Positions 1-50,389 of a stretch of 50,389 nucleotides of DNA are shown one piece after another. Position 1 is the first letter of the stretch. Every line of letters starts with the position of its first letter. A program made the position numbers and the translations under genes. Below the pieces are notes generated by a model that was not told the origin of the DNA, did not search any database, and saw only the letters and a program-made list of their open reading frames with translations. Location of the stretch: IMG/VR virus record IMGVR_UViG_3300009419_000027, positions 1 to 50,389 of that record. One strand, written 5' to 3'. This DNA comes from a virus.

Positions 1-1
1 A

Positions 2-178
2 ATGATAGACCTTACTCTAACAACTATGCAGGGTAACACCCGCAAAATAAATCTCATGTCTAAGCAAGAGGTTTTTGATTTTATCGAATTGTTCAAATCA
101 ACACTTCATGAAAATCAGCGTGTAAAAGTTACCTGCGATTTACTAGGAATAAATGGTTACCTACAAGGTACAAAATAA
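2..178 (+). CDS. small hypothetical protein, 5' end uncertain
   Basis: An open frame runs from the window edge to a TAA at 176-178. The first ATG is at position 2 and would give 58 residues, but the true start may lie upstream of the window. The protein is small, mixed-charge and mostly helical-looking (segment around VFDFIELFKSTL), with one cysteine and no membrane segment. I do not recognise the family. A strong hairpin terminator follows 14 bases after the stop, which supports this being the last gene of an upstream transcription unit. A downstream in-frame ATG at 56 is a possible alternative start. Confidence 0.5.
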   Translation: MIDLTLTTMQGNTRKINLMSKQEVFDFIELFKSTLHENQRVKVTCDLLGINGYLQGTK

Positions 179-192
179 ATCCTAAAAGATCT

Positions 193-227
193 AGTGGGTG
201 CGTTGCATACGTGCTCACTATTTTTTT
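193..227 (+). terminator. intrinsic terminator
   Basis: The 11-bp stem 193-203 / 209-219 (three G-U wobbles) has the loop TGCAT and is followed by a run of seven T with further T-rich sequence. It closes the upstream operon after the stop at 178. Confidence 0.75.
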
Positions 228-335
228 GCTATTTTATTTTTTATTATGTGTATCGTACATCTCAGAAAAATATTCAGATTTTGGTAAAAGTGGTTTTTTA
301 TAATTTTTCAGATTTTCCAGGGGATAGGAATAAGG

Positions 336-341
336 TATAAT
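336..341 (+). promoter_or_regulatory. -10 promoter element, leaderless start
   Basis: A perfect TATAAT ends 7 bases before the ATG at 349, so transcription should begin at or next to the start codon. No Shine-Dalgarno can fit between them. The 228-348 gap is otherwise AT-rich with no gene. Confidence 0.65.
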
Positions 342-348
342 ATTACCT

Positions 349-489
349 ATGGGAATACTAGACAACTTTGAGAATGCTTGGGATCCAGAATTCCAGTATG
401 AGCATACAAACCTGACACAGATATTTAGCGATACATGCTGTAATGGATGTGCTTGCCAAACCTCAGATGCTCACAAACCAGAAAACTAA
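349..489 (+). CDS. 46-residue cysteine-rich microprotein
   Basis: The ATG lies 7 bases after a consensus TATAAT, which argues for a leaderless start and for the gene being real despite its size. The 46-residue product has an acidic/aromatic N-terminal half and a cysteine cluster (C30, C31, C34, C36; motif CCNGCAC), followed by a polar tail. The cluster suggests metal binding, but it has too few ligands for a classical zinc finger unless it dimerises. I do not recognise the family. It converges with the minus-strand gene 565-762, which is also cysteine-rich, and a hairpin lies between the two. Confidence 0.55.
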   Translation: MGILDNFENAWDPEFQYEHTNLTQIFSDTCCNGCACQTSDAHKPEN

Positions 490-537
490 GGTTTTATATT
501 TATAACGGTTTGTTATAGTTAAAATTTCGAGGGGATA

Positions 538-554
538 CAACCATCTCCTGGTTG
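538..554. other. hairpin between convergent genes
   Basis: A perfect 6-bp stem CAACCA/TGGTTG has a 5-base loop (TCTCC on plus, GGAGA on minus). It lies between the convergent genes ending at 489 and 565. Neither strand has a good T-run directly after it, so it may be a weak bidirectional terminator or an mRNA 3'-end stabiliser. A second dyad, TATAAC-N5-GTTATA, lies at 501-517. Confidence 0.4.
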
Positions 555-564
555 CTGGCTAAAA

Positions 565-762
565 TCACCATTTCCCAATAGGACAACGAGCATCTAATAG
601 ATCAGTCTTTAACTTCATAAAGCAATTACACTTCTTACATCTGGCACCATTCTTTTTAAAGAATTCACAATTGGTGCATATTGCCATACGATTATCTATA
701 ACATCTTTGCTGGCTCTGGGGGTAGAAGGTTTGAGCCAATCTCCAATAGTAACTTCATCCAT
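565..762 (-). CDS. small zinc-binding-like phage protein (DUF6171-like)
   Basis: This 65-residue protein has an N-terminal basic segment followed by cysteines C29, C32, C42, C45, C47 and C60, and it ends in CPIGKW. The spacing and the ending match a small cysteine-rich family common in tailed phages (DUF6171-like, recalled from memory). Zinc binding is inferred from the paired CxxC motifs; the function is unknown. I place the start at 762, because the upstream in-frame ATG at 771 lies inside the -10 hexamer TATAAT (775-770). With the ATG 7 bases beyond that hexamer the mRNA would be leaderless. It is one of only two minus-strand genes here. Confidence 0.75.
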   Translation of the reverse strand: MDEVTIGDWLKPSTPRASKDVIDNRMAICTNCEFFKKNGARCKKCNCFMKLKTDLLDARCPIGKW

Positions 763-769
763 ACAAACC

Positions 770-775
770 ATTATA
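770..775 (-). promoter_or_regulatory. -10 promoter element, leaderless start
   Basis: TATAAT on the minus strand with a 7-base gap to the ATG at 762. It is divergent from the gene at 929. Confidence 0.65.
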
Positions 776-840
776 GCCTATATGGAGCATATGAGCCATT
801 CTTAGACACTATTGGGAGTGTGTCCCATAGATTGTCTATA

Positions 841-892
841 GGAGGGTTTGATAACCTCTATTTTCGGCTCGCTTTGTATCCCGCCGAATTTT
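841..892 (+). other. structured intergenic segment, possible second small RNA or terminator
   Basis: Two hairpins lie side by side. The first is 842-848/853-858 (GAGGGTT / AACCTC with one bulge). The second is 863-868/883-888 (TTCGGC / GCCGAA, 14-base loop), followed by TTTT at 889-892. A TAGATT at 828-833 would start a transcript near 840. This could be a short terminated RNA, or leader structure for the gene at 929, which however has its own -10 at 916-921. A third short stem lies at 805-824. Confidence 0.3.
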
Positions 893-912
893 AAGACTGT
901 TATCTTAAATAA

Positions 913-921
913 TGATATAAT
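913..921 (+). promoter_or_regulatory. extended -10 promoter, leaderless start
   Basis: TGATATAAT with TATAAT at 916-921, 7 bases before the ATG at 929. The longer in-frame ORF starting at 848 would run through this promoter and is therefore unlikely. Confidence 0.7.
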
Positions 922-928
922 ACTTCTT

Positions 929-1141
929 ATGACCGTACAAGACTGGGCTTCACTAATCGTCGCAATACTTACAATTGTATCTTCAATTGCTTTTGGAATT
1001 AAATGGCTTGTAAAACATTATCTCAGCGAACTTAAACCGAATTCTGGATCATCGCTAAAAGACTCTGTTACCAGATTAGAAGAAAAAACTGACAAGATGT
1101 TTGATCTTTTGATTGAACATATTAAAGATCACTCTAAGTAA
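929..1141 (+). CDS. one-TM membrane protein, holin-like
   Basis: This 70-residue protein has one membrane segment at about residues 5-28, then a short amphipathic stretch (VKHYLSELKPN) and a charged, coiled-coil-like C-terminus ending in DHSK. The layout is one N-terminal TM followed by a soluble helix. It matches small actinophage proteins often annotated as holins or membrane proteins, so a role in lysis is plausible but unproven. The only lysin gene in the window lies 4.5 kb away on the other strand, so the pair is not a classical lysis cassette. The start at 929 is chosen over 848 because TATAAT at 916-921 sits 7 bases upstream. Confidence 0.65.
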   Translation: MTVQDWASLIVAILTIVSSIAFGIKWLVKHYLSELKPNSGSSLKDSVTRLEEKTDKMFDLLIEHIKDHSK

Positions 1142-1357
1142 TTCTTCTATATATAATATATACTTAATATCTTAAAAACTTTTATACAGTATATTCTTTT
1201 CTTTATATATTTTAAGTATACACTATCAATACCCTGGACTATTAGGATAAAACGGACATAAGGTATATAACCATTTATAACTCTTTTGTAACAATTTAAT
1301 ATTGTAACTTTTTGTTATACAAATCATTAATAACCTGGTTTTAATTAAATAATAAGA
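1142..1357. other. AT-rich intergenic region without a gene
   Basis: No supported gene. The sequence is very AT-rich (runs of TATATA at 1150-1165 and 1205-1220), with a short dyad ACAAT-TTAAT-ATTGT at 1291-1305 and a TGTTATACA at 1313-1321 that could be a weak -10. It may be a regulatory or origin-like spacer; nothing in it is decisive. Confidence 0.4.
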
Positions 1358-1363
1358 TATAAT
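1358..1363 (+). promoter_or_regulatory. -10 promoter of candidate sRNA
   Basis: TATAAT followed by 7 bases and then the first base of a long hairpin (1371). The geometry is the same as at the leaderless genes of this phage, except that no start codon follows. Confidence 0.55.
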
Positions 1364-1370
1364 CTTAATG

Positions 1371-1427
1371 CTAGCACCCAAGTTGCTACCCCCACCCCAC
1401 TGCGCTTGGGTGTCTAGCCTTATTTTA
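1371..1427 (+). ncRNA. candidate small RNA with C-rich hairpin loop
   Basis: The expected +1 (about 1371) coincides with the base of a hairpin. The stem is 1371-1374/1414-1417 plus 1375-1382/1405-1412, 12 bp with one bulged T at 1413. The 22-base loop (1383-1404) holds CCCCCACCCC. A T-rich tract (CTTATTTTAT) follows, so the RNA would be about 55-60 nt and self-terminating. C-rich loops in bacterial regulatory RNAs often target G-rich ribosome binding sites. The alternative is a plain terminator for transcription arriving from 929, with an unusually large loop. The promoter of gene 1444 begins directly after it. Confidence 0.45.
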
Positions 1428-1428
1428 T

Positions 1429-1436
1429 GGTATAAT
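1429..1436 (+). promoter_or_regulatory. extended -10 promoter, leaderless start
   Basis: TGGTATAAT with TATAAT at 1431-1436 and a 7-base gap to the ATG at 1444. This is the first promoter of the receptor-binding cluster. Confidence 0.7.
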
Positions 1437-1443
1437 CAATGAT

Positions 1444-1860
1444 ATGTGCTCACCTACAGTAGAACGATTTGGGGCAACCCCAGCAAATATTCAATGGACT
1501 GTCGTTCGTGGAGACTATGCTTCATTTACAATTTCATTTCTTGAAAATGATGAAGTTACAGAATTTGATACTGTTGGTTGGGCTTTTGCAGCCACAGCCT
1601 ATGATCCTACTACAGACGTTCTAGATGAATTAGATGTTGTTGTAGACGGTTCTGTTATTACTGTCAGTGCTCCCGCTTCAGTTACTGAAAACTGGGGAAC
1701 TAAATATAAGTCTGTAGTTGCAGAACTATCTTTTGACCTTCAAGCAATAGTTCCAGACGGTACCTCAACAATTACATGGACTCCAGTAATTGGAACAATC
1801 TGCGTTCTTGGAGACGTGTCCCCATCAACTACAAGAAATACTTTGGGAGGAGTATCTTAA
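1444..1860 (+). CDS. tail protein with BppU-N-like beta domain (copy 1)
   Basis: This 138-residue beta-rich protein has the N-terminal motif WTVVRGDYASFTISF, matching the Ig-like N-terminal domain of phage baseplate upper proteins (xRGDtxxF). The same motif occurs in the proteins at 2718 (YYRGDTAQF) and 6892 (WTIVKGDTASF), so three paralogues lie within 6 kb. In that family the domain attaches receptor-binding proteins to the baseplate, so an adaptor role for the fibres encoded next door is inferred. The ATG is 7 bases after TATAAT, so the mRNA is probably leaderless. A strong Shine-Dalgarno for the next microgene overlaps its 3' end. Confidence 0.65.
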   Translation: MCSPTVERFGATPANIQWTVVRGDYASFTISFLENDEVTEFDTVGWAFAATAYDPTTDVLDELDVVVDGSVITVSAPASVTENWGTKYKSVVAELSFDLQAIVPDGTSTITWTPVIGTICVLGDVSPSTTRNTLGGVS

Positions 1861-1944
1861 ATGATAATTAAAATTAAAGATACAAATACAAAACTCCCGC
1901 CAATTATAAAGATTAATGGCACTGTTTTTAAAGTAAAGAGATAA
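1861..1944 (+). CDS. 27-residue basic microprotein
   Basis: The ATG at 1861 directly follows the upstream TAA (1858-1860). It has a near-perfect Shine-Dalgarno, GGGAGGAG at 1845-1852, 8 bases upstream; without this ORF that site has no obvious purpose. The product is 27 residues, lysine- and isoleucine-rich (starts MIIKIKDTN, ends KVKR), with no membrane segment. It occupies the slot that short proteins occupy at 3074 and 7305 after the other two BppU-N-like copies. It may be a minimal linker between adaptor and fibre, or simply couple translation to the fibre gene at 1948. I do not recognise a family. Confidence 0.5.
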   Translation: MIIKIKDTNTKLPPIIKINGTVFKVKR

Positions 1945-1947
1945 GTC

Positions 1948-2691
1948 GTGGCCATATCAAAAAATATGGATGCTCCAAAGACAAAATATGCGGAAGCAAT
2001 TAAGTCAACTAAAAGTGAAGAACTAAGTAATACTGAATATATTGCTGTTCCAGGAATTCAGGGTGAACGAGGCGAAGTAGGTCCAGCAGGACCACCAGGA
2101 CCAGAAGGACCAAGGGGCGAAAGAGGTATTCCAGGCAAAGATGGTAAAGATGGCATTCCTGGGCCACAAGGACCTAAAGGAGATCCTGGCAGAGGCGGGG
2201 GAGAAGGATATGAGAGTCCTTCAGGTCAATATCCAGGATGGGCATATTATCAGAATAAAAATAAAAAACCAATCTTGCTAGGTCCTGAAAGAGGAGATGA
2301 TGGTTGGGTAAATATTTTAATGGATGACGATATGGATAGTAATATTTTGAAATTTCTTCCAGAAGGATCAGTATCTCTTTGGAATTCAGTTACTCAGAGA
2401 ATTAATTTTAAGCAATTAAAGGTGGGTGCTAGAGTTGACATTAGGTATGACATAGCCCTTACTACTGATACAAACAGTACAGAAGCATGGATTAGAACAT
2501 ATATACCAAAGGTGGAATCTCCAACTGGATACCTAGGAATGCTTAAATATAAGTATCCATATGAAATGTCTGTTAGTCAAACCCTATATGTTGACTTGTC
2601 AAAAATTAGATCAGAAGGTGCAGTCATTCAGGCAAGAGCAGATAATGAAAGTACCATTATACTAAAGGGCATGTATATATCAGTCTCTTAG
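1948..2691 (+). CDS. collagen-like tail fibre
   Basis: This 247-residue protein has a short N-terminal segment, then about 15 Gly-X-Y triplets at residues 38-84 (for example [16 protein letters not shown]). A globular beta-rich C-terminal domain of about 150 residues follows. Collagen-like triple helices are common in tail fibres as trimeric shafts, so the C-terminal region is probably the trimeric receptor-binding head. GTG at 1948 is the first start; the upstream AAGAGA is a weak ribosome site, so coupling to the microgene just upstream is likely. The ATG seven codons into the frame is a less likely start. The gene ends 1 base before the promoter region of the next unit. Confidence 0.75.
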
Positions 2692-2700
2692 TGGTATAAT
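2692..2700 (+). promoter_or_regulatory. extended -10 promoter
   Basis: TGGTATAAT directly after the stop of 1948-2691. A perfect AGGAGG at 2706-2711 lies 6 bases before the ATG at 2718, so the transcript has a very short leader that is almost only the ribosome site. Confidence 0.7.
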
Positions 2701-2717
2701 GGATCAGGAGGATATTG

Positions 2718-3074
2718 ATGACATTTCCAAGTACTTATAATTTTAGTTATTACCGTGGTGACACTGCTCAATTTGTTGCCCGTCCAAAAAATGCAAATGA
2801 CGGATCTTCTTTTGAACTAACAGGATATAGTTCTATTTTTACAATTGCAACAGCAAGAGGTTCAGGGGCTACAAGATATTCTACTGCACAGGGAATTACT
2901 GCTGTAGTTGATACTGCAAACGATCTAGTAACGTGTACCATTACACCAACAGGTGGAAGATTGCTTGCTCAAGGTTCATATGTTTATGATGTTCAAATTG
3001 ATAATGGAACTCAAATCTATACTCTTTTGACTGGTACGATTTCTGTAACAGATGACATTACTGGTGCCGCTTAA
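2718..3074 (+). CDS. tail protein with BppU-N-like beta domain (copy 2)
   Basis: This 118-residue beta-rich protein has the motif FSYYRGDTAQFVARP near its N-terminus, paralogous to 1444 and 6892. The whole length is one Ig-like domain, and the C-terminal half ends in a predicted strand-rich GTISVTDDITGAA. It is probably a baseplate or fibre adaptor. ATG at 2718 is preferred to the TTG at 2715 because AGGAGG is optimally spaced (6 bases). It overlaps the next gene as TAATG, which couples the two. Confidence 0.65.
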   Translation: MTFPSTYNFSYYRGDTAQFVARPKNANDGSSFELTGYSSIFTIATARGSGATRYSTAQGITAVVDTANDLVTCTITPTGGRLLAQGSYVYDVQIDNGTQIYTLLTGTISVTDDITGAA

Positions 3075-3637
3075 TGCCTGATGTTCTATTGAGTAATGAT
3101 GATATTACAGTTCTTGGCCCACCAGAAATTGTTGAAGTCTTAGTTGACATTGGTCCACAAGGTGATCGTGGAAGCCAGATATTTATTGGTGTAGGAGATC
3201 CAAATTCTGTGGAAATTGGACAAACAATTAGATTAAATGATTTGTATATTAATACATCTCCAGGAGCAAACTATGGATATCTATATCAGTATGTTTCTGA
3301 GCCTGGAGGAAATGTTTGGATTGAGGTTTTAAAAGTAAATCCAACTCTATATTCAAAGCGCCATTCTGCAACTTTTACTAGTGGCGAGGCAAGCATAACT
3401 ATACCAATCTCAAATATTGTTACAGTTTCTGGAACACCCCTAACAGCAAATAATTTTGCAGTTCAATATAGTATTGTTAGCACAAACCCCATAGCATCAT
3501 CCATAGAGATTCCAACTCTTACGGGATCGGGGACCAATCTTGTTGTTAATTTTAATGCCGTTAAGTCGGTTAATGGAACTTGGTCAAATTTGACTGGAGA
3601 GGTAACCATACATCTATTTATATCAATAGTCTTGTGA
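3074..3637 (+). CDS. minor tail / fibre protein
   Basis: This 187-residue protein starts in the TAATG overlap with the previous gene. The N-terminal 80 residues (DIGPQGDRGSQIFIGVGD, then LNDLYIN) resemble a linker found in phage minor tail proteins. It contains one Gly-X-Y-like hint (GPQGDRG), like a vestige of the collagen region in 1948. The C-terminal 100 residues are Ser/Thr/Ile-rich beta structure ending in hydrophobic HLFISIVL. It is probably a receptor-binding or fibre component working with the adaptor at 2718. The exact role is not recognised. Confidence 0.6.
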   Translation: MPDVLLSNDDITVLGPPEIVEVLVDIGPQGDRGSQIFIGVGDPNSVEIGQTIRLNDLYINTSPGANYGYLYQYVSEPGGNVWIEVLKVNPTLYSKRHSATFTSGEASITIPISNIVTVSGTPLTANNFAVQYSIVSTNPIASSIEIPTLTGSGTNLVVNFNAVKSVNGTWSNLTGEVTIHLFISIVL

Positions 3638-3642
3638 TATTG

Positions 3643-3651
3643 TGGTATAAT
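3643..3651 (+). promoter_or_regulatory. extended -10 promoter
   Basis: TGGTATAAT with TATAAT at 3646-3651. GAGGTG (3659-3664) precedes the ATG at 3670 by 5 bases, so the leader is about 12 bases. Confidence 0.7.
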
Positions 3652-3669
3652 TTTTGATGAGGTGAATAA

Positions 3670-4350
3670 ATGGCAGCAGAATCAATAGGAACTTTAGTAC
3701 CTACTAAAATACCAAGTCTTTCAGATCAGGCGGATATTCAGGCTGCCCTCAGAGTCTATCACTACGGATCATATACTTTTGATACAGCAGAAACAAATGC
3801 TGCAAACCTTATTAATCCCTCAGTTGCATATACAATAAATAACTTGCAATCTCAGATAACAGCATTGTCTGGAACAACTCCAATTCAGGCCACTAGTTTT
3901 AATGCAAAAGGCGATCTTTTATCTGCTTCAGCAAATGATACATTGGCTGTTTTAAGCGTAGGTTCAAACGGAAGAGTTCTTACAGCAAATTCTGCAACCA
4001 CTAGCGGACTTGAGTGGGTTACTCCAGAAGTAACTGCTACAAGTACAAATACTTTGTCTAACAAGACTTTAACTGCTCCAAAATTTGCAGACCTTGGCTT
4101 TATTGCAGATGCCAATGGAAATGAACTGCTTGTCATGGATACCGTAACCTCAGCGGTAAATGAAATTAAAATTTCAAACGCTGCAACTGGAGGAAACCCC
4201 TCTATTGCAGTACAAGGTGGGGACACAGATGTATCGCTAAACCTTGTTTCAAAAGGTGTTGGTACAGTTCAGGCAAATGGAATTGACATAGCAACAACAG
4301 TGTTACTTGAAGAAGTTGAAATTCTAACAATTATGGGCGCACTGCTATAA
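3670..4350 (+). CDS. tail fibre protein
   Basis: This 226-residue protein has an N-terminal segment shared in style with other fibres (IGTLVPTKIPSLSDQADI). It then has the modular fibre motifs AKGDLLSASAN (compare AKGDLIVGSAD in 8011), GRVLTANSATTSGLEWV and TNTLSNKTLTAPKFADLG. These repeats are typical of long trimeric fibres in aquatic and actinobacterial phages. The C-terminus (LLEEVEILTIMGALL) resembles the ending of the 10380 fibre (LTLMLMGAI), perhaps a trimerisation or attachment tip. Its own promoter and a GAGGTG ribosome site lie upstream. Confidence 0.7.
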   Translation: MAAESIGTLVPTKIPSLSDQADIQAALRVYHYGSYTFDTAETNAANLINPSVAYTINNLQSQITALSGTTPIQATSFNAKGDLLSASANDTLAVLSVGSNGRVLTANSATTSGLEWVTPEVTATSTNTLSNKTLTAPKFADLGFIADANGNELLVMDTVTSAVNEIKISNAATGGNPSIAVQGGDTDVSLNLVSKGVGTVQANGIDIATTVLLEEVEILTIMGALL

Positions 4351-4357
4351 AATATGG

Positions 4358-4365
4358 TGTATAAT
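4358..4365 (+). promoter_or_regulatory. -10 promoter
   Basis: TGTATAATA with TATAAT at 4360-4365. AGGAGG at 4383-4388 is 9 bases before the ATG at 4398. Confidence 0.6.
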
Positions 4366-4397
4366 AATAACACAATCTACTTAGGAGGTAGTAACTA

Positions 4398-4700
4398 ATG
4401 GCTACATTAACCAAGGCTCTTGCTAGACAAGCAGCAGCAACATCAAGTGCGACACTATACACGGTGCCGTCTTCAACAACTACAGTAATTACAAATATCG
4501 CTGTATGTAATAACGCAGCATCTGCTGCTACTTTTACTATCTTGCTAGATGACATTGAACTGCAAAAAGATTCTTCAGTTCCAGCAAACTCAACAGTATA
4601 TATTGACCTAAAGCAAGTTTTAGCAACAACAAAGACTATTAAGGCGTTTGCTTCTGCAATCACTGTAGACTTTCACATCAGCGGAGTGGAGATTTCGTAA
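4398..4700 (+). CDS. small virion-associated protein
   Basis: This 100-residue beta-rich protein is Ala/Thr/Ser-rich with alternating hydrophobic strands (TVITNIAVCNN, FTILLDDIEL, TVYIDLKQVL, ITVDFHISGVEIS). The pattern resembles a small single-domain beta sandwich often found beside phage tail fibre genes, but I cannot assign a function. It has a perfect AGGAGG. It overlaps the following glycine-rich adhesin as TAATG, which suggests the two products are made in fixed proportion and may act together, for example as adhesin base plus adhesin or as a fibre chaperone. Confidence 0.55.
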   Translation: MATLTKALARQAAATSSATLYTVPSSTTTVITNIAVCNNAASAATFTILLDDIELQKDSSVPANSTVYIDLKQVLATTKTIKAFASAITVDFHISGVEIS

Positions 4701-5587
4701 TGGGCGTTAATGTATTTCCTACACCAACAACAGCAACAGTATTTACTAACAACAGACTAACTGTTCCAAGTGCTAATACTGTTCAAACGCCTAACATTAC
4801 TTTGACACCTGGAGTCTATACGATTTCCAATGTTTCTAGCACAATCACAACAATTGAGTTCTATTCAAATGATGGAACAAGAATTGCTGGCGCAGTAACA
4901 TCATCTGGAACAGTTACTGTAAACCTTGCACAGACAGTAGATAAGTGTATCTTGTGGACAAATACAGGATCAAATATTGCTGTTTCAATTGATCGTGTTG
5001 CAAATATTTTAACAAGTTCTGCTTCAGGAACACTTGATACAATTAGCGCAACTGGAACATACACAGGCACAAGTGCATCTGGTCTTGCTTATGCAGTTGT
5101 CATCGGTGGCGGTGGCGGAGGTTCTCCACAAGGAGGAACAGCAGGTAATGCCGCAGGTATTGGAGAAAAACTTGTAGCGCTAACTGGTTCTATGCCTGTA
5201 ACTGTTGGTAATGGTGGAACAGCAACACTATCAGGAGGATCTTCAGTATTTGCTGGAATAACAGCAACTGGTGGCGGTGGATCAGGATCAGGTAGTGGAT
5301 CATCAACAGGTGGATTCTATAATCAGTCTGGTGGTGGCCCAAACGGTAGAACTGGTGGAACTCGTCCTGCTGCAGTTTACACAATTACAGGAGTTACAGC
5401 AGCATCTGGCGGCGGCGGTGGACAAGATGCTCAGGTTTATCAGCCAGGTAACGGTATTTCTGGAACCCCAGGTGGTGGCGGCGGCATCGGCGCAGGTGGT
5501 GGCTCAGGTGGTCAGCAAATTTCTGGTGTCGGCGGTGGCGGTGGCGGCACTGGTGGCAATGGAGTTGTCTACGTTCTAAGGTTTTAA
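4700..5587 (+). CDS. glycine-rich adhesin-like tail tip protein
   Basis: This 295-residue protein has an N-terminal half of Thr/Ser-rich beta domain (residues 1-120). From about residue 130 on it carries repeated poly-glycine blocks (GGGGGG at about 139, GGGGSGSGSG at about 193, GGGGG near 237, two more near 257 and 277). Glycine blocks separated by loops are the signature of polyglycine-II sandwich tips such as the gp38-type adhesins of T-even-like phages. In those proteins the loops between the blocks contact the receptor. That fold assignment is inference from pattern. A bidirectional terminator follows 14 bases after the stop. Confidence 0.7.
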   Translation: MGVNVFPTPTTATVFTNNRLTVPSANTVQTPNITLTPGVYTISNVSSTITTIEFYSNDGTRIAGAVTSSGTVTVNLAQTVDKCILWTNTGSNIAVSIDRVANILTSSASGTLDTISATGTYTGTSASGLAYAVVIGGGGGGSPQGGTAGNAAGIGEKLVALTGSMPVTVGNGGTATLSGGSSVFAGITATGGGGSGSGSGSSTGGFYNQSGGGPNGRTGGTRPAAVYTITGVTAASGGGGGQDAQVYQPGNGISGTPGGGGGIGAGGGSGGQQISGVGGGGGGTGGNGVVYVLRF

Positions 5588-5592
5588 TTTAT

Positions 5593-5636
5593 AAAAAAAT
5601 ACCCCCCAAGGCATATAGCCAAGGGGGGATTTTTTA
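5593..5636. terminator. bidirectional intrinsic terminator
   Basis: CCCCCC (5602-5607) pairs with GGGGGG (5623-5628) and GGC (5610-5612) with GCC (5618-5620), with an A-A internal loop. Seven A lie on the left and six T on the right. It ends both the plus-strand adhesin unit and the minus-strand lysin gene. Confidence 0.85.
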
Positions 5637-5642
5637 TATTAT

Positions 5643-6215
5643 TTAATTATATTGGTTAGGGAACTTCTTTAACCATTTTTGGTATTGTGCAGGCTTGGCA
5701 TGCTTCCAAGACTTCCAATTTGTTCCACCCTGAGTCATATGAAATACAATTTGTGCATTTTTCACGGGACTAAATAGTTCAGCATTAGCATCTAGGTTAA
5801 ACTTATCTCTACGATCAGGTCCTAGATCACCGATCATATTTATTTGGAATACCCCGTAAGAACTGTCTCCAGTCTTAGCATTTCCATTAAATGCAAAAGG
5901 TCTTCCGTTTGATTCTGCTTTTGCTACAGCCCAAGCAGTCTTCAGACCCTTTCCAGTAAAGCCTACAGCCTTTAACATTTGAACTAAGTCATAGTCACTT
6001 AAAGATACAGCATTTGTATACTTTGCTAAAATTACCTTTTTATTTGGCTTAGAAACCAAAAAAGCCGACTTAGGGTCGGCAGGGGTAGTTAAGGACTTAT
6101 TACTCAATAAATTATTTTCAGTTGTATTTGTTACAGCATTAGCAGAATTACTTATAGGTGCAAGCAATCCAACTAAAGATAGGATTCCAATCCAAGCCAT
6201 CTTGTCTCTTCTCAT
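5643..6215 (-). CDS. secreted lysozyme-like transglycosylase (endolysin candidate)
   Basis: This 190-residue protein has a basic start, a hydrophobic core at residues 7-20 and an AXA-type cleavage site after A27 (SNSANA), so a Sec signal peptide is likely. A low-complexity linker covers about residues 28-66. The C-terminal domain (70-190) has the lysozyme/SLT features: probable catalytic Glu in AKAESNGRPFAFN (E101), then SYGVFQINM, and a Trp-rich end. It should cleave peptidoglycan glycan strands after export. Phage lysins with true signal peptides are known but uncommon; a tail or cell-entry enzyme is the alternative. AGGAGG (6224-6229 complement) supports the start. It has its own promoter and an operator-like palindrome. 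Confidence 0.8.
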   Translation of the reverse strand: MRRDKMAWIGILSLVGLLAPISNSANAVTNTTENNLLSNKSLTTPADPKSAFLVSKPNKKVILAKYTNAVSLSDYDLVQMLKAVGFTGKGLKTAWAVAKAESNGRPFAFNGNAKTGDSSYGVFQINMIGDLGPDRRDKFNLDANAELFSPVKNAQIVFHMTQGGTNWKSWKHAKPAQYQKWLKKFPNQYN

Positions 6216-6240
6216 AAAATAAACCTCCTAGAAACAAAAG

Positions 6241-6256
6241 CACCAGTTGTCTGGTG
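6241..6256 (-). promoter_or_regulatory. palindrome in lysin leader (operator or RNA hairpin)
   Basis: The perfect inverted repeat CACCAG-N4-CTGGTG lies immediately downstream of the expected +1 (about 6259) of the lysin promoter and upstream of its ribosome site. It could be a repressor operator or a 5' mRNA stem-loop. Confidence 0.55.
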
Positions 6257-6265
6257 TTACTACCA

Positions 6266-6274
6266 AGTATAACA
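6266..6274 (-). promoter_or_regulatory. extended -10 promoter of the lysin gene
   Basis: TGTTATACT on the minus strand. The leader to the ATG at 6215 is about 44 bases and holds the palindrome at 6241-6256. Confidence 0.65.
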
Positions 6275-6328
6275 TGTTTTTGCCCCAAAAAGCAACTTTT
6301 TGATATTTTTAAGTTTTTGTTATCTATT

Positions 6329-6352
6329 TGTTATAATTGAAAGTGGTATAAT
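6329..6352 (+). promoter_or_regulatory. tandem extended -10 promoters
   Basis: Two extended -10 boxes lie 15 bases apart: TGTTATAAT (TATAAT at 6332-6337) and TGGTATAAT (TATAAT at 6347-6352). The second ends 9 bases before the ATG at 6362, giving a leaderless or near-leaderless mRNA. They are divergent from the lysin promoter. Confidence 0.65.
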
Positions 6353-6361
6353 AGAAATACT

Positions 6362-6892
6362 ATGGCTACAGGAATAACACCTATATATGATTTACCATAC
6401 CCAGTACTTTCCGATCAGGTTAATGTACACGAGGACATTCAGTCATTAGCCGAACAATTAGAATTAATATTACCAACAATTGGTTTGCCTTATCAAACCC
6501 TAGAAGTTACAAATACTAGTGGATCAGCAATTGCCAAAGGGGATCCAGTTTATATTTCTGGTTTTGGAACATCCAAGCCTACAGTTGCAAAAAGCGTTTC
6601 TACAGATATTGCAACATTTCCAGTAGTTGGTTTAGCACAAGCAGCAATTGCAAATACAAACGATGGCGTTATTGTTATCTCTGGAGTTTTTTCTGGAGTA
6701 AATACAAATTCTTATAATGTTGGAAATATTTTATATGTTGGAACTACTGGAGGACTTACTGCTACCCAGCCAACAGCAGGATCTGGAGCAGTAGCAGTAG
6801 TTGCAAAGAAAAATTCTTCAACTGGGATACTTCTAGTTGGGCAGCCAAAAGGAAATGGCACTTGGGGATCACTGAAAGCAGGTTTAGCATAA
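6362..6892 (+). CDS. tail fibre-associated structural protein
   Basis: The first 35 residues of this 176-residue protein (TPIYDLPYPVLSDQVNVHED, then helical) are a conserved N-terminal segment seen in phage fibre and tail proteins. The rest is a beta domain with AIAKGDPVYISGFG, NVGNILYVGTTGGLT and GAVAVVAKKNSSTGILLVG, resembling the small beta-barrel domain of capsid and fibre decoration proteins (DUF2190-like, from memory). It is probably a fibre base or decoration component. It has no Shine-Dalgarno; the start is set by the promoter 9 bases upstream. TAATG overlap couples it to the next gene. Confidence 0.6.
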   Translation: MATGITPIYDLPYPVLSDQVNVHEDIQSLAEQLELILPTIGLPYQTLEVTNTSGSAIAKGDPVYISGFGTSKPTVAKSVSTDIATFPVVGLAQAAIANTNDGVIVISGVFSGVNTNSYNVGNILYVGTTGGLTATQPTAGSGAVAVVAKKNSSTGILLVGQPKGNGTWGSLKAGLA

Positions 6893-7305
6893 TGGCAACT
6901 TATAGAGGTCAGGGAGCATCTACATATGATATTGGAGAAAAGCCACCATTCGTTAATTGGACAATCGTAAAGGGCGACACAGCCTCTTTTAAAGTTTACC
7001 TAACAGATGATGCTAAACAGCCTTTAACTATTGATGACTGGGATATTGAGGTGGAGTTTAAAAGACCTACTACCCCCGTTGAGCCTCAGATAATTACAGA
7101 TGTTGCAACTTTAGTTTTTTCAATTACCCCAACACAAGACCTAGAAGACGCTGATGGTGAATTTAAGGTTAACCTTACTGCAGCACAAACTGCACAATTA
7201 AGAACAAATGATATTTTTGATATTGAATTACGTCTTCCACAGAACACTCTTGTTTGGACAGTTGCTCAAGGGAAGATTACTCTCCTTGAGGATGTTACAA
7301 ACTAA
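6892..7305 (+). CDS. tail protein with BppU-N-like beta domain (copy 3)
   Basis: This 137-residue protein has the motif VNWTIVKGDTASFKVYL, the clearest match to the BppU N-terminal pattern among the three copies (others at 1444 and 2718). The rest is beta-rich (WDIEVEFKRP, DIELRLPQNTLVW, GKITLLEDVT). It is probably an adaptor that plugs a fibre into the baseplate. The ATG at 6892 in the TAATG overlap is preferred to the upstream in-frame ATG at 6862, which would lie inside the preceding gene and has no ribosome site. Confidence 0.7.
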   Translation: MATYRGQGASTYDIGEKPPFVNWTIVKGDTASFKVYLTDDAKQPLTIDDWDIEVEFKRPTTPVEPQIITDVATLVFSITPTQDLEDADGEFKVNLTAAQTAQLRTNDIFDIELRLPQNTLVWTVAQGKITLLEDVTN

Positions 7306-7526
7306 TGGCAACAGTTGTTATAAATAACAATGCCCCAGTTTTTACAAAAGACATTGAAAGAGTTTCTTTTCCAAATGTAGAAATTACTCAGCCAAATCGG
7401 GGAGTAAATATAAACTCAATTCTTCCATTTAGAATAAGGTTTACAGCCATACAGGTGCCAACATCTATTGGTAATGTACCAGCAATTCCATTACAGGTTA
7501 TTGGTTTCTCTAACTATATACTTTAA
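7305..7526 (+). CDS. small tail-associated protein
   Basis: This 73-residue protein is translationally coupled to the BppU-N-like gene (TAATG). It has alternating hydrophobic strands (VVINNNAPVF, FPNVEITQP, FRIRFTAIQVP) and a hydrophobic C-terminus, IGFSNYIL. It occupies the same position after a BppU-N-like gene as 1861 and 3074, which suggests a repeated adaptor / linker / fibre gene order. The function is not recognised; it may be a linker or a short connector of the fibre complex. Confidence 0.5.
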   Translation: MATVVINNNAPVFTKDIERVSFPNVEITQPNRGVNINSILPFRIRFTAIQVPTSIGNVPAIPLQVIGFSNYIL

Positions 7527-7532
7527 AATATG

Positions 7533-7541
7533 TGATATAAT
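7533..7541 (+). promoter_or_regulatory. extended -10 promoter, leaderless start
   Basis: TGATATAAT, only 6 bases before the ATG at 7548, so no room for a ribosome site. Confidence 0.7.
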
Positions 7542-7547
7542 TCAAGC

Positions 7548-7994
7548 ATGGCTAAATTATCAATCGCAAGCATCAAGTCTCTTTTTCAGACTGGAGACCG
7601 TCCAAGTCAAACAAACTATGAAGATTTGATTGACAGCACCTCTGCAAGATCTACAGATCTTGGTTCAGATGGTAACAATGAAGTTACAATTAACGGCATT
7701 GAGAATTCAACAATTTTTGATAACTTTTTAGCAAGTGAGTGGAGATCAGTAAAATACATGGTCTCAATTAAAAAGACTTCTGGCGGCGCAAATAAATACT
7801 GGGCCACAGAATTAACCATTGTTCCTGACAATACAGATGTAAATGTTAGCGAATATGGAACAGTAGACAATGATGGGAATATTGGCACCATCTCCGTGTC
7901 TAGAGCAGGAGATACAGTTTCACTAACTGTAGTTCCAGTGGGTGGGCAAACCCCGATAACCTTGCGCTATTTGCGTATTGGTTTAAAGGCATAA
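7548..7994 (+). CDS. short tail fibre with shared C-terminal domain
   Basis: This 148-residue protein has an N-terminal helix-turn segment (IASIKSLFQTGDRPSQTNYED), also typical of phage fibre bases. Its C-terminal ~95 residues (VKYMVSIKKTSGGANKYWAT through LRYLRIGLKA) align with the last ~95 residues of the 613-residue fibre at 8011 (AAKYVVQLKKSGNIEVIEVL through VKVSKTYIEA). The shared pattern includes a D-N-D/V-Y/EY turn and G-(T/V)-SL-TV strands. The two genes probably share a receptor-binding or trimerisation tip. The mRNA is leaderless and the next gene has a good AAGGAGAT. Confidence 0.65.
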   Translation: MAKLSIASIKSLFQTGDRPSQTNYEDLIDSTSARSTDLGSDGNNEVTINGIENSTIFDNFLASEWRSVKYMVSIKKTSGGANKYWATELTIVPDNTDVNVSEYGTVDNDGNIGTISVSRAGDTVSLTVVPVGGQTPITLRYLRIGLKA

Positions 7995-8010
7995 CTAAGG
8001 AGATATAAAG

Positions 8011-9852
8011 ATGGCAACAGTAACAAAAGATTTTAGAGTAAAAGCGGGATTAGTAGTTGAAGGTACAACTGCAACCGTTAATGGAAAGAATATTATCACA
8101 GCAGGTGTCGTTGACGCTAAAGGTGATTTGATTGTTGGTAGTGCAGACGATGCAGTTGCTCGTTTAGGCATTGGTACAAACGGTCAAGTACTTACAGCAA
8201 ACTCAAGCGCAACATACGGCGTTGAGTGGTCAGCACCAGCAGCAGTTGGCGTGTTTGGTTCAAGCATTGAGTTTGAAGGCGCTACAGCAAATTCTTTTGA
8301 AACAACTCTTGCAGTAACAGACCCAACAGCAGACCGCACAATCACACTTCCAGATGCAACTGGTACAGTAGCACTTACTTCAGATGTTACAACACATGCA
8401 AACCTTACAGAAGCCCATGGCGCAACAGGTGCAGTAGTTGGAACAACTAATACACAGACACTCACAAACAAGACATTAACATCACCAAAGATTAATGAAG
8501 ATGTTGTTATGTCTGCATCATCAACAGAACTTAACATTCTTGATGGCGCAACACTTTCAACTACAGAACTTAACTATGTAGATGGTGTAACATCAGCAAT
8601 ACAGACTCAGTTAGATGCTAAGGCTACTGGCTCAGACCTTACAACTCACACAGGTGCAACAGAAGCACACGGTGCAACTGGTGCGGTAGTTGGTACAACA
8701 AATACACAGACACTTACAAATAAGACACTTACAAGCCCAGTAGTTTCAGGACTTGCACTTTCAGATTCAAGCATTGTATTTGAAGGTTCATCAGCAGATG
8801 CTCACGAAACAACTCTTACAGTAACAAACCCTACATCAGATCAAACAATCACTTTGCCAAATGCTACAGGTACTGTTGCTCTTACAGCAAACAAGTTGGA
8901 TGCTTTTGCAGCAACTACTTCAGCAGAACTTCGTTCAGTAATCTCTGATGAGACTGGTACTGGCGGACTTGTTTTTGCTGATACCCCAACACTTGTAACA
9001 CCAAATATTGGTGCTGCAACTGGTACATCTTTGGTTCTTTCAGGGGATCTAACAGTTAATGGTACAACAACTACAATTAACTCAACAGAAATTACAATTG
9101 ATGATAAGAACCTCACACTTGGTTCAGTAGCATCTCCAACAGATGCAGGCGCTGACGGTGGTGGTCTTACACTCAAGGGTGCTACAGACAAGACTTTCTC
9201 ATGGGTAGATGCAACTGATGCATGGACCTCATCTGAACACCTTAATCTTGCTTCTGGCAAAGATTATTACCTAAACGGTACACTAGTAACAGCAGCAACA
9301 CAGACTCTTACAAACAAGACAATTGATGGTGCAAGCAATACACTTACAGTACGAATTGCAAATGATGTTTCTGGTCTTGGAACTGGCGTAGCCACATTCC
9401 TTGCAACACCATCTTCTGCAAACCTTGCAGCAGCACTTACCGATGAAGCAGGATCTGGAACAGTAGCATTTACTACTAGCCCAACTTTTGTTACACCAAC
9501 ACTTGGTGCAGCAGCAGCAACAAGCATTGCCCTACCAGATGCCCTTGTTGGTTCTGCTCTAGCAACTGCTGGAACTTCAGCAACAACAGTTGATACATTC
9601 TCAGCAACAACATATTCTGCTGCTAAGTATGTAGTTCAGTTAAAGAAGTCTGGCAACATTGAGGTAATTGAAGTACTTGTTGCCATTGATGGTGACAACA
9701 ATGTTTATCTAACAGAGTATGCTAATGTACAAAGCAACGGTGAACTAGGAACAACAAATGCTGTCTACTCAGGTGGCAATGTTCTCCTTCAAGTTACCGC
9801 AGCAGCAGCAGATACATCTGTTAAGGTAAGCAAGACCTATATTGAAGCATAA
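8011..9852 (+). CDS. long modular tail fibre
   Basis: This 613-residue, Thr/Ala-rich protein starts with VTKDFRVKAGLVVEG, shared with the next gene (VNKDFKVKHGLDVTQG). It is built of repeats: FEGATAN-SFETTLAVTDPTADRTITLPD modules at residues about 85 and 255, TQTLTNKTLTSPK motifs at about 150, 230 and 430, and an LTVNGTTTTINSTEI-TSSEHLNLASGK block at about 350-425. The C-terminal 95 residues match the 7548 protein. It is the probable long trimeric side or tip fibre. AAGGAGAT lies 7 bases before the ATG. Third positions are richer in C than in neighbouring genes, consistent with high expression. Confidence 0.75.
   Translation: MATVTKDFRVKAGLVVEGTTATVNGKNIITAGVVDAKGDLIVGSADDAVARLGIGTNGQVLTANSSATYGVEWSAPAAVGVFGSSIEFEGATANSFETTLAVTDPTADRTITLPDATGTVALTSDVTTHANLTEAHGATGAVVGTTNTQTLTNKTLTSPKINEDVVMSASSTELNILDGATLSTTELNYVDGVTSAIQTQLDAKATGSDLTTHTGATEAHGATGAVVGTTNTQTLTNKTLTSPVVSGLALSDSSIVFEGSSADAHETTLTVTNPTSDQTITLPNATGTVALTANKLDAFAATTSAELRSVISDETGTGGLVFADTPTLVTPNIGAATGTSLVLSGDLTVNGTTTTINSTEITIDDKNLTLGSVASPTDAGADGGGLTLKGATDKTFSWVDATDAWTSSEHLNLASGKDYYLNGTLVTAATQTLTNKTIDGASNTLTVRIANDVSGLGTGVATFLATPSSANLAAALTDEAGSGTVAFTTSPTFVTPTLGAAAATSIALPDALVGSALATAGTSATTVDTFSATTYSAAKYVVQLKKSGNIEVIEVLVAIDGDNNVYLTEYANVQSNGELGTTNAVYSGGNVLLQVTAAAADTSVKVSKTYIEA
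8257..8388 (+). repeat. fibre module repeated in a second fibre gene (copy at 10578-10709)
   Basis: A 132-base segment of 8011-9852 is closely similar, with no gaps, to 10578-10709 in the 10380 fibre gene. Both code for the motif FEGATAN(S/A)FETTLAV and end in VALTSD. A more diverged copy lies near 8770-8890. Recombination between copies could reshuffle fibres. Confidence 0.65.
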
Positions 9853-9871
9853 TTAGGAAAAGAGGCTAGAA

Positions 9872-10333
9872 GTGGCAACTGTAAATAAAGATTTTAAGGT
9901 AAAGCACGGGTTAGATGTAACTCAGGGCGGTACTTTTGGAGGAACTGTTACAGTTGCTACTCCTACCGAAAACACACATGCAACAACAAAGTTGTATGTA
10001 GATAGCAAGGGAGCAATTGCTGCACCAGCATCAACGGCACCCTCAACACCAGTAAATGGACAGTTATGGTTTGATACAGTATCACGCCATCTATCTGTAT
10101 ATTCTACCGATGCTGCTGACTGGATTATGATTGCAACATTTTCAGATACCGCTGATCTTAGACAACACATCCACGATACTGCCATTGACGGAACTGGACT
10201 TATTGTTTCAGTATTCCAAGATGCAGGATTTTATGATTCAATTTTTACATCAACTGAAATTGCAGGATTCTATGATTCAGACTATTGGAATAACAGTTAC
10301 GATGGCGGAAGCCCACTAGATAATTTCAGTTAA
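9872..10333 (+). CDS. tail fibre protein
   Basis: This 153-residue protein has a GTG start with GAGG about 7 bases upstream. The N-terminal 15 residues repeat those of the 8011 fibre, so both probably use the same attachment site. The middle has ENTHATTKLYVDSKG and VNGQLWFDTVSRHLSVY, a motif common in fibre proteins. The C-terminus carries a duplicated AGFYDS element (residues about 115 and 128) and ends in acidic/aromatic residues (SPLDNFS). It could be a short alternative fibre or a fibre cap. A new promoter begins right after the stop. Confidence 0.65.
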   Translation: MATVNKDFKVKHGLDVTQGGTFGGTVTVATPTENTHATTKLYVDSKGAIAAPASTAPSTPVNGQLWFDTVSRHLSVYSTDAADWIMIATFSDTADLRQHIHDTAIDGTGLIVSVFQDAGFYDSIFTSTEIAGFYDSDYWNNSYDGGSPLDNFS

Positions 10334-10338
10334 TTATC

Positions 10339-10347
10339 TGATATAAT
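10339..10347 (+). promoter_or_regulatory. extended -10 promoter
   Basis: TGATATAAT 6 bases after the previous stop. The leader is about 26 bases with AAGAGGAG before the ATG at 10380. Confidence 0.7.
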
Positions 10348-10379
10348 ACTATAAGACACCACGAAAGAGGAGAGTATAA

Positions 10380-11150
10380 ATGGCAACAAGAATGCAACAG
10401 CGCAGAGGTACTGCTGCTCAATGGGTTTCAACAAACTCTGGTAATGGCCCAATCCTCAACGCAGGTGAAATTGGATACGAGACCGACACAAATAAATTTA
10501 AAATTGGTGATGGAACAAATCACTGGGTAAACCTTGACTACTTTATTGATGCTAGTTCAACAGTAAACCCTGCTTTTGGCTCAAGCATTACATTTGAGGG
10601 TGCAACTGCAAATGCATTTGAGACTACACTTGCTGTAACAGATCCTACAGCAGATCGCACTATCACTTTCCCAGATGCAACAGGCACAGTGGCCCTAACA
10701 TCTGATATTTCAGAACTTTCACAAGATGCAATTGACTCTGCACTAACTGCGGGTACAGGTATCACAAAGACTTATAACGATGCAGCAAACACTCTAACTA
10801 TTGCAGTAGATACAACAGCAATTCAGGCTCGTGTTGCAGATGTTTCAGATACAGAAATTGGATACCTAAATGGTGTTACTTCTGCAATTCAGACACAATT
10901 AGATGATAAATCAACTGCTTCAAAAACAGAAACACTTACAAATAAGACTTTAACTACTCCAACAATAACGGACCAACAATCACTGCAACTGGACAAACAC
11001 CAACAATACATGGTATTTATCTTCCTGCACCACACAATATTATTTTTGAAGGTACAACAGCAGATGATTTTGAAACAACTTTACAGGCTGGTGAACCAAC
11101 TGCAGATAGAACAATTACACTGCCAGATGGCACAGGAACTCTTGCTTTAG
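10380..11150 (+). CDS. modular tail fibre, N-terminal part before a frameshift
   Basis: This frame gives 256 residues. Residues 1-55 are a classic fibre/head-fibre start (QRRGTAAQWVSTN, LNAGEIGYETDTNKFKIGDG). FEGATANAFETTLAVTDPTA modules and TETLTNKTLTTPTIT follow. After about codon 196 the protein turns into Gln/Leu-rich nonsense and stops at 11150, while the homologous fibre sequence continues in the -1 frame to 11737. If the frames are joined near 10946-10970, the product would be about 452 residues, comparable in design to the 8011 fibre. The cause could be a real mutation, phase variation, programmed frameshifting or a sequence error. A single missing base near 10969-10970 would explain it. 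Confidence 0.7.
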   Translation: MATRMQQRRGTAAQWVSTNSGNGPILNAGEIGYETDTNKFKIGDGTNHWVNLDYFIDASSTVNPAFGSSITFEGATANAFETTLAVTDPTADRTITFPDATGTVALTSDISELSQDAIDSALTAGTGITKTYNDAANTLTIAVDTTAIQARVADVSDTEIGYLNGVTSAIQTQLDDKSTASKTETLTNKTLTTPTITDQQSLQLDKHQQYMVFIFLHHTILFLKVQQQMILKQLYRLVNQLQIEQLHCQMAQELLL

Positions 11151-11737
11151 CAGAAAACGTAGCAGCCTTATCTGGAGCAACCTTCACTGGAGCGGTATCT
11201 GGAACAGACTTAACACTTTCAGGTAACTTAACCGTAAATGGAACAACAACAAATATTAACTCAACTAACCTAGTGGTAGAAGACAAGAACGTTGTCCTTG
11301 GTGATGTGGCTACCCCTTCTGATACAACTGCAGATGGTGGTGGTATAACACTAAAAGGTCTAACAGATAAAACTTTTAATTGGGTAGACTCTACAGACGC
11401 TTGGACTTCATCAGAGCATATTAATCTTGCTTCAGGAAAGACACTAAAGTACGATGGAACTGATCTAGTTGCATCACAGTCTGGCAATTCAGGTAAGTAC
11501 CTTACTACAAATGGAACTTCAACTTCTTGGGCAACACTTGCAGGATATTCTGCCCCTACAATTGGTTCAACATCAATTGCTTCAGGTGCAACCGTTACAA
11601 CAATTGCGGGACTAACATTAACAGCACCAACACTAACTGGAACAGTAACCGTATCAGGAGATATTGATATGACCGTTGCTGGTGGTCCAGGAAGTGTAAA
11701 AGACGAACTAACACTTATGCTTATGGGTGCTATCTAA
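10967..11737 (+). CDS. modular tail fibre, C-terminal part in the shifted frame
   Basis: This frame (no start codon with a ribosome site) continues the fibre of 10380. It contains GPTITATGQTPTIHGIYLP, IIFEGTTADDFETTLQ, LTVNGTTTNINSTNLVVEDK and TSSEHINLASGKTLKYDGT. The last block is almost the same as residues 350-425 of the 8011 fibre. It ends in DELTLMLMGAI, similar to the C-terminus of the 3670 fibre. A GTG at 11273 would start a 154-residue fragment, but no Shine-Dalgarno or promoter is near it. I read it as the second half of one fibre, expressed only if the frame is restored. Confidence 0.65.
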   Translation, partial: NGPTITATGQTPTIHGIYLPAPHNIIFEGTTADDFETTLQAGEPTADRTITLPDGTGTLALAENVAALSGATFTGAVSGTDLTLSGNLTVNGTTTNINSTNLVVEDKNVVLGDVATPSDTTADGGGITLKGLTDKTFNWVDSTDAWTSSEHINLASGKTLKYDGTDLVASQSGNSGKYLTTNGTSTSWATLAGYSAPTIGSTSIASGATVTTIAGLTLTAPTLTGTVTVSGDIDMTVAGGPGSVKDELTLMLMGAI

Positions 11738-11769
11738 AAAACAAAGCACTAACCTTAAAGTAAAGATTT

Positions 11770-11800
11770 ACACGCTCTTATTGAGCGTGTTTTTCTTTTT
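11770..11800 (+). terminator. intrinsic terminator
   Basis: ACACGCTC (11770-11777) pairs with GAGCGTGT (11783-11790) around a TTATT loop, followed by TTTTCTTTTT. It separates the fibre cluster from the reductase gene. Confidence 0.9.
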
Positions 11801-11806
11801 AAAGTA

Positions 11807-11843
11807 TGTTATACTTAGGTACTACTTCGCAAATTACGAAGTA
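11807..11843 (+). promoter_or_regulatory. extended -10 promoter and leader hairpin of the reductase gene
   Basis: TGTTATACT (-10 at 11810-11815) predicts a start near 11822. The 55-base leader opens with a perfect 7-bp hairpin, 11823-11829/11837-11843 (TACTTCG / CGAAGTA). The hairpin could be an operator or mRNA stabiliser. It is far too small for a cobalamin riboswitch, and no NrdR-box pair is evident. Confidence 0.6.
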
Positions 11844-11877
11844 CTTATCTAATTTTACTTTGAAAGGTACACAATAA

Positions 11878-13911
11878 ATGTCAGAAAGCGTATTCTCTTT
11901 TCGTCTATCAGAAGAATTTGTAAATAAGTATCAAACCATTCCAGCACCATTTGGATTCTCAGATGCAGGATCTAACTCGTTGGGAGAGGTAACATTTATT
12001 CGCACATATTCTCGTGTTAAAGAAGACGGAACAAAAGAACGCTGGCACGAAGTATGTCGCCGTGTAATTGAAGGTATGTACTCAGTACAAAAAAACCACG
12101 CTAAAGATAACCGTCTACCATGGAATGATAACAAGGCTCAGAAGTCTGCTCAGGAAGCATTTCAAAGAATGTTTGAATTAAAGTGGACTCCACCAGGTCG
12201 TGGTCTATGGGCATTTGGAACTCCTATGACTATGGAGAAGCGTAACTCAGCATCCCTTCAAAACTGTGCAATGGTATCTACTCGTGACATTGATCGCAAT
12301 GATCCAGGCGCTCTTTTTGCTTGGGTTATGGATGCATTAATGTTAGGTATTGGTGTAGGGTTTGATACCCTTGGACAAGACAAGCAAATGTCTATTTATG
12401 CTCCAACAGAGCCAGCATCTATTTATGAAATCCCAGATACTCGTGAAGGATGGGTTGAGTCTGTTAGATTACTTATTAATTCATTTCTTCGTGCAAACCA
12501 GCCTATTCAGGCGTTTACATATGACCTTATCCGTCCTCTAGGTGCCCCTATTAAGGGCTTTGGAGGCGTTGCAAGCGGTCCAGCACCACTTATTGATCTC
12601 CATACACGTATTCGTAATGTAATCGGCTCTAGAGCAGGAGAAGTCCTTGATAGTCGTGCAATTGTGGATATCGTAAATCTTATTGGCACATGCGTTGTTT
12701 CTGGAAATGTTCGTCGTTCTGCTACCCTTGCACTTGGCACACCAGAAGATGATGGTTTTATTAATCTTAAAAATCCAGAAGTATTTCCAGAGCGCAACTC
12801 CTATGATCCAGAAAAACCAGGTTGGGCATGGATGAGCAATAATTCTATTTCAGCAACAGTTGGAACAAAATATGAAGACTATGTAGATTTAATTGCAGAC
12901 AATGGAGAACCAGGTTTTATCTGGCTTGATGTTGCTCGTGACTATGGCCGTCTTGCAGATGCTCCTGATTATAAGGACACTCGTATTATGGGATTCAACC
13001 CTTGTGCGGAACAGCCATTGGAAAGTTACGAATTATGTACACTTGTAGAGGTGCACCTTAATCGTCATGAATCCAAGGAGGATTTTCTCAAGACGTTGAA
13101 GTTTGCCTATCTTTATGGAAAGACTGTAACTCTTATGCCTACACATTGGCAGCAGACAAATGGTATTATGCAAAGAAACCGTCGTATTGGAACATCTCTT
13201 ACAGGTATTGCATCATTTGCAGATACATTTGGTCTTCCAACAACTCGTGAATGGATGGACGAAGGATACAACAAGATTCGTCATTACGATCACCAATATT
13301 CAGAATGGCTATGCGTTCGTGAATCAGTTCGTGTAACAACAGTTAAGCCATCAGGATCTGTTTCACTTCTTTCTGGTGCAACCCCTGGAGTTCACTGGGG
13401 TCCTGGTGGAGAGTTCTATCTTCGTGCTATTCGTTTTGGAAATACTGATCCAATGCTTCATTTGTTTAAAGCAGCGGGGTATAAAATTGAAGCAGATCTT
13501 GTATCAGCAAATACATCAGTAGTATATTTCCCAGTAGCATCTGGACACAAACGTGCAGAGAAGCAAGTCAGCCTATTTGAGAAGATTGGTCTAGCAGCAA
13601 CTGCTCAGAAGTACTGGTCAGATAACGGTGTTTCTGTAACTCTGTCATTTGACAAAGAAGAGGAAAAAAAGTTTGTTGCTCCAGCACTAAATATGTATGA
13701 AGGACAGTTGAAGGCAGTTTCATTCCTTCCAATGGGCAATAAAACTTATCCTCAGCAGCCTTATACAGAAATATCAAGAGAAGAATACAACTCATATGTA
13801 GGTAAGATTGGTAAGATTGATTGGTCTGCTATCTATGATGGTGTAGAAAATCTTGAGGCTGAAGGTGAATCATATTGTTCAACTGATGCTTGTGAGATTA
13901 AGTTTTACTAG
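11878..13911 (+). CDS. nrdJ: adenosylcobalamin-dependent (class II) ribonucleoside-triphosphate reductase
   Basis: This 677-residue monomeric class II enzyme reduces ribonucleoside triphosphates to dNTPs in the cytoplasm using the host's B12 cofactor. It carries C130 and C387 as the redox pair, the thiyl-radical site C376 in NPCAEQP with E378 two residues on, and the swinging C-terminal pair C667/C672 (YCSTDAC). The 376-387 and 667-672 spacings equal those known from the Lactobacillus enzyme (408-419, 731-736). KPSGSVSLLSGATPGVHWG is the typical substrate-binding region. It has its own terminator-promoter boundary inside the structural region, so it may be a separately regulated early gene or a later insertion. 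Confidence 0.95.
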   Translation: MSESVFSFRLSEEFVNKYQTIPAPFGFSDAGSNSLGEVTFIRTYSRVKEDGTKERWHEVCRRVIEGMYSVQKNHAKDNRLPWNDNKAQKSAQEAFQRMFELKWTPPGRGLWAFGTPMTMEKRNSASLQNCAMVSTRDIDRNDPGALFAWVMDALMLGIGVGFDTLGQDKQMSIYAPTEPASIYEIPDTREGWVESVRLLINSFLRANQPIQAFTYDLIRPLGAPIKGFGGVASGPAPLIDLHTRIRNVIGSRAGEVLDSRAIVDIVNLIGTCVVSGNVRRSATLALGTPEDDGFINLKNPEVFPERNSYDPEKPGWAWMSNNSISATVGTKYEDYVDLIADNGEPGFIWLDVARDYGRLADAPDYKDTRIMGFNPCAEQPLESYELCTLVEVHLNRHESKEDFLKTLKFAYLYGKTVTLMPTHWQQTNGIMQRNRRIGTSLTGIASFADTFGLPTTREWMDEGYNKIRHYDHQYSEWLCVRESVRVTTVKPSGSVSLLSGATPGVHWGPGGEFYLRAIRFGNTDPMLHLFKAAGYKIEADLVSANTSVVYFPVASGHKRAEKQVSLFEKIGLAATAQKYWSDNGVSVTLSFDKEEEKKFVAPALNMYEGQLKAVSFLPMGNKTYPQQPYTEISREEYNSYVGKIGKIDWSAIYDGVENLEAEGESYCSTDACEIKFY

Positions 13912-13920
13912 TCTCTAGCC

Positions 13921-13929
13921 TGCTATAAT
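13921..13929 (+). promoter_or_regulatory. extended -10 promoter
   Basis: TGCTATAAT about 10 bases after the reductase stop. TAGGAGA lies before the ATG at 13947; the leader is only about 10 bases. Confidence 0.7.
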
Positions 13930-13946
13930 AAGGGTATAGGAGAATT

Positions 13947-16900
13947 ATGTCTAACCCGTCAAATTTATATGCAGAGAAGATTTTCTCAGAACACCCACTG
14001 GTTTTGTGGGCACTCGATGATCAGGCTGACTATGTAAGTTTAATAACAGAAGCACAAAGAAATATATCATTACTTTGGAATGAGACTGGTGGAGCAGCAA
14101 CTCTAGTATCAACACCATCAGATGCACCTTTTCAAGATAGTTATACATCATCTATTTCTGCAAATGTTCCAACGATTGATGGAGAAGAAGTAATTGCATG
14201 GAGTCCAGACCTTAAAAATTTTAGTGATCTAGACGTAGACCTTGGAACTATTTCTGTAGGCACATACTTTTATCTAAATAGTGTGTATGTTGATTCAATT
14301 TCAATAGGCATAGAATATACAGATACAACTTCTTCGCAACTTGTTAGAAAGTTTGAGACATTCTTAAATCCAGTATATGCAAACTGGTCTTTGATATCTG
14401 CTACTTTTGATGTTCCTGATGAAAATGCAAATTTTAGAATATTTATTAAATTTAGCACATTGACAGGTGGTGCTTCTTCAAGTGATTATCAAATTTTATT
14501 TAATGGAATTACCGCTGGCCAATGGTCTGAAGAATTTAACGCAACATCTTTAGGCGTTAGCAGCCAACTTATTCCTTCAAGCATAGCCTTAACACAAACA
14601 CATGGCTTAGAGGCAAAAGCATATGGTCTATCTGATAGATCTGGATATTACCTAGTAAATAAAAATAGTTTAGTTGCAAGAAACACAACAATTCCATTAG
14701 TTTATGGAGCGTCTGGTGTTACAAAACTAAGGCCCAACCAAAATAACTTGCCATCATTAATTATTCCAGGACAAGGATTTTTAAATGAAGCAGGTAGATA
14801 TAAAGATTACACTGTAGAGTTTTGGGCAAGAATTAATTCTGATTCTGCTACCCCTTCAAGAATATTTGGACCTATTTCATCTACAGATGGGCTATATGTC
14901 GAAAGCGGATTCTTAACATTAAAAATTGGAAATACCTTTAGATCTCATTTTGTTGGAGAATGGTATAGACCAATGCTAATTGATATTAGAGTGTTAAAAA
15001 ATTCTGCAACAGTTTTATTAAATGGTGAGCAAGTTATTAGTATAAGTTTTAGTACAAAGGACCTAATTCTGCCATCTGTTTTAAATGAAAATGGCAAGTC
15101 TCAAGATTGGCTTGGCTTTTATTCTACAGAAAATGTTACACCAATTGAGATCGACTGTGTTGCAATATATCATTATCAAGTACCAATTACAGTTGCAAAA
15201 AGAAGATGGGTTTATGGACAAGGAGTTCTTTCTCCAGAAGGAATTAACTCTTCCTATGGAGGATCTTCTGCATTTATTGATTACCCATTTGCAGACTATA
15301 CAGCAAACTACTCTTATCCAGATTTTGCAGAATGGCAACAAGGAACTTTTGACAATCTAGTAACAAATCAAAACTCGCTGGAGTTACCAATTTATTCTTT
15401 ACCAGAAATCTTTACCAACTCAAAAACACTTCAAAGTCTATATGATGACAACCTTGCTATTCAGTCTGAGGAAAATAAGTTTATAACATTAAAGCCCAAT
15501 GATTCCTGGGCTAATCAAGGAGCATATATAAATTTTCCAAGATTTGATATTTTAAATGATCAGGTTCATGCACTATATGGTATCTTTAAAGCATCAGAAA
15601 ATACTTCAGTTCAAACACTGTTTAAAATATATAATAGTCGTACAGGTAACTTTTTTACAGTTAAAAAAAATGGTGCAAAAATAGATTATTCTTTAAAGTT
15701 TAATGGAATAGAAGAAGCAATTTATTCAACTCCCAATTTTTCAATAAACACATTGATTTCTGTTGGCATAAAATTTGAAGACCTAAATAATACTTTTGGT
15801 GGAAATGTTGCTGCATTTTTTGGAAATTTAAATGGTTTAAAAATGTATGTTGGTGGCGATGAAACAGCAAGCAATACATTTTTTGGAAAAATTTACTCAG
15901 TTGGAGTTTGCTCTAGTTTAAACTTAGTAACTATTGAAGATCACTTTAATATAAACGGTATTGTCAAAATACAAGATGCAGCAGAACTTCTAGCACATAC
16001 TGCAAGTTATACACTTTTGCCAACAATAGCGTATGGTAAATTTTTATTAGATATTGGTGTTTCCTCTTACTGGGAAGATTACCTACCACTTTCTTATTTT
16101 GCACAATATGTAAAAAATGATGTTGGAAATGAATACTACGATTTAGACTTTTTACAATTTAACATTGGTTATCCAGCACCATCAAAACTATTAGAAAAAG
16201 AGTCGGTAACTGAGGATTGGACATATGCAAACCTTTATAGTGAATATCTAAGTCCAATACAAAGACCATACTCAGAACTAGATAATTTCCTATATTCTGG
16301 ATTTAATGATTATGAAGATCTAGCACAAAAATCAAATAAATACTATGAATATGATACAGCAGACTCTGAAATTAAAAGTTATATAACTTTTCAATATATT
16401 CAAGAAGGAGCAAATGCACTTCCAAGTTATTTCACAACAACAGAGAAAGCAAAAGAAGGCAGAGTTGTCGACATTGCTGAATATCCTCAGTGGCAAAATA
16501 CAAAATTTGAAGTTGTAGATGGAACAATAATTTATCCAATAAAGACAGTTGATTTTAATAAGTTAGGAATTGTTTTTCATCTAGAGTTTACCTCAAGAAA
16601 TACATTGACAAAGCCAATATCTTTAAGAAGGTTAAGTTTTACATCTCAAGCACTCAATAACAATTCTTTTAATCCAGTGGGAACTAGATTTGGAATAGAC
16701 ATGTTTCCTTATAAAAAATCGGGAATATATTACGACTATAAGTCTAAAAATCCATTTAGTATTTATAAAGGAAGTACACCTTATCTATATATGACCAGGG
16801 ATTCTGGAATTGAAGTTCGTGGAGAGTTTAGTTCAACTGTTGATCGAGGAATAAACATTCCAATTAATAAGCAACTAGCAGATGCCTACCAAGTAAGCGC

Positions 16901-17534
16901 AGTACAACTGTGGTATAGATATGATCTTGACAACTTTACAATTACTCCAACACAGTTCTTTGAAATAAAATATAAGGGTAATTTAATAAAATTTTATACT
17001 ATGGCCATAGACAGTGCTGGTAAAAGAGCAAGGGTTTATGCTATTGATGAAAATACAGGAGAATTATTTAATGGTCTGTCATATTATGTAAATGGAAATA
17101 TTGTTAGAGAGCCAGTATTAACTACCAAAGAATGGTCTGTTCTTGGAATAGGGTTTGCCAATACATTAGATTTTAATAACTTTATTGGTGGCATTAATCT
17201 TAATGGTCCAGGAGTATTTAATAATATATCTTATTATCAAGCAAATAGTCTGCAGCAAATACAAAAGCAACTTACAAGGCCTTGGGCAGACGTAAAGGAT
17301 GACGATGGGACAGATCTTTATTGGCAGTATTGGGATGAAAATTTTAGTTGGGGAGGAATGCTGGTACTGTCATCTTCCAGCCTTTATGGTGTCAACCCAT
17401 CAGATGTTTATAAAACATATATTGGAACCAACAAGATAATCGTTGATGATGGGGACGGAATGACGTTTCTTCCAGATAAAATTAGGATATATCAAGACTT
17501 AGAGTGGTCTAGTTTTATAGTTACACCTATCTAA
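13947..17534 (+). CDS. giant tail protein with LamG/concanavalin-like domains
   Basis: This 1195-residue protein starts NLYAEKIFSEHPLVLWALDD, a beginning seen in large phage minor tail proteins. At least three jelly-roll (LamG/ConA-like) segments can be read: residues about 288-375 (YTVEFWARI through VLLNGEQVIS), about 540-640 (IFKASENTSVQTLFKIYNS through GLKMYVGG), and about 985-1095 (VQLWYRY through FNNFIGGINL). Such domains bind carbohydrates or decorate the tail. It has its own promoter. It lies upstream of the portal and far from the tail-tip block at 37645-45439, which is unusual placement. It is probably a surface tail appendage. No enzymatic motif is visible. Confidence 0.7.
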   Translation: MSNPSNLYAEKIFSEHPLVLWALDDQADYVSLITEAQRNISLLWNETGGAATLVSTPSDAPFQDSYTSSISANVPTIDGEEVIAWSPDLKNFSDLDVDLGTISVGTYFYLNSVYVDSISIGIEYTDTTSSQLVRKFETFLNPVYANWSLISATFDVPDENANFRIFIKFSTLTGGASSSDYQILFNGITAGQWSEEFNATSLGVSSQLIPSSIALTQTHGLEAKAYGLSDRSGYYLVNKNSLVARNTTIPLVYGASGVTKLRPNQNNLPSLIIPGQGFLNEAGRYKDYTVEFWARINSDSATPSRIFGPISSTDGLYVESGFLTLKIGNTFRSHFVGEWYRPMLIDIRVLKNSATVLLNGEQVISISFSTKDLILPSVLNENGKSQDWLGFYSTENVTPIEIDCVAIYHYQVPITVAKRRWVYGQGVLSPEGINSSYGGSSAFIDYPFADYTANYSYPDFAEWQQGTFDNLVTNQNSLELPIYSLPEIFTNSKTLQSLYDDNLAIQSEENKFITLKPNDSWANQGAYINFPRFDILNDQVHALYGIFKASENTSVQTLFKIYNSRTGNFFTVKKNGAKIDYSLKFNGIEEAIYSTPNFSINTLISVGIKFEDLNNTFGGNVAAFFGNLNGLKMYVGGDETASNTFFGKIYSVGVCSSLNLVTIEDHFNINGIVKIQDAAELLAHTASYTLLPTIAYGKFLLDIGVSSYWEDYLPLSYFAQYVKNDVGNEYYDLDFLQFNIGYPAPSKLLEKESVTEDWTYANLYSEYLSPIQRPYSELDNFLYSGFNDYEDLAQKSNKYYEYDTADSEIKSYITFQYIQEGANALPSYFTTTEKAKEGRVVDIAEYPQWQNTKFEVVDGTIIYPIKTVDFNKLGIVFHLEFTSRNTLTKPISLRRLSFTSQALNNNSFNPVGTRFGIDMFPYKKSGIYYDYKSKNPFSIYKGSTPYLYMTRDSGIEVRGEFSSTVDRGINIPINKQLADAYQVSAVQLWYRYDLDNFTITPTQFFEIKYKGNLIKFYTMAIDSAGKRARVYAIDENTGELFNGLSYYVNGNIVREPVLTTKEWSVLGIGFANTLDFNNFIGGINLNGPGVFNNISYYQANSLQQIQKQLTRPWADVKDDDGTDLYWQYWDENFSWGGMLVLSSSSLYGVNPSDVYKTYIGTNKIIVDDGDGMTFLPDKIRIYQDLEWSSFIVTPI

Positions 17535-17538
17535 TATG

Positions 17539-17544
17539 TATACT
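17539..17544 (+). promoter_or_regulatory. -10 promoter element, leaderless start
   Basis: TATACT 7 bases before the ATG at 17552, the same spacing as at 349, 762, 929 and 1444. Confidence 0.5.
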
Positions 17545-17551
17545 GGTGGTT

Positions 17552-17947
17552 ATGGATTCCTTAATAAACCCCGAAACTGGTCAGCCCATTGTCAGAAATG
17601 TGCGTAGACAGGTAATTGAAAAGAAGTATAACTGGGGACTATACGTATATAAAAAAGCAACTGGAAAATGGTTTACTGACGGAGAAGGCAATGTGCTCAA
17701 TATTGAGTCTATGCGTAATGACGTAGCAAAAATTGCAGAACTTAAGGCAGCAGCAAAACACTTTGGAGATGATGGAGATGGGGAAGCGGTTTTTGTTCCA
17801 GGCCTAACTCGTATTTCAGATGAAGAGCATACAGAGCAAATGGATCGTATGAAAGCAGGGCTTATTCCATCAATGAACGATCTAGGTGCATGGCATGCAG
17901 CACAACAAACATTAAACAAAGCAGGCAGAGAGTCATTTGATGAGTAA
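17552..17947 (+). CDS. hypothetical protein upstream of the portal
   Basis: This 131-residue charged protein has an N-terminal segment with a conserved-looking WGLYVYKKATGKWFTDGEGN motif. A lysine/glutamate-rich helical middle and a C-terminal helix (DLGAWHAAQQTLNKAGRESF) follow. It has no membrane segment. The last 8 bases overlap the portal gene, so the two are co-translated. Its place suggests a head or packaging accessory, but I do not recognise a family. The start at 17552 is chosen over GTG 17546 because a -10 hexamer lies 7 bases upstream and GTG would leave no space. Confidence 0.65.
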   Translation: MDSLINPETGQPIVRNVRRQVIEKKYNWGLYVYKKATGKWFTDGEGNVLNIESMRNDVAKIAELKAAAKHFGDDGDGEAVFVPGLTRISDEEHTEQMDRMKAGLIPSMNDLGAWHAAQQTLNKAGRESFDE

Positions 17948-19574
17948 CAGCGACTACATAGAGGCAAGACTTGGAACAACAGAAAAGCCTGAGAGCCAAT
18001 TTAAAAATAGTGATCCATTCATTAAGTCTTGGGATGAATTAAAAAATCTTGCGGGACTTGAAGATAATTTTAAGCGTCGCATTACAAGACAAGTAAATAA
18101 AGCAATAACACAAGAAGGATATCTGGCAACTAATGCAAACATTGACCTACTTAGTGATTCATATTTAAGTTCAGCCAATGCTGATCCAAAAGGTCTTAAA
18201 GATTCTGGCTCTAAGGCAATTAACCCAGGCTTGGTCTATCGTAATGGTTACGGTCTATTTGATGTAATTACTCCACCATACAACTTGTACGAACTTGCTA
18301 ATTTTTATGATACATCTTTTGCTAATCATGCTGCAATTGATGCAAAGGTAGAAAATGTTGTAGGTCTTGGATATCGTTTTGATGTAACAGATCGAACAAT
18401 GATGAGTCTTGAAAATAATACTGATAAAGGTGCGACAAGTCGTGCACGTAATCGTATTGAAAGAGCAAAACTAGAAATTCGTGATTGGCTAGAATCCTTA
18501 AATGATGATGATAGTTTTACACGAACAATGGAAAAAATTTATACAGATCTTCAAGCAACTGGTAATGGATACATGGAAGTTGGCCGAACAGTAACTGGAG
18601 AAATTGGATATATTGGACACATACCATCTACAACGATGCGTGTGCGACGAATCCGTGATGGCTATGTTCAAATCATTGGGCCAAAGGTTGTTTACTTCCG
18701 TAATTTTGGAGCAACAAACAGAAATCCATTAACTGCAGATAATCGCCCAAATGAGATTATTCACTTTAAAGATTATTCACCACTAAACACTTACTATGGA
18801 GTGCCAGATATTATTGCAGCCCTTCCATCTCTTATTGGTGATCAACTTGCCTCTCAGTATAATATTGACTATTTTGAAAATAAGGCAGTTCCAAGATATG
18901 TAATTACTCTTAAGGGTGCCAAACTATCTGCTGATGCTGAAGATAAGATGTTTAGATTTTTACAGACTGGCCTAAAGTCTCAATCTCATAGAACTTTGTA
19001 TATTCCACTTCCAGGAGACAATGATCACTCTAAGGTTGAGTTTGAGATGAAGCCAATTGAAAATGGTATTCAAGATGGATCATTTAAAGAATACCGTAAG
19101 CAAAATCGTGATGATATTTTGATTGCCCATCAGGTTCCAATTTCTAAACTTGGAGGGTCTGATTCAGGCGCAATTGCGGCAGCCCTCGCCCAGGATAGAA
19201 CTTTTAAAGAGCAAGTATCCCGCCCAGCACAACAGGATCTTGAAAAAATCATATCAAAAATTATTAAAGAAAAAACAGATATTCTTCAGTTTAAATTTAA
19301 CGAACTTACCCTTACAGATGAGATTGCACAGTCTCAAATCCTTGAGAGATATGTTAAGAATCAGATTATGCTACCTAATGAGGCTCGTGAAATTCTCGAT
19401 CTACCTCAAGCAGAGCATGGAGATGATCCACTTGAACTTAGTCCAAGGCAGGCAGCAGACTCAAGAGCAAATGGTAATCGTTCTAGAGATGCAGAAAGGA
19501 CAAACAACCAATCTGATGGATCAGCAACTACTGCTGGACGTAATCCAAAGGGTGAAGGTAGAGCATCTCAATAA
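17940..19574 (+). CDS. portal protein
   Basis: This 544-residue protein should form the dodecameric ring at the capsid vertex through which DNA passes. It shows typical features of PBSX/HK97-type portals: an N-terminal region, then AIDAKVENVVGLGYRF, the wing/stem segment with GNGYMEVGR and IPSTTMRVRR, IIHFKDYSPLNTYYGVPDI, a clip-like region, and ILIAHQVPISKLGGSDSG followed by a helical crown. The last 50 residues are polar and disordered. The ATG at 17940 overlaps the preceding stop region by 8 bases. No terminase large subunit is visible upstream, where it usually sits. The protease gene follows, with its own promoter. Confidence 0.9.
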   Translation: MSNSDYIEARLGTTEKPESQFKNSDPFIKSWDELKNLAGLEDNFKRRITRQVNKAITQEGYLATNANIDLLSDSYLSSANADPKGLKDSGSKAINPGLVYRNGYGLFDVITPPYNLYELANFYDTSFANHAAIDAKVENVVGLGYRFDVTDRTMMSLENNTDKGATSRARNRIERAKLEIRDWLESLNDDDSFTRTMEKIYTDLQATGNGYMEVGRTVTGEIGYIGHIPSTTMRVRRIRDGYVQIIGPKVVYFRNFGATNRNPLTADNRPNEIIHFKDYSPLNTYYGVPDIIAALPSLIGDQLASQYNIDYFENKAVPRYVITLKGAKLSADAEDKMFRFLQTGLKSQSHRTLYIPLPGDNDHSKVEFEMKPIENGIQDGSFKEYRKQNRDDILIAHQVPISKLGGSDSGAIAAALAQDRTFKEQVSRPAQQDLEKIISKIIKEKTDILQFKFNELTLTDEIAQSQILERYVKNQIMLPNEAREILDLPQAEHGDDPLELSPRQAADSRANGNRSRDAERTNNQSDGSATTAGRNPKGEGRASQ

Positions 19575-19596
19575 TTGGGAAAACTCTATAAATGTT

Positions 19597-19605
19597 TGGT
19601 ATAAT
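19597..19605 (+). promoter_or_regulatory. extended -10 promoter, near-leaderless start
   Basis: TGGTATAAT, with the hexamer ending 10 bases before the ATG at 19616. It excludes the longer reading from the ATG at 19592, which lies upstream of the promoter's own +1. Confidence 0.7.
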
Positions 19606-19615
19606 AGAAGACAAC

Positions 19616-20929
19616 ATGAACATAAATAAGGCTTTCTGGACCACTGATGGCGACAACGTTCGCTTATCAATGCCCTTTGGCAAAGTAGATATTGAAAAGA
19701 GAATTGTCTCTGGATTTGCATCTTTAGATAATGTCGACAAACAGTTTGATATTGTTACAACAGAAGCATCTATGAATGCTTTTGCAAAGTTCCGTGGCAA
19801 TATTCGTGAAATGCACCAACCTTCAGCAGTTGGAAAAATGATTTCATTTAAAGAAGAAAAGTATTTTGATCCAGAATCAAAAAAGTTTTATAAGGGAATT
19901 TATGTTTCTACATATATCTCTAAAGGCGCAAGCGATGCTTGGGAAAAAGTTCTTGACGGAACATACACTGGTTTTTCTATCGGGGGACGAATGAATAAGT
20001 GGGATGATGCATATAATGAAGAACTTGACAAGTCGATTAGAATTATTAAAGACTATGATCTGGTAGAATTATCTTTAGTAGACTCACCAGCAAATCAGTT
20101 TGCAAGTATTATGTCAGTTGAAAAAGTTGACGGAGTAAATACAATTAAAGGTGATATAGCAAATACCGTAGTAGAAAATGTTTTCTACGATGAAGAAACA
20201 GGAATTGTGCTTACATCTGATGAGGAAACATACATCAGCCCAGTAAGTGGTAACGAAATGAAAAATATAGGCTTTGTAGAAAAAAATGATTCAGATAAAG
20301 CCCACATGATAAAGTTCTTAGTTGATAGTGCTAAAGGCATTAATACTTCTAAGATTAACAAGGAGGTAAACCCTATGTCAGAAGATACAGCAGTTCTCGA
20401 AACTCCAGCAGTGGAAGAGACACAAGAAGTATCAGTAGAGGTCGCTCCAGAGGCACAACCAACAGAAGCAGTTGAAGCAGTCGTAGAAGCGGAAGCACCA
20501 GTTGCTGAAGCAGAAAAGTCTGATTCAATTGTAGAAGATAGTGCTACATCTTCAGTAGAAGATGCAATTCAGAATCCAGAAGCACCAGTAGCAGAAGATG
20601 CTGCAAAGGCTGATGAAGTAATCGCAAATGCAATTACTGATATTAAGGATTCTGTTACTAATGCCTTTGGCGATCTAACAGCAACACTTAAGTCACTTAG
20701 TGATGAAGTTGCTAATCTAAAGAAGTCTCTTGATGCCACAACAACTGATGTAAATCAGATCAAGGGTACTTTTAATGAAATTGGAAAGAGAGTTGATTCC
20801 GTAGAAAAGGACACCGCTTTCCGCAAGTCTGGCGATCTAGGCGAGATCGTGCAGGAATTGGATTCAACTCCAATTCAAAAATCCCTATGGGGCGGACGTT
20901 TCCTCAAATTCTCCGACCTATACAACTAA
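19616..20929 (+). CDS. prohead protease fused to scaffold
   Basis: This 437-residue protein has an N-terminal ~170-residue HK97-type (U35-like) prohead serine protease. The probable catalytic His is H67 (REMHQPSAVGK), Ser is S121 (TGFSIGGR) and the acidic residue is E151 (LVELSLVDSPAN). An acidic, Ala/Glu/Val-rich linker follows (about 254-325), then a helical coiled-coil delta/scaffold region (about 335-410). A conserved tail, SLWGGRFLKFSDLYN, may bind capsid or be a cleavage site. The protease digests scaffold and the capsid N-terminus during maturation. A strong internal start at 20375 gives the scaffold alone. Confidence 0.88.
   Translation: MNINKAFWTTDGDNVRLSMPFGKVDIEKRIVSGFASLDNVDKQFDIVTTEASMNAFAKFRGNIREMHQPSAVGKMISFKEEKYFDPESKKFYKGIYVSTYISKGASDAWEKVLDGTYTGFSIGGRMNKWDDAYNEELDKSIRIIKDYDLVELSLVDSPANQFASIMSVEKVDGVNTIKGDIANTVVENVFYDEETGIVLTSDEETYISPVSGNEMKNIGFVEKNDSDKAHMIKFLVDSAKGINTSKINKEVNPMSEDTAVLETPAVEETQEVSVEVAPEAQPTEAVEAVVEAEAPVAEAEKSDSIVEDSATSSVEDAIQNPEAPVAEDAAKADEVIANAITDIKDSVTNAFGDLTATLKSLSDEVANLKKSLDATTTDVNQIKGTFNEIGKRVDSVEKDTAFRKSGDLGEIVQELDSTPIQKSLWGGRFLKFSDLYN
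20375..20929 (+). CDS. nested scaffold protein (internal in-frame start)
   Basis: Inside the protease gene, AAGGAGG at 20360-20366 lies 8 bases before an in-frame ATG at 20375. The site gives a 184-residue protein starting MSEDTAVLET: the acidic linker, coiled coil and C-terminal tail without the protease. Separate scaffold from an internal start is known from lambda C/Nu3 and many other phages. A coding sequence would rarely hold such a perfect ribosome site by chance. It would be made in excess over the full-length protease, which relies on a near-leaderless start. Notably, the capsid protein also begins MSED. Confidence 0.7.
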   Translation: MSEDTAVLETPAVEETQEVSVEVAPEAQPTEAVEAVVEAEAPVAEAEKSDSIVEDSATSSVEDAIQNPEAPVAEDAAKADEVIANAITDIKDSVTNAFGDLTATLKSLSDEVANLKKSLDATTTDVNQIKGTFNEIGKRVDSVEKDTAFRKSGDLGEIVQELDSTPIQKSLWGGRFLKFSDLYN

Positions 20930-20956
20930 CATAAAAATCACTAGGAGGTGAACAAT

Positions 20957-22075
20957 ATGTCAGAAGATATCGTAAAAAACTATCCAGGAACTACCCTTGG
21001 CCACGGCCATGACGGAACAGGTGCAGTAGCATCTGGTTCTACAGCAGACGCAGCAGCCATCGTAAGTGGTCGTGACGGCGTTCTAGGTAACATTACTGGT
21101 GCAAATTACGGAACATCAGGTGCCAACGCAGTTAACCCTGTCGGTACTGCAGGTGGTATCCTATTGCCTGAACAAGCACGTCGCTTCATTGATTATGTGT
21201 GGGATGCTACAGTTCTCGCTAAAGACGGACGTAGAGTTACAATGCGAGCAAACACAATGGAACTTGAAAAGGTTAACGTTGGTGAGCGTGTAATTCGTGC
21301 AGCAGCACAAGCAGACCCTACATTTACAAATGCAGGCGCAACATTCTCAAAGGTTGAATTGACTACAAAGAAGATTCGTCTTGATTGGGAAGTATCAACA
21401 GAAGCACTAGAAGATAACGTAGAAGGCGGCGCTCTTGAAGACCACCTAGTCCGTTTGATGACAAGCGCTTTTGCTAATGACATTGAAGATCTTGCAATTA
21501 ATGGTACAGGAACTGGCAACAACGCATTCCTTAACATTATGGAAGGCTTCGTTTCAAAGGTACAGACAGACGGAGGCTCACACGAGTCATTCGTAACTGT
21601 TGCTAACAATGCATGGACACCAGAGGTTATGCAAAACATTATCCTCGCAATGCCACGCAAGTATCGTGCAATCAAGAACAACCTTAAGTTCTATGCAGGT
21701 ACAGATGCATTCCAGGGTATCGTTAAGAATAACGGTACATTGGCTGATGCAATCGCAGAGGCATTTGCTGGTAAGCCAGCAGGTACACCTGCAAACCGTC
21801 AAGCATACCTTGATGGAAATGCCCAGACATTTGGTGGAGCACGTACAACTCGTGTTCTCGGTGTTGAGGTTCAGGAAGTTCCTTACTATCCTGCAGGTTA
21901 TATCGACTTGACATTCCCACAGAACCGTGTATGGGGATTCCAGCGTGATATTACTGTAAACCGTTTCTATCAGCCAAAGAAGGACACAATTGAGTACACA
22001 GTATTCGTCCGCTTTGGTCTACAGTGGGAAGAACTTGACGCAGTTGCATTCGCAACAGCAGCAAACAATTCATAA
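20957..22075 (+). CDS. major capsid protein (HK97 fold)
   Basis: This 372-residue protein starts MSEDIVKNYPG. Residues 1-70 are a flexible Gly/Ala-rich arm with GHGHDGTG and TSGANAVNPVGTAGGILLP. The body shows HK97-fold features: an E-loop-like charged segment (LTTKKIRLDWEVSTEALEDN), the P-domain helix and ALAINGTGT-type loop (LAINGTGTGNN), and a C-terminal VRFGLQWEELDAVAF. AGGAGG at 20943-20948 sits 8 bases before the ATG at 20957, which is preferred to the GTG at 20948. Codon third positions are richer in C than in neighbours, as expected for the most abundant protein. A terminator follows. Confidence 0.92.
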   Translation: MSEDIVKNYPGTTLGHGHDGTGAVASGSTADAAAIVSGRDGVLGNITGANYGTSGANAVNPVGTAGGILLPEQARRFIDYVWDATVLAKDGRRVTMRANTMELEKVNVGERVIRAAAQADPTFTNAGATFSKVELTTKKIRLDWEVSTEALEDNVEGGALEDHLVRLMTSAFANDIEDLAINGTGTGNNAFLNIMEGFVSKVQTDGGSHESFVTVANNAWTPEVMQNIILAMPRKYRAIKNNLKFYAGTDAFQGIVKNNGTLADAIAEAFAGKPAGTPANRQAYLDGNAQTFGGARTTRVLGVEVQEVPYYPAGYIDLTFPQNRVWGFQRDITVNRFYQPKKDTIEYTVFVRFGLQWEELDAVAFATAANNS

Positions 22076-22093
22076 TCACTGAAACACTTGATA

Positions 22094-22131
22094 GGGAGGG
22101 TAGCGTAAAAACTACCCTCCTTATTCTCTTT
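22094..22131 (+). terminator. intrinsic terminator after the capsid gene
   Basis: GGAGGGTAG (22095-22103) pairs with CTACCCTCC (22112-22120), followed by TTATTCTCTTTT. Transcription of the next gene depends on read-through. Confidence 0.85.
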
Positions 22132-22142
22132 TAGGAGCAAAC

Positions 22143-22379
22143 ATGTCATACCCAGGAATACCAGAAGATCATAGCCACAATGGTGAAGGTGCAATTGTTA
22201 CATTAGGAAATCCAGGTGTTATTATTATGGGTCCTAGTGGTTTACAAGTTAATACAATGGGAACTTTAGGAGCAACTCTTGGAGAAACATCTGGACCAAA
22301 CGCTGTTAACCCATCAGGAACACCAAATGGAATTAGGTTACCAATGCAAAATAATTTTGGCAGAGGTAGGCGACGCTAA
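22143..22379 (+). CDS. small protein resembling the capsid N-terminal arm
   Basis: This 78-residue Gly/Pro/Asn-rich protein starts MSYPGIPEDHSHNGEG. It aligns over about 65 residues with the N-terminal arm of the capsid protein just upstream: shared YPG, HxHxGxGA, a G-x-x-G-(L/V)-x-x-N core, TSG(P/A)NAVNP and GTxxGIxLPxQ. It ends in a basic tail, GRGRRR. AGGAG lies before the ATG. It has no promoter of its own; expression relies on read-through of the terminator at 22094-22131, so it should be much less abundant than capsid. It may be a minor head protein occupying special positions, a decoration, or a protease/scaffold decoy. This is inferred. Confidence 0.65.
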   Translation: MSYPGIPEDHSHNGEGAIVTLGNPGVIIMGPSGLQVNTMGTLGATLGETSGPNAVNPSGTPNGIRLPMQNNFGRGRRR

Positions 22380-22382
22380 TTC

Positions 22383-22391
22383 TGGTATAAT
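22383..22391 (+). promoter_or_regulatory. extended -10 promoter
   Basis: TGGTATAAT just after the stop at 22379. AGGAGG at 22397-22402 is 5 bases before the ATG at 22408, so the leader is about 9-10 bases. It serves the connector genes. Confidence 0.75.
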
Positions 22392-22407
22392 GACATAGGA
22401 GGAATAA

Positions 22408-22755
22408 ATGTCTATTATTGAAGATTTATCTAAGAAGACTGTTATGGAAATAAAGTCTTATGCAAAAAAGAACAACATTGATTTATTTGGCGTAACAACA
22501 AAGGCTCATATGCTTGAGGTTATTGCTAGTTGGACTCCAAAAGAAGAAACAAAAGAATTAAAAAAAGTTGAAAAACAGACAGAAGAAAAAGTAGCATTAT
22601 TTTCAGAAAGAAACATTTTTTGGAATGAGGTTGGCGAAGTTGTTAGAGGCTACAATATTGTAACTAGAGAAGTTTCTGAAAAGTGGCTTACTCATAGTAA
22701 AGTCCGTATGGCAACCCCTCAAGAAGTAGCAAGGCACTATGGTAAACAAGCATGA
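22408..22755 (+). CDS. head accessory protein with SAP/HeH-like N-terminus
   Basis: In this 115-residue protein, residues 1-42 (LSKKTVMEIKSYAKKNNIDL through MLEVIASW) form a helix-extended-helix pattern like SAP/HeH/LEM-type DNA-binding motifs, often found in small phage head proteins. A Lys/Glu linker follows. The C-terminal 50 residues (WNEVGEVVRGYNIVTREVSE, then KVRMATPQEVARHYG) form a separate conserved block. A role at the head-neck region is inferred from position between capsid and connectors. It overlaps the next gene as ATGA. Confidence 0.6.
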   Translation: MSIIEDLSKKTVMEIKSYAKKNNIDLFGVTTKAHMLEVIASWTPKEETKELKKVEKQTEEKVALFSERNIFWNEVGEVVRGYNIVTREVSEKWLTHSKVRMATPQEVARHYGKQA

Positions 22756-23744
22756 TAATTCTTAGACTACCCCCATACCCAATTAATATTAAGTACGATG
22801 TTCCTTTGGCAAATACCGACTATCTAGTTACTATTGAAAACTCTACAAGAACAATCAGAGCATCTCAGGTCATCAGATCTAATGCAGGAAAAGAAGTTAC
22901 TTTATCTTTGGCTGGTGATTTAATTAAATATGATCATGACTATTCTGTTGAAATTTATAAAATTAATAATAATGCAAGTTCAGAACAAAACATTGTTGTT
23001 CAAGACATGCTTACCGTTATAAGACCATATGTTAATCCAAATAAACTAGGAACAACTGCAACAGAGATTGCAGAAGCAACATATAATGAGAGCATTGCCA
23101 GAGCAATAGTTGACTCACTAACTACTACTGGCTTTACATTTGAAAGAAAAGTTCTTGAGGTTGTTGGTCAGGGAACAGACTATATTCCTGTTTGGGGAAC
23201 AATTTACAAAGTTAATCAGGTATTTGAAAATGGCAAACTTGTATACGATATTACTAATACTGTTGATGGTCCTGCTCTAGATGGATTTCATTATGAGGTT
23301 ACAAAAGATAGAACTGCAATTGTTAAAGTACCTACGGATAACTCATATTATGAAACAAAAGATCGTGCAGAAAGAAAGCCTTTAAAGTATAGGGATGCAG
23401 GCTCTGACTCATTTTATGTATACGCCCCATACGAAAATTATGACAACATGTGGACTAATACAAAAAATACAGCAGTCGCATTTCCCGAAGGATTTGACTA
23501 TATAATTGACTACGATTCTGGATACAAGGTTATTCCAAATGATATACAGGATGCAATGGCAATGATAATTAATGATCTTAAGTGTGGAAAAATGGATCAT
23601 TATAAGTCATATGTTACCGAATACGAAACAGACCAATTTAAAATAAAATATGATTCATCTAAATTTTCTGGCACTGGAAATATTTTAGTTGACATTATTC
23701 TTGATAAGTACACAACAAACTTTCGTACCCCTGGGATGCTGTGA
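22752..23744 (+). CDS. head-tail adaptor (connector) protein
   Basis: This 330-residue protein has two parts. The N-terminal ~100 residues form a beta domain (DVPLANTDYLVTIEN, VTLSLAGDLIKYDHDYSVEI). The C-terminal ~190 residues contain TDRAERKPLKYRDAG-like charged loops and a helical end (IPNDIQDAMAMIINDLKCGK), typical of head-tail connector proteins of the gp6/gp15 type. It is probably the adaptor under the portal ring; the extra beta domain is larger than the usual family. It is coupled by ATGA to 22408 and by TGATG to 23744. Confidence 0.65.
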   Translation: MIILRLPPYPINIKYDVPLANTDYLVTIENSTRTIRASQVIRSNAGKEVTLSLAGDLIKYDHDYSVEIYKINNNASSEQNIVVQDMLTVIRPYVNPNKLGTTATEIAEATYNESIARAIVDSLTTTGFTFERKVLEVVGQGTDYIPVWGTIYKVNQVFENGKLVYDITNTVDGPALDGFHYEVTKDRTAIVKVPTDNSYYETKDRAERKPLKYRDAGSDSFYVYAPYENYDNMWTNTKNTAVAFPEGFDYIIDYDSGYKVIPNDIQDAMAMIINDLKCGKMDHYKSYVTEYETDQFKIKYDSSKFSGTGNILVDIILDKYTTNFRTPGML

Positions 23745-24190
23745 TGAATTGTGATACAACAGACTTCATGTACCCAATGCTTGCCGATGTTTATTATCCA
23801 ATAATCAAACAAAGCGAATACGGCAAGGCAATTAAAGAGTGGATCTTTGATAGAACAATTACATGTAATGCCCAATCTTTAAATCAAAAAGCAAACGAAG
23901 ATACTTCTCCAGCAGTGTTTTTAGTTTCTGAAGGTAAACTTATTGCAAGATCAAAATCAGACATAAGAACATCATCAAAAAATGAAAATAACAATATTAC
24001 TAATATTCTTATAACAAATATTAGGCTTCCAGGCGATAATCTAGTTTATAGAGAAACAGCAGGACCAAGAAGTGGAAGAGGAACAATATACGAGGTTGCA
24101 ACTGTTGAGCCTTTTGTTGGAGGTTTTCAGAGCATTGAATACTATCACATGGTGTGGCGTAGATCTGAAAACCAGACAGTAGGCGATTAA
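23744..24190 (+). CDS. head closure / neck protein
   Basis: This 148-residue protein has an N-terminal segment (MYPMLADVYYPIIKQSEYGK), then a beta-barrel-like core (TSPAVFLVSEGKLIARSK, ILITNIRLPGDNLVYRETAG). It ends in EYYHMVWRRSEN. Size, fold pattern and position (second connector gene) match head-closure or stopper proteins. It is translated from the ATG in a TGATG overlap, which I prefer to the GTG one codon earlier. The function is inferred from order more than from motifs. Confidence 0.6.
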   Translation: MNCDTTDFMYPMLADVYYPIIKQSEYGKAIKEWIFDRTITCNAQSLNQKANEDTSPAVFLVSEGKLIARSKSDIRTSSKNENNNITNILITNIRLPGDNLVYRETAGPRSGRGTIYEVATVEPFVGGFQSIEYYHMVWRRSENQTVGD

Positions 24191-24867
24191 TGAATATTGT
24201 TATGAATACTAAAGGTCTTGAAAAAATTATAGGCAACGCTATTGATTACTCTGTTGGATTTTTAGATGGGGCACAAAAAGGCAAAACTTTATTTTTAAAA
24301 AATCTTGGAAATAGTGTTATAGGTGTATTAAAAGATTACGTTGATGTTGAAGCAAGATCTAATCCAAAAGCACTTCATCATGTATATGAATGGTATCAGG
24401 TTGGTAGTCCAAAAGCAAGACTATACGATTTTAACTATACTGTTAGCAATGTTGGACTTTCTTTTAAGTCAAACTTTAAACAATCAAAAAGCCTACCCAT
24501 TGGATCATCTTTTCCTTTTGAAAATAAAGCAAGGGTAATGGAAGATGGAACCCCAGTTACCATATCTCCAGTAAGATCAGAAGTTTTGGCATTTGAAGCA
24601 GATGGTCAGACAGTGTTTACAAAAAGAGATATAGATGTTCAAAATCCTGGAGGCACAGAAGTTCAGGGATCATTTGAAAATATTGCCGATGAGTTTTTTA
24701 GAGTATATTTTAAACAATCATTTTTAAAATCTTCTGGTCTTTACTCCTACATAAAAAAACCAGTTTTATATAAGAAAAACTTTAAAACTGGAACAAGGGT
24801 GGGTAGATCTTCTGGAATTGAGACAGGGTTTAAATGGATTGCAAACGCACATATTGGGGTAGAATAA
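24190..24867 (+). CDS. tail completion / neck protein (HK97 gp10-like)
   Basis: This 225-residue protein has an N-terminal helical part (LEKIIGNAIDYSVGFLDGAQK), then KALHHVYEWYQVGSPKARLYD. The HVYEW-xxxGsp-xARLYDF pattern is common in HK97 gp10-like tail completion proteins. A C-terminal beta/aromatic region follows. It would connect the neck to the tail terminator. It is coupled by TAATG to 23744 and is followed 5 bases later by the tail terminator gene. Confidence 0.65.
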   Translation: MNIVMNTKGLEKIIGNAIDYSVGFLDGAQKGKTLFLKNLGNSVIGVLKDYVDVEARSNPKALHHVYEWYQVGSPKARLYDFNYTVSNVGLSFKSNFKQSKSLPIGSSFPFENKARVMEDGTPVTISPVRSEVLAFEADGQTVFTKRDIDVQNPGGTEVQGSFENIADEFFRVYFKQSFLKSSGLYSYIKKPVLYKKNFKTGTRVGRSSGIETGFKWIANAHIGVE

Positions 24868-24871
24868 GACT

Positions 24872-25411
24872 ATGGCAACAGTAGCAGCAGAGACAGGCTT
24901 TCCACCTATTTTTATTAATAAGTATATTATTGCTCAATTAAAAGAGTTTGGCATAGTAACAGGTATTGAGGGGATAGACCCAATAGTGCCAGTTCAATCT
25001 ACAAACCTAGATGATCTATTTGGAGAAATCACGGTAACTGGAGATGCATTTTTAATAGCATATGACAGACTAGCAAGATATAGACCAAACACCATGTACA
25101 GACATAAAAGAGAACAACTAGTTTATACGATCCACTCGTCTAGCGATGCCCAAGGGTTTGATATAGCCAGAATTATTTCGGCTGCCCTAGATAGGGAAGA
25201 CTCAGCAGCACAAGATGTGAATAACTGGCTTATTAGTAATCCAGACCAAATCCCAGCAATAAATGTATTTTTTCATCGTTTTAAAGTTTTTCAAATTGAT
25301 GAAACGAGAGACCTGGTTGAACTAGGATCCATCAAGTTCAACTGGCGAGGTAAACTGATAATTGAGTATGACTACCATACCCAAGATTCAGACCTGTCCA
25401 TATATACTTAA
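24872..25411 (+). CDS. tail terminator protein
   Basis: This 179-residue protein starts with a helix (INKYIIAQLKEF), then an alpha/beta domain (ITVTGDAFLIAYDRLARYRP, KREQLVYTIHSSS, VFFHRFKVFQIDETRDL) ending in ELGSIKFNWRGKLIIEYDYH. Size, alpha/beta pattern and position directly upstream of the tail tube gene match tail terminator proteins, which cap the tail tube when it reaches the length set by the tape measure. It has no ribosome site of its own; the 4-base gap to the previous stop suggests coupling. Confidence 0.65.
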   Translation: MATVAAETGFPPIFINKYIIAQLKEFGIVTGIEGIDPIVPVQSTNLDDLFGEITVTGDAFLIAYDRLARYRPNTMYRHKREQLVYTIHSSSDAQGFDIARIISAALDREDSAAQDVNNWLISNPDQIPAINVFFHRFKVFQIDETRDLVELGSIKFNWRGKLIIEYDYHTQDSDLSIYT

Positions 25412-25414
25412 AAA

Positions 25415-25444
25415 CGCTGTTATAATTAATACGAGGAAACAGCG
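25415..25444 (+). promoter_or_regulatory. tail tube promoter within an inverted repeat
   Basis: Extended -10 TGTTATAAT (TATAAT at 25421-25426), overlapped and followed by the inverted repeat CGCTGTT (25415-25421) / AACAGCG (25438-25444). The right arm lies just after the expected +1 (about 25433), so a protein bound to the repeat would block initiation. The leader to 25488 is about 55 bases with GAGGTG. Confidence 0.55.
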
Positions 25445-25487
25445 CCAAACAACTTAATAACCCTATCTAAGAAAAAGAGGTGAATAA

Positions 25488-26126
25488 ATGGCTAATTACA
25501 GTCGTGGTACATCAACCAACATTATCGTTGGTGCAGCAGCCCTATTCGTTGCTGATACAACTTTGGATGCCGCATCATTAACTGGCTTTGAGTCTGCAAA
25601 GACTTTCAGAGACACACTCACTAACGATGCAGACTACACAAACGTTGGTTATACAATGAACGGTCTTGAACTGCAGTTCCAACCTGACTTCGGCGAAGTT
25701 ACAGTTGACCAGATTCTTGACGTTGCAAAACTTTACAAGCAGGGCATGCAGGTTTCACTTGCAACAGCATTTGCTGAAGCAACACTAGAGAATCTTCTAC
25801 TTGCTTTGGCTTACAGCGATTCAAAACTTACAGGCAATAAGGCAACATCAGCAGGAAGAGCACTTAACCTTTCTGCAGGTGACATTGGCGAATGTCCAGT
25901 TGAGCGTGGTATGGTCGCAGTAGGTCCTGGTACAGGTGATTGCGTAAACTCTGCTTATGTAGAGCGTGTTTACACAGCATACCGTGCACTTTCAATTGAA
26001 AATGTTACAGTATCTGCAAAGCGTGATGAGGCTTCAATGTTTGAAGTTTCATTCCGTCTACTCCCAGAGGATGTTTCTGGTTCATATGGTAAGATCGTAG
26101 ATCGTACCTGGACACCAGCATCATAA
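25488..26126 (+). CDS. major tail (tube) protein
   Basis: This 212-residue protein polymerises to form the tail tube. It is Ala/Thr/Val-rich with a start SRGTSTNIIVGAAALFVADT typical of tail tube proteins. A middle of strands and one helix (VTVDQILDVAKLYKQGMQ) follows, then a C-terminal beta region (NVTVSAKRDEASMFEVSFRL, then LLPEDVSG). Position between tail terminator and tail chaperones supports this. It uses its own promoter, GAGGTG ribosome site and terminator, and shows more C-ending codons than its neighbours, like the capsid gene, as expected for an abundant protein. Confidence 0.88.
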   Translation: MANYSRGTSTNIIVGAAALFVADTTLDAASLTGFESAKTFRDTLTNDADYTNVGYTMNGLELQFQPDFGEVTVDQILDVAKLYKQGMQVSLATAFAEATLENLLLALAYSDSKLTGNKATSAGRALNLSAGDIGECPVERGMVAVGPGTGDCVNSAYVERVYTAYRALSIENVTVSAKRDEASMFEVSFRLLPEDVSGSYGKIVDRTWTPAS

Positions 26127-26145
26127 TTTAATACAAAAGCGACAC

Positions 26146-26179
26146 AGCCCATCTCTTCGGAGGTGGGCTTTGTTGTTTA
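26146..26179 (+). terminator. intrinsic terminator after the tail tube gene
   Basis: A 10-bp stem (AGCCCATCTC / GAGGTGGGCT, one G-U pair) with a stable TTCG tetraloop, followed by a T-rich tract broken by G. It isolates the highly expressed tail tube gene from the chaperones. Confidence 0.85.
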
Positions 26180-26192
26180 ATCGGGCTTTTTG

Positions 26193-26201
26193 TGGTAGAA
26201 T
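26193..26201 (+). promoter_or_regulatory. weaker extended -10 promoter, near-leaderless start
   Basis: TGGTAGAAT (one mismatch from consensus), 9 bases before the ATG at 26211, with no ribosome site. Confidence 0.6.
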
Positions 26202-26210
26202 AGAATTCAT

Positions 26211-26921
26211 ATGGCTACAACAATATATAGAAGTGCTATTATTAATTTGTTTGATGGTACTGAATTAGAAATTATCCCATTAAAGATTAAATATCTTCGT
26301 GAGTTTATGGCTGCATTTGAGCATGTTAAAAATACAAGCGGTAACGATGAGGCAATAGAAAAACTTGTAGAGTGTGTAAGAATTTGTATGAAGCAGTACT
26401 ATCCAAAGATATCTGGGTCTGTTGAAGATGTAGAAGAAAATGTTGATATGCAAACTATTTATACTATTTTAGATATTGCTGCAGGAATAAAGATTAATAA
26501 AAAGTCTGAAGAAACAGTTAAAGATCAGGTAGAAAAAAGTGGTGATAGTTGGGACACATTAGATTTAGCCAAACTAGAGTCTGAAGTTTTCTTGCTGGGA
26601 ATTTGGAAAGACTACCAAGAATTAGAAAAATCTTTATCAATGGCAGAATTAATAATAACACTAGAAAGTAGCAGAGAACTAGATTATAATGAAAAAAAGT
26701 TTTTGGCTGCTATTCAGGGGGTTGATCTAGATCAAGAAACTGGTAGTGAAAGGGGTCAGAAAGAATGGGAAGATATGAAAGCCAGAGTGTTTAGTGGCGG
26801 AGTAACCTCTGATTCAAATGATGTTCTTGCTCTACAAGGGGTAAATGCTCAAAAAGCAGGTTTTGGAATTGGGATGGGTCTTGACTATGAAGACGGTAGA
26901 GACCCCTCTCTTATGCTATAA
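26211..26921 (+). CDS. tail assembly chaperone, long form (GT-like)
   Basis: In this 236-residue protein, residues 1-95 (MATTIYRSAI through IAAGIKI) form a chaperone G-like domain that is paralogous to the whole of the 110-residue protein at 26949. Residues 130-236 add the T-like domain with LESEVFLLGIWKDYQELEKS and LDYNEKKFLAAIQGVDLD, typical of the extended chaperone. In most siphophages the long form comes from a -1 ribosomal frameshift; here it is a separate complete gene placed first. A weak -10 and no Shine-Dalgarno suggest low expression. The proteins coat the tape measure before the tail tube assembles. Confidence 0.8.
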   Translation: MATTIYRSAIINLFDGTELEIIPLKIKYLREFMAAFEHVKNTSGNDEAIEKLVECVRICMKQYYPKISGSVEDVEENVDMQTIYTILDIAAGIKINKKSEETVKDQVEKSGDSWDTLDLAKLESEVFLLGIWKDYQELEKSLSMAELIITLESSRELDYNEKKFLAAIQGVDLDQETGSERGQKEWEDMKARVFSGGVTSDSNDVLALQGVNAQKAGFGIGMGLDYEDGRDPSLML

Positions 26922-26922
26922 T
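26914..26922 (+). promoter_or_regulatory. strong extended -10 promoter overlapping a stop codon
   Basis: TGCTATAAT; its hexamer (26917-26922) contains the TAA stop (26919-26921) of the long chaperone. It drives the short chaperone and probably the tape measure protein. Confidence 0.7.
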
Positions 26923-26948
26923 TAACATAGCCTATATAGGAGGAAAAA

Positions 26949-27281
26949 ATGGCAACAACAGTACATGAGGGTGAAGAACTTATTCTTATGGATGGCTCAA
27001 AGATCAAGGTTCGTCCCTTGAAGATTTCTTTGCTACGTCCATTTATGAGTAAGTTTGAGCAGGTAGCGGCAGTAGCAGAAGATAACGAAAAGTCTATGAC
27101 TCTTCTTATTGAATGCGTACAAATTGCTATGGAACAATATAAGCCAGAACTTGCAAAAGATCTGAACGCTTTAGAGGAGATCATGGATCTTCCAACAGTT
27201 TACAAGGTAATTGAAGCGGCTTCTGGCGTTAAACTTACTGATGCAAATTCTTTGCTGAACACAGTTCTCGCAAACAATTAA
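26949..27281 (+). CDS. tail assembly chaperone, short form (G-like)
   Basis: This 110-residue protein is paralogous to residues 1-95 of the 26211 product. Shared positions include MATT, DG near residue 16, PLKI-x2-LR-x-FM-x2-FE-x-V, ECV-x-I-x-M-x-QY-x-P, T-x-Y near residue 84 and A-x-G-x-K. It is likely the abundant short chaperone that binds the tape measure protein. A consensus extended -10 and a perfect AGGAGG (26938-26943, 5 bases before the ATG) predict much higher expression than the long form. There is no sign of a slippery sequence or of a T-domain downstream in another frame. Confidence 0.8.
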   Translation: MATTVHEGEELILMDGSKIKVRPLKISLLRPFMSKFEQVAAVAEDNEKSMTLLIECVQIAMEQYKPELAKDLNALEEIMDLPTVYKVIEAASGVKLTDANSLLNTVLANN

Positions 27282-27298
27282 ATAAAGAGGTGACATAG

Positions 27299-30200
27299 AT
27301 GAGTGATGTTAATGCCAATATTGGCGTACATATTGATACGTCGTCCGCATTAACAGAACTCAAAAATCTACAACGTCAACTTGCAAATTTTCATGCATCA
27401 ATAGCAAAAAGTAGTGCCGCTGCAGCCGCAGCACAAAAAGGATTGCAAACCAATCTTTTAAATTCTATCAATGCTACGGGGCAGTTTACTGCCACGATGG
27501 GTGTTGTTAGATCGTCAACGGAGTCATTTACTCACGCATTAGAGACTAATAAACTTTCAATGCGTGAGTATTTCCGTTATGCTGGCGGAGCATCAAAAAC
27601 TTTTGGAAGACTATTTAGACAAGAGTTTGACACAATTGGCAAGGTAGCAGAAGAACGTGTCAAGAAGATGCAGACTCAATATATTAAAATGGGTCGTGAT
27701 GCTAGCGGTGCTATAAAGGCAATGGCTATTACGCCACAAACCTTGAATATGAATGACTACGCTACCAAAACAGCATTAGCAGCACAAAAGCAGGCAATCT
27801 TTAATCAGGTAGTTAGACAAGGATCAACTAGCCTTTTGAATTTTGGTAAGAATACACAGTGGGCTGGCCGCCAACTGATGGTTGGTTTTACAATTCCACT
27901 TGCCTACTTTGGCACAACCGCATCAAAAGTATTTATGGATCTCGAAGCACAGGCTATTAAATTTAAGCGTGTTTATGGAGATATGTTCACAACTGCTGAT
28001 GAAACAAATAAGGCTTTAGCAGAAGTTGAAAGATTAGCAGAAAGTTTTACTAAGTATGGAGTTGCAGTAAGTAAGACTATGGAAATGGCAGCCTCCGCTG
28101 CTGCAATGGGTAAAACAGGAGCAGACCTAACAGCCCAAGTATCCGAAGCAACTAGACTTGCAGTTCTTGGTGGAGTAGAGCAAGAGCAGGCGCTTGAAAC
28201 CACAATTTCTCTTACAAATGCATTTGGTATAGCAGCAGAAGATCTTGCAAAGAAAATTAACTTTCTTAACTCTGTTGAAAACCAAACCGTTGTATCTATT
28301 GAAGATTTAACAATTGCAATTCCAAAGGCTGGACCAGTTGTTCAGCAACTTGGTGGAGATGTAGAAGACTTAGCATTCTTCCTTACAGCAATGAAGGAAG
28401 GCGGAATTAATGCTTCTGAAGGCGCTAACGCACTTAAATCTGGACTTGCATCTTTAATTAATCCATCTAAAAAAGCAAGCGCAATGTTTGCAGATCTTGG
28501 TATTAATATTAAGGGAATTGTAGAGTCAAATCAAGGAGATATTACTGGAACAGTAATTGCTTTTTCAAAAGCACTAGATACTCTTGATCCACTTAATCGT
28601 GCAAGAGCAATTGAGCAACTATTTGGTAAGTTCCAATTTTCACGTCTTTCTACACTATTTCAAAATGTAACAAAAGATGGAACACAAGCAAGTAAGGTAC
28701 TAAGACTTGCAGGAGCCTCAGTAGAAGAACTTGCAATCTTATCTGAACGAGAATTAAAAACGGTAGAGAATGCTGTTGGAGTACAGTTTAAGTCAGCAGT
28801 AGAAGAACTTAAACTAGCAATTGCTCCAATAGGAAAAACATTTTTGCAGGCTGTAACTCCAATAGTAAAGGTTGTTGGAGATCTACTAGAAAAATTTAAT
28901 GGTTTGGGAGATGGTACAAAGAAGTTTATAGTAATTGCATCTACCCTTGTTGGTATTATTGGACCAACTCTATTGATGACTTTTGGTTTAGTTGCCAATG
29001 GTGTTGCAAATATTATTAAACTATTCCTCGCTCTTCGTGGAGGATTTTTACGATTAGGTGGAAATAGCAAGATTCTTGCAGAACAAACTAATTACCTAAA
29101 CGCAGAGCAGTTAGAGTCTGCAACTATTGCAGCATCTCTTAATCAGGCACACACAAGGCTTACGCAATCATTTACAGCAGAAACCTCAGCAGTAAGAGCA
29201 CTAAGAGCAGCATATATTGAAGCAACTGTTGCAGCAGCAAATTTTGCTAGAGCAAATCCAGGAATGATGGTACCAGGTGGAAAAGTTCCTAAGAAGTTTG
29301 CAAGAGGAGCAACATATGTTCCAGGAACTGGAAACAAAGATACAGTTCCATCAATGCTTACTCCTGGAGAAGCAGTAATCCCTGCAGGTGTTGCACAGGA
29401 TCCTAGATACCAACCAATTATTGATGCAATGGTTAATGGAAATCTTCAAGGGTTTGAAGAAGGAACTGTTAATGTAGGCTCAAAGTCATCTAAGACAAAG
29501 AGTCAAAGAACTGCCAGAGATCTTGAAAAAGCAATTGCTGAACTTAGATCCCAAGGAATTTCTGAAGAAAAGATTGTTGCGGCACTAGAAAGAAATGTTG
29601 AACGTGGCCGACCAATGAATGCCACACAACTAAAGAGAAGGCTCTCTATTGGTAGAGGTTCTTCATCTGGTTCATCTGCTCCATCATCAATAAGAACACT
29701 TGCAAAACAGTCCCAATCTGGATTTGTTCAAGAAACAGAAGCAGTCAAGAAAGCATTAAAGGAACAAGGAGTAGTATTAACTCCTGCACAAGAAAAGAAT
29801 TTGTTTAATGTTCAAGCATCTCATATTGAAGAAACACGAGTTGGTGGAGTAAAAGAATGGAAGGCTAATAACCTTGTTGCTGATTTAGGATATATAAATA
29901 ACTATATAAATACTGTAAAGGGTAAACTTGGAACAGACCTACTTAAAATGTCTGATGCTAGATTATCGGAACTTGGTATTGATAGAAGAGAACTTCAAAA
30001 ACTTCAGGCTGGAACGCATCCAACTACAGCAGAAGCAGCAAAAACATTAAGAGCAATTGCTCAATATGATTCAGTTCGTAACCCAGCGTCTTACCAAGCA
30101 AAGGCGGTAGTTGCTGGATTAGAGCATAGAGCAAAAACTGGTTTTTATGCACAACCAATGAAAACATTGGCAGAAACCCAACCAGTTTCAAGCAGGGCAG

Positions 30201-33200
30201 AGAGAGCAGTTAAGTCTAGATTAGACTTAGTAGAACAAGAAAAAAATGCAAAAGCAGGTAATGACTCTCAGCAAATAATGAAGCAAATAGATAGAGACAT
30301 AAGAAGAACTGCATTAGGAAAACAAGCACCAACAGATTTTGGAACCCAGATATCTCCAACTACTGGCCATAGTTTTCCAGTTAAAGGTTTGGGTGGTGTT
30401 TACCAAAAGCCAGATGGAACTATGGTATTTGTTAAACCTGTTATGGATGCTAAAGCGGCCCTGGCTGAACAGAGAGCAACAATTATTGCAAGAGATGTGC
30501 ATGGACTAGACGCACCTAGACAAGAAGTTAGAACAATGCTTGACCCAACAGATCCAGCAGGTAAGAGAAAACTTATTGTATTAGAGTCTCCTTTTGATCC
30601 TAGATTTGATCCAAGCAAGATGACTGGAAAATTTACAAAAGATGAATACTTCAGACAACTCGTTGCTGCAAACCTTCGTGGAGATAAAGACCTAGGCAGA
30701 GGAAATCTTTCTGGCAATGTGCTTGCAGATGTTGGAACAGCAGGAGTTTTTGCAAAGGCTTCAGGAAAAAGAGATTTTGCTACAACTATGCCGTCAATGG
30801 CGGAGCAAGCAAGAGTTAATCTACTTGGCGTAAAAGGTGGAGCAAAGAGGTTCTTTGCTGAATCAACACTTGACATTCCTAGAGGAATGACTGCAGATGA
30901 ATACCATAGCAGAATGATAAAAGAGATTGATAGGGTTTTGCCAAAACTAAAAGAAACTCTTTCAAGACTTGACCTAACTCCTGCAGAAAGAACTGTTTAT
31001 TCTGCAATGGTAGCAAGACTTGAAGAAGGAAGGAAAGTTAACTGGAGAGAATTCCACAAGATGCATTCTTCTGTTCTTGTAACTAAAAAAGAAGCGCTAC
31101 AAGATCAAAAAACTGGTGACATAACACCAATTAAGGGTAAGCCAAAACCTAGAAAGGCTGTCTCAAGTTCTGGCAAATCATCAGATAGTGTAATCACTCA
31201 AGTTCCTCCAGGGAAAAGAGTTGTTCAGAAGCCAAAAGGATTTGTTAGTTCTCGTCTTGGAGGCAAGTTTACACTTCCAGGTTACGCAGATGCCCCTCCT
31301 GCAACTGGCACAACAGTTAAAGATATTTCTCAATCACAAAGATTATCAAGAGCACAACTTCTTGCTGCTACAGAAAGAATAAGTTTAAATCAAGCCAAAA
31401 AGAGAATTGCGGCAGAAGCAAGACTTACCACTTCTATGCAAGAAAGCACTGAAGCACAAAAAACAGCAAAAGAAAAAATAACAAACTTTAGTAACAAAGC
31501 AGGACTTGGCATTGGTGCAATGAGTGGTTTAACAATTGCAGCATCTTTTGCTGGAGGAAAACTTGGAGAAATGGCTCAAACAATTATGCCATTTGTTTTT
31601 GGTATTCAAGGTCTAGTTATGTTACTACCATTGCTAGCCAATCCATGGGTAGCAGCAGTTGCAGCAATTGCCGTTGTAGGTGGGGTAATGTGGAAACTGG
31701 CTAGGGATGTTGAGAATGCTAGAAAAGAAGGAGTAAATCTTGCTAAGGCAATGAATATGACTTCTGAAAAACTACAAGGTCTTTCTAAAATAACTGGAAC
31801 AGTTAGTGCTACAGAAGAAGCAGATAGACAAAGGCAAACTGCTCTAACTGGAGAAAGTGCAGTTCAAAGAAAGTTTGGTCAGAATATTCTTGGTAGCGAT
31901 TTTGGTAAAGGTCTTTTGGCTGATATTGAAAAGCAAGCAAGTTCTGGGCAAGGAATACAAGAAATTGGCAGAAATGTATCTAACAGTCTTGCATATGCAA
32001 TTGTTCAAGGAGTAATAACAACAGATCAAGCAAAGAGCATTGCCTCTGCACTTGGAGAAGAATTAAAAAATTATGAAATACCAGCAATTATTAGTGGTAG
32101 GTTAGTTACACTTCTTGGTCCTAATGGAGAAAACCTAACAAAAGATCCTCTACAGGTTACTCTTTCAATTCAAGAAGAGTCAATGACGAGACAGGCCGAC
32201 TTCTTTAAAACTGCACTTGAACAGTCAATTAGCACTACAACTTTTACTAATGTTGGTCAAGTTATTGGCGGATCAATAGTTACAGCAATAGGATCAGCAA
32301 TAGCAGTATCAACAGGATTTACTGGTGTTGGAGCAATAGGTGGCGGAGCCATCGCCGCTGCTGGAGGAACAATAGTCGGAAAGGGACTATCAGATCAAAA
32401 TCAACGTAAAGAAGTAAATGCAAATCTTGGTGCAGCAGCACTGCAACTTGGTTTAGAACAAGTTGTAATGAACAATGGATTAGTTGATTCACTAAATAAA
32501 CAATATGATATTAAAGTTAAAATGGCAAAAACAGATGCTGAAATTAAAATAATTGAAGATGAAAGACAAAAAGCACTTGATGACCTTAATGCTGCAAATG
32601 CTGAAGCCTTAAATATTCTTATTGCACAAAAGGATTCTTTTGGTCCAGAAATATTTACTAAGGGTATAAATGCAGCAATAGACTCACTTTATAAAGATGG
32701 ACCTATGAAAGTTTTTGCTGATGAAGCAAAGAAAGATTTAGAAAATATTGGAAATGCAGACTTCAAGGCAATGCTACAGGTTCAGTTTGCAAGTGGTGCA
32801 ATTGATCCTGTAACAGTAATGAAACTTGCAAATAATCAAAACCTACAAAGCAAATTTTCTCTTTTAGTTGAAACAAAGGGTAGTGAAGACGCTAACCTAA
32901 TTATGCAAACCTTGATGAAGGCTGGAGTAAACGATACAAATCTTCCAATCTTTATGGATATATTAAATAAAGATCCAAAGAATTTTGATAAAAATATGAA
33001 AGCCATTAATGTGCTTGCTAACATGCAACAAAAGTATGGAATCACTATTGATGTTAACGATGATGGTGCAACACAAGTTCAAGAGATTGTTGCTATAACA
33101 GAAAAACTTGCAGGAATTACTGGAGAAGAATTAACAAAAGAGGCTTTCTTAGATCTTGGCATTACGGGAGACCTCACAGGACCAGAGTTTGATGCATTGT

Positions 33201-36200
33201 GGAAAACTCTTGTTGGAACATCTAATACAATTAATAAATCAGTTGTAATTGATTTTGTTGCTTCAGGAGATGTTAATGTTGTAGACGCATACATGGCTGC
33301 TATGGGAATTACTGCTCCAAAGGGAAGACTCGGAGCAATGAAGAGAAATGCTCTTAAAGAGAAAGCGGCAGCCTGGAATGTTGGAAGGCAGGGTAAACTT
33401 GATGCAAATGGTAACCCTATTGATGACGGTAAAGACCTTGATACAAATAAAAATAGAAATACAACATTTGATAGCATTCTTCAAGACCTAAAAAATACAA
33501 GAGATGCAACTATTGATGCTATGGGTGGAGCCAAAGAACTTATGCGTATTCTTGGTGGCAAAAAAGATCTGCAATTGTTTAATGGACTAGATCAGCAGTT
33601 ATCCAAGTTAGGTGCTAACTCCGATTTTATTGATTTTGTTGGCGGACTGGAAAATGCTGTTAAAGAAAAAATTATTAAGATTAATAAGCAAGGTGTTGTT
33701 TCGTATGGTGAATTTGGTGCGGCTGCTAAAAAAGCATTTGATGAAAAACAACTTGGAGCATTTAGTTCTAAGTCAGCAATAGCAATAAAAGAACTACAGG
33801 GACAGCGTTCAGGATTTGTAGCACTAAAGTCCGCTGGAGTTGAGTCTGCTGATGCTGTAGAAATGCTTGCAGATGCAACTTTTATGGTTTCTCTTGCTGC
33901 TCAAAAAAATCCTGCAGAAGTTAAAAAGATGATTGATGAGTGGAAGGTAATGAAGAAAGAGTTAGACCTCACTACCGCTGCTACAAATCCACAACAATAT
34001 TTTAATAACCAGATGGCTATTGCAGAAAGACAGTTTAGTTTACAAGAAGCAATGGCAAGAAGAACTTATGAGCCACAGATTGCCGCTACAGAAGAATTAG
34101 TTAAAGCCAACAATGTTCTTATTGAACAAAATCAGCGCAAACTAGAAATGGATTCTAAGTATGGTAGCCGTCAAATTGATAGAATTAATTCTGAGATTGA
34201 TGGACTAAATAGACAACTTGCTACAGGAATAGATGCTACACTACAGCAACTTTCTGTTGAATCAAATAAACTTGCTGAAGATCAAACAACAATTGCCAAG
34301 ACAGTTGATGGCATTAATGAAAAATATGATTTGCAAGAAAAAGCACTTTCAAAAATATCAGATTTAAACCAAGAAATTATTGCTGAAAAGAAAACGCAGA
34401 TATCTCTTGCTGACGCATTAACTCAGGGAGATATTTCTGCAGCAGCACAGGCTGTTGAAGATGTACGATCAGCAGCAGCAGATAGAGCACAAAGACAAGC
34501 AGCCGATGCACTTACCGCTGCAAGAGAGTCTCAAATTGCAGGAGTAACTGGTTCACTAACTGGTATGACTGCAGCACAAATTACTGACAGACAGTATAAG
34601 ATTGACCGTCAAAATTATGCACTTGGAGTACAACGTGCTGAGGTAGAAGCGTTAATTGCTGCAAAGCAAGAAGAGATTTACAAGATTGATTTATTGCGTA
34701 AGCCAGTAATTGCAGAAATTACAAGACTTGAAGATGAAAATTATAGACTTAACACTGAAGTTATCAAACCACTAAAGGATAAGTTGGATGCTGAACTTAA
34801 GTTTATTGATTCACAAAGAACAAAGTGGTCCGATGCAGCACTTGCTATTGAAGGTGCTAATCTTAAGGTACAGGCATTCCAAGATAAACTTACAGCCGCA
34901 GATGGAACACTTGTGTCAATAAGCAAACTATGGGGCAGTATTACAGATAAAAATCTTAAAGTTACAATTTCAACTATTGAAGAAGTTATTAAACAACAGG
35001 CCTCATTTGTAAAAACTGGTACTGTTCAAACAAAGTCAGGTCCTGTAGATGTTGATTCTTCTGGAAGAGCAGCAGATGGTTCAATACCAATTGCAGTATC
35101 TAATCCAGATAAAAACGATACAACAACAACATATAACCAACAAAGAGAAGCGCAGATTAAAAAAGCAGCAGCAGACACTGCAGCATCTGTTGCTACAGCA
35201 GCAACCCTTAAAGCAGAAAAGATTGCTAACTACAGAGCAAACAATGCTTGGGCTCGTTCGATGCCTGATTCAGTTATCGCTGGTGTTCTTGGACTTGCTA
35301 AGGGTGGAGTAGTTCCTGATTCTTTTGCTGCTGGAGCATATGCCCAGGGTACAGATACAGTTCCTGCCATGCTTACTCCAGGGGAATATGTATTAAGAAG
35401 AGATGCAGTAAAGAAGTATGGGGTTGAAAATCTTGACGCAATGAATCTTGGCTACTATCAAGATGGTGGAGAAGTTTCTAGGTTTGCAACTCGGCCAAAA
35501 TTTGGAACTAAACCAAAAGAAGAAGGCAACTGGTTCCAACGCTATGTTAAAAACTTAACACAAAACCAAAAAGATGCAGCAAAATACCTACCATCATTTA
35601 TGTTATTAAATGGGAAGGCAGATGCGCTTGGGGCTGGAGCAATATTAAGAAAAATAGCAGGACAAGATGAAGCAGGAGATACTTTATCTGCTGCATTGTT
35701 CCCACTAAACTTCCTTGGAATGGGTAAGGTTGCAAAAGGTGGCATTAAAGCCTCAGCACCAATAGCAAAACAGTCTTCAGGTATTTTGTCAAAAGTTATT
35801 GCACAAACAAAAGGTATAGGATCTAAGATTGCTGCTCCATTCCAAGAACTTTTTGCACCTGCTGCAAATGAAAACTTTACTGCAAAAAAGGCTTTCCTAG
35901 AAGCACTTAAAACAGGTCAAGCAAGAACGACGCTAATTAAAGACACCAAGGCTATAAAACAATTAGAAGCAATAACAAAACCACTAATCTCAAAACTAGA
36001 CGAAGCAGGTTATGAACCCGCATTTCCAGGTTCAGATTCTTGGGTACGTAAAGGCACTGCAAATATGCCTTACACTGCCTATAACACGATTCAACAAGGT
36101 CACCCTCTTTACGATACCCTAGTAGAACTTGGTTTAGCACAACTTCGTGCAAGAACCCAAAAAGAAGGAAAAAATATAGCACACTATGCTTCTATTCTGG

Positions 36201-37645
36201 GAGCATTTGTAAAACAAAGCAAAGACAATATTATAGAAAAATTCCCTCAACTTGATAGATTAACTACAACAAGTAAACAAATACCAGGTCAGGTTTCTGA
36301 AAAAGCACTTAAGATTGGAGAATTACTTAAGCAGGGTGAGACAGGGATAAACGAAACATTTAGAGCAGTTCTAAATGGAGTGCCTGGATTCTATAAGACT
36401 GGACTAGATAACGATGAAGTAAAAAGAGAAATATTTGGTTCTTTGTTTGCTAGAAAAGCAAAATTAATTGCTCCAAAAAATATTCCAATTTTTAATACTT
36501 TAGACAGAGTTGCAAGTGGAGTATTTAGCCCAGATGTTGCAGCCCAAGGTGCAGCAACGTTAAAGTCTTTTGTTGGCCTTGATCCTTCTACTGGTACTCG
36601 TCAGTTATTTGATAAAACTGCAGATGCAGCACTTGCCACTTCAAGCGGATATAGATCTGCAATTATGGCTGCTTTTAGATTTGTTGATAGCCATGATGGA
36701 AATTTAACAATGAATCCCGAAACACTTGTTCCAGGACTCATAGACTTTGGAAGAGTTTTAGACTTTAGTCCATTTGCACCAAATGTAGATTCAATGGCAA
36801 GCGAAATGTCAAAACCATTATTTGATTCTGGAATGGGTAACTGGAAGGTGCCACAAATAACTTCAGGATTTTTCTCTGGGATTGATGCAGGAGTAGACTT
36901 TTTATCAACATTAAAGACAGCAGATATTAAAAAAATGCTAAAGGCTGCAGGATATAAAGGCAAAGAACTTAAAAAGCAAACAGATTTAATGCTAGAAAGT
37001 ATAAGAACTACAATTGACGCAGTACCAAGAGTTAAAGCAGATGCACAAATGAAACAAGACATGTGGCTTGGATCACGTCCAGATATGCCACCAATTCCAT
37101 CTGTGTCTGCTGGTATTATTCCAGACGCTATTTCAGTTCCTGCTGGCAAGGTATTAGAATTATTAAAAAATAATCCTACTTCAAAAGAAATAATGTCAAA
37201 AGCCTCTTTAACTAAAACAGTAGCAAAGGTTGCAGCAGGTGTTGGTTTATCTGGTCTTTCATTATCCTCAATGTCAGATGCTAAAAAGCCAGTTATCAAA
37301 CCTCCATCTGATCGACGTACTGGTGGTGTAGGTAATATGCTAGCACTAGCATCAGGTGGAATGGTTCCAAAATATTTTGCTAAAGGTGGATACTCTGTAG
37401 GAACGGACACTGTTCCAGCAATGCTAACTCCTGGAGAATTTGTTATTAATAAAAATGCTGCAGATGGTCTCGGAGTTAGAAATCTTAATAAACTCAATAG
37501 TGGAGAATCTTTGGGCAGTTCCGTGTATAATTATAGTGTAGGAATTAATGTTACAAACGCTAACGCAGATGCTGACGATATTGCAAGGGCAGTCATGGGA
37601 CAGATTAAATATATAGATTCACAAAGAATTAGAGGACAAAGATAA
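27299..37645 (+). CDS. tape measure protein with embedded kinase-like domains
   Basis: This 3448-residue protein sets tail length and is ejected ahead of DNA. Its N-terminal coil region and TP901-like central part hold hydrophobic stretches at about 542-578, 1402-1470 and 1652-1695, and long coiled coils at about 2275-2535. A repeated element, GTDTVPAMLTPGE(Y/F)V with a Gly-rich lead, occurs at about 678, 2684 and 3368. Two regions carry kinase-like signatures. The first has K1046, E1057, D1131, N1136 and D1144. The second, clearer one has K3033, E3044, DSHDGN (3130-3135) and IDFG (3148-3151). GAGGTGA precedes the ATG. It is read from the promoter at 26914. Confidence 0.9.
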   Translation: MSDVNANIGVHIDTSSALTELKNLQRQLANFHASIAKSSAAAAAAQKGLQTNLLNSINATGQFTATMGVVRSSTESFTHALETNKLSMREYFRYAGGASKTFGRLFRQEFDTIGKVAEERVKKMQTQYIKMGRDASGAIKAMAITPQTLNMNDYATKTALAAQKQAIFNQVVRQGSTSLLNFGKNTQWAGRQLMVGFTIPLAYFGTTASKVFMDLEAQAIKFKRVYGDMFTTADETNKALAEVERLAESFTKYGVAVSKTMEMAASAAAMGKTGADLTAQVSEATRLAVLGGVEQEQALETTISLTNAFGIAAEDLAKKINFLNSVENQTVVSIEDLTIAIPKAGPVVQQLGGDVEDLAFFLTAMKEGGINASEGANALKSGLASLINPSKKASAMFADLGINIKGIVESNQGDITGTVIAFSKALDTLDPLNRARAIEQLFGKFQFSRLSTLFQNVTKDGTQASKVLRLAGASVEELAILSERELKTVENAVGVQFKSAVEELKLAIAPIGKTFLQAVTPIVKVVGDLLEKFNGLGDGTKKFIVIASTLVGIIGPTLLMTFGLVANGVANIIKLFLALRGGFLRLGGNSKILAEQTNYLNAEQLESATIAASLNQAHTRLTQSFTAETSAVRALRAAYIEATVAAANFARANPGMMVPGGKVPKKFARGATYVPGTGNKDTVPSMLTPGEAVIPAGVAQDPRYQPIIDAMVNGNLQGFEEGTVNVGSKSSKTKSQRTARDLEKAIAELRSQGISEEKIVAALERNVERGRPMNATQLKRRLSIGRGSSSGSSAPSSIRTLAKQSQSGFVQETEAVKKALKEQGVVLTPAQEKNLFNVQASHIEETRVGGVKEWKANNLVADLGYINNYINTVKGKLGTDLLKMSDARLSELGIDRRELQKLQAGTHPTTAEAAKTLRAIAQYDSVRNPASYQAKAVVAGLEHRAKTGFYAQPMKTLAETQPVSSRAERAVKSRLDLVEQEKNAKAGNDSQQIMKQIDRDIRRTALGKQAPTDFGTQISPTTGHSFPVKGLGGVYQKPDGTMVFVKPVMDAKAALAEQRATIIARDVHGLDAPRQEVRTMLDPTDPAGKRKLIVLESPFDPRFDPSKMTGKFTKDEYFRQLVAANLRGDKDLGRGNLSGNVLADVGTAGVFAKASGKRDFATTMPSMAEQARVNLLGVKGGAKRFFAESTLDIPRGMTADEYHSRMIKEIDRVLPKLKETLSRLDLTPAERTVYSAMVARLEEGRKVNWREFHKMHSSVLVTKKEALQDQKTGDITPIKGKPKPRKAVSSSGKSSDSVITQVPPGKRVVQKPKGFVSSRLGGKFTLPGYADAPPATGTTVKDISQSQRLSRAQLLAATERISLNQAKKRIAAEARLTTSMQESTEAQKTAKEKITNFSNKAGLGIGAMSGLTIAASFAGGKLGEMAQTIMPFVFGIQGLVMLLPLLANPWVAAVAAIAVVGGVMWKLARDVENARKEGVNLAKAMNMTSEKLQGLSKITGTVSATEEADRQRQTALTGESAVQRKFGQNILGSDFGKGLLADIEKQASSGQGIQEIGRNVSNSLAYAIVQGVITTDQAKSIASALGEELKNYEIPAIISGRLVTLLGPNGENLTKDPLQVTLSIQEESMTRQADFFKTALEQSISTTTFTNVGQVIGGSIVTAIGSAIAVSTGFTGVGAIGGGAIAAAGGTIVGKGLSDQNQRKEVNANLGAAALQLGLEQVVMNNGLVDSLNKQYDIKVKMAKTDAEIKIIEDERQKALDDLNAANAEALNILIAQKDSFGPEIFTKGINAAIDSLYKDGPMKVFADEAKKDLENIGNADFKAMLQVQFASGAIDPVTVMKLANNQNLQSKFSLLVETKGSEDANLIMQTLMKAGVNDTNLPIFMDILNKDPKNFDKNMKAINVLANMQQKYGITIDVNDDGATQVQEIVAITEKLAGITGEELTKEAFLDLGITGDLTGPEFDALWKTLVGTSNTINKSVVIDFVASGDVNVVDAYMAAMGITAPKGRLGAMKRNALKEKAAAWNVGRQGKLDANGNPIDDGKDLDTNKNRNTTFDSILQDLKNTRDATIDAMGGAKELMRILGGKKDLQLFNGLDQQLSKLGANSDFIDFVGGLENAVKEKIIKINKQGVVSYGEFGAAAKKAFDEKQLGAFSSKSAIAIKELQGQRSGFVALKSAGVESADAVEMLADATFMVSLAAQKNPAEVKKMIDEWKVMKKELDLTTAATNPQQYFNNQMAIAERQFSLQEAMARRTYEPQIAATEELVKANNVLIEQNQRKLEMDSKYGSRQIDRINSEIDGLNRQLATGIDATLQQLSVESNKLAEDQTTIAKTVDGINEKYDLQEKALSKISDLNQEIIAEKKTQISLADALTQGDISAAAQAVEDVRSAAADRAQRQAADALTAARESQIAGVTGSLTGMTAAQITDRQYKIDRQNYALGVQRAEVEALIAAKQEEIYKIDLLRKPVIAEITRLEDENYRLNTEVIKPLKDKLDAELKFIDSQRTKWSDAALAIEGANLKVQAFQDKLTAADGTLVSISKLWGSITDKNLKVTISTIEEVIKQQASFVKTGTVQTKSGPVDVDSSGRAADGSIPIAVSNPDKNDTTTTYNQQREAQIKKAAADTAASVATAATLKAEKIANYRANNAWARSMPDSVIAGVLGLAKGGVVPDSFAAGAYAQGTDTVPAMLTPGEYVLRRDAVKKYGVENLDAMNLGYYQDGGEVSRFATRPKFGTKPKEEGNWFQRYVKNLTQNQKDAAKYLPSFMLLNGKADALGAGAILRKIAGQDEAGDTLSAALFPLNFLGMGKVAKGGIKASAPIAKQSSGILSKVIAQTKGIGSKIAAPFQELFAPAANENFTAKKAFLEALKTGQARTTLIKDTKAIKQLEAITKPLISKLDEAGYEPAFPGSDSWVRKGTANMPYTAYNTIQQGHPLYDTLVELGLAQLRARTQKEGKNIAHYASILGAFVKQSKDNIIEKFPQLDRLTTTSKQIPGQVSEKALKIGELLKQGETGINETFRAVLNGVPGFYKTGLDNDEVKREIFGSLFARKAKLIAPKNIPIFNTLDRVASGVFSPDVAAQGAATLKSFVGLDPSTGTRQLFDKTADAALATSSGYRSAIMAAFRFVDSHDGNLTMNPETLVPGLIDFGRVLDFSPFAPNVDSMASEMSKPLFDSGMGNWKVPQITSGFFSGIDAGVDFLSTLKTADIKKMLKAAGYKGKELKKQTDLMLESIRTTIDAVPRVKADAQMKQDMWLGSRPDMPPIPSVSAGIIPDAISVPAGKVLELLKNNPTSKEIMSKASLTKTVAKVAAGVGLSGLSLSSMSDAKKPVIKPPSDRRTGGVGNMLALASGGMVPKYFAKGGYSVGTDTVPAMLTPGEFVINKNAADGLGVRNLNKLNSGESLGSSVYNYSVGINVTNANADADDIARAVMGQIKYIDSQRIRGQR

Positions 37646-38352
37646 TGGCAACATCAGGCTATATGACAGGCAGAAAGCGCTATCAGAGACCACAGGCTGT
37701 CCTATGGTCTGATAATGCTGGAACGCTCTCAAATGGCCTCTACGTGCCTACAGGGTATGAGGTTGGGGCAGTTGTGCCCGATGGTACAGCATCAAACCTA
37801 ATTGACCAGTTTATAGTCTTGTCAGATCACAATAGGTCTGAGATTTCTTTTAATACTGAGCGTATTGAAAAGCGTCAGCGCACAATTAATGGAAGAATGA
37901 GATCTTACCATATTGCAGATAAACTTAGCATATCTCTTTCTTGGAATAATTTACCATCAAGAGCATATAGCGAAATTCCAGATTTTCTTCAATCAGGAAT
38001 GCCAGAAGTAAGAGATGAAATAACTAACAAACGAATAACGCCAGCATATAAGGCTGGAGAGTCTTTGCTTAAAAATACAACATCTGAGTATACTGCAGAT
38101 GGTGGAGCAGGAGGAGTACAACTTTTAGATTGGTACGAAAACCATAAAGGTCCTTTTTGGATGTACCTTGCATATGATAAATATTCAAATTTTTCACCAA
38201 CATCAGAAGATTCAAACGCAGCATATAAGCATTTATCGTCTTATAATCAAATCATGCAAGTTTATTTTTCAGACTTTAATTACACTGTTACAAAACGTGG
38301 CGGAAGTAACTTTGACCTTTGGAATGTTAGCGTAACACTGGAAGAGGCATAA
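37645..38352 (+). CDS. distal tail / minor tail protein
   Basis: This 235-residue protein is coupled to the tape measure gene by TAATG. It is beta-rich with SYHIADKLSISLSWNNLPSR, LQSGMPEVRDEI, LLDWYENHKGPFWMYLAYD and NQIMQVYFSDFNYTVTKRGG. Being first after the tape measure, and with the strand-rich ending SNFDLWNVSVTLEEA, it fits a distal tail protein that closes the tail tube and recruits the hub. The assignment rests mostly on position. Confidence 0.65.
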   Translation: MATSGYMTGRKRYQRPQAVLWSDNAGTLSNGLYVPTGYEVGAVVPDGTASNLIDQFIVLSDHNRSEISFNTERIEKRQRTINGRMRSYHIADKLSISLSWNNLPSRAYSEIPDFLQSGMPEVRDEITNKRITPAYKAGESLLKNTTSEYTADGGAGGVQLLDWYENHKGPFWMYLAYDKYSNFSPTSEDSNAAYKHLSSYNQIMQVYFSDFNYTVTKRGGSNFDLWNVSVTLEEA

Positions 38353-41300
38353 TGTTTGTTAATGATGCCTTAAAAACACATCTTGAAACTTCTTCAACCA
38401 TTCAACTTCAGTCATTAGTTTTGGCTGAATGGAATATGAATATGCCAGATAACATATATAAACTTGGCAACTATAGATATAGACCAACTGACAATGCGTC
38501 TAAATTTAAAACAATTTCTAGCAATTTTGATCAATTAGATTCAGCAGGTTACTACACTGGTGCTACTGATGCAGACGTTGTTGTGGATGGTGGATATACT
38601 GATGCAGGTGTTCCACAATTATTTAAGTCTAAAAAAGAAAAAATGAATATGATCTACTCTTTAGAAGACTGTTTAAAACCATTTAGGCCTAGATCAGGAA
38701 TTAACAAAACTCTTTATTTTAATGGTAAGTTTATTGCAAACTCAGGGGCATCAATGGCTGAAAGGCCAAGATACTATATGCCATCAAGATATGATCAGTT
38801 TAAATATTGGACTTCTTACAGAACTGAAGAGGGCGTAGAGCATGGTATTGCTAAAAATAAATTAGGATCACTTTTTTATATTAATGATTCATGCCCCTTT
38901 GTTGTTTATAAAGAAAAGGTTCCAGCAAATAGAATTATTGTAAAGATGCAAACAAATATTGGCTCGGTAGACTTGGGTCCATTCCCAACAGCATCAAGAT
39001 TCATTCCAGATCCACTATACGGAAATGCCAACAAGACAACTCCTATTAGATGGAAGGTTCAGTACCTAGAAGAAAATAACTGGGTAGATGCTCTTTCATT
39101 TAACGAAAACTCTTTAAGAGATGACGGCAACCCCATTGTTCCTTCTGATGGATATGTAGAGTTGCAGTATGGACTTATTCTACCAAAAGAATATAAAGAT
39201 GTTTTTATTTTTGCAGAACAACTATCTTCCTCTAGCCTTCTGCCCGAAAGATCTATAAATGGATACGCCTATCTTGTAATTGCAAATGCTGAAGACAGAG
39301 GAATGTTTCATATTTGGGATGGATTGAGTTCAGAATATAAAACTTTTATTCCAACATATGGTTGGCGTGTTTCAGAAGATGTTGTTAATAATGAAACTAA
39401 TACGGTTACAGATTTAACATCCCCAGCATATTTTAAAAATACAACAGACAATAAAAACACATATAAAGAATTTCAATATATTCGTGGAATTAGAATTGTT
39501 GTTGACACTATGAATAAATTTGATTCTACATTTGATTTAATTGAAATGTCTCCAAGGTTAGTTGTAGATGTATCTGAAAAAGTTACAGACTTTAAAATAA
39601 CCAAATCACTTTCAGATATTGGAAATACATCTTTGCCAGTAGGACAACTTCTTGCATCAAATGGAACGATAAACCTGTTTGATGATGATCAGGCTTTTAA
39701 CGATAACAACACTGCAAGCATTATTTCAAAATATAATAGCAGAAATATTAAGTTTAATTTTTATGAAAAAATTGTCAATGTTTTGGGATATGATTACTAT
39801 GTACCTATAAAAACTCTTTATTCTGAAGGTATTCCACAATCAGATGTTATGGCTGCATCTATATCAATTAACTTAAGAGATTTATTTTTCTTTTTAGAAT
39901 CAATGCCAGCACCTAGATTATTAACAACAAATACCTCTCTTAGTTATGCCATTACAACTCTTTTAGACTATATAGGATTTACTAATTATACTTTTAAAAG
40001 AGTTGTGGGAGAAAAAGAACCTATTATTCCATTTTTCTTTGTTGCCCCAGATCAAAATGTTGCTGAAGTTTTAAATCAATTAGCAGTTGCTACACAGAGC
40101 GCAATGTTTTTTGATGAGTACAATAACTTTGTTGTTATGAGCAAAGACTATATGATGCCAACATCCGCTCAAAGAGCAACAGACTTTTTATTATCTGGAT
40201 CTACGGGACAAACCGATACAGGTGTTATTGAAAATTATTCATCTGGCAATCTACCAAACATTATTTCAATAGCATCTGAAGATAAGCAGATATTTAATGA
40301 TGGCAAGATTACTTACACTAATAGATATATTCAAAGATCTTATGGGTCTGTGCGACAAGCAACTATGGTTGATGAAGATAAAACTTGGATATATAAGCCT
40401 GCACTTTTGTGGGAAGTTTCTGGAACTGAAAATACTAAAACAGTTAATGAACTTGCTTCAAAACAAGGAAACTATGTTCTTGGAGCAATTCCAATTAATT
40501 CAAATGTTCCAAATACACTTCCAACTGTAGTTAATAATGTTGTTACCAATAATGTAATTGATCTTGGAGAAAACGTTTATTGGTTAACTAGATACTCTGG
40601 TTACCTATACTCTAATGGTGAAATTATTAAATATGATGCAGCACAATTTAATATAACTGGGACAGGAAATGTCTGGATTAGTGATAATCAAGAGTATCAG
40701 AAATACTTTGGATCTTTGCCATTTAATGGAAAGATTTATCCAACAGGTCTAGTACGCATCTACTCTTTACCGTATTATGAAACTGTTGATGGTAATACAA
40801 GAATAAAAAATGGTCCTGTACAATCGCATGGAAGAGCGCAATTTGGAACTACAATAACAGAACATACTGCGGGAATTAATTCATATTGGTCAAACAATGA
40901 TAATGTTCGTGGCTGTAAGATGAAGTCAACCTATTTATTTAATACAGAACTTAGTCCAAGCATACCAGCAACCACTATTGGTGCTGCAGGAATAGACAAC
41001 GCTACAGCAAAACAGACTACCAGAAATGGAGTTATTAAAAATTTCTTATCAACAAAATATTTAACAGAGACTGATGTTAATTCTTTAGCATCTACAAAAT
41101 CAGGAACAATCCAGTCATCTTCATTGGTAATGAATGGTCCATCTTTTAAAACAACAGAGTCGCCTCTTGATTTTATTTCTTATGTCTATAAGCCACTAGA
41201 TAATGCATACAAACATTTTGGAACAAGAATGCGAATTGTTGGTAAGATTGAAAATAACACTACATCAACACAGACACCAATTGGCTCAACTTCATACTAC

Positions 41301-42662
41301 CAAGTTGTTGGAGCACAAACAGATCAAAAAACAAATATTAGTGGAGCCTCTGGAGGACTTGGTGTTATGCTAAATCCAGAAACAAATAATGGATACTATT
41401 TTGAAATTATTGCACTAACTTCGGACAATGTTGAATCATACTTAAGAGTAAATGCAAATGGTCAGCCAGAATTAACAATAAACAATATTGTTTTTTATAA
41501 AATTAAAAAGGATTCTTCTACAGATGAAGCAATCCCAGTAAAACTTTGGGGAGGCCTTGCAAAAATTTTAGTAGATGATGGAAGATTCACTGGTCAGTAT
41601 AGACTTGCATCAGAAGAAAATCCAACAGTTTATGATTTATCAGTTGAGTATCAGGACATTGGAAAAACAAGAAGGTTTTATCTTTACATTAATAACCAAC
41701 TAATTAAAGTTATTGATGACACAGACCCGCTACCAGTTTATAATAATATGGCATTGTTTACTCGTGGATCGTCAAGAATTATGTTTGAGAATATCTTTGC
41801 ACTAGCAGAAAACTATTCACAAAATACAGTATTTAGTGTTGGAAAACCTTTAGCACAAGTCTTTGGGGCAGATCAAATAAATGCAAATGAGTCATTTAGA
41901 AAATATGCAATGAGTGGTATCATTCAATCTACATACCTATCTGGCATAAGTTCTCAGCAGCCACCTAAATATAATATGTATTTTGAAGAGTTTGGTTCAA
42001 TAATGCGTGAATGTTCTTATTTTGATATTAGGTATGATCGTGCTTACCCAGCCCTTACAGCACAACTGTCACCAACATTTAATAGAATTAAAGGATACAC
42101 AACATCTGGATTTTACGCAGATTCATATGGTGCAGAATTTATAATTTTTAACTCTACAGACAAAGCACTTGTTCTTGATGAGACCTCTGGAAACTACTTA
42201 AGAATACAAGGTGTTACATTTACAAACAACACAACTCATGAATTAACTGTAGATGATTATTTTAAAAAGAAGTCTAATTTTTCTGATCCAGAACTAAAAG
42301 GAAACACTTTATTAGTTTCTCCTCTTGTTGAAAATGCAAAATATGATAATATTAAACAAAGCAGAATGATTTATGGAAAAAATGAATTTAGTATTGACAG
42401 TTTATACATTCAAACAGATGATGATGCACAATCTTTAATGGGTTGGATTATAAATAAATTAATGGTTCCTAAAAAAGCAATTGGAGCAGATATATTTAGC
42501 ATACCAACACTTCAACTAGGAGATATAGTTACAATTAATTATAAAGATAGCAATGGATTAGACTTAATTTCATCAAATACAACACGCTTTGTTGTTTACA
42601 ATATTGAATATTCTAGAGACAACTCTGGACCATCAATGAAGATATTTATGAGCGAGGTATAA
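38352..42662 (+). CDS. tail hub / tail-associated minor tail protein
   Basis: This 1436-residue protein is coupled by TAATG to the previous gene. The N-terminal region (ALKTHLETSSTIQLQSLVLAE) and the middle (KVTDFKITKSLSDIGNTSLP, EVLNQLAVATQSAMFFDEYN) have the look of baseplate-hub proteins that build the tail-tip ring. A ConA-like segment at about residues 990-1150 (FEIIALTSDNVESYLRVNAN, FYLYINNQLIKVIDDTD) may bind sugar. The C-terminus (IPTLQLGDIVTINYKD, then FVVYNIEYSRDN) is typical of hub proteins that end in an OB-like domain. No peptidase motif is evident. Confidence 0.7.
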   Translation: MFVNDALKTHLETSSTIQLQSLVLAEWNMNMPDNIYKLGNYRYRPTDNASKFKTISSNFDQLDSAGYYTGATDADVVVDGGYTDAGVPQLFKSKKEKMNMIYSLEDCLKPFRPRSGINKTLYFNGKFIANSGASMAERPRYYMPSRYDQFKYWTSYRTEEGVEHGIAKNKLGSLFYINDSCPFVVYKEKVPANRIIVKMQTNIGSVDLGPFPTASRFIPDPLYGNANKTTPIRWKVQYLEENNWVDALSFNENSLRDDGNPIVPSDGYVELQYGLILPKEYKDVFIFAEQLSSSSLLPERSINGYAYLVIANAEDRGMFHIWDGLSSEYKTFIPTYGWRVSEDVVNNETNTVTDLTSPAYFKNTTDNKNTYKEFQYIRGIRIVVDTMNKFDSTFDLIEMSPRLVVDVSEKVTDFKITKSLSDIGNTSLPVGQLLASNGTINLFDDDQAFNDNNTASIISKYNSRNIKFNFYEKIVNVLGYDYYVPIKTLYSEGIPQSDVMAASISINLRDLFFFLESMPAPRLLTTNTSLSYAITTLLDYIGFTNYTFKRVVGEKEPIIPFFFVAPDQNVAEVLNQLAVATQSAMFFDEYNNFVVMSKDYMMPTSAQRATDFLLSGSTGQTDTGVIENYSSGNLPNIISIASEDKQIFNDGKITYTNRYIQRSYGSVRQATMVDEDKTWIYKPALLWEVSGTENTKTVNELASKQGNYVLGAIPINSNVPNTLPTVVNNVVTNNVIDLGENVYWLTRYSGYLYSNGEIIKYDAAQFNITGTGNVWISDNQEYQKYFGSLPFNGKIYPTGLVRIYSLPYYETVDGNTRIKNGPVQSHGRAQFGTTITEHTAGINSYWSNNDNVRGCKMKSTYLFNTELSPSIPATTIGAAGIDNATAKQTTRNGVIKNFLSTKYLTETDVNSLASTKSGTIQSSSLVMNGPSFKTTESPLDFISYVYKPLDNAYKHFGTRMRIVGKIENNTTSTQTPIGSTSYYQVVGAQTDQKTNISGASGGLGVMLNPETNNGYYFEIIALTSDNVESYLRVNANGQPELTINNIVFYKIKKDSSTDEAIPVKLWGGLAKILVDDGRFTGQYRLASEENPTVYDLSVEYQDIGKTRRFYLYINNQLIKVIDDTDPLPVYNNMALFTRGSSRIMFENIFALAENYSQNTVFSVGKPLAQVFGADQINANESFRKYAMSGIIQSTYLSGISSQQPPKYNMYFEEFGSIMRECSYFDIRYDRAYPALTAQLSPTFNRIKGYTTSGFYADSYGAEFIIFNSTDKALVLDETSGNYLRIQGVTFTNNTTHELTVDDYFKKKSNFSDPELKGNTLLVSPLVENAKYDNIKQSRMIYGKNEFSIDSLYIQTDDDAQSLMGWIINKLMVPKKAIGADIFSIPTLQLGDIVTINYKDSNGLDLISSNTTRFVVYNIEYSRDNSGPSMKIFMSEV

Positions 42663-42664
42663 TA

Positions 42665-43306
42665 ATGGCTAAGAGTATTGGTTTTGCACAACTTACAAAT
42701 GGTGGACTATACGAACTGTTTGATGATGGGACACAAGTACTAAGAGAGGCTGGCTACAGAGACAGAATAAACAATCTTGTACAAACCTTAAACTCAACTG
42801 TAAACAATACAGGATCAGCCTCAATGGCAACAACCCCATCAACACCAGCGATTGTCTCTACTTCTGCTTCAACTGCAACTAAAGCAGTTAAAACTGCATC
42901 ATCAGACATTATACTTTTTGATGATGAAATAATTCCAATTGAAATAATGACGGATTTAATATTTGAAGATATTGGTGGACAAGAACTAATCAATATTGCA
43001 AGAGGGGATATTGTTAATGGTCAAAAAATAACCTACCAGCCTATTAAAAATATTTCAGATATAGAGAGACAGTACAATCCCAATAATATAGTTGGGCTTC
43101 AAAATACATCAGACACTTATTTTGCAAATTTTCCTATACAGATCAAAGACAAAATTCCAAATGTTGGTTCTGGTCCAAATGGAGAATATGTTTATCTTAA
43201 CAGTATTAGTAGTGATTTAGTAATTGATGTAATTAACATGCAAAATGATGAACAGGTAGAGATTCAGATAGCAACAGATGGTACAATATATGAGGCGGAA
43301 TTATAA
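42665..43306 (+). CDS. tail-tip protein
   Basis: This 213-residue protein starts 2 bases after the hub gene. A helical N-terminal region (GGLYELFDDGTQVLREAGYRD) is followed by a Ser/Thr/Ala linker (about residues 46-78). A beta domain then ends in INMQNDEQVEIQIATDGTIY. It could be a baseplate adaptor linking hub and fibres. No recognised family. It overlaps the next gene as TAATG. Confidence 0.55.
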   Translation: MAKSIGFAQLTNGGLYELFDDGTQVLREAGYRDRINNLVQTLNSTVNNTGSASMATTPSTPAIVSTSASTATKAVKTASSDIILFDDEIIPIEIMTDLIFEDIGGQELINIARGDIVNGQKITYQPIKNISDIERQYNPNNIVGLQNTSDTYFANFPIQIKDKIPNVGSGPNGEYVYLNSISSDLVIDVINMQNDEQVEIQIATDGTIYEAEL

Positions 43307-44448
43307 TGATAACTAATACTGGAAAATCAATTTTAGGCAAGTACTTACTGGGCCAAGCACCAGCGTATGCGTCGTACATTGCTGTTGGTTGTGGCTCTCA
43401 GCCATTAGAAACTGGGGATATTCCTGGAGACTACTCAAATAAACAAAATTTAGATTTTGAGATGTTTAGAATTCCTATTTCTTCAAGGGGATTTGTAAAT
43501 GAAGGCGGAATAAGCAAGATAGTTTTAACAGGAGAACTACCAACAGAAGAACGATACGAGATTACTGAAATTGGAATCTACTCTGCTGGAGTAAACCCTT
43601 CTGCTGGACTTTATGACAGTAAAACCTTGTTTGGCTTTGCGGCAACAGATAATTGGAATAGGCATACATCAAGCGCCGTTTCTGAAATTCCACCAATAAA
43701 TACACCACTTGATGGTGCAGGTGATAATATTATATCAACTACAGATCCAGTTTTTAAAACAAACGCAGACAATTCAATATTTTATAAAAGTTCTCGTGCA
43801 AATAGATATGAAAGATGCAGATTTTTAAATAATATTATAGCAATTAGAGGTAACGAATCAAATCTAACCAAAAGCAGTGGACATTTTGTTGTTGGTGCTG
43901 GATCAAACCATATACACCTGGCTGGTGTTAAGATTGATTTATCTCAAAACTCTCCAATTGATGAAATGAGACTAGCATTTTCTCTGATAAGTAAAGATGG
44001 CTCATCTACATCTGTTCCAGACACTGTAAGAATTCTTGTAGACTTTGCATCAACTGATTCTGGATCTGGAGAATATGCTAGGTTTGAAGCAGAACTAGTT
44101 AATGGAACAGATCCAGGAGAGTATGATTTTACAACAAATAGATATTTTGTAATATCAAAACAGTTGCAAGAATTATACACAAGTGCTAACTTTACTTGGG
44201 ATGCTGTTAATGTTGTTAAAGTTTATGCATCTACTTTAGTGTCTAGTACTCCATCTGCAAACTATTATATTGCACTAGATGCTATGAGATTAGAGAACAT
44301 TGCAACTACTAATCCACTGTACGGATTGGTAGGATATTCTACTATTCAAAACTTAAATGCAGAAACAATAGTTAAGTCTCCAAATACAAATAACTATATA
44401 GAGTTTAGATTTTCTGTTGGCGTGTCTGATTCTTTTGGTGTCTCATAA
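43306..44448 (+). CDS. minor tail protein (tail-tip / fibre)
   Basis: In this 380-residue protein, residues 1-115 contain MITNTGKSILGKYLLGQAPAY, IAVGCGSQPLETGDI and RYEITEIGIYSAG, a pattern seen in baseplate gpJ/BppU-like N-terminal domains that recruit tail tip proteins. The rest is a long beta-rich jelly-roll-like region (SSGHFVVGAGSNHIHLAGVK, YARFEAELVNGTD, YYIALDAMRLENI) that may contact carbohydrate. It is coupled by TAATG on both sides. Confidence 0.6.
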   Translation: MITNTGKSILGKYLLGQAPAYASYIAVGCGSQPLETGDIPGDYSNKQNLDFEMFRIPISSRGFVNEGGISKIVLTGELPTEERYEITEIGIYSAGVNPSAGLYDSKTLFGFAATDNWNRHTSSAVSEIPPINTPLDGAGDNIISTTDPVFKTNADNSIFYKSSRANRYERCRFLNNIIAIRGNESNLTKSSGHFVVGAGSNHIHLAGVKIDLSQNSPIDEMRLAFSLISKDGSSTSVPDTVRILVDFASTDSGSGEYARFEAELVNGTDPGEYDFTTNRYFVISKQLQELYTSANFTWDAVNVVKVYASTLVSSTPSANYYIALDAMRLENIATTNPLYGLVGYSTIQNLNAETIVKSPNTNNYIEFRFSVGVSDSFGVS

Positions 44449-44987
44449 TGGCAGAAATATTAAAAAAGGCTGTTATTAAAAACAAAAATTTACCAAGTAT
44501 AAGTTTTGATAATGACTCTTTATTTTACCCTATTAGATATCGCATAGTGTCAGAAGATAGAAACAGAATTTCTCAATGGTCACCAACATATAAAATAGAA
44601 GTTCCACCGACTAGTGCTGCAGGCCTACCATATGATGGTGCTGTTTCAGCAAAAAGATTTAGCATATCAACTTCTGGGTCAAGCCCAACAAAGATAGATG
44701 CCAACTGGTCATTTAAGCAGGCTAGTGAGTCTCCTACTGATTTAGAAAAAATGTTTAGTAACATTCAAAGTTTTGACATATGGGTAAGATGGAATTCCGT
44801 AGCATCTCCAAATACAGCAAATTGGGAAAGTTGGGAATTTTTTTCAACAGTAAACACAGCATCATTTTCAACTACAAAAAGAACAACAGCAACAACAAAT
44901 CAAATAGAAATAGCAGTACAGATACCAACTAATACAAAGGTAAGAGATAATAGACTTACACTTTTTATTGGAAAATCTAACGTTTAA
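44448..44987 (+). CDS. minor tail protein
   Basis: This 179-residue protein has an N-terminal fibronectin-like beta stretch (FYPIRYRIVSEDRNRISQWS) and a middle linker. A second beta segment (SFDIWVRWNSVASPNT, WESWEFFSTVNTASFST, IEIAVQIPTNTK) follows. The IRYRIV-x-ED-RNR-ISQWSP pattern is frequent in actinophage tail-tip proteins. It is probably a small baseplate component. It is coupled by TAATG to 43306. Confidence 0.6.
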   Translation: MAEILKKAVIKNKNLPSISFDNDSLFYPIRYRIVSEDRNRISQWSPTYKIEVPPTSAAGLPYDGAVSAKRFSISTSGSSPTKIDANWSFKQASESPTDLEKMFSNIQSFDIWVRWNSVASPNTANWESWEFFSTVNTASFSTTKRTTATTNQIEIAVQIPTNTKVRDNRLTLFIGKSNV

Positions 44988-44998
44988 AAGGAGAAGTT

Positions 44999-45439
44999 AT
45001 GGCACAAGTACCACTACCCGAAAGAGGGCAACCACTAGATGTTACATACATCTATCAATTAGCAGAAGCAATTAACAGTGTATCTAATCAAGTAACATCT
45101 GCAACATATAACTATACAAGTATTGACGCTGGTACTGGGGCACCGCAAAATGTTAAAACCTCAGAAGCAAGATTTATTGGTGGGTTTAAGCAAGTTACTA
45201 CTAACACAAATGTTGGCGTTGGTCAAGAAGTTGGAGATTCATATACGTACTCTGAATTTAAATATCCTCCAGTAGTTACAGCAACAATCTCAAACATTAG
45301 CGGTACGGCAGCAGGAACAGATGCTACAGTTATCATAAAATCTGTTACAACTTCAAGGGTAGATTTTGTTGTAAAGTTTAATACTGGTGGAGTTGCTTCA
45401 GTTGGTGTCAATCTTATTGCTATCGGTGTAACTAATTAA
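44999..45439 (+). CDS. minor tail protein, last gene of the structural block
   Basis: This 146-residue protein has an N-terminal helix (GQPLDVTYIYQLAEAINSVS) typical of proteins that trimerise through a short coil. A beta domain follows (VGDSYTYSEFKYPPVVTATI, then TTSRVDFVVKFNTGG). The pattern is like small fibre or decoration heads. AAAGGAG lies before the ATG. It is the last structural gene before the switch to nucleic-acid metabolism genes. Confidence 0.55.
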   Translation: MAQVPLPERGQPLDVTYIYQLAEAINSVSNQVTSATYNYTSIDAGTGAPQNVKTSEARFIGGFKQVTTNTNVGVGQEVGDSYTYSEFKYPPVVTATISNISGTAAGTDATVIIKSVTTSRVDFVVKFNTGGVASVGVNLIAIGVTN

Positions 45440-45454
45440 TATAAGGGGTGTAAA

Positions 45455-45646
45455 TTGATTTCTTGCATAAAGTGCAAAGGAAGAATGTTCATTGATAGAC
45501 AATTTTCTAACATAGATCATATGGAAACATTCTGCATAATGTGCGGGACCAGAAAGTTTTATCATCCACCTACAGAAAGTAAGGAAGGAAGATGGCTACT
45601 ACAAAAGGAAAGATCCAGAGCGAAGAGTACAATCGTGAGCCTGTAA
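45455..45646 (+). CDS. zinc-ribbon protein
   Basis: This 63-residue protein has a TTG start preceded by AGGGGTG. Two CxxC pairs (C4/C7 and C27/C30) form a zinc-ribbon pattern. A basic C-terminus (RWLLQKERSRAKSTIVSL) may bind nucleic acid. The last 55 bases overlap the start of the next gene in another frame. It may be a small transcription or replication factor at the boundary of the late and early blocks; the role is unknown. Confidence 0.6.
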   Translation: MISCIKCKGRMFIDRQFSNIDHMETFCIMCGTRKFYHPPTESKEGRWLLQKERSRAKSTIVSL

Positions 45647-46134
45647 TAAAAGGTAACCAAAAAATTTGGTTTCTTAATGGCGATCTAGTAAGACTCTATC
45701 ATAGTTCAAGATCTACTGGCATGGTAACTGTTTACAACATTACTAAGGATAGATTAGAAACTTGTTTGCGTTCTGACTTTAGACGTAATAGGCAAAGAGC
45801 ATACACTGTAGCAGAAACTGCAAAACTTGTCAATAGGCACAGAAAGTATATTCCAGATCTAATTAAACGAGGAATGATTCCAGCACCGATTGGATCAAGT
45901 TTTGAAGGTAAGCGAGGATGGCAAGTAAGAGCCTATTACTCTGAAGACCACGTAAAAGAGATTCGTGCTATACTTGCAAGTATACATATTGGACAACCAA
46001 GAAAAGACAAATTAATAACAAATAATATGACTCCTACAAGCCAAGAATTGACACGGCGAATGGGAGACGGTATACTTACATATACGAAGACTGAGGATGG
46101 AAGATTTATTCCTGTTTGGTCTGAAAGTATTTAA
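45592..46134 (+). CDS. HTH DNA-binding protein (MerR/excisionase-like)
   Basis: In this 180-residue protein, residues 70-130 (AYTVAETAKLVNRHRKYIPD then LIKRGMIPAPIG, then YYSEDHVKEIRAILASI) match the winged-helix pattern of MerR/excisionase-type DNA-binding domains. The N-terminal part is basic, with NGDLVRLYHSSRSTGMV. It is likely a regulator of phage transcription or replication. Its start overlaps the zinc-ribbon gene by 55 bases, with AAGGAAGGA before the ATG. Confidence 0.75.
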   Translation: MATTKGKIQSEEYNREPVIKGNQKIWFLNGDLVRLYHSSRSTGMVTVYNITKDRLETCLRSDFRRNRQRAYTVAETAKLVNRHRKYIPDLIKRGMIPAPIGSSFEGKRGWQVRAYYSEDHVKEIRAILASIHIGQPRKDKLITNNMTPTSQELTRRMGDGILTYTKTEDGRFIPVWSESI

Positions 46135-46154
46135 AACTATGAAATGGGTGGGTA

Positions 46155-46364
46155 ATGGAAAACGATTCAACAAAGGTAAATGTAACTCTGGGCTATACTC
46201 TTAATCTAGGTAACTTTCAGTCTCTAAGACTTGATTTGGGTGTTGTAGATTCAAAGCGTGATGGCGAGAGCACAGACCAGGCTTTTGAACGTGTTTATAA
46301 GTTCGTAGAAGATAAACTTACGGCTAAGATTAAAGAAGCACAAGAAGAGGCATCTGAAGACTAA
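46155..46364 (+). CDS. small hypothetical protein before replication genes
   Basis: This 69-residue acidic protein has a beta N-terminal half (KVNVTLGYTLNLGNFQSLRL) and a helical C-terminal half (STDQAFERVYKFVEDKLTAK). Proteins with LR-x-DLGVVDS and an AFERV-YKFVE helix occur as small accessory genes in other phages. I do not know their role. The ribosome site is the weak GGGTGGG just upstream. It is coupled to the next gene by TAATG. Confidence 0.6.
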   Translation: MENDSTKVNVTLGYTLNLGNFQSLRLDLGVVDSKRDGESTDQAFERVYKFVEDKLTAKIKEAQEEASED

Positions 46365-46672
46365 TGGCTGACCGCAAAGACCGAATGGCTTTGCTCAGTA
46401 GATTTAACAAATTGTATCTGCAAAGATATGAGCAAAAGTCTAATATGAATCTTAATGTAGAGCAATGGGCTGCAGATGCCCTTGTTGAGTCCTATGGGGT
46501 ATCAGAGTGCTATGATGTTCTTGAGTATTATTTTTCTATAGCACAAGAACCAAGTTGGAATTACTTTGCATACAATATGGAAAAAATTATAAATGGCAAA
46601 GCAGAAGTAGAACAAGACAAAAAAGACAGAGCAGAACGTAGACGAATGGCTAAGGAGTGGTTGAGTGAATAA
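46364..46672 (+). CDS. small protein preceding the helicase, possible loader
   Basis: This 102-residue, mostly helical, charged protein (LLSRFNKLYLQRYEQKSNMN then EQWAADALVESYGVSECYDV) ends in basic RRRMAKEWLSE. It has no zinc or nucleotide motif. It overlaps the GTG start of the DnaB-like helicase gene by 8 bases. Position and the basic helical end are compatible with a helicase loader or replisome accessory, but this is a guess from context. Confidence 0.5.
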   Translation: MADRKDRMALLSRFNKLYLQRYEQKSNMNLNVEQWAADALVESYGVSECYDVLEYYFSIAQEPSWNYFAYNMEKIINGKAEVEQDKKDRAERRRMAKEWLSE

Positions 46673-47888
46673 TACAGAGGCAAAAGTAATTACCGCAGTA
46701 TTAGAAGATAAACAGATTCACGTACTACTTCAGGCAAATGTTGAAAATTTATTAAGAACACATAATGATATCTGGAATTTCATTCGTTTATACTCAGAAA
46801 ATAATCAATGTCTTCCGCCATCAGATTTAGTAAGAGAAAAGTTTCGTGACTTTGAGCCAGTTGCTGGGGTTGGCTCTACTAAGCATCACCTTTCAGAACT
46901 TCAAACAGAATACCTAAGTGATAGTCTAAAGGATATTCTTAGATCTGCTGCAGGAGATGTTCAGAGTGGTAATGGGACAGAAGCACTTGAGCATTTGATT
47001 ACTAAAACATCAGAACTAAAAAAGAACACTGCTGCAATACGTGACATTGATGCTACGGATCTTGAGGATGCTGTTGCCTATTACGAAAGAGTTCAGAAGC
47101 AAAATGAACTTGGTGCTGTAGGAATTAAAACAGGTCTTCCAGGATTTGACAACTACCTACCTGCTGGAATTATGCCAGGACAACTTGGTGTGTTTCTTGC
47201 CTATCCTGGAATTGGTAAATCTTGGATGGCACTTTATTTTGCAGTTCAGGCATGGAAGCAAGGTAAGTCGCCTATGATTATTTCTCTTGAAATGAGTGAG
47301 ACAGAAGTTCGTAATCGTGTATTTGCAATTATGGGTGAAGGACTTTGGTCACATCGTAAACTAAGCAATGGAGAAGTAGAGATTGACATGCTTCGTAAGT
47401 GGCATGCCAACAAGGTTGCAGGTCGGCCTGAGTTTCACATTATTTCTAATGACTCAGGTGGTGAAGTAACCCCGTCTGTTATTCGTGGAAAGATTGATCA
47501 GTACAAACCAGACTTTGTTGTGGTTGACTATCTTCAGTTAATGAGCCCAAATCAAAGGGCTGATAATGAAACGGTAAAGATGAAGAATCTTTCTCGTGAA
47601 CTTAAACTAATGTCTATTAGTGAAGAGGTTCCTATCATTGCTATCTCATCTGCCACACCTGATGATGTAAAAGACTTAAGTACTCCACCTACTCTTGGAC
47701 AAACCGCATGGTCAAGACAGATTTCTTATGATGCTGACTGGCTACTTGCACTTGGCAGAGGAACTAATAGTGATATTATTGAATGTGTATTTAGAAAGAA
47801 CCGTAATGGTTTTATGGGTGACTTCTTAGTTCAAGTAGATTTTGATAAAGGATATTATCGTTATAAAGATTTTGAGGATGGAAAGTAA
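46665..47888 (+). CDS. dnaB: DnaB-like replicative helicase
   Basis: In this 407-residue protein, residues 1-130 form the helical N-terminal domain. From about 150 on, the RecA-like ATPase core shows Walker A AYPGIGKSW (K185), SLEMSETEVRNR (helicase H1a-like), Walker B FVVVDYLQLMSP, and a later AISSATPDDV. It unwinds DNA at the phage replication fork and would work with the primase at 48609. GTG at 46665 is used within the overlap with the preceding gene. It is coupled by TAATG to 47888. Confidence 0.9.
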   Translation: MNNTEAKVITAVLEDKQIHVLLQANVENLLRTHNDIWNFIRLYSENNQCLPPSDLVREKFRDFEPVAGVGSTKHHLSELQTEYLSDSLKDILRSAAGDVQSGNGTEALEHLITKTSELKKNTAAIRDIDATDLEDAVAYYERVQKQNELGAVGIKTGLPGFDNYLPAGIMPGQLGVFLAYPGIGKSWMALYFAVQAWKQGKSPMIISLEMSETEVRNRVFAIMGEGLWSHRKLSNGEVEIDMLRKWHANKVAGRPEFHIISNDSGGEVTPSVIRGKIDQYKPDFVVVDYLQLMSPNQRADNETVKMKNLSRELKLMSISEEVPIIAISSATPDDVKDLSTPPTLGQTAWSRQISYDADWLLALGRGTNSDIIECVFRKNRNGFMGDFLVQVDFDKGYYRYKDFEDGK

Positions 47889-48616
47889 TGTTTGATAAAA
47901 ATAAAAAAATAACTTTTCAGGCAGGATCAGAGTTAACCGAACTGTTGACTGACCACCCCAAACCTTCGTACAACTATGTTCCAGAGTGGTATAAGAAACA
48001 AAAAATGTATTCTAATGAAGAAAATGACTACTTCAAGGCATTCAAGAAACGCCCATTTTCTGGAACTTATAAATTGTGTACACCATTAGTTGATTCTTTA
48101 ACATCGGGATACATGCTTACTCTTCCAACAGATATCATCGTTACAAATGTTGGAGTTGAAGATTATGTTCCTCAGATTAACTGGTTGACCTCATGGAATC
48201 CTATTGACGAACAACTAAGTGATGTTTTGGGAAACTATCCTGTTCCAGAAGGTTTTTATAATATAGTTTATAGATGGATTGGAGACTGGATTATAAAGAC
48301 TCCTCCAGGATATAGTTTGTGGGTTACCCACCCATCTCATAGAAATGATCTTCCCTTTTTTACACTTAATGCTTTTATTGATACAGATTCACATCCAAAC
48401 TCAATAGTCTTTCCCTTTTTTATTAAAAAAGGTTTTGAGGGAATAATAAAAAAAGGAACTCCTATTGTTCAGATAATTCCAATAAAAAGAGAATCTTGGA
48501 AAACAAGAATTAAAAAGTTTTCAATAAAAGATACCATAGTAAACTCTGATAATGTAAATTTAATGGTTGCAAGAGTTTATAAGTACATGTATTGGACAAA
48601 GAAAAAATATGAGTAG
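47888..48616 (+). CDS. phage protein of unknown function (DUF6065-like)
   Basis: In this 242-residue protein, the N-terminal 60 residues (PSYNYVPEWYKKQKMY, then KRPFSGTYKLCTPLVDSLTS) and LTLPTDIIVTN are followed by WRIKTPPGYSLWVTHPSH-like and LPFFTLNAFIDTD motifs. It ends with FEGIIKKGTPIVQIIPIKR. The order fits a widespread phage family of unknown function (DUF6065, from memory). The last motif resembles the strand-loop of dUTPase/dCTP deaminase trimers, but the catalytic aspartate motif is not evident. It lies between helicase and primase and overlaps the primase gene by 8 bases. Confidence 0.6.
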   Translation: MFDKNKKITFQAGSELTELLTDHPKPSYNYVPEWYKKQKMYSNEENDYFKAFKKRPFSGTYKLCTPLVDSLTSGYMLTLPTDIIVTNVGVEDYVPQINWLTSWNPIDEQLSDVLGNYPVPEGFYNIVYRWIGDWIIKTPPGYSLWVTHPSHRNDLPFFTLNAFIDTDSHPNSIVFPFFIKKGFEGIIKKGTPIVQIIPIKRESWKTRIKKFSIKDTIVNSDNVNLMVARVYKYMYWTKKKYE

Positions 48617-49529
48617 TTTGTATAGCGAAGAGCAAATTCGCAGAGTAATCAATGGTGCTGGAATTGATGTAGAGGCAGAATTTGGTAATGACTTCATTAT
48701 CTACTGCCCATACCACAATAACAGTAGAACTCCTGCAGGTGAAATAGCAAAAGATAGCGGACTATTTTTTTGTTTTGGATGCCAGACAACTAAAAATCTT
48801 GAAGAGTTTGTTATGTTTGTAACTGGTAGGTCTTATTTTGAAACTGCTCGTTATATTAAAAGCAAAGAGACAGAAACTAATATTGAGAATATTGTAAATA
48901 AAACTATGTATACTCCACCAGATTTTGTCCAGTATGATGAATTACTAATTAAAAGACTAGGAAAGCAAGCCCTAGAATCTCCAAGAGCAATAAGATACTT
49001 TGAAGGAAGAAAAATAACCAGGGAGTCTATTCAAAAGTTTGATCTAGGGTATTCTGAAAAACAAGATTCTGTAACTGTTCCAATGTACTCACCTGATGGT
49101 TTATGTATTGGCTTTGTTGCTAGAACAGTTGAGGGAAAAGAATTTAAAAATACACCAGGTTTACCAAAAAGCAAAATTTTGTTTAATTTGCATAGAGTCA
49201 AAACGTCTAGTATCGTGTATGTAGTAGAATCATCTTTTGATGCTATTCGTTTAGACCAAGTAGGATTCCCAGCAGTCGCAACGCTGGGTGCAAATGTATC
49301 TGCATCACAAATTAAGTTGCTAGAAAAGTACTTCAATAATGTTGTACTAATTGCAGATAACGATGAGGCTGGAGCAATCATGAAAGACAAGTTAGTTGAA
49401 AAACTTGGATCTCTTGTCAGCGTAATCACAATAGATAAAAAATACAAAGATATAGGAGATATGGATGATGAAACTATTAAGCAGTTAAAGTTTGAGTTTG
49501 ACAAATCTATATCCTCTATGCTAAACTAA
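48609..49529 (+). CDS. DnaG-like primase, short form
   Basis: In this 306-residue protein, the zinc-binding domain is at 30-60 (C33, H36, C55, C58; IYCPYHNNSRTP ... FFCFGCQ). The TOPRIM core is at about 150-260, with catalytic E207 (VYVVESSFDAIRL) and DND at 250-252 (IADNDEAG). It makes RNA primers for the phage replisome. It ends shortly after TOPRIM, so the helicase-binding C-terminal domain of cellular DnaG is missing. The ATG at 48609 is preferred to the upstream start at 48567, which would lie inside the previous gene. Confidence 0.88.
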   Translation: MSSLYSEEQIRRVINGAGIDVEAEFGNDFIIYCPYHNNSRTPAGEIAKDSGLFFCFGCQTTKNLEEFVMFVTGRSYFETARYIKSKETETNIENIVNKTMYTPPDFVQYDELLIKRLGKQALESPRAIRYFEGRKITRESIQKFDLGYSEKQDSVTVPMYSPDGLCIGFVARTVEGKEFKNTPGLPKSKILFNLHRVKTSSIVYVVESSFDAIRLDQVGFPAVATLGANVSASQIKLLEKYFNNVVLIADNDEAGAIMKDKLVEKLGSLVSVITIDKKYKDIGDMDDETIKQLKFEFDKSISSMLN

Positions 49530-49554
49530 TATAACAACACAAAGGAGAAAACAT

Positions 49555-50211
49555 ATGAGCGTAATTAAGGGACTCAAAAATATTAATGCCCTGCTCGATA
49601 AGCCAAAGTACGACGAAAACTCACCAAAGGTAAAGTGGCTAAAACTTGCCGATGGTCAATCAGTAAAGATTCGTTTTATTGAAGAACTAGATGAAGATTC
49701 AGCCAACTATAATGAGGCTCGTGGTCTTGCATTGGTTGTCAAGGAACACACAAATCCAAAGGACTACAAGCGCAAGGCTGTAGACACAATGGAAACAGAG
49801 GGCCGTGACTGGGCGGAAGAAATGCATCGTAAGGATCCAAAGGCTGGCTGGAGAGCACGTCTTCGTTTCTATTGCAACGTTCTTGTTGACGATGGTATTG
49901 AAAAGCCTTATGTCGCAATCTGGTCAATGGGTATCAGCAAGCAATCATCATTCAATACAATCAAGGAATACGCTATGGAGACTGGTAGTATTTCAAATGT
50001 TGTTTGGAAGTTAAAGCGTAATGGTCAGGGAACTGAAACTAATTACACACTTATTCCATCAGCACCAGACAAGGAACCATTTGACTGGTCTGGAACAGAG
50101 CCATTCCCATTGGAATCAGCACTAAAGAAGATTCCATATGCGGAACAAGAAGCCTTTTATCTAGGCTTTGACGGTCCAACTACAACTTCTGCTACCAACA
50201 CAGATTGGTAA
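49555..50211 (+). CDS. probable single-stranded DNA-binding protein
   Basis: In this 218-residue protein, residues 1-35 are basic and helical (GLKNINALLDKPKYDENSPK). A beta core of the OB-fold type follows, with VKWLKLADGQSVKIRFIEEL, ARLRFYCNVLVDDG and KPYVAIWSMG. The C-terminal part has YTLIPSAPDKEPFDWSGTEP and the end is TTTSATNTDW. Size, order beside helicase, primase and polymerase, and the (W)KL-x-DG-x-S-x-KIRF start match gp32-like phage SSB proteins. AAAGGAG precedes the ATG. The acidic-aromatic tail might recruit partners, as in other SSBs. C-rich codon ends suggest high expression. Confidence 0.7.
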   Translation: MSVIKGLKNINALLDKPKYDENSPKVKWLKLADGQSVKIRFIEELDEDSANYNEARGLALVVKEHTNPKDYKRKAVDTMETEGRDWAEEMHRKDPKAGWRARLRFYCNVLVDDGIEKPYVAIWSMGISKQSSFNTIKEYAMETGSISNVVWKLKRNGQGTETNYTLIPSAPDKEPFDWSGTEPFPLESALKKIPYAEQEAFYLGFDGPTTTSATNTDW

Positions 50212-50212
50212 T

Positions 50213-50389
50213 ATGAGTTACGTAGGCTTACACGTACACACACACTATTCACTATTTGATGGTGTTGCTACTCCAGAAGAATATATTGACCGAGCAGTTG
50301 AACTTGGTATGCCAGCATTGGCTATCACAGATCACGGAACCTTATCTGGGCATCGGGAACTGTACCGAATTGCAAAAGCAAAAGGTGTA
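50213..50389 (+). CDS. dnaE: DNA polymerase III alpha subunit, N-terminal PHP domain (partial)
   Basis: 59 codons are visible before the window ends. The start is YVGLHVHTHYSLFDG, the first PHP metal-binding motif, followed by GMPALAITDHGTLSGHRELY, the second. Both are diagnostic for the PHP domain at the start of bacterial-type replicative polymerase alpha subunits. A stand-alone PHP phosphatase is possible but less likely beside helicase and primase. The ATG is 1 base after the previous stop (coupled). Confidence 0.88.
   Translation, partial: MSYVGLHVHTHYSLFDGVATPEEYIDRAVELGMPALAITDHGTLSGHRELYRIAKAKGV

What the first reader, a model, noticed from the sequence alone, without database searches (positions are those of the whole stretch)
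36380..36760. Kinase catalytic signature embedded near the end of the tape measure protein
Residues 3130-3151 read DSHDGN, then after 13 more residues IDFG. This is the D-x-H-x-G-N ... D-F-G pattern of APH, ABC1, PI3/4K and related kinase folds, with N at +5 and the DFG Asp at +14 after N. About 100 residues upstream, GFYK (K3033) and an Glu-bearing helix, DEVKREIFGSLFA (E3044), could be the ATP lysine and helix C. A tape measure protein that delivers a kinase-like enzyme into the host on DNA entry would be a new effector route.
Basis: partly seen in the sequence, partly recalled or inferred. Interest (0 to 1): 0.8.

Follow-up and report, generated by a model that had tools for sequence, protein, structure and literature searches.

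The report
Kinase domains inside phage tape-measure proteins
The giant protein that sets the tail length of this uncultured, probably actinobacterial phage carries two optional enzyme-like kinase domains with intact catalytic residues, which suggests that the tail may bring enzymes along as well as DNA when the phage infects a cell.

Summary
The 3448-aa ORF at 27299-37645 is a tape measure protein (TMP). DSHDGN (D3130) and IDFG (D3149) lie where stated, with K3033 and E3044 upstream. Sequence libraries give no significant kinase match. However, 16 further domain copies on 15 uncultured-phage contigs, all in TMP-type ORFs, keep K3033, E3044, D3130, H3132, N3135 and D3149 without exception at 23-60% identity. 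A catalytic-motif-blind DNA scan recovered the same contigs and no copy lacking the motif. The AlphaFold model (pTM 0.77) has kinase topology, and its best PDB matches are PRPK/Bud32, PI3K/PI4K, CtkA and HipA.

It also has invariant K/E/D/N/D in 25 sequences and a confident model (pTM 0.82), but weaker fold matches. Both are presence/absence modules: related TMPs lack one or both, and kC/kN-free TMPs are tightly 2385-2659 aa. The kC cassette lies between duplicated LTPGE linkers.

Kinase fold: near certain. Catalytic activity: likely. Delivery as a host-acting effector: most plausible but inferred. Precedents exist (TMP-fused RNA polymerase; injected polyvalent kinases), so this is a new variant of a known kind.

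The parts
27299..37645 (+). Tape measure protein gene, 3448 aa, host of both kinase-like domains
   Evidence: TIGR01760 7e-31, PF10145 5e-24, PHROG tape measure families to 1e-101; followed by a minor tail protein gene; same position as the TMP of Streptomyces phages Bmoc and Wakanda
36254..37048 (+). kC: atypical (PI3/4K-PRPK-HipA-like) kinase domain, residues ~2986-3250
   Evidence: 17-row alignment A2; AlphaFold pTM 0.77; Foldseek to PRPK E 7e-8, PI3K/PI4K/CtkA/HipA, prob ~1.0
36395..36397 (+). K3033, predicted ATP-binding lysine (beta3)
   Evidence: Invariant 17/17; in strand 63-69 of the model
36428..36430 (+). E3044, predicted helix C glutamate
   Evidence: Invariant 17/17; in helix 73-88 of the model
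36686..36703 (+). DSHDGN catalytic loop (D3130, H3132, N3135)
   Evidence: D, H and N invariant 17/17
36740..36751 (+). IDFG, metal-binding D3149
   Evidence: D invariant 17/17; G 16/17 (S in L164)
35453..37336 (+). kC cassette (residues 2719-3346): absent from relative L009, bounded by two copies of the LTPGE linker
   Evidence: BLAST of TMPs: L009 aligns 967-2718 and 3347-3448 with nothing between; L005 and L007 lack it too; non-core block 2761-3317
30314..31003 (+). kN: second kinase-like domain, residues ~1006-1235
   Evidence: 25-row alignment A3; AlphaFold pTM 0.82; Foldseek hits are protein kinases, CtkA and HipA, best E 4e-4; absent from L007
30434..30436 (+). K1046 of kN, predicted ATP lysine
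   Evidence: 25/25
30467..30469 (+). E1057 of kN, predicted helix C glutamate
   Evidence: 25/25
30689..30706 (+). DLGRGN of kN (D1131, N1136), predicted catalytic loop; DLHxGN in some relatives
   Evidence: D and N 25/25
30728..30736 (+). DVG of kN (D1144, G1146), DFG equivalent
   Evidence: D and G 25/25
29339..29371 (+). LTPGE linker copy 1 (residues 681-691)
35354..35386 (+). LTPGE linker copy 2 (residues 2686-2696), 5' border of the kC cassette
37406..37438 (+). LTPGE linker copy 3 (residues 3370-3380), 3' border of the kC cassette
37337..37642 (+). Conserved TMP C-terminus (residues 3347-3448)
   Evidence: 80-87% identical in L005, L009 and L085 even without the cassette
31571..31705 (+). 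Main hydrophobic (membrane-type) stretch 1425-1469; kN lies before it, kC after it
   Evidence: Kyte-Doolittle scan

Best explanation
kC (and probably kN) is a phosphotransferase of the atypical kinase fold, inserted as an optional module into the tape measure protein of an uncultured siphophage that probably infects an actinobacterium. The TMP is loaded into the tail and expelled at infection. Its C-terminal part, where kC sits, would reach the cell envelope or cytoplasm ahead of the DNA, and the kinase would there modify a host protein (or a small molecule or lipid) to aid take-over or blunt defence. Shown: motif, invariant catalytic residues, predicted kinase fold, TMP location, modular gain and loss. 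Inferred: catalytic activity, delivery, host target.
For: Catalytic residues invariant in 17 kC and 25 kN sequences. A motif-blind helix C scan returned 15 contigs, all of which keep the DxHxGN and Asp motif. kC model with kinase topology; Foldseek PRPK E 7.3e-8, PI3K/PI4K/CtkA/HipA prob ~1.0. kN model pTM 0.82 with kinase hits. Optional modules: L007 lacks both, L009 and L005 lack kC. Complete TMPs without kC/kN are 2385-2659 aa (n=31), with them 2111-4573 aa (n=32), Mann-Whitney p 1.6e-9, related sequences not corrected for, so the domains are not needed for the ruler. Domain order is shuffled in L172 (kC-kN-kC). From the literature: three TMP copies are released before DNA in phage JBD30 and the C-terminal domain is expelled in T5 (PMC11445458); a TMP-fused RNA polymerase is present in P23-45 virions (PMC10770324).
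Against: No activity, virion or injection data. No significant kinase match by sequence profile: ABC1 0.02 and PI3_PI4_kinase 0.24 at best, both below curated cut-offs. Foldseek TM-scores for kC are modest (about 0.4-0.57 for the better hits), and for kN are low (about 0.3) with only one hit at E<=0.001. No close relative found in cultured phages or in genomes. A folded kinase may not fit the tail tube and would have to travel unfolded or sit in the baseplate cavity.
Confidence: 0.6

Rival explanations
1. The kinases act in the producer cell or in the assembling virion, for instance phosphorylating tail or chaperone proteins during morphogenesis, and delivery is incidental.
For: The TMP is made late in the infected cell, where ATP is plentiful; a full-length kinase would be folded before it enters the tail (general knowledge of tail assembly, not tested here).
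Against: Close relatives whose aligned TMP segments are 75-85% identical lack one or both domains, so assembly does not require them. The presence/absence and shuffling pattern looks like host-directed cargo rather than a morphogenesis factor.
Confidence: 0.17
2. Pseudokinase or structural spacer: the fold is kept for binding or for tail architecture, not for catalysis.
For: Very divergent sequences; one relative has IDFS instead of IDFG (L164).
Against: All phosphotransfer residues are invariant while mean identity to the query residue over the kC core is 42%. Spacers or binding folds would not be expected to keep K, E, D, N and D together in two separate domains.
Confidence: 0.1
3. Envelope-level function: the domains work in the cell wall or membrane zone during DNA entry, for example on lipid headgroups or cell-wall precursors, rather than on cytoplasmic proteins.
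For: PI3/4K-like folds include lipid kinases (PI3K and PI4K among the top hits); the TMP carries membrane-type stretches, and some relatives carry an OmpA domain.
Against: ATP is scarce outside the membrane; bacterial members of this fold class (HipA, CtkA) are protein kinases by established knowledge; nothing here identifies a lipid-binding element.
Confidence: 0.1
4. Chance resemblance in a very long protein.
For: Library searches with the single sequence give no kinase match.
Against: Shuffles, conservation, predicted fold and fold search all agree.
Confidence: 0.02

Closest known systems
PI3/PI4 kinase, PRPK/Bud32, HipA and CtkA (atypical kinase folds)
   Same: Same lobe order, beta3 Lys, helix C Glu, D-x-H-x-x-N-type loop and DFG Asp; Foldseek prob ~1.0, PRPK E 7e-8, Vps34 4e-5, CtkA 7e-5, PI4KIIalpha 1.3e-4, HipA 1e-3
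   Different: 8-17% identity, below Pfam cut-offs; embedded in a phage tail ruler protein rather than a free-standing enzyme
Thermus phage P23-45 gp96: RNA polymerase fused to the tape measure protein (PMC10770324)
   Same: An enzyme carried within a giant TMP, present in virions, proposed to work at DNA entry
   Different: An N-terminal RNA polymerase for phage transcription; here kinase-like modules internal and near the C-terminus, optional and shuffled
Polyvalent proteins with kinase domains (PMC5512222)
   Same: Multidomain proteins thought to be injected with phage DNA, including kinases and ADP-ribosyltransferases
   Different: Not described for TMPs (no 'tape measure' in the text); that kinase group is said to lack the C-terminal subdomain, whereas kC is modelled with several helices after DFG
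Phage proteins with PI3/4-kinase-like domains in BFVD (e.g. A0A6J5MJB0, HSTV-2 L7TJZ0, Gordonia phages GodonK and Sixama, Mycobacterium phage Onyinye ADP-ribosyltransferase)
   Same: Structural similarity of kC to a domain of these proteins at prob 1.00
   Different: As named in the table, none is a TMP (several are uncharacterised); 13-16% identity; their role is unknown
Stanwilliamsviridae TMPs (Streptomyces phages Bmoc, Wakanda)
   Same: Closest cultured phages by TMP N-terminus (about 30%) and portal (46%)
   Different: TMPs of about 2100 aa with no kN or kC profile match

Membership tests
Protein-kinase-like fold (PI3/4K-PRPK-HipA type) | beta3 Lys paired with helix C Glu | tested here: met
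   K3033 and E3044 invariant 17/17 and placed in beta3 and helix C of the model; K1046 and E1057 invariant 25/25 in kN
Protein-kinase-like fold (PI3/4K-PRPK-HipA type) | Catalytic Asp, Asn and DFG-type Asp in order | tested here: met
   D3130, N3135, D3149; D1131, N1136, D1144; all invariant
Protein-kinase-like fold (PI3/4K-PRPK-HipA type) | Two-lobed kinase fold | tested here: met
   kC: 44 PDB hits at E<=0.001, all of those listed kinases or kinase-like proteins; kN: confident model, weaker hits
Protein-kinase-like fold (PI3/4K-PRPK-HipA type) | Phosphotransfer activity | not testable with these tools
   Needs purified protein
Pfam PF00454 PI3_PI4_kinase / PF03109 ABC1 | Profile score above the gathering cut-off | tested here: not met
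   Best E 0.24 (one member) and 0.02 (six members), not significant; not filed as a member of either family
Phage tail tape measure protein | TMP core domain, position before the minor tail genes | tested here: met
   TIGR01760 7e-31, PF10145, PHROGs; gene order as in Bmoc and Wakanda
Polyvalent-protein kinases (Iyer et al. [quoted passage not shown]
   kC model has helices 198-210, 220-237, 242-252 and 256-292 after the DFG Asp
Injected phage effector | Present in the virion and delivered into the host | not testable with these tools
   Only inferred from the TMP location

The most novel reading that the evidence does not exclude
The tape measure proteins of a group of uncultured, probably actinobacterial siphophages are modular effector launchers: onto a ~2.4-2.6 kaa ruler they add exchangeable enzyme modules (at least three kinase-like types), bounded in this window by duplicated LTPGE linkers, which enter the host ahead of the DNA much as toxin modules do in polymorphic toxins.
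Probability: 0.45. Interest if true: 0.85.

Novelty: new variant of a known kind. Interest (0 to 1): 0.72.

Why it matters
Whether TMPs do more than set tail length and help form the DNA channel is an open question, with the P23-45 polymerase as the one clear example found here. If optional, catalytically intact kinases ride in TMPs of environmental phages, the tail is a protein delivery device with swappable cargo, and the first host modification could precede DNA entry. The residues, domain limits and natural cargo-free relatives given here make this directly testable.

Tried and rejected
Single-sequence searches of Pfam, PHROGs, NCBIfam and PDB: no kinase. Close relatives of kC by exact peptides in IMG/VR and GTDB genomes: none; profile-guided search in genomes: none. 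tblastn of kC, kN and the third kinase-like domain in cultured phages: none. Weak sequence hits to bacterial proteasome activator (0.02-0.05) and to M protein for the helical tails were set aside as coiled-coil or helix matches. Profile-profile comparison of kC with kN aligned the Lys, Glu and 'AP' positions in register but with low probability (3.7%), so common descent of the two domains is not claimed. The idea that motif conservation was only ascertainment (homologues fetched with the catalytic pattern) was tested with a motif-blind scan and rejected.

Full report
OBSERVATION. The window is a virus record. The ORF at 27299-37645 encodes 3448 residues and is a tape measure protein by TIGR01760, PF10145 and many PHROGs. 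Between N3135 and I3148 there are 12, not 13, residues. Shuffling the protein 2000 times never gave a D.H..N...DFG arrangement, and 3.9 million shuffled TMP residues gave no exact form.

IS IT A KINASE? No library model recognises the single sequence. A scan of IMG/VR for D-x-H-x-G-N-12-I-D-F-G found 58 stretches. In 13 of them the motif lies in a large ORF with a domain homologous to the window's C-terminal region; the rest are other phage proteins. A profile-guided search added two further contigs. In the resulting 17-row alignment (23-60% identity to the window) K3033, E3044, D3130, H3132, N3135 and D3149 are all invariant; the DFG glycine is Ser in one row. Because most homologues were fetched by the catalytic motif, I repeated the scan with a pattern from helix C and the following AP only. 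It returned exactly 15 contigs, all the same ones, and no copy without the catalytic residues. The conservation is therefore not an ascertainment artefact.

STRUCTURE. AlphaFold2 with this alignment gave pLDDT 78 and pTM 0.77; the first 52 residues are of low confidence and the domain itself is well predicted. Strand 63-69 carries K3033, helix 73-88 carries E3044, helix 145-161 precedes the catalytic loop, and D3149 follows strand 180-182. Foldseek against the PDB returned human PRPK (E 7e-8), Vps34, PI3K gamma/delta/alpha, PI4KIIalpha, PI4KIIIbeta, CtkA and HipA at probability about 1.0. TM-scores are moderate (about 0.4-0.57 for the better hits). Against viral models the best matches include phage proteins named as PI3/PI4-kinase domain proteins. 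Sub-threshold Pfam hits among homologues are ABC1 (six members) and PI3_PI4_kinase (one). kC is best described as a divergent PI3/4K-PRPK-HipA-type kinase fold; it is not a member of a curated family.

A SECOND KINASE-LIKE DOMAIN. Residues ~1006-1235 (kN) read GGVY.K....VFVK, AEQRA, RGDKDLGRGN, LADVG. In 25 sequences K1046, E1057, D1131, N1136, D1144 and G1146 are invariant; relatives L071 and L042 have DLHxGN. The model has pLDDT 86 and pTM 0.82 with kinase topology. Foldseek's listed top hits are almost all kinases, including CtkA and HipA, but only one passes E 0.001 and TM-scores are low, so kN is less certain than kC. Relatives L093, L096, L098 and L101 carry a third type near the C-terminus (GHGDMHPGN ... 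AFDWG; Pfam ABC1 0.0016 and APH 0.005 in L093, below cut-off).

MODULARITY. Relatives whose aligned TMP N-terminal segments are 75-85% identical lack one or both domains: L007 aligns to window residues 1-962, 1236-2716 and 3345-3448, so both are missing; L009 aligns 967-2718 and 3347-3448, so only kC is missing; L005 also lacks kC. Of 54 distinct TMPs sampled by their N-terminal domain alone, 19 carry kN and none kC, so kC is the rarer module. Complete TMPs without kC/kN are 2385-2659 aa (31), those with them 2111-4573 aa (32) (the kC-bearing ones were sampled through the motif, and relatedness is not corrected for). L172 has the order kC-kN-kC. In the window the kC cassette lies between two LTPGE linker copies (2686, 3370), whereas L009 has one copy in that region. 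Exchange by recombination at these repeats is an inference.

CONTEXT. Portal, protease, capsid and TMP genes resemble those of phages; by portal (46%) and TMP N-terminus (about 30%) the nearest cultured ones are Stanwilliamsviridae of Streptomyces, which points to an actinobacterial host. The TMPs of Bmoc and Wakanda (about 2100 aa) have neither kN nor kC. No relative of kC was found in the GTDB genome collection.

MECHANISM. From the literature, siphophage TMPs are released before DNA (JBD30), the TMP C-terminal domain is expelled (T5), and the C-terminus lies in the baseplate (PMC11445458, PMC5099701). kC sits just before the conserved C-terminus and after the membrane-type stretches, so it would be among the first parts to leave. 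In P23-45 an RNA polymerase fused to the TMP is in the virion and active in vitro (PMC10770324). I therefore prefer injected kinase cargo acting on host components. Motif, conservation, predicted fold, TMP location and modularity are shown; activity, delivery and target are inferred. The main rivals are a role in assembly, an envelope-level activity and a pseudokinase.

NOVELTY. Kinases in injected multidomain phage proteins are known (PMC5512222), and one TMP-fused enzyme of another kind is known. Searches of the open-access literature found no report of kinases in TMPs, although that library is incomplete. I rate it a new variant of a known kind, of high interest because it is testable and appears to be part of a broader modular pattern.

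Noticed in passing
   Followed up: yes
L093:14461-15285, also L096, L098, L101: Third kinase-like module near the TMP C-terminus (GHGDMHPGN...AFDWG), sub-threshold ABC1/APH matches.
   Followed up: partly
L093:13549-17517 and L094:14078-18088: OmpA-family domain (Pfam E 4e-16 and 6e-17) inside tape measure proteins, possibly binding peptidoglycan.
   Followed up: partly
L002, L093, L094 (C-terminal parts of the TMPs): Segments of the type F(Y)HGG...FxTxxxxxAxxY that look by eye like ADP-ribosyltransferase-type domains; no Pfam support.
   Followed up: no
L105, L106, L117, L124, L127 and other loci: Many other viral-contig proteins (often ~500 aa, some 600-1700 aa) carry HGDxHxGN...IDFG kinase motifs outside TMPs; role unknown.
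   Followed up: no
L172:2771-16441: A 4557-aa TMP with two kC copies flanking one kN, i.e. shuffled domain order.
   Followed up: partly
window 36601-37497, - strand: 298-aa antisense ORF over the kC region; probably a shadow of the coding strand.
   Followed up: no
window 13947-17534: 1195-aa protein beside the ribonucleotide reductase and portal genes with no PHROG match.
   Followed up: no
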